In this document: piece after piece, positions 1-16,271 of the stretch
Layout of the letters: the number at the start of each line of letters is the position of its first letter
Position numbering within the stretch: position 1 is the stretch's first letter
Origin: Verrucomicrobiales bacterium
GTDB lineage: Bacteria > Verrucomicrobiota > Verrucomicrobiia > Verrucomicrobiales > DEV007
Direction: 5' to 3'
Assembly: GCA_007123695.1 (NCBI GenBank)
Contig: SLGN01000095.1
Location: forward strand, 1 to 16,271
DNA: 16,271 nt
Made by a program: the position numbers and the translations under genes
Notes under the pieces: model-generated
Databases searched by the model: none
The model's input: the letters and a program-made list of their open reading frames with translations, nothing else
Told to the model about the DNA's origin: nothing

Positions 1-167
1 ACCGAGGCGGCGATGCGGGCGCGGGCCTCGCCCTCGAACTCGAGGAGGGCGGCGGGAAGGCTCACCGAGACATCGACCTGCCTGCGGTTGACGCCGACCA
101 GTTCGACCTCGACGCGCCAGCCTCCGGCGGCGGCCTCGCCGCGCCCGTAGCCAGTCATGCTGCGCAT
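1..167 (-). CDS. yicC: YicC/YloC family protein, N-terminal part (runs off the window)
   Basis: The first 55 residues are visible; the reading frame stays open to the left edge. The protein opens with MRSMTGYGRGE, the hallmark N-terminus of the YicC/YloC family, followed by a WRVEVELVGVNRR segment where the family usually has a WxVEIRSVNHR-like stretch. Known YicC proteins are endoribonucleases of roughly 290 residues involved in RNA turnover and stationary-phase fitness. The start at 167 is chosen because it gives the canonical MRSMTGYG opening; the internal Met three residues later is less usual. It lies 35 bases downstream of the PUR-family gene on the same strand, so co-transcription is likely. 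No clear Shine-Dalgarno precedes it. Family identity is secure from the motif; the catalytic half lies outside the window. Confidence 0.85.
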   Translation of the reverse strand, partial: MRSMTGYGRGEAAAGGWRVEVELVGVNRRQVDVSVSLPAALLEFEGEARARIAAS

Positions 168-202
168 GGAGCGTGCAGGGAGTTGCCGTCGCGGGGCGGT
201 GC

Positions 203-439
203 CTAGTCCTCGGCGGCCTCGCGGATATTCTCCAGCGCGTCGATGAAATCGTCGAGGAACTCGACGGGCACCATGATGGTGTCGCGGCGCCCGCGCACGT
301 CCTCGGTGATCTTCACGAACTGGCCGCGGTCGTTTTCTTTCAAGTCGAGAAAGAAGATCTTGCGGTCCGCAAGAATCTTTTCCGTGTGCAGGGGCCGGTT
401 GTCCTCCGCCCCGCGTTTGTCCGCATCGTAGCCGATCAT
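203..439 (-). CDS. PUR family (PurA/DUF3276) ssDNA/RNA-binding protein
   Basis: A 78-residue acidic protein containing one PUR repeat. The core RKIFFLDLKENDRGQFVKIT (residues 26-45) followed by GRRDTIMVP (50-58) and a C-terminal helix (FLDDFIDALENI) matches the bacterial Pur-alpha-like family, whose members bind single-stranded DNA or RNA as dimers. The length is normal for single-repeat bacterial versions. The ATG at 439 is preceded by an AGGAAGGAAG purine tract at a suitable distance, and by a candidate promoter further upstream. It is divergent from tatC and is followed by yicC on the same strand. A link to RNA metabolism through yicC is only suggested by the neighbourhood; the cellular role is unknown. 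Confidence 0.88.
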   Translation of the reverse strand: MIGYDADKRGAEDNRPLHTEKILADRKIFFLDLKENDRGQFVKITEDVRGRRDTIMVPVEFLDDFIDALENIREAAED

Positions 440-502
440 TCTCTGCTTCCTTCCTTGGTGTGCTGTTTGTCGGCGCGGATCGCCGTCCCGCCGATGGGGA
501 AC

Positions 503-530
503 TTTTTACCGCCGCCTCGCATCCTTGCAA
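503..530 (-). promoter_or_regulatory. Candidate sigma70-type promoter for the PUR-family gene
   Basis: Read on the minus strand, TTGCAA (525-530) and TAAAAA (503-508) are separated by 16 bases. Transcription would start near 496 and leave a leader of about 57 bases carrying the AGGAAGGAAG ribosome-binding tract. It is assigned by eye from consensus similarity only. Confidence 0.4.
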
Positions 531-611
531 GTGCCGGTGCGGACGCGAAAACGACGATTTTTCTGTAACGCCGCCGCCGGGGACGCGATCGCCGACCCAT
601 TCTTGCGGTCT

Positions 612-639
612 TTGCCGAATCGAAAATCGAGGCTAGGGT
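612..639 (+). promoter_or_regulatory. Weak candidate promoter for tatC
   Basis: TTGCCG (612-617) and TAGGGT (634-639) are separated by 16 bases, about 57 bases ahead of the chosen tatC start. The -10 element is poor, so this is tentative. It is the best match in the 256-base divergent gap between the PUR-family gene and tatC. Confidence 0.25.
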
Positions 640-695
640 TCGCACCCGCCAATCCGGCATCCGCCGGCGGACGGGACGAACCCGCGATTCCCGAC

Positions 696-2543
696 ATGAT
701 CCTCAAGACCGCCTTCCAAAAACTCTTCCGCGCCCGCGAGGAAGCCGCGCGGATGCGTCCGGGCGCGGACGACGGCTGCGACCCCTATGAGAAGCCCTTT
801 CTCGACCACCTCGAGGACCTGCGCCACACCCTGATGAAGATCGGGGGCACCCTCGCGATCTCGACCTTCCTCTGCTTCCTTTTCCACCCCCAGATCTTCG
901 AACTCATCCAAGTGCCGGCGAAGGTCAAGATGGCCTCCCTGCCCGGCGGCGGCGTGCTCTGGGACAAGCTCGACCTCATCACCCTGAGCCCGCCCGAGTT
1001 CATCGTGCTGATGCTGAAGCTCTCCTTCTACAGCGGCCTCATCATCACCTTCCCCTTCACCGTCTACTTCCTCTTCCAGTTCATCCTGCCGGGCCTGCGG
1101 GAGGTGGAGAAGCGTGCCGTCATCCCCGGCGTCGGGATCGGCTTCGTGCTCTTCATCGTCGGCGCCTGCTTCGCCTTCTTCTTCGCCGTGCCGGTGGCCC
1201 TGCGCTACTTCTACATCTTCGAGAACGAGCGCATCTCGAACCTCGACCCTTCCAAAGCGGCCCTCGCGAAGCCGCTCGAGACCCTGCCGCTGATCGGCTT
1301 CGACGGCGAAAAGGTGCCGCCCGCCGACAGCAAAGAGGCCATCGAGGCGGCAAAAGAAGCCGAGGAAGAGGCGAAAAAGGCCGAGGAGGGGGGCGAGACG
1401 CCGCCCCCGGCCGTGCTGACCCCCGAGCTGAAGTCCGAAATTCGCGACTACCTGCGGCAGAGCCTCGCCACTGCCGAGGGGGCGAACTTCGCGCTGCGCT
1501 ACGACGAGAGCCGCGACCGCATGGTGCTGGTCGAGGCCAAGGGCGGCAAGAGCGTCTACCGAATCGGCGAATACATCAACTTCATCACCCGCCTCGTCAT
1601 CGTCTTCGGGATCAGCTTCCAGCTCCCCATCATCGTGACGATCCTGGTGAAGCTCGAGCTGCTCACCGCGCGGGTCATGCGCGACACGCGCAACTACGCT
1701 TGGGTCTTCATCGTCGTCGCCGCGGCGATCCTGACTCCGCCCGACGTGCTCTCGCTCGGTCTTCTCGCCGGCCCGATGATCCTGCTCTACGAAGTCTGCG
1801 TGATCATCGCGTCGCTCTTCGAAAAAGCACGCGAGCGCAAGGAGCGTGCCGAGGAGCGAAAGCGCCAGACCCGCCTCGAGCGGCTCTACGCCACGCCGCC
1901 CTCGGAACTCTCCGAAGAGGAAAAGGCCGAGCTGCACCGCGCCGAGATCGAGCAATACGAGCGCGAACACGCCCACCTGCACGAGGACGACGACCACGTC
2001 GCCCGCGACAGCCTGCACGGCGACCACGACCACGATTCCGGTCACGACCACCCCGACCACGGGACCGGCAACCACGACGAGAGCTGGCACGAGGACGGCA
2101 ACTACTGGCACGACGACGCGCACTACCACGACTACCACGACCCCCACCACGGGGAGGGCGGGCACGATGCCGCCTCGGGTCTCGAAAGCGACCACGCCGA
2201 ACCCGAAGACCTTTCCTCCGGCGAAGGCGAGGGAGCAGATGCGGAGACGTCGCCAAAAGAGGACGGGGAAACCGCGGCGAACGCGGACGGGGGCGATAGT
2301 ACCGACTCAAACACGGACTCGGACGAATGGTCCGAGCACGACTACTGCGAACCCGACGGCCCCGTCGTCGATCTCAACCACGCCACCCTCGAAGAACTCC
2401 AGACCCTGCCGGGAGTCGGCCCGAAGATGGCCGAGACTCTCGTGGCGCACCGGCCCTACGAGACCTTCGACGACCTCGACCGCGTCCCCGGACTCGGCCC
2501 CGAGAAGATCCGTCGCATCACCGAGCGCATCATGCTCGGATAA
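696..2543 (+). CDS. tatC: Twin-arginine translocase TatC with enlarged periplasmic loop, His/Asp-rich tail and C-terminal HhH domain
   Basis: TatC is the twin-arginine receptor of the Tat system, which exports folded proteins across the inner membrane. The core is clear: FLDHLEDLRHTL (35-46) matches the signal-binding N-terminus, and PGLREVEKR (132-140) carries the conserved Glu (E138) of the first cytoplasmic loop. VFGISFQLP and AAILTPPD (343-350) are also typical. Six membrane segments can be placed up to about residue 373. At 615 residues it is over twice the usual ~250. Extra parts are about 110 residues between TM3 and TM4 (177-290), a charged coil (374-424), a tail with about 20 His (425-500), an acidic stretch (501-555) and two helix-hairpin-helix motifs (557-614; LPGVGPKMAETL, VPGLGPEKI). 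The start at 696 keeps an amphipathic FQKLFRAREE segment before the core; ATG 753, with GAGGAAG upstream, is an alternative. No tatA/B gene is adjacent. Confidence 0.9.
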   Translation: MILKTAFQKLFRAREEAARMRPGADDGCDPYEKPFLDHLEDLRHTLMKIGGTLAISTFLCFLFHPQIFELIQVPAKVKMASLPGGGVLWDKLDLITLSPPEFIVLMLKLSFYSGLIITFPFTVYFLFQFILPGLREVEKRAVIPGVGIGFVLFIVGACFAFFFAVPVALRYFYIFENERISNLDPSKAALAKPLETLPLIGFDGEKVPPADSKEAIEAAKEAEEEAKKAEEGGETPPPAVLTPELKSEIRDYLRQSLATAEGANFALRYDESRDRMVLVEAKGGKSVYRIGEYINFITRLVIVFGISFQLPIIVTILVKLELLTARVMRDTRNYAWVFIVVAAAILTPPDVLSLGLLAGPMILLYEVCVIIASLFEKARERKERAEERKRQTRLERLYATPPSELSEEEKAELHRAEIEQYEREHAHLHEDDDHVARDSLHGDHDHDSGHDHPDHGTGNHDESWHEDGNYWHDDAHYHDYHDPHHGEGGHDAASGLESDHAEPEDLSSGEGEGADAETSPKEDGETAANADGGDSTDSNTDSDEWSEHDYCEPDGPVVDLNHATLEELQTLPGVGPKMAETLVAHRPYETFDDLDRVPGLGPEKIRRITERIMLG

Positions 2544-2945
2544 GGGACCGCCCACATCCCCGAAACCGGAGCCCCCCGTCTGCAGACCGAGGATCGGGTG
2601 AGAATCGACGTCACGCCGAGTCGATGGGGTTTACCAAACGTTCGAAACCAATTTCGGTGAAATTCTTGGTGTTCCTCGCACAGGGACTCTTGACTCCGTT
2701 CCGCAGCAAGGTCATCCCGAGAATGGCGTTGTGGGTGCGCTGGTAGGGAAAGCCCCTGTTCGTCCATTGCGCGTTTAAATGGCGTTTAAATGACAGGAGA
2801 ATAATTGTGATTTGCCAAAAGTGTTTGCGAACATGAGCCCGGTGCGCCTCCTCGGAACAAGTCGAGTCTTTTACCCAGGCATCTCTTGCGTCATCGACCG
2901 GTGCATGATCTTTCAATCGAAGGACTCGGCCGCCTAGATGGCTGC
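2544..2945. other. Gene-poor lower-GC intergenic patch
   Basis: About 400 bases separate the tatC stop from the convergent thioredoxin stop. From about 2620 to 2880 the base composition is visibly less GC-rich than everything around it. No complete gene is evident. The minus strand stays open back to a stop at 2611, reading FTEIGFERLVNPIDSA at its end, which could be a decayed or foreign coding remnant, but I recognise no family. The patch contains a perfect 11-bp tandem duplication (2771-2792) and an imperfect small inverted repeat (2647-2670). No convincing intrinsic terminator with a T-run was seen. Confidence 0.5.
2771..2792. repeat. Perfect tandem duplication of an 11-bp unit (GCGTTTAAATG x2)
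   Basis: GCGTTTAAATG occurs twice with no spacer inside the low-GC patch. Each unit contains the palindrome TTTAAA. One turn of the helix is about 10.5 bp, so both copies would face the same side of the DNA, as in a dimeric protein-binding site. A slippage duplication is equally possible. Confidence 0.7.
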
Positions 2946-3293
2946 TCAGCGGTGTCGCTTGACGAAGCCGGTGAGCTTCGCCGCGTTCTGGTAGCCGACG
3001 AGGCGGCCGACCTCGCGGCCGTTCTTCACCGCGACCACCGTCGGGAGCAACTCGACTTTGTAGCGGGCCGCGGAGGCCTTGTCCTTGTCGATGTCGATGC
3101 TGCGGAAGGCCACGTCGGAGTGCTTGGCCGCGACCGACTCGAAGACGGGCTTCATCTTCCGGCACGGGCCGCACCAGGACGCTTCGAACTTCAGAATCTG
3201 GAGCGAAGACGAATCGGCCATGGCCGGTTCGGGATGCGCGAGCGAAGCGACAAGGGCAAGGGGCAGGGCGAGGAGAAAGCGACGGAGTTTCAT
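2946..3293 (-). CDS. Exported thioredoxin-fold protein
   Basis: A 115-residue protein with an N-terminal signal peptide (MKLRRFLLALPLALVASL, likely cleaved after AMA at residue 26) and a single thioredoxin domain. The active-site motif WCGPC lies at residues 40-44, and the cis-proline segment LLPTVVAVKNG at 82-92, both as in canonical thioredoxins. It should act as a thiol-disulphide oxidoreductase outside the cytoplasm; the redox direction cannot be told, and no DsbD/CcdA partner is adjacent. The ATG at 3293 is chosen because it places the signal peptide at the N-terminus; a longer in-frame reading upstream lacks sense. It is 151 bases downstream of the BFN gene on the same strand, and shared transcription is uncertain. 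Confidence 0.85.
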   Translation of the reverse strand: MKLRRFLLALPLALVASLAHPEPAMADSSSLQILKFEASWCGPCRKMKPVFESVAAKHSDVAFRSIDIDKDKASAARYKVELLPTVVAVKNGREVGRLVGYQNAAKLTGFVKRHR

Positions 3294-3444
3294 GGGGAGG
3301 GGGTGGCGGTGGAGGTTTTCGTGACAGGGTTTGGACGAAGGGCAAACAGGGTTGAGTCGGAAAACGAACCGGGTTGGGCTCTGGACCAAAAAAGGAATGG
3401 GGGTTGGGTCGGGATTTGCCGGAGGCGATGCGAAGGCCGGGGCG

Positions 3445-3921
3445 TCAGAATCCGCCGAAGCCTTCGTCGGATTCGCTGTTGGCGTCCTCCATCTTTTTGA
3501 GGACGGCCGACATGTCCTCGACCGATTCCCAGACGTGGTCGGCGACGTAGATCGGCGCCTCGGCCTGGACGGCGAGGGCGATGCTGTCGCTGGGACGGGC
3601 GTCGAGCTCTACGATCTTGCGTTCGTCGAGTTCGTTCTCGGCGACGACGATTAGCCTCGCGAAGAAGACGGTGTCGGAAAAATCGTTGATCACGACGCGC
3701 TCGACGCGCGCCCCGAGGGCGGTGAGGACGTCGGCGAAGAGGTCGTGGGTCTGGGGACGCGGCTTGGGCGTGCCGTGGAGGAACATGTTGATGGCCGAGC
3801 CCACCGAATGGTCCACGTAGATCACAAAGACCTTCTCCTCGTTCCCGAGAAACACCGCCGAGCCGGCGCTGGTCGCGAGGACGTTTTTCACTTCGACTTG
3901 AACTACGGGCTTTCCCATCAT
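3445..3921 (-). CDS. Bifunctional nuclease (BFN/DUF151) family protein
   Basis: A 158-residue protein matching the BFN (DUF151) family. PRPQTHDLFADVLTALGA (55-72) corresponds to the family's RP.THDL segment, and ARPSDSIALAVQAEAPIYVA (108-127) to its conserved RPSDAIALA core. Plant members have been reported to have RNase and DNase activities; bacterial homologues are mostly uncharacterised, so the biochemical role here is inferred. The acidic, Gly/Phe C-terminus (ANSESDEGFGGF) is typical of a flexible tail. Two adjacent ATGs (3921 and 3918) follow a clear AGGAG at a good distance; the first is used. It lies 99 bases after the TolC-family gene, with a hairpin and a candidate promoter between, so it is probably its own unit. 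Confidence 0.85.
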   Translation of the reverse strand: MMGKPVVQVEVKNVLATSAGSAVFLGNEEKVFVIYVDHSVGSAINMFLHGTPKPRPQTHDLFADVLTALGARVERVVINDFSDTVFFARLIVVAENELDERKIVELDARPSDSIALAVQAEAPIYVADHVWESVEDMSAVLKKMEDANSESDEGFGGF

Positions 3922-3940
3922 GCCATCTCCTAGGAAGACC

Positions 3941-3969
3941 ACTATGGCGAGGAAATGGCGGCTTGGCAA
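3941..3969 (-). promoter_or_regulatory. Candidate sigma70-type promoter for the BFN-family gene
   Basis: On the minus strand TTGCCA (3964-3969) and CATAGT (3941-3946) are spaced by 17 bases. A start near 3934 would give a short leader containing the AGGAG ribosome-binding site of the BFN gene. The -35 element falls within the loop of the hairpin at 3954-3978, so terminator and promoter overlap. Confidence 0.4.
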
Positions 3970-3978
3970 ACCGCCATT
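3954..3978 (-). terminator. Hairpin, possible terminator of the ABC-HlyD-TolC operon
   Basis: AATGGCGG and CCGCCATT form a perfect 8-bp stem around a 9-base loop, about 43 bases after the TolC-family stop. On the minus strand it is followed only by TTTCC, a weak U-tract, so termination may be partial. It could equally be a regulatory palindrome for the BFN gene. Confidence 0.4.
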
Positions 3979-4020
3979 CCACTTCGCCCGGGCGCGGCGC
4001 CGAGAGTCCCGGGTCGGGCG

Positions 4021-5430
4021 CTACTGGCCGCCTTCGGGAATGGCGTCGGCGGCGACGGCGGCGCGGTAGAGCGCGCGCGCCCGGAAGAAGTCGGCGAGGG
4101 CCTCGACCTGGATCTGGCGGGCGTCGAAGGTGGCTTTTTCCCGGATCTGCAGGGCGAGGAGGTCGCTCGCCCCCTGCTCGAAGCGCTCGGCCTCGGCTTC
4201 CTCCAATTGGACGGCGAGCTCGACGTTGAGTCCGGTCTGGGTGATCAGGTCGCGTGCCGCCTGGATGGCCGAGGCGGCGTCTCGAACCGAGGCCTCGATC
4301 TGATTTCGGGCGAACTCGTGGTCGAGAAAGAGCTGCTGCAGCTCGGCTTCGGACTGCTCGACGCGTCCCTTCGCCTCGCGCCGCTGCAGGGGCAGACGGA
4401 AGATGATGCCTGCCTGGACTTCGTTCTGCTCGATGTCGCGGGTGGCCCGGGCTGCGGCGGTTCCGGCGTTGGCGGCCTCGACGGCGAGATCGAGATTGGG
4501 CATCATGTTGTTGCGGGCGAGGCGCCGGTCGATGCCGGCCTTTTCCATGAGCAGTTCGATCTGTTTGATTTCGGGCCGCAGCATGGTCGCCTTGGCGAGA
4601 TCGACGTTGAGCTGGGCCTGGGCCGGCGCCTCCAGCGGCGGAAACTGTGGCGGAGCCTGGTCGCGCTCGGCCCGGATGGGCTGGTCGTCGCCGTCGCGGA
4701 GGAAGAGGGGCAGCTCGATGGAGGCGGCCTCTGGTGTCCGGCGGGCCGAGACCACGCCCAGCTCGCGCTGGACGATGAGACGCTGGTTGTCCACCTCTAC
4801 GATAGCGGCCTGGAAGCCGTCCGCGACCATCTCGGCGATGGCGTCGCCGCGTTCCATCGCCACTTCGAGCAACTGTTCGGCGAGTCCGAGGCGGTAGGCC
4901 GCGGCGAGCCAGTTGAAGTAGGCCACCGTCGAGGCCCGGATGAAGTCGATATGCTGCCGCAGGATGAGCGGGTCGGCGAGTTCCTGGTCGATCCGGGCCT
5001 TGAAAAGATCGGCGCGGCGCTTGTCGAAGGCTCCGTCGCGGAGCAGGGGCAGGCGGAATCCGATGATGGCCTGGCCGTCCGGCGGAGTGCGGTTCTTGTC
5101 GTAGGGGGCGAGGTTCTGGCCGCTGGTGCGGTAGCCGCCGTAGACCGAGCCCCCCCATTGCGTCAGCGGCTGCTCGACCAGGGCCAGGGCCGAGGGACTG
5201 TCGTAGAACCCGGCGGGACGGAGATTGCCGTCGATCCCGAGCCGGGTGTCGAAGGACCCGAGCGCCTGGGTGGCGCGCCCGTTCATCATGTCCTGCTGAA
5301 TGAGGGCTGCGAGATAGGGCGGGAAGCGCTCGCGCACCGAGGAAATCACATGCTCCAGCAGCAGGGGGTCGGCGCCGACCGCGGTCGGAACCAGCGCGAC
5401 GACCGCAAGTAGCCGGAGAAAATGCCTCAT
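4021..5430 (-). CDS. TolC-family outer-membrane efflux/secretion channel
   Basis: A 469-residue outer-membrane factor. It begins with a signal peptide (MRHFLRLLAVVALVPTAVGA) and has the two-fold helical layout of TolC-like channels: long Ala/Glu/Gln-rich coiled segments such as LATSVAYFN-like helices in the first half, and AKGRVEQSEAELQQLF and ALADFFRARALYRAAV in the second. SFDTRLGIDGNL and IIFRLPLQRREAKGRVEQ are typical strand-forming and post-strand segments. It would form the outer-membrane end of a tripartite exporter. The start codon lies 2 bases after the stop of the HlyD-family adaptor gene, so the two are tightly coupled in translation. The substrate is unknown; no toxin or peptide gene is visible nearby. 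The family is sure; the specific role is inferred from the operon. Confidence 0.88.
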   Translation of the reverse strand: MRHFLRLLAVVALVPTAVGADPLLLEHVISSVRERFPPYLAALIQQDMMNGRATQALGSFDTRLGIDGNLRPAGFYDSPSALALVEQPLTQWGGSVYGGYRTSGQNLAPYDKNRTPPDGQAIIGFRLPLLRDGAFDKRRADLFKARIDQELADPLILRQHIDFIRASTVAYFNWLAAAYRLGLAEQLLEVAMERGDAIAEMVADGFQAAIVEVDNQRLIVQRELGVVSARRTPEAASIELPLFLRDGDDQPIRAERDQAPPQFPPLEAPAQAQLNVDLAKATMLRPEIKQIELLMEKAGIDRRLARNNMMPNLDLAVEAANAGTAAARATRDIEQNEVQAGIIFRLPLQRREAKGRVEQSEAELQQLFLDHEFARNQIEASVRDAASAIQAARDLITQTGLNVELAVQLEEAEAERFEQGASDLLALQIREKATFDARQIQVEALADFFRARALYRAAVAADAIPEGGQ

Positions 5431-5432
5431 TC

Positions 5433-6770
5433 TTACTTCTGCCGTTCCGCCGGGAGACCGCCCTTGCCGTCCTTGCCGGGTTCGTCCATCGAGACGACCG
5501 GCGGGAATCCGTTGAGCTGCCGCCAGATCTCCTTCCACAGGGGAACTTGCTCGAGCAGCACCCACCCTTTCGCACGCACCCCCTGGCGCAGGAAGCGGTT
5601 GCCCGGCCATTCCTCGACGCGCACGGTGCCGCGCCGCTCGATCACATCGGGCTTCGGAGCGACGACGATGCGGAAACGACCGTAGCCGTCGTCGGTCGGA
5701 TCGATGAAGACGACCTCGCCGCCGAAGGTGCCGATCGCGACGCTGGGCCAGCCCATGAACTGGATCGCGGGCCAGCCTTCGAACTGGAGTCTCGCCAGGC
5801 TCCCCGGCACGACCGTTCCGTCCTCGAGTTCGTGCCGCGCCCGGATCAGGGGCATGTCCATGCCCTTGACCCACATCTCTACGAAGCGGCTTTCCGTCTC
5901 GGGAATGATGATGCAGATTGGCGAACCGGGCCGCAGGAAGGTGCCGTCGGTCACTGCCACGCTGAAGACGATTCCGTCGCGGGGCGATTCGATGGTCTGC
6001 TGCTGCGCCGAGTTGATCTGGCTCTCCAGCATGTTGATCTCGCGGTCGGCGGCGGCAAGTTCGGCCTGGGCGCTGCCGCGGCTCGCGCGCGTACTGGAGA
6101 TGGTGGCATCGGCCTCCTCGGTGGTGCGTTCGAGAGTGGCCTTCGCCGACTGAAGGCTCGCGACGGAGCTGTCGATGGCGAGCTTCGCCAGCTCGTAGTC
6201 GCGCTGAGAGACCAGCCCCGACTTGAGCAGCCGCTGCACGCGCTCGTATTGGATGCGGTTGGTCTCCAGCGCGAACTCTTCGGCGATGACGCGCTGCCGG
6301 GCCGAATCGATGGCTTGGGTCTTGGCCCGCTCGAGCTGCTCGATCTGGGCGCCGAGATCCTCGATGCGCTGGTTCGCCGCCGCCCGCCGGGCTACTGCGG
6401 CGTCGCGCTGCAGCTGCAAGTTGCGGGCGAGTTCGGGGTCGTTGTCCTGGATCTCCAAGAGGATCTCGCCCTTCCGCACGCGTTGGTTCTCCACGATGTG
6501 GAGCTTGCGCACCCGGCCCGCCACAGGCGCCTCGACATTGATCCTGCGGTCAAGGGGGTCGAAGGCGATGACCCGCCCGGTGCCGCCGATGAACTGCTGC
6601 CAGGGCAGGAAGGCGATCGAGGGAATGAGCAGCCCGAAAAAGGTCGCGAGGAAGCGTGCCAGAATCCGCGGGATGCGGGTGGCCCCGGTCATGGCGAGGG
6701 CGGGAAGACGGCCCTTGAGGATGTCCTGCTTTTTCAGCGGCGGGGCGATGGCTTCGCTGGCGTGACTCAT
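5433..6770 (-). CDS. HlyD/membrane-fusion-protein family periplasmic adaptor
   Basis: A 445-residue adaptor with a cytoplasmic N-terminus, one membrane anchor (about 36-57, ILARFLATFFGLLIPSIAFL) and a periplasmic part. The first lipoyl half is NVEAPVAGRVRKLHIVENQR (78-97) with VRKGEILLEIQD following. A long coiled-coil hairpin rich in Ala, Arg, Glu and Gln spans about 113-270. The second lipoyl half is QQQTIESPRDGIVFSVAVTD, followed by beta-barrel segments (VPGSLARLQFEGWP and others) and a Lys/Gly-rich tail. This is the standard layout of type I secretion or efflux adaptors that bridge an inner-membrane ABC protein and TolC. It starts 13 bases after the ABC gene and ends 2 bases before the TolC gene, so all three form one operon. 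The transported molecule is unknown. Confidence 0.9.
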   Translation of the reverse strand: MSHASEAIAPPLKKQDILKGRLPALAMTGATRIPRILARFLATFFGLLIPSIAFLPWQQFIGGTGRVIAFDPLDRRINVEAPVAGRVRKLHIVENQRVRKGEILLEIQDNDPELARNLQLQRDAAVARRAAANQRIEDLGAQIEQLERAKTQAIDSARQRVIAEEFALETNRIQYERVQRLLKSGLVSQRDYELAKLAIDSSVASLQSAKATLERTTEEADATISSTRASRGSAQAELAAADREINMLESQINSAQQQTIESPRDGIVFSVAVTDGTFLRPGSPICIIIPETESRFVEMWVKGMDMPLIRARHELEDGTVVPGSLARLQFEGWPAIQFMGWPSVAIGTFGGEVVFIDPTDDGYGRFRIVVAPKPDVIERRGTVRVEEWPGNRFLRQGVRAKGWVLLEQVPLWKEIWRQLNGFPPVVSMDEPGKDGKGGLPAERQK

Positions 6771-6783
6771 GTCGGTGGAGGGT

Positions 6784-9030
6784 TCAGCCGTGGTGGTGGC
6801 CGGATTTTCCTTGGGTGGGCGGCTTCAGCGAGATGGAGCCTTGCATCAGCTGCACCACTGCCTCGTCGCGCGTCGAGACGATCGCGGTCCAGCTTTGGCC
6901 AGGGTCGGTGACGAGGGCGGCGAGCTCCTCGCGGGAAGGCTTGTCGAGCCCGTCGAGGACTTCGTCGACGAGGAGAAGGCTCGGCGATGCGAGAAGGGCG
7001 CGTGCGAAGAGCAGGCGGATGCGCTCCCGGCTCGAGAGGGGCAGTCCGCCCGCGAGCAGATTCGTGTGGAGGCCCTCGGGCAAGTCGAGGATGCGGCGGA
7101 GGATGCCGGTCCGCTCCAGGGCCCCGTGCAGCTCCGCCACCGATGTCTCGACGCGGCCTAGCCTCAGGTTCTCGGCGATGGTGCCGCTGACGATGTCGGT
7201 GCTGCGCAGCAGCATGGCCCGCTCGCGCAAGGATTCCAGACGCCAACCGCGGATGTCGTGCCCGTCGAGGAAGATCGCGCCCGATGTCGGTGCCCGGAGT
7301 CCGTGGAGCAGGTCGAGCATCGAGCTGATGCCGCTGCCCTGCGAGCCGAAGAGGGCGACGCGATCCCCTGCCTCGATCCGGAAGTTCAGCCCGTCGAAGA
7401 GATGGGGCCCGTCGTGGTACGAAAAGCCGAGATCGATGGCCTCGATCTCCATGCCGCGTCCCGTGTCCGGCGGAGGCAGGTCGCCGTTTTCGCGCTCCGT
7501 GTCGAGGTCGATGAGGTGTCCGATCTTGTCCACCGAGGCCATCGTGTCGTACCAGGACTCAAACTGCTTGCCCAGCTTGGCGATCGATCCCACGATGGTG
7601 CTGACGATGATCTCGGCGGCCACGAGCTGGCCGAGGGTGAGTTCCTGCTGGATCACGAGCCAGCCGCCCGCCGTGAGGAGTACGGCGCTCGCGACCGCCT
7701 GGACCGCCAGCAGGGCACCGACTTGGCGGATGAGGATGCGGAAATGCGCACGCCGCGCGCGCAGATAGGCGCGGGCCAGTTCGTCGGCACGCGCGCACGA
7801 GAGGTCGTAGCCGCCCGGCCCCTTGAAGAGGCGGGGGCAGCGGGCCAGCTCCTCGAGCCAGGCGATCACGTGATACTTGCAGTGGCTCTCTCCGATGCTG
7901 GTGCCGATGGCGCCGCGGCCGAGGACGAGGATGATGAAGGCCAGCGCCATCAGCAACAGGATGCTGAAGGTCAGGAGGAAAGGGTGGTAGAAGGCGAGAA
8001 CGGTCAGCCCGATGAAGGTGTTGAGCACGAGGTTCACCCCGGTGAGGAGGATCAGCGCCGTGCTCTTCTGCATCGTCACCACGTCGAGGAAGCGGTTGAC
8101 CAGCTCGGGAGCGTGGACTCCGTCGATGGCCCGGGCATCGACCCGGGGCAGGCGGTAGGCGAGGTCCGAAGTCAGCCGCACGAAGAGGCGGCGCTGAATC
8201 ACCTCGGCCATGTAGGTTTGCAGCGTGGTGAAGACGGCGCCGAGAGCGAGGCAGATGAAAAGCACGATCCCCAGCACCAGCAGCGCCTGCTGGAAGGGGC
8301 CGCTCGCCGTGCCGAAGGCGATGTTGCTGACAAGCGCGTTGATCGCGAGCGGCAGGGCGAGATAGAGCAGTCCCGTGATCATGCTGTAGACCACGATCAC
8401 GGCGATGTCCCAGGTCTCGGGGCGCATCAGGGCGATGAAGCGCCGGATCGGATGCATCCCGTGTCCATTTCCGTGTCCATTTCCGTGCCCATGCCCATGC
8501 CCGTGCCCATTTCCGCCTCCATGTCCGTGCCCGCCGCCTCCGTGCTGCGCTGCGGCACCGAAGTGATGCGCGTCGCCGAGAACGTCCATCGGCTTCGCCG
8601 GCACGACCAGACCCAGATCGACGGGTTCCTTGGCGTTGCGCGCGCCGAGAAGACAGGCCAAATCGTGCCGACCCATCGTGTCGGTCTCGAAAGGGCTTTC
8701 GGGATAGCTGACCCGCGCCAGGAAGTAGCCGTGCCGCCGGATCACGATCCATTTTCCCTCCGAAGTGGTCGCGAGGATGGGCTGGTTCGAATCGGCGACC
8801 CAGACGGCATCGGCGACGGACATCCGCACCGGGGTAATGCGCAGGCCGCAGGCGTTTGCCGACGCCGCGAGCCTCTCGAGGGGCTCGGCCCCGGCCCGGG
8901 AGTAGGTGTTGATCGCCTGCCGGGCGTTGCTCGGATCGACGTCGACGGAAAGCAACTGGCCCACGTGCAGAATGGCTTCGGCATCCTGCTCGATCGATCT
9001 CGGGGCTCTGGTCGGTTGGGCCTCGGGCAT
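6784..9030 (-). CDS. ABC exporter subunit with C39-like domain, His/Gly-rich linker and degenerate nucleotide-binding domain
   Basis: A 748-residue protein of type I secretion layout. Residues about 12-135 resemble a C39-peptidase-like domain without an evident catalytic Cys-His pair. A linker rich in Gly and His (155-193, 12 His) follows, then about six membrane segments (203-480) and a nucleotide-binding domain (527-735). That domain is degenerate. Walker A reads GSQGSGIS (562-569) with Ile568 where Lys is expected. The Q-loop region [11 protein letters not shown] (607-617) has no Gln. The signature reads LSSRE (665-669) instead of LSGGQ, and the H-loop reads STRD (719-722) with no His. Walker B (SLLLVDE, 684-690), including Glu690, and the D-loop are kept. 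The protein ends in GHHHG. The start at 9030 gives a normal N-terminus; a longer upstream reading is rejected. It heads the operon with HlyD and TolC partners. Confidence 0.88.
8452..8568 (-). repeat. Low-complexity hexanucleotide-like repeat coding the His/Gly linker
   Basis: This stretch encodes residues 155-193 of the ABC protein. It consists of alternating Gly-His and Gly-Asn codons, seen on the plus strand as repeated CATTTCCGTGTC-like and CATGCC units. The unit variation suggests slippage-driven growth of the linker. Copy number may differ between strains. Confidence 0.75.
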
Positions 9031-9039
9031 GGCTGCGGG

Positions 9040-9067
9040 ACTATACCGCCCCCAGCCCCATCGCAAA
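9040..9067 (-). promoter_or_regulatory. Candidate promoter of the ABC-HlyD-TolC operon, close to the start codon
   Basis: On the minus strand TTTGCG (9062-9067) and TATAGT (9040-9045) are spaced by 16 bases. TATAGT ends only 9 bases from the ATG at 9030, so transcription would begin within a few bases of the start codon and the message would be leaderless or nearly so. No Shine-Dalgarno is visible upstream, which fits that reading. Assigned by eye. Confidence 0.35.
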
Positions 9068-9077
9068 GCGAAAAGCA

Positions 9078-9100
9078 AAACGGCCCGAACATCCCCGTTT
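9078..9100. promoter_or_regulatory. Inverted repeat AAACGG-N11-CCGTTT in the divergent control region
   Basis: A 6-bp inverted repeat with an 11-base spacer lies between the ABC operon and the metal ATPase gene. The dyad is the right size for a dimeric repressor, and its position would let one regulator act on both units. No regulator gene is visible in the window, and short dyads arise by chance. Confidence 0.3.
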
Positions 9101-9155
9101 CCCCGCGCCGAAAGACTTGCCAAGCGCAATACCGGGTCGATGCTGCCCCCGCGAC

Positions 9156-11021
9156 ATGACCGACGACCGCCTGACCGCGCCCGCCGAGCGACGCCAGCTC
9201 CTCGTCGCCGCGCTGTCCCTGCTCGCGATCCTGGCGCACCTCGCCCTGCGCTACGGAGCGGGGCTGCGCGGACCCGCCTCCGATGCGCCCCTCTGGGCGG
9301 CCTACGTCTTCGGCGGCGCGCCCCTGCTCTGGGGATTGCTCGGAAATCTCTGGCGCCGGGAGTTCGGTTCGGATCTGCTCGCGGGAGTCTCCATCGTCAC
9401 CTCGGTCCTGCTCGGCGAATACCTCGCCGGCGTCATCGTTGTGCTGATGCTCTCGGGGGGAGCGGCGCTCGAGGCCTACGCCGTCGGCGGAGCCTCTTCT
9501 GCGCTCAAGGCCCTCTCCGCCCGGATGCCTTCCGTGGCGCACCGCCGCAGCGGCGCGTCCTTCGAGGACATCGCTCTCGACGAGGTCGCGGTCGGCGATC
9601 TGCTCGAGATCCTGCCGCACGAAATCTGTCCGGTCGATGGCACCGTGGTCGGGGGGCGCGGGACGATGGACGAATCCTACCTCACTGGGGAGCCCTACCT
9701 CGTTTCGAAGACCCCGGGCGCCACCGTGATTTCCGGAGCCCTCAACGGCGAGAAGCCGCTCACGATCCGGGCGGACCGCCTCGCCGTCGATTCCCGCTAC
9801 GCGAAGATCATGGAAGTGATGCGCGATTCCGATGAGCGCCGCCCCCGGATGCGCCGTCTCGCCGACCGCCTCGGCGCCTGGTACACGCCCTTCGCCGTCG
9901 CCGTCGCCCTGCTCGCCTGGGCTGCGAGCGGGGATCCGGTGCGCTTCCTCGCCGTGCTCGTCGTGGCCACTCCCTGCCCCCTCCTCATCGCGATCCCGGT
10001 CACGATCATCGGCTCGATCTCGCTCGCGGCAAAGCGGTCCATCGTCGTGCGCGATCCCACCATCCTCGAGACCATCGACACCTGCCGCTCCGTCATCTTC
10101 GACAAAACCGGCACCCTCACCTACGGTCGGCCCGCGCTCGTCGACCGGGACACGGCCCCCGGTTTCCATCCCGACGAAGTCCTGCGGCTCGTCGCCGGCG
10201 CCGAGCTCTACTCGAAGCATCCGCTCTCCGCCGCCGTCCTCGAGGCCGCACGGGCGCTCGGCGGAGAGCCGCCGCCCGCCGACGAGATAGCCGAGCGTCC
10301 CGGCGAGGGTCTCGCGGCCAAAATTGCGGGGCACGACCTCCTCGTCACGAGCCGCCGTCGGCTCGCCCGGCTCCTGCCCGAGGAAGCGGCCCTGCTGCCC
10401 GAAACCACCGCCGGGCTCGAGTGCGTCGTCGTCCTCGACGGACGCTATGCGGCCACCTTCCGCTTCCGCGACGCCCCCCGGACCGAGGGAATCGAGTTCA
10501 TCCGCCACCTCGGCGGAAAGCACCGCATCGGACGCGCCATGCTGCTGTCGGGAGACCGCCAGTCCGAAGCAGACTACCTCGCCGCGCGGGTCGGCATCGA
10601 GACGGTGCACGCCGGCAAGAGCCCGGAAGAAAAGCTCGCCATCGTCCGCGAGGAGACCGCCGCCCACCGCACCCTCTACGTGGGCGACGGGATCAACGAC
10701 GCCCCCGCCCTCGCCGCCGCCACCGTCGGGATCGCCTTCGGGCACGACAGCGACGTCACCGCCAAGGCCGCCGGGGCCGTCGTGATGGACAGCTCGCTGC
10801 GGAGGCTCGACGAGCTCATCCACATCGGCCGCCGCATGCGCCGCATCGCCCTGCAGAGCGCCGTCGGCGGGATGGTGCTGAGCGTGGTCGGAATGGGCTT
10901 TGCCGCTGCGGGCCACCTGCCCCCCGTCGCCGGAGCCATCGCGCAGGAGTTCATCGACATTCTCGCCGTGCTCAACGCCCTGCGTGTCGCCATCCCTCCG
11001 AAGACCCTCACCGACTATTGA
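9156..11021 (+). CDS. P1B-type metal-transporting P-type ATPase (TPCP motif, P1B-5-like)
   Basis: A 621-residue P-type ATPase. It has the actuator motif TGE (177-179), phosphorylation motif DKTGT (Asp316), the P1B marker HP (SKHPL, His355), and the hinge motif GDGIND (510-515). The transmembrane metal motif is TPCP (272-275) instead of the usual CPC, and the last membrane segment carries QEFID (597-601). From memory, TPCP with QExxD marks the P1B-5 group, with Ni/Fe transport reported for Sinorhizobium Nia; that link should be checked. There is no N-terminal heavy-metal domain and no C-terminal hemerythrin domain, the protein ending 20 residues after QEFID. About eight membrane segments are visible, as in P1B pumps. 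The ATG at 9156 gives a compact N-terminus. It is divergent from the ABC operon. The metal is inferred, not shown. Confidence 0.9.
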
Positions 11022-11075
11022 GAAGGGGGAGGATGCAGGGGGGGCGGGCCTGCCAGCGTATTCCGCCGCCGGAAG

Positions 11076-12227
11076 TCAGGGCCGTACCCAATCGGGCACG
11101 GAGCCGTCGCCGGTGCCTTCGCCCGCGAGGATCCAAGCGAGGTTGAAGCGGGCGATGGAGGACGCCGTTTTTTCCCGACCTCCCTCGTAGTGGAGGTAGA
11201 TCCATCCCTCGCCCGCGGTGCCGGGCCGCCCGGCGACGAGCGCGGAGTAGGCGAAGCGACCCTCCTCGACGAGACGCTTCACCGGCCAGGTCCGGCCTCC
11301 GTCGAAGCTGGCCCACACCGTGCCGCGCTCGCGGTCGGAGCCCTCGGTGTCGATGTTGCTGAAGACGAGGATGTCCCGCCCCTCGACGGGCAGACGGTCG
11401 AGACCGCCCATGAGTCCGTAGGACCGGTCCTGGGTGCCGTCGGGCAGGATTTCGACGACGGCGAATCCGCTCCAACTCCGCCCCCCGTCGTCGCTGAAGG
11501 CATGGCGGCGGCGGGTGTTCTGCGGGCGCTCCTGCCAGTGGACGCGCGAATTGTAGTAGATCCGCCCATCGGCGAGTTCCGCAAGGGCGGCCTCGCCGGT
11601 GCCGTTTTCGGGAAAGGGCTCGCTCGTCTGCCAGGTGCGGCCGCCGTCGTCGCTGTAGATGGCGTTGGTGTAGTGGTTGGGCCATTCCTCGCGCGAGTTC
11701 TTGGTGCCGTAGTAGCGCGTCGGCCGCAGCAGCCTCCCGGCATGGGGACCGCGCAGCAGGGTCACGCCCTTTTCGTTCATGTGCATCGAGGGCAGGTGCC
11801 CATGGGAATCCGGCGCGATCTCGGTGCCTTCGTCGGGCGCCCACGAGAGCCCCTCGTCGCGGCTGCGGTAGAGGGTCAACGGGGCCGGCGGATGCGCTTC
11901 CTCGACGAAGACGAGAAGGTCGCCGCTGCGCTCGTCGACGGTGGTCCCGCCTCCGTGGAAGCCGGGATCGGCGACGACGATCTCGGGGCCCCAACTGCGG
12001 CCTCCGTCTTCGCTGCGGCGGACCCGGACCCTCTTGTTGCCGAAGGTGGCGACGAGGGCGCCGCCCTTGGTCGCGACGATGTTGGGGAAGCGCTCCGATT
12101 CGAAGAGCGGCTGGACCTCCAGCGATGGCTCGCCGAGATGGGGGGCGAGAGGACCGTCGTAGACAAGGTCCCCGGCGGCGGGGGCCGCGCAAGCGAGGGC
12201 GAGAAGGAGCAGGGAGGATCGGATCAT
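11076..12227 (-). CDS. Secreted sialidase-like BNR-repeat protein (second of tandem pair)
   Basis: A 383-residue exported protein with a signal peptide (MIRSSLLLLALACAAPAAG) and a six-bladed propeller of sialidase type. Five Asp boxes are visible: RSEDGGRSW (71-79), RSRDEGLSW (121-129), YSDDGGRTW (191-199), FSDDGGRSW (244-252) and SFDGGRTW (307-314). GEAALAELADGRIYYNSR (211-228) supplies the Glu and Arg expected in the active site, and FAYSALV the Tyr region. The usual (F/Y)RIP N-terminal motif is replaced by RFPN (46-49), so substrate binding may differ from a classical exo-alpha-sialidase (GH33). It ends like its upstream paralogue (ARFNLAWI). It is 87 bases downstream of that gene and convergent with the metal ATPase. 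Sialidase fold is secure; exact glycosidase activity is not. Confidence 0.85.
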   Translation of the reverse strand: MIRSSLLLLALACAAPAAGDLVYDGPLAPHLGEPSLEVQPLFESERFPNIVATKGGALVATFGNKRVRVRRSEDGGRSWGPEIVVADPGFHGGGTTVDERSGDLLVFVEEAHPPAPLTLYRSRDEGLSWAPDEGTEIAPDSHGHLPSMHMNEKGVTLLRGPHAGRLLRPTRYYGTKNSREEWPNHYTNAIYSDDGGRTWQTSEPFPENGTGEAALAELADGRIYYNSRVHWQERPQNTRRRHAFSDDGGRSWSGFAVVEILPDGTQDRSYGLMGGLDRLPVEGRDILVFSNIDTEGSDRERGTVWASFDGGRTWPVKRLVEEGRFAYSALVAGRPGTAGEGWIYLHYEGGREKTASSIARFNLAWILAGEGTGDGSVPDWVRP

Positions 12228-12314
12228 GGGCGGGGTTATTTCTCGGGCAAAGGTCCACGCTACGCGAAGGACCCGGCCTTGGCGAGCCCGTTCCCCCGGC
12301 CGCTTTGCGGACCC

Positions 12315-13523
12315 TCAGCGGTCCGCCGACTCGATCCAAGCGAGGTCGAAGCGGGCGCAGGAGATGGATTCGCCGTCCTCGTAGAGACAGAGCACGGTGC
12401 CGTCGGGCAGCACGGCGAGGTCGCTGTAGGCGCTGGGCCCGGGCTCGAGCACCTTGTTCACCGGCCAGGTTTCGCCGTCGTCGCGGCTGAGCTTGATGCT
12501 GAGGTTGCGCCGTTTCCCGCGACCGCCGGGGATTTCGTTTCCGTCCCCGTCGAGGGCGACAGTGTCGGGATTGGAGAAGATCAGGGTTCCGGGGCTCGAG
12601 GGATGGGCGACGATCCCGGCCATGCAGACCGGCTCGCGCAGCTCGGGATGGAAGCGGGGGCGGCTCCATCCGGTGGCACCGTCGGCGCTGACGGTGACGA
12701 TCTTGCGGTTGGCCTTGGAAACGCTGCGGGTCACGAGGAGGACTCCGCCGTCGGAACGTTCGGCGACCATCGTTTCGTTGGGCGAGTTGAATTCGCCCTC
12801 GTTGGGCACGGCGATGTCCCCGGCCTGCCAGGTGCGGCCGCGGTCGTCGCTGTAGAGGGTGCCGGCGGCGGCGGGCCCATGGTCGCCGACGCCGCCGTAG
12901 GCGAGCCAGATCGGGACGACGAGGCGCCCGCTCCGCATCTGGACGCCGTGCCCGGGACCCGTGGCGATGACTTTCCAATCGTAGCGCTCGCGGAAGGGCT
13001 CGAAGGCGGCGGTGATTTCGACCGGCTCGCTCCAGGTCAGGCCCTCGTCGTCGCTGCGCATCGAGAAGCAGCGGGCGTAGTTCACGCAGTAGAGAAACTC
13101 GACGGCGCCGCCGCGCTCTACGATGGCGACAGGGTTGTTCACCGTCTGCTCGCGGGCGCCCTCTTCGTCGCGCTTGCGCGGATTGCCCTCGATGCGGGGG
13201 CCGTGGTGGGCGATGTGCCGGGCCGGCTCCCAGGTGCGGCCTCCGTCGAGGGAGCGGCGCAGGTGGATTTCGATTTCGCCCCAATCCTTGCGGTCCTTCC
13301 GTCGCGCCTCGCAGTAGGCGAGCACGGTGCCTGCGGGGGTCACGACGATGCCGGGGATGCGGTAGTGGGCGACCCCTCCCATGCCGGGCGGGAAGACTTC
13401 GCTCGTTTCGAAGAGCGGTTCCGCCGCACCAGAGCCTGGCAGGGCGAACAGGGCGGCGGCGAAAAGGGAGAGGAGGACACAGGCCCGGTGGCGCGGGCGG
13501 CTTCGGCGAATGGCGGCAGTCAT
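12315..13523 (-). CDS. Secreted exo-alpha-sialidase (GH33-type, first of tandem pair)
   Basis: A 402-residue exported protein. A signal peptide (about 1-34, Arg-rich start, ending near GSGAA) is followed by the sialidase motif YRIP (54-57, Arg55 being the first residue of the Arg triad). Asp boxes are RSLDGGRTW (90-98), RSDDEGLTW (156-164), YSDDRGRTW (224-232) and LSRDDGETW (345-353), with a degenerate one at VSADGATGW. The NET...SDGGVLLVTR segment (249-266) provides the catalytic-type Glu250 and Arg266, and SAYSDL with LYEDG (364-384) the Tyr-Glu nucleophile pair. Such enzymes release terminal sialic acid from glycans. A candidate promoter lies just upstream, and the paralogue at 11076 follows, so both are probably co-expressed. 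No sialic acid catabolic genes are in the window. An alternative is a related BNR glycosidase. Confidence 0.88.
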   Translation of the reverse strand: MTAAIRRSRPRHRACVLLSLFAAALFALPGSGAAEPLFETSEVFPPGMGGVAHYRIPGIVVTPAGTVLAYCEARRKDRKDWGEIEIHLRRSLDGGRTWEPARHIAHHGPRIEGNPRKRDEEGAREQTVNNPVAIVERGGAVEFLYCVNYARCFSMRSDDEGLTWSEPVEITAAFEPFRERYDWKVIATGPGHGVQMRSGRLVVPIWLAYGGVGDHGPAAAGTLYSDDRGRTWQAGDIAVPNEGEFNSPNETMVAERSDGGVLLVTRSVSKANRKIVTVSADGATGWSRPRFHPELREPVCMAGIVAHPSSPGTLIFSNPDTVALDGDGNEIPGGRGKRRNLSIKLSRDDGETWPVNKVLEPGPSAYSDLAVLPDGTVLCLYEDGESISCARFDLAWIESADR

Positions 13524-13544
13524 GGTCGGGGGAGTGTTTTCGGA

Positions 13545-13573
13545 AGAATAGAGCGCAGCGTCGGCCGGGTCCA
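13545..13573 (-). promoter_or_regulatory. Candidate sigma70-type promoter for the sialidase pair
   Basis: On the minus strand TGGACC (13568-13573) and TATTCT (13545-13550) are spaced by 17 bases, giving a start near 13538 and a leader of about 15 bases. The match is moderate and assigned by eye. Confidence 0.35.
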
Positions 13574-13590
13574 GCCTTTCGGCAGGAACG

Positions 13591-13619
13591 CCCTTCGAAG
13601 GGATTTTCCGGGAAATCCC
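13591..13619. promoter_or_regulatory. Two overlapping palindromes, possible operator
   Basis: CCCTTCGAAGGG (13591-13602) is a perfect 12-bp palindrome. It shares its last three bases with GGGATTTTCCGGGAAATCCC (13600-13619), a 20-bp palindrome with one mismatched pair. They sit in the 141-base gap between the divergent sialidase and DUF3365 genes, upstream of the candidate sialidase promoter. A regulator-binding site is plausible but unproven. Confidence 0.4.
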
Positions 13620-13664
13620 GCTTTGGGCGAAAGAATCCTTGAACTCCCTCGTCCAAACCCTTCG

Positions 13665-14282
13665 ATGACAACGCCATTCTTCCGCCTCCGGATCGCCGCC
13701 CCGCTCGTTGCGGCCGCCCTCGCCCTGCTGCCGCTGGCCTCCTGCGAAAGGACGCCCGACCTCGGGGCCGCGCCCCCCTCCGATGGCGGAGCAGCTCCCG
13801 ACGACGCGGCCCTCGCCGAGATCGGCGGCACCGTCTCCCAAGCCCTCATGGACAGCCTCGGCACGCAACTGAAGGCCGCGCTCGAAGCCGGGGGCCCCGT
13901 CGCCGCAGTGACCCTTTGCCAAGGCGTTGCCATGCCCCTGACCGAAGCCGCCGGCCAGGACCACGAAGGCGTGTCCGTGCGGCGCACCACCCTGCGGCCG
14001 CGCAATCCCGCCAACGAGCCCGACGACACCGACCGCGCCGTGCTCGAGGCGATGGTCGCCTCCCAACCGCCCGTGGCCGAGATCCGGCGCGAGGAGGGCG
14101 CGGCCCGCTACTACCGCCCCCTCATCGTGCAGGAACTTTGCTTGAAATGCCACGGCGACCCCGCAGGCTTCCCCGAAGAACTCCGCGAGACCCTCGCGCA
14201 GCTCTATCCCGACGATGCCGCGACCGGCTACTCGCTCGGCGAACTCCGCGGCGCCATCCGCGTCGACATTCCCGTGCCCTGA
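13665..14282 (+). CDS. DUF3365 (Tll0287-like) haem-binding lipoprotein
   Basis: A 205-residue protein with a lipoprotein signal: hydrophobic N-terminus and lipobox LASC with Cys27. A Pro/Gly/Ala linker precedes a DUF3365 domain. VRRTTLRPRNPANEPD (105-120) is a family hallmark, and CLKCH (159-163) is a CxxCH c-type haem attachment motif followed by GDP. YPDDAATGYSLGELRGAIRV (181-200) matches the family C-terminus. Proteins of this family are thought to be haem-dependent sensors or electron carriers, often fused to signalling domains; here the domain stands alone as a lipoprotein. It would be anchored to a membrane facing the periplasm. The ATG at 13665 gives the signal sequence. It is followed after 27 bases by the methyltransferase gene on the same strand, forming a likely operon. 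Confidence 0.85.
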   Translation: MTTPFFRLRIAAPLVAAALALLPLASCERTPDLGAAPPSDGGAAPDDAALAEIGGTVSQALMDSLGTQLKAALEAGGPVAAVTLCQGVAMPLTEAAGQDHEGVSVRRTTLRPRNPANEPDDTDRAVLEAMVASQPPVAEIRREEGAARYYRPLIVQELCLKCHGDPAGFPEELRETLAQLYPDDAATGYSLGELRGAIRVDIPVP

Positions 14283-14309
14283 TCTGCGTCCCCGCTCACC
14301 CACCATCCG

Positions 14310-15002
14310 ATGAATCCCGCCAGCTCCGCCCGCCTTGCCCTTGCCGTCCTTCTTTCCTTCGTCCTCACTCTGCCCGGGACCGCCCAGGACGAGAGCGTCA
14401 ACCCCGGCATCAACGACAGCTTCCAGGACCCCAAGCCGACCGAGTATGTCGAGCGCTTCGAAAAGGAGGGCCGGGAGGTCTACGACAACCGCGAACTCAT
14501 CGTGGAAAAGCTCGGCCTCGAGCCCGGCATGGCGGTGGCCGACGTCGGCGCCGGCACCGGGCTCTTCACCCGGCTCATCGCCGCTCGGGTCGGGCCTTCC
14601 GGCAGGGTCTACGCCGTCGACATCGCCAAAGCCTTCGTCGACCACACCGTGATGTCGAGCCATGCCCGCGGCCTGAAAAACGTCGAGGGCGTCGTCTGCG
14701 CGCCCGACGACGTCAAGCTGCCGCCCGGCTCGGTCGATCTCGTCTTTCTCTGCGACACCTACCACCACTTCGCGACTCCCTACCGCACCATGGCCTCGAT
14801 CGCCAAAGCCCTGAAGCCGGGCGGCCGCGTCGCCATGATCGACTTCGAACGCATCGAGGGAAAAAGCTCGGATTGGATCCTCGACCACGTCCGCGCGGGC
14901 AAAGAGGTCTTCCGCGAGGAAATCGAGGCCTCCGGCTTCGAATTCGTCGAAGAACTCGATCTCTTCGAGGAGAACTATTTCCTCGTTTTCCGCAAACGGT
15001 AA
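14310..15002 (+). CDS. Class I SAM-dependent methyltransferase with a signal peptide
   Basis: A 230-residue protein. Residues 1-25 (Arg-containing start, hydrophobic core, ending GTAQ) look like a cleavable signal peptide. The rest is a class I methyltransferase fold: motif I VADVGAGTGLFT (76-87), an acidic residue after the second strand (AVDI, Asp104), the FLCDTYHHF segment (147-155) and LKPGGRVAMIDF (168-179). SAM is cytoplasmic, so export of such an enzyme is puzzling. Similar exported methyltransferase-like proteins are known from genome annotations, but I know of no proven substrate. It is coupled to the DUF3365 gene 27 bases upstream and converges on the gene ending at 15010, with only 7 bases between. 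An alternative is that the N-terminus is an uncleaved membrane anchor. Confidence 0.85.
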   Translation: MNPASSARLALAVLLSFVLTLPGTAQDESVNPGINDSFQDPKPTEYVERFEKEGREVYDNRELIVEKLGLEPGMAVADVGAGTGLFTRLIAARVGPSGRVYAVDIAKAFVDHTVMSSHARGLKNVEGVVCAPDDVKLPPGSVDLVFLCDTYHHFATPYRTMASIAKALKPGGRVAMIDFERIEGKSSDWILDHVRAGKEVFREEIEASGFEFVEELDLFEENYFLVFRKR

Positions 15003-15009
15003 GGGTGAC

Positions 15010-15783
15010 TCAGTCCCGGTCTTCCCCGGCTTCCCCGGCTTCCCCGGCTTCCCCGGCTTCCCCGGCTTCCCCGGCTTCCCCGTCCTCGTCGGGGTCGAGG
15101 GGCGGCTGGTATTCGAGCTTCTCGTTGAGGATCAGGGAAAGCTCGACCTCTCCGCTCTTTGGGTTCTCGAAGAGGAAGCCGAGGTAGTGGACGGGCTTGT
15201 CGACCTCGAATTCGGCAAGCAGGCCGCCCCGGCGGGTGATGCGGACTTCGTCGCCGACGGCGAGGGGCATGCGGTGGGCCTCGCGCGGAACGAGGGTCAC
15301 GGGAATCCGGGAAACTTCGACGCCGACGAGGGGCTCGCCCAGCAGGGAAACCAGGCTGAGGCGCGGTCCCGCAGCCTCGTCGGCCTCGACGAGAACGGTG
15401 TAGCGCAGGCGGACCTCGCGGCTTCCGTCGCCGCGCTCCCGGATCTCGTCGTAGCAGATCACCGCAAGGGTGCGTCCGTTCTCGACCTGCACCGCGCCGG
15501 AGACGCGGGAGGGCTTGGCGTCGGGATTCTCCAAAGTGAAGGTGTGGGCCCCGGGCACGATGGCGAGAATTCCCGAACCCTCGCCCGGGGGCACGGGACC
15601 GCCTCCGGCGAGGCCGAAGCCGCCGAAGTCAATGCGGGTCGGTCCGGGGAGGGCGACGAGGTTCAGGATGTTGACGAAGCCGGCCTGGGGCGCCGCCGTC
15701 TCCTGGGCGGACAGCGGAGCCGCGGCGAAAATCGCGGCGGCAAAGGCGGCAAAGGCGGCGGCGAGGAACGGAGGCGGCTTCAT
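15010..15783 (-). CDS. Exported protein of unknown function with C-terminal Gly-Glu-Ala repeat
   Basis: A 257-residue protein that I do not recognise. It has an Ala-rich signal peptide (cleavage likely after PLSA, residue 26). The mature part is rich in beta-strand-like segments: GFVNILNLVALPGPTRIDFG (35-54), GILAIVPGAHTFTLEN (71-86) and RTLAVICYDEI (104-114). That layout is faintly like DUF4397-type beta-sandwich proteins, but this is only a weak impression. The C-terminus is acidic and consists of six GEA triplets (235-252) ending GEDRD. The repeat is coded by a 9-bp tandem DNA repeat. It begins 19 bases after the stop of the gene upstream on the same strand, so the two are probably co-transcribed. 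A cell-surface or periplasmic role is likely from the signal peptide. Confidence 0.75.
   Translation of the reverse strand: MKPPPFLAAAFAAFAAAIFAAAPLSAQETAAPQAGFVNILNLVALPGPTRIDFGGFGLAGGGPVPPGEGSGILAIVPGAHTFTLENPDAKPSRVSGAVQVENGRTLAVICYDEIRERGDGSREVRLRYTVLVEADEAAGPRLSLVSLLGEPLVGVEVSRIPVTLVPREAHRMPLAVGDEVRITRRGGLLAEFEVDKPVHYLGFLFENPKSGEVELSLILNEKLEYQPPLDPDEDGEAGEAGEAGEAGEAGEAGEDRD
15021..15082. repeat. 9-bp tandem repeat (CTTCCCCGG, about 6.9 copies)
   Basis: Six perfect copies of CTTCCCCGG and a seventh lacking only its last base lie head to tail within the 3' end of the exported-protein gene. Because the unit is a multiple of three, copy changes alter the number of GEA triplets without shifting the frame. 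It lies just downstream of the methyltransferase stop, in the convergent region. Confidence 0.95.
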
Positions 15784-15802
15784 GCAGGTGCTGGGGGTGG
15801 GC

Positions 15803-16271
15803 TCAAAGGGTGCGCGACGAGACGGTCTCGGCCCACACCCGCCGGATGGCGCCGTCGGGTCCGCGCAGGGGGCGCAGGAAGACCTCGTGGACGCGGCGGA
15901 CCCGGCCGACGACTTCGCCGGTGCGGTGGTGGTAGACCTCGGCGGCGGTGTAGATGCGGAAATGCCGGCTCGACAGGGTGGTCGTGTTGAAAAGCCGGGC
16001 GAAGGGCTCTTCGGCTTCGGCGTCGTTGTGGTGGTCGGGGAGGCCGCCGTGCCGCTCGACCAGTTCGGAAAAGACGCGGGCGAGATGGGAGGGCCCGAGG
16101 AAGGGTCGGGCCGCCATCAGCCCCTCGGCGATGGCGGGCACGGCCTCTTCGGCGAGGGCGCTGCGCAGCGTCCCGCTTTGCCCCTCGCGCGCATAGCGCG
16201 GACTGTCGAAGCGATCCTCCTCGAGGCGCAGGTCGCAGGAGACGGAGGGGCCGCGCAGCAGCGTCTCGACC
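15803..16271 (-). CDS. C-terminal part of an unknown, probably larger protein (5' end outside window)
   Basis: The minus frame is open from the right edge down to the TGA at 15803, so at least 155 residues are coded and the start lies outside. A GTG at 16141 is in frame but is not needed as a start, because coding-like sequence continues upstream (SGTLRSALAEEAV). The visible part ends with TTTLSSRHFRIYTAAEVYHH, then RVRRVHEVFLRPLRG and WAETVSSRTL. This resembles in general style the C-termini of pseudopilin-like or Verru_Chthon cassette proteins of Verrucomicrobiota, where a strand-rich tail follows an FRI motif, but that is a low-confidence impression. It is followed after 19 bases by the exported-protein gene, so both likely share a transcript. 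Frame openness is certain; function is not known. Confidence 0.6.
   Translation of the reverse strand, partial: VETLLRGPSVSCDLRLEEDRFDSPRYAREGQSGTLRSALAEEAVPAIAEGLMAARPFLGPSHLARVFSELVERHGGLPDHHNDAEAEEPFARLFNTTTLSSRHFRIYTAAEVYHHRTGEVVGRVRRVHEVFLRPLRGPDGAIRRVWAETVSSRTL

What the first reader, a model, noticed from the sequence alone, without database searches (positions are those of the whole stretch)
6784..9030. Type I secretion-type ABC subunit whose ATPase site has lost several catalytic residues together
Walker A Lys is Ile568, the Q-loop has no Gln, the LSGGQ signature is LSSRE, and the H-loop His is absent (STRD). Yet Walker B Asp-Glu, the membrane domain and the operon with intact HlyD and TolC partners are kept. 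Losing four motifs while keeping an open frame suggests a selected non-hydrolysing role, or pairing with a second active ABC half coded elsewhere. A dead subunit as the only ABC in an export operon would be novel in mechanism.
Basis: partly seen in the sequence, partly recalled or inferred. Interest (0 to 1): 0.7.

Follow-up and report, generated by a model that had tools for sequence, protein, structure and literature searches.

The report
Widespread ABC exporter without ATPase motifs
A family of bacterial export-pump subunits that resemble ATP-driven ABC transporters has lost the residues needed to burn ATP, yet selection keeps it together with its two usual export partners, so it may run on some other energy source.

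Summary
The window gene (6784-9030, minus strand, 748 aa) encodes an ABC exporter subunit with Walker A Lys->Ile568, Q-loop Gln->Arg609, signature LSSRE and H-loop His->Arg721, beside HlyD and outer-membrane-channel genes. It is not an error or recent decay. None of the 120 top-listed proteins (the window's own plus 119 relatives) keeps the Walker A Lys, Q-loop Gln, second signature Gly or H-loop His, nor does any of 21 loci of its order. A larger HlyB-related family, in Planctomycetota, Acidobacteria, Myxococcota and Proteobacteria by source names, erodes further: the proteobacterial members lack P-loop and Walker B. Only 5 of 361 proteins keep six catalytic residues. HlyD accompanies the gene in 44 of 44 loci, the channel in 43. 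No second ABC gene lies in those stretches, and ten genomes searched hold no second full-length relative. The membrane domain is more conserved than the ATPase domain, the reverse of an intact control. Best reading: a non-hydrolysing subunit working without an ABC partner; energy source unknown, perhaps an ion gradient. No biochemistry exists.

The parts
6784..9030 (-). ABC exporter subunit with degenerate ATPase site (748 aa, ATG at 9030)
   Evidence: model pLDDT 86.2, pTM 0.86
8599..8994 (-). N-terminal cytosolic domain (residues 13-144); C39-like only by its position and by eye
   Evidence: confident in the model; no Pfam match to this part that is a C39 family at E<=1; filled over 60% in 119 of 120 proteins of set 1, 83 of 121 of set 2, 0 of 120 of the proteobacterial set
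8455..8568 (-). His-rich linker (residues 155-192)
   Evidence: mean 16.7% His in the linker against 1.9% in the rest over the 120 proteins of set 1; 93 of 120 have 4 or more His
7510..8451 (-). Transmembrane domain (residues 194-507)
   Evidence: Pfam ABC_membrane; helices in the model; TMD identity 61.3% against NBD 49.6% in 21 same-order loci
7612..7614 (-). Glu473 in the last TM helix (TM6), conserved in 360 of 361 family members
   Evidence: aligns with chain position 331 (Phe) of mouse P-glycoprotein, counted from the alignment printed; inside helix 468-507 of the model
6820..7449 (-). Nucleotide-binding-type domain (residues 528-737), fold kept
7321..7347 (-). Walker [10 protein letters not shown], Lys->Ile568
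   Evidence: Lys in 0 of 120 listed proteins
7204..7206 (-). Q-loop position, Gln->Arg609
   Evidence: Arg in 118 of 120, Cys in 2
7024..7038 (-). Signature LSSRE in place of LSGGQ
   Evidence: second Gly replaced in 120 of 120 (Arg 119, Thr 1)
6961..6966 (-). Walker B Asp689-Glu690, kept
   Evidence: Asp689 in 120 of 120; position 690 Glu 72, Asp 47, Gly 1
6865..6876 (-). H-loop STRD, His->Arg721
   Evidence: Arg in 118 of 120, Ser 1, Gln 1, His 0
5433..6770 (-). HlyD-type periplasmic adaptor (445 aa)
   Evidence: Pfam HlyD_3 and Biotin_lipoyl_2; partner in 44 of 44 loci
4021..5430 (-). OEP/TolC-type outer-membrane channel (469 aa from ATG at 5430)
   Evidence: Pfam OEP; start located; partner in 43 of 44 loci

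Best explanation
The gene encodes the inner-membrane subunit of a three-gene, HlyB-related tripartite exporter (ABC-HlyD-OEP) whose two ATP sites have both become non-catalytic. Shown here: the losses are old, shared and under selection; the NBD fold is kept in the predicted model; the HlyD/OEP cassette is kept; no second ABC gene is in the stretches examined and no second full-length relative was seen in the ten genomes searched. Inferred: it works as a homodimer, does not turn over ATP, and keeps the NBD as a structural or docking part that holds the transmembrane halves together and perhaps receives cargo. Most speculative step: export is driven by an ion gradient through the transmembrane domain (for example via the invariant TM6 Glu473) or is facilitated diffusion through the HlyD/OEP conduit. 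I put loss of hydrolysis at about 0.9, no ABC partner at about 0.75, and ion-gradient drive at about 0.35.
For: Motif losses: all 120 listed proteins, window included, and 21 of 21 loci of the order. Proteobacterial set: Walker A Lys position Gln in 105 of 120 and Lys in 0, Walker B Asp position Asn in 103 of 120, catalytic Glu position Gln in 104 of 120. Retained cassette: HlyD 44 of 44, OEP 43 of 44 loci from three phyla-level groups. Among neighbouring genes only the cassette recurs generally. Inverted conservation: TMD 61.3% / NBD 49.6%, against 47.3% / 64.6% in an intact exporter of the same order. NBD dN/dS 0.05-0.21 in seven pairs. No second ABC hit at E<=1e-4 in 44 loci other than pieces of the same gene. 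In ten genomes, one full match each (583-781 bits) and nothing else above 180 bits at E<=1e-30. A single origin of all Walker A Lys losses is rejected (p-AU 7e-9). [quoted passage not shown]
Against: No ATPase, binding or transport measurement exists. Walker B Asp and, in the window, the catalytic Glu are kept, so nucleotide binding cannot be excluded. In full-length MsbA, deleting the Walker A Lys abolished ethidium efflux in cells although the NBD-less form still transported (PMC4979069 passages), so a disabled NBD can also block an exporter. No cargo or phenotype is known. In the window's own genus group only this genome and one other (a piece near a contig end) of 33 searched had a match at E<=1e-40, so the contig could be transferred or misbinned. 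Equivalence of Glu473 with LmrA Glu314 was not tested beyond both being in TM6, and Glu473 is just as conserved in members with intact motifs.
Confidence: 0.6

Rival explanations
1. The dead subunit pairs in trans with an ordinary ABC half-exporter encoded elsewhere, which supplies the hydrolysis, as in heterodimeric exporters with one degenerate site.
For: Degenerate-site heterodimers are well known (passages of PMC7756269); each of the ten genomes has other ABC hits.
Against: No second ABC gene in the stretches around the cassette (42 of 44 loci have one hit at E<=1e-4; the extra hits of L073 and L075 are pieces of the same broken gene; five stretches have under 4 kb on one side). In ten genomes the next ABC hits have at most 180 bits and begin at model position 231 of 591 or later, mostly NBD. 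Both composite sites of such a dimer would still contain the dead subunit's altered Walker A or altered signature.
Confidence: 0.15
2. Another ATPase, not an ABC protein, drives the conduit, as suggested for the SecA_DEAD loci that carry HlyD/OEP-like genes in planctomycetes and verrucomicrobia.
For: Kamneva et al. 2015 (PMC4452313; abstract and passages) describe HlyD/OEP-type genes beside a secondary SecA_DEAD ATPase and suggest it could be co-opted as the ATPase.
Against: No generally conserved neighbour beyond the cassette in 45 stretches (an about 300-aa family recurs in 5 of them); none of the seven window ORFs scanned with Pfam is a SecA; that paper could not identify an ABC homologue in its loci, so it describes a different locus. 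The relatives' neighbours were not scanned for SecA by name.
Confidence: 0.12
3. The NBD still binds (but does not hydrolyse) ATP or another nucleotide and acts as a sensor or gate of a channel-like conduit, somewhat as the degenerate site of CFTR or SUR does.
For: In set 1 Gly565, Gly567 and Walker B Asp689 are 120 of 120; of 21 loci outside the window's clade 15 keep the Walker A Lys although none keeps the catalytic Glu or the His.
Against: The proteobacterial clade has lost the P-loop and Walker B and still keeps the cassette, so nucleotide binding is not needed across the family.
Confidence: 0.3
4. Pseudogene, sequencing error or misassembly.
For: Draft genome of 759 contigs, 79.8% complete; a few relatives have broken frames (G379 and G403).
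Against: The same kinds of loss in all 120 listed proteins and 21 of 21 loci from separate genomes; NBD dN/dS well under 1.
Confidence: 0.02

Closest known systems
HlyB / PCAT-type ABC exporters of type I secretion (PDB 7sgr, 8dck; PCAT1)
   Same: Match over TMD and NBD in one stretch (HlyB 209.7 bits, profile 48-586; P-glycoproteins score more in total but through NBD-centred pieces); one chain with TMD and NBD; operon with HlyD and OEP partners.
   Different: Catalytic motifs lost; far below NCBIfam cut-offs (best family NHLM_micro_ABC2 162 against 709.4; type_I_sec_LssB 157.5 against 693.1; HlyB 116 against 725.55); no cargo gene recognised.
Heterodimeric exporters with one degenerate site (TM287/288, TmrAB, TAP)
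   Different: Those have a second, canonical site in the complex (PMC7756269 and PMC8277102 passages); no partner found here.
LmrA-MD and MsbA-MD, exporters truncated by experiment to the membrane domain
   Same: An ABC exporter membrane domain can transport with an ion gradient and without NBDs (passages).
   Different: Those are laboratory truncations of ATPases; here evolution disabled the site and kept the domain. Ion coupling is untested here.
SecA_DEAD-linked HlyD/OEP loci of Planctomycetes and Verrucomicrobia (Kamneva et al. 2015)
   Same: Type I-like envelope parts without a working ABC ATPase, in overlapping phyla.
   Different: No ABC homologue was identified in those loci, which carry a SecA_DEAD protein; here the ABC-fold protein is present and no SecA was seen among the window ORFs scanned.

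Membership tests
Type I secretion ABC exporter (HlyB/LssB type) | One chain with exporter TMD plus NBD | tested here: met
   Pfam ABC_membrane and ABC_tran; model and fold match over residues 190-738
Type I secretion ABC exporter (HlyB/LssB type) | Operon with HlyD adaptor and TolC/OEP channel | tested here: met
   Window; HlyD 44 of 44, OEP 43 of 44 loci
Type I secretion ABC exporter (HlyB/LssB type) | Catalytically competent ATP site (Walker A Lys, Q-loop, LSGGQ, H-loop) | tested here: not met
   Sequence motifs; activity itself not testable here
Type I secretion ABC exporter (HlyB/LssB type) | NCBIfam curated score | tested here: not met
   LssB 157.5 of 693.1 bits; HlyB 116 of 725.55
Type I secretion ABC exporter (HlyB/LssB type) | C39 or C39-like N-terminal domain (present in a subset) | tested here: inconclusive
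   No C39 family among Pfam matches at E<=1 for ten family proteins; the order of helices and strands in the model looks compatible from recall only; the domain was not folded or searched alone
Type I secretion ABC exporter (HlyB/LssB type) | Secreted protein cargo | not testable with these tools
   No cargo-like neighbour conserved with the cassette
Heterodimeric exporter with one degenerate site | Partner ABC subunit with a canonical site encoded nearby | tested here: not met
   No second ABC gene at E<=1e-4 in the stretches of 44 loci (mostly about 6 kb each side, five stretches cut short)
Heterodimeric exporter with one degenerate site | Dedicated paralogous partner elsewhere in the genome | tested here: inconclusive
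   None in ten genomes (583-781 bits for the cassette gene, all others <=180); pairing with an unrelated exporter is not excluded
SecA_DEAD-linked type I-like locus | SecA_DEAD ATPase gene in the locus | tested here: not met
   Seven window ORFs scanned with Pfam, none SecA; relatives' neighbours only checked for recurrence
Secondary-active (ion-driven) transporter | Transport driven by an ion gradient | not testable with these tools
   Only circumstantial: invariant TM6 Glu473

The most novel reading that the evidence does not exclude
A naturally evolved, widespread family of ABC-fold exporters that no longer use ATP at all: the transmembrane domain, docked to HlyD and an outer-membrane channel, exports its cargo with an ion gradient, making it a secondary-active tripartite pump derived from an ABC ATPase, with the nucleotide-binding domain reduced to scaffold in steps that can be read across the family.
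Probability: 0.35. Interest if true: 0.9.

Novelty: new variant of a known kind. Interest (0 to 1): 0.75.

Why it matters
ABC transporters are defined by ATP binding and hydrolysis. Here is a family in at least five phyla by source names, including the cultivable genera Alteromonas and Sphingomonas, with a graded series from intact to wholly eroded ATP sites, a strongly conserved membrane domain and, wherever the surroundings of a non-intact member were read, the same export cassette. That makes the disputed question of whether an ABC membrane domain can be powered by an ion gradient directly testable in natural proteins. It would also correct source names that call many of these proteins ATP-binding proteins.

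Tried and rejected
Sequencing error or recent decay: rejected by family-wide losses. ABC partner nearby: none (at E<=1e-30, repeated at E<=1e-4). Paralogous partner: none in ten genomes. SecA motor: the Kamneva et al. loci were considered because they are type I-like and from overlapping phyla, but no ABC homologue was identified there. A single shared origin for all Walker A losses: rejected. Separate origins for the window clade and the proteobacterial clade cannot be claimed: holding them as one clade was not rejected (p-AU 0.525). A second structure model (proteobacterial member, alignment A6) and a plain Foldseek PDB search were never accepted by the busy machine, so retention of the NBD fold in the most eroded clade rests on sequence alignment only; the VIA-align list showed PCAT1 but no HlyB row among the 50 entries printed. 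Literature searches listed nothing that, from titles and abstracts, describes a family-wide non-catalytic exporter of this kind; most subscription papers are not in that library. The Q-loop column of the outgroup in the tree is misaligned (shown as lost); the proper control is, where 31 of 31 rows have Gln.

Rows dropped or special: L075 (split frame) and L088 (partial) were left out of the and 108 motif tables; L073, whose gene has stops, was represented by its longest open piece; L087 is a neighbouring stretch without the gene; rows with under 250 filled TMD columns were left out of the tree. Loci L189-L200 were fetched and not analysed, and the surroundings of the five intact proteins were not available, so whether they have the cassette is unknown. 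The three database lists are each the best 120 of longer hit lists (2478, 2100 and 1502 hits), so they are chosen by similarity to their queries and are not a random sample; P0001 is the window's own protein, P0121 and P0122 are the same protein, and P0242 is the query L138 itself.

Full report

THE MOTIFS. Walker A is GSQGSGISS (Ile568 for Lys), the Q-loop position is Arg609, the signature is LSSRE, the H-loop position is Arg721; Walker B Asp689-Glu690 is kept. Over the 120 listed proteins (set 1: the window's own plus 119 relatives), counts are: position 568 Cys 44, Ser 42, Thr 25, Ala 6, Ile 2, Val 1, Lys 0; position 609 Arg 118, Cys 2; position 668 (second signature Gly) Arg 119, Thr 1; position 721 Arg 118, Ser 1, Gln 1; Asp689 120 of 120; position 690 Glu 72, Asp 47, Gly 1. 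In 21 loci of the window's order from separate genomes (window included; the split L075 and partial L088 left out) Lys, Gln, second Gly and His are 0 of 21 each; His is replaced by Arg in 21 of 21 and Gln by Arg in 18 and Asn in 3; the signature position is more mixed (Arg 10, Asn 5, Ser 3, Ala 2, Thr 1), so the Arg there is not universal; position 690 is Glu in 14, Asp in 4, Lys in 3. An ordinary exporter of the same order (L009 protein and 30 fetched relatives) keeps all motifs in 31 of 31 rows.

A LARGER FAMILY. A second search from a more distant member of the same phylum (L043) listed 120 of 2100 hits, some named by their sources as Planctomycetota, Acidobacteria, Bryobacterales, Sandaracinaceae, Minicystis and Lentisphaeraceae. 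A third, from proteobacterial members, listed 120 of 1502 hits, with names from Alteromonas, Pseudoalteromonas, Paraglaciecola, Microbulbifer and Sphingomonas (and one MAG named Cyclobacteriaceae). Of six catalytic residues (K, Q, second G, D, E, H), set 1 keeps 1 or 2 in all 120; set 2 (121 rows, one protein twice) keeps 0 to 6, with all six in 5 (P0190, P0208, P0211, P0223, P0224) and K, D, E, H in 12; the proteobacterial set keeps 0 in 97 and 1 in 23 of 120. In the proteobacterial set the Walker A Lys position is Gln in 105, the Walker B Asp position Asn in 103 and the catalytic Glu position Gln in 104 of 120. Of 21 loci outside the window's clade, 15 keep the Walker A Lys, 0 keep the Q-loop Gln, the catalytic Glu or the His. 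Matches at the stated thresholds: 50 of 189 genomes of the window's order (E<=1e-60), 6 of 288 drawn across the phylum (1e-80), 23 of 246 (1e-80) and 42 of 392 (1e-100, intact member P0190 as query) genomes of the phylum of G445 (the genome of a record titled Planctomycetaceae; the two draws overlap), and 5 of 299 genomes of the phylum of G446 (record titled Sedimenticola, same five). The query genomes are counted in these. The twelve best loci found with the intact P0190 were themselves not intact (catalytic Glu 0 of 12, His 0 of 12, Gln 0 of 12; Lys 11 of 12), and a HlyD hit lies in all 12.

SELECTION. Mean pairwise identity in same-order loci is TMD 61.3% and NBD 49.6% (21 loci), against TMD 47.3% and NBD 64.6% in the intact control (30 loci). 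The three database sets show the same inversion: 70.9/55.4, 57.4/40.5 and 66.2/45.7 (sampled pairs; set 2 contains the few intact members). Nei-Gojobori dN/dS of the NBD is 0.05-0.21 in seven pairs and of the TMD 0.01-0.23; an eighth pair was saturated, dS exceeds 1 in some, two pairs share a member and none includes the window. The sequence is therefore maintained, but constraint has moved from the ATPase to the membrane domain. Across 361 proteins, Glu473 in TM6 is kept in 360 and His349, Lys385 and Gln468 in 361.

CONTEXT. In 44 loci with the gene (45 stretches examined; L087 is a neighbouring piece), a HlyD gene is present in 44 and an OEP gene in 43; the one without ends inside the HlyD gene at a contig end. 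In two loci (L132, L133) the OEP gene lies upstream instead of downstream. Beyond the cassette no neighbour recurs generally; an about 300-aa family occurs in five stretches. At E<=1e-4 no second ABC gene is in these stretches; the extra hits in L073 and L075 are pieces of the same broken gene, and five stretches have under 4 kb on one side. In ten genomes the cassette protein is the only full-length match (583-781 bits); all other hits at E<=1e-30 score at most 180 bits and start at model position 231 or later of 591. The window's own genome has 33 ABC hits in all, the next best at 103 bits.

HISTORY. On a 103-row TMD tree the window clade is one fully supported group (22 rows, SH-aLRT 100) placed next to members with intact K, D, E and H (P0224, P0191, P0228; the joining fork has only 83). 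The root branch is long and many inner forks are weak. One origin for every Walker A Lys loss is rejected (p-AU 7.2e-9; the group was named by the trait, not in advance), but one origin for the window clade plus the proteobacterial clade is not (p-AU 0.525). Erosion therefore happened more than once; how often is open.

HOW IT MAY WORK. Shown: retained fold (model of the window protein), retained partners, selected non-canonical site, no ABC partner by two tests. Inferred: homodimer, no ATP turnover. Speculative: energy source. Laboratory truncations of LmrA and MsbA that lack the NBD still conduct ions or transport drugs with ion gradients, and LmrA Glu314 in TM6 is needed for proton-coupled transport; on the other side, full-length MsbA without the Walker A Lys lost its efflux in cells (passages read). 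The invariant TM6 Glu473 here is a candidate, although intact members have it too. Alternatives are a nucleotide-gated or passive conduit, a partner in trans, or another ATPase.

WHAT IS KNOWN. Read in passages only: reviews on degenerate sites in exporters (PMC7756269) and on tripartite and type I systems (PMC8277102), which discuss degenerate sites in heterodimers such as TmrAB and TM287/288. Kamneva et al. (PMC4452313; abstract and passages) report type I-like loci with SecA_DEAD in which they could not identify an ABC homologue. My searches listed no description of this family.

Noticed in passing
8455-8568: The linker between the N-terminal domain and the TMD is extremely His-rich, and this is shared by the clade (93 of 120 listed proteins have 4 or more His). 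A metal-sensing or metal-handling role is possible; a heavy-metal P-type ATPase gene lies divergently next door (9117-11021).
   Followed up: partly
525-2543: A TatC protein fused to a long His/Asp-rich stretch and a C-terminal helix-hairpin-helix (HHH_3) domain, an odd combination for a Tat translocase subunit.
   Followed up: no
11076-12227 and the minus-strand ORF 12315-14888: Two adjacent minus-strand ORFs with repeated S-x-D-x-G-x-T-W (Asp-box) motifs, read by eye; they look like paired sialidase/BNR-type proteins.
   Followed up: no
6784-9030 within genome G000: Of 33 genomes of the window's genus group searched (own included), only this one and a fragment in G027 have a match at E<=1e-40, while the gene is common in another family of the order: horizontal transfer or a misbinned contig.
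   Followed up: no
L075 (G379), L073 (G403): Relatives with a frame break or internal stops in the ABC gene; HlyD and OEP genes are still present beside them.
   Followed up: no
L137:5848-8643: One proteobacterial member has an ORF of 931 aa, about 360 aa longer than its relatives; the extra part was not examined.
   Followed up: no
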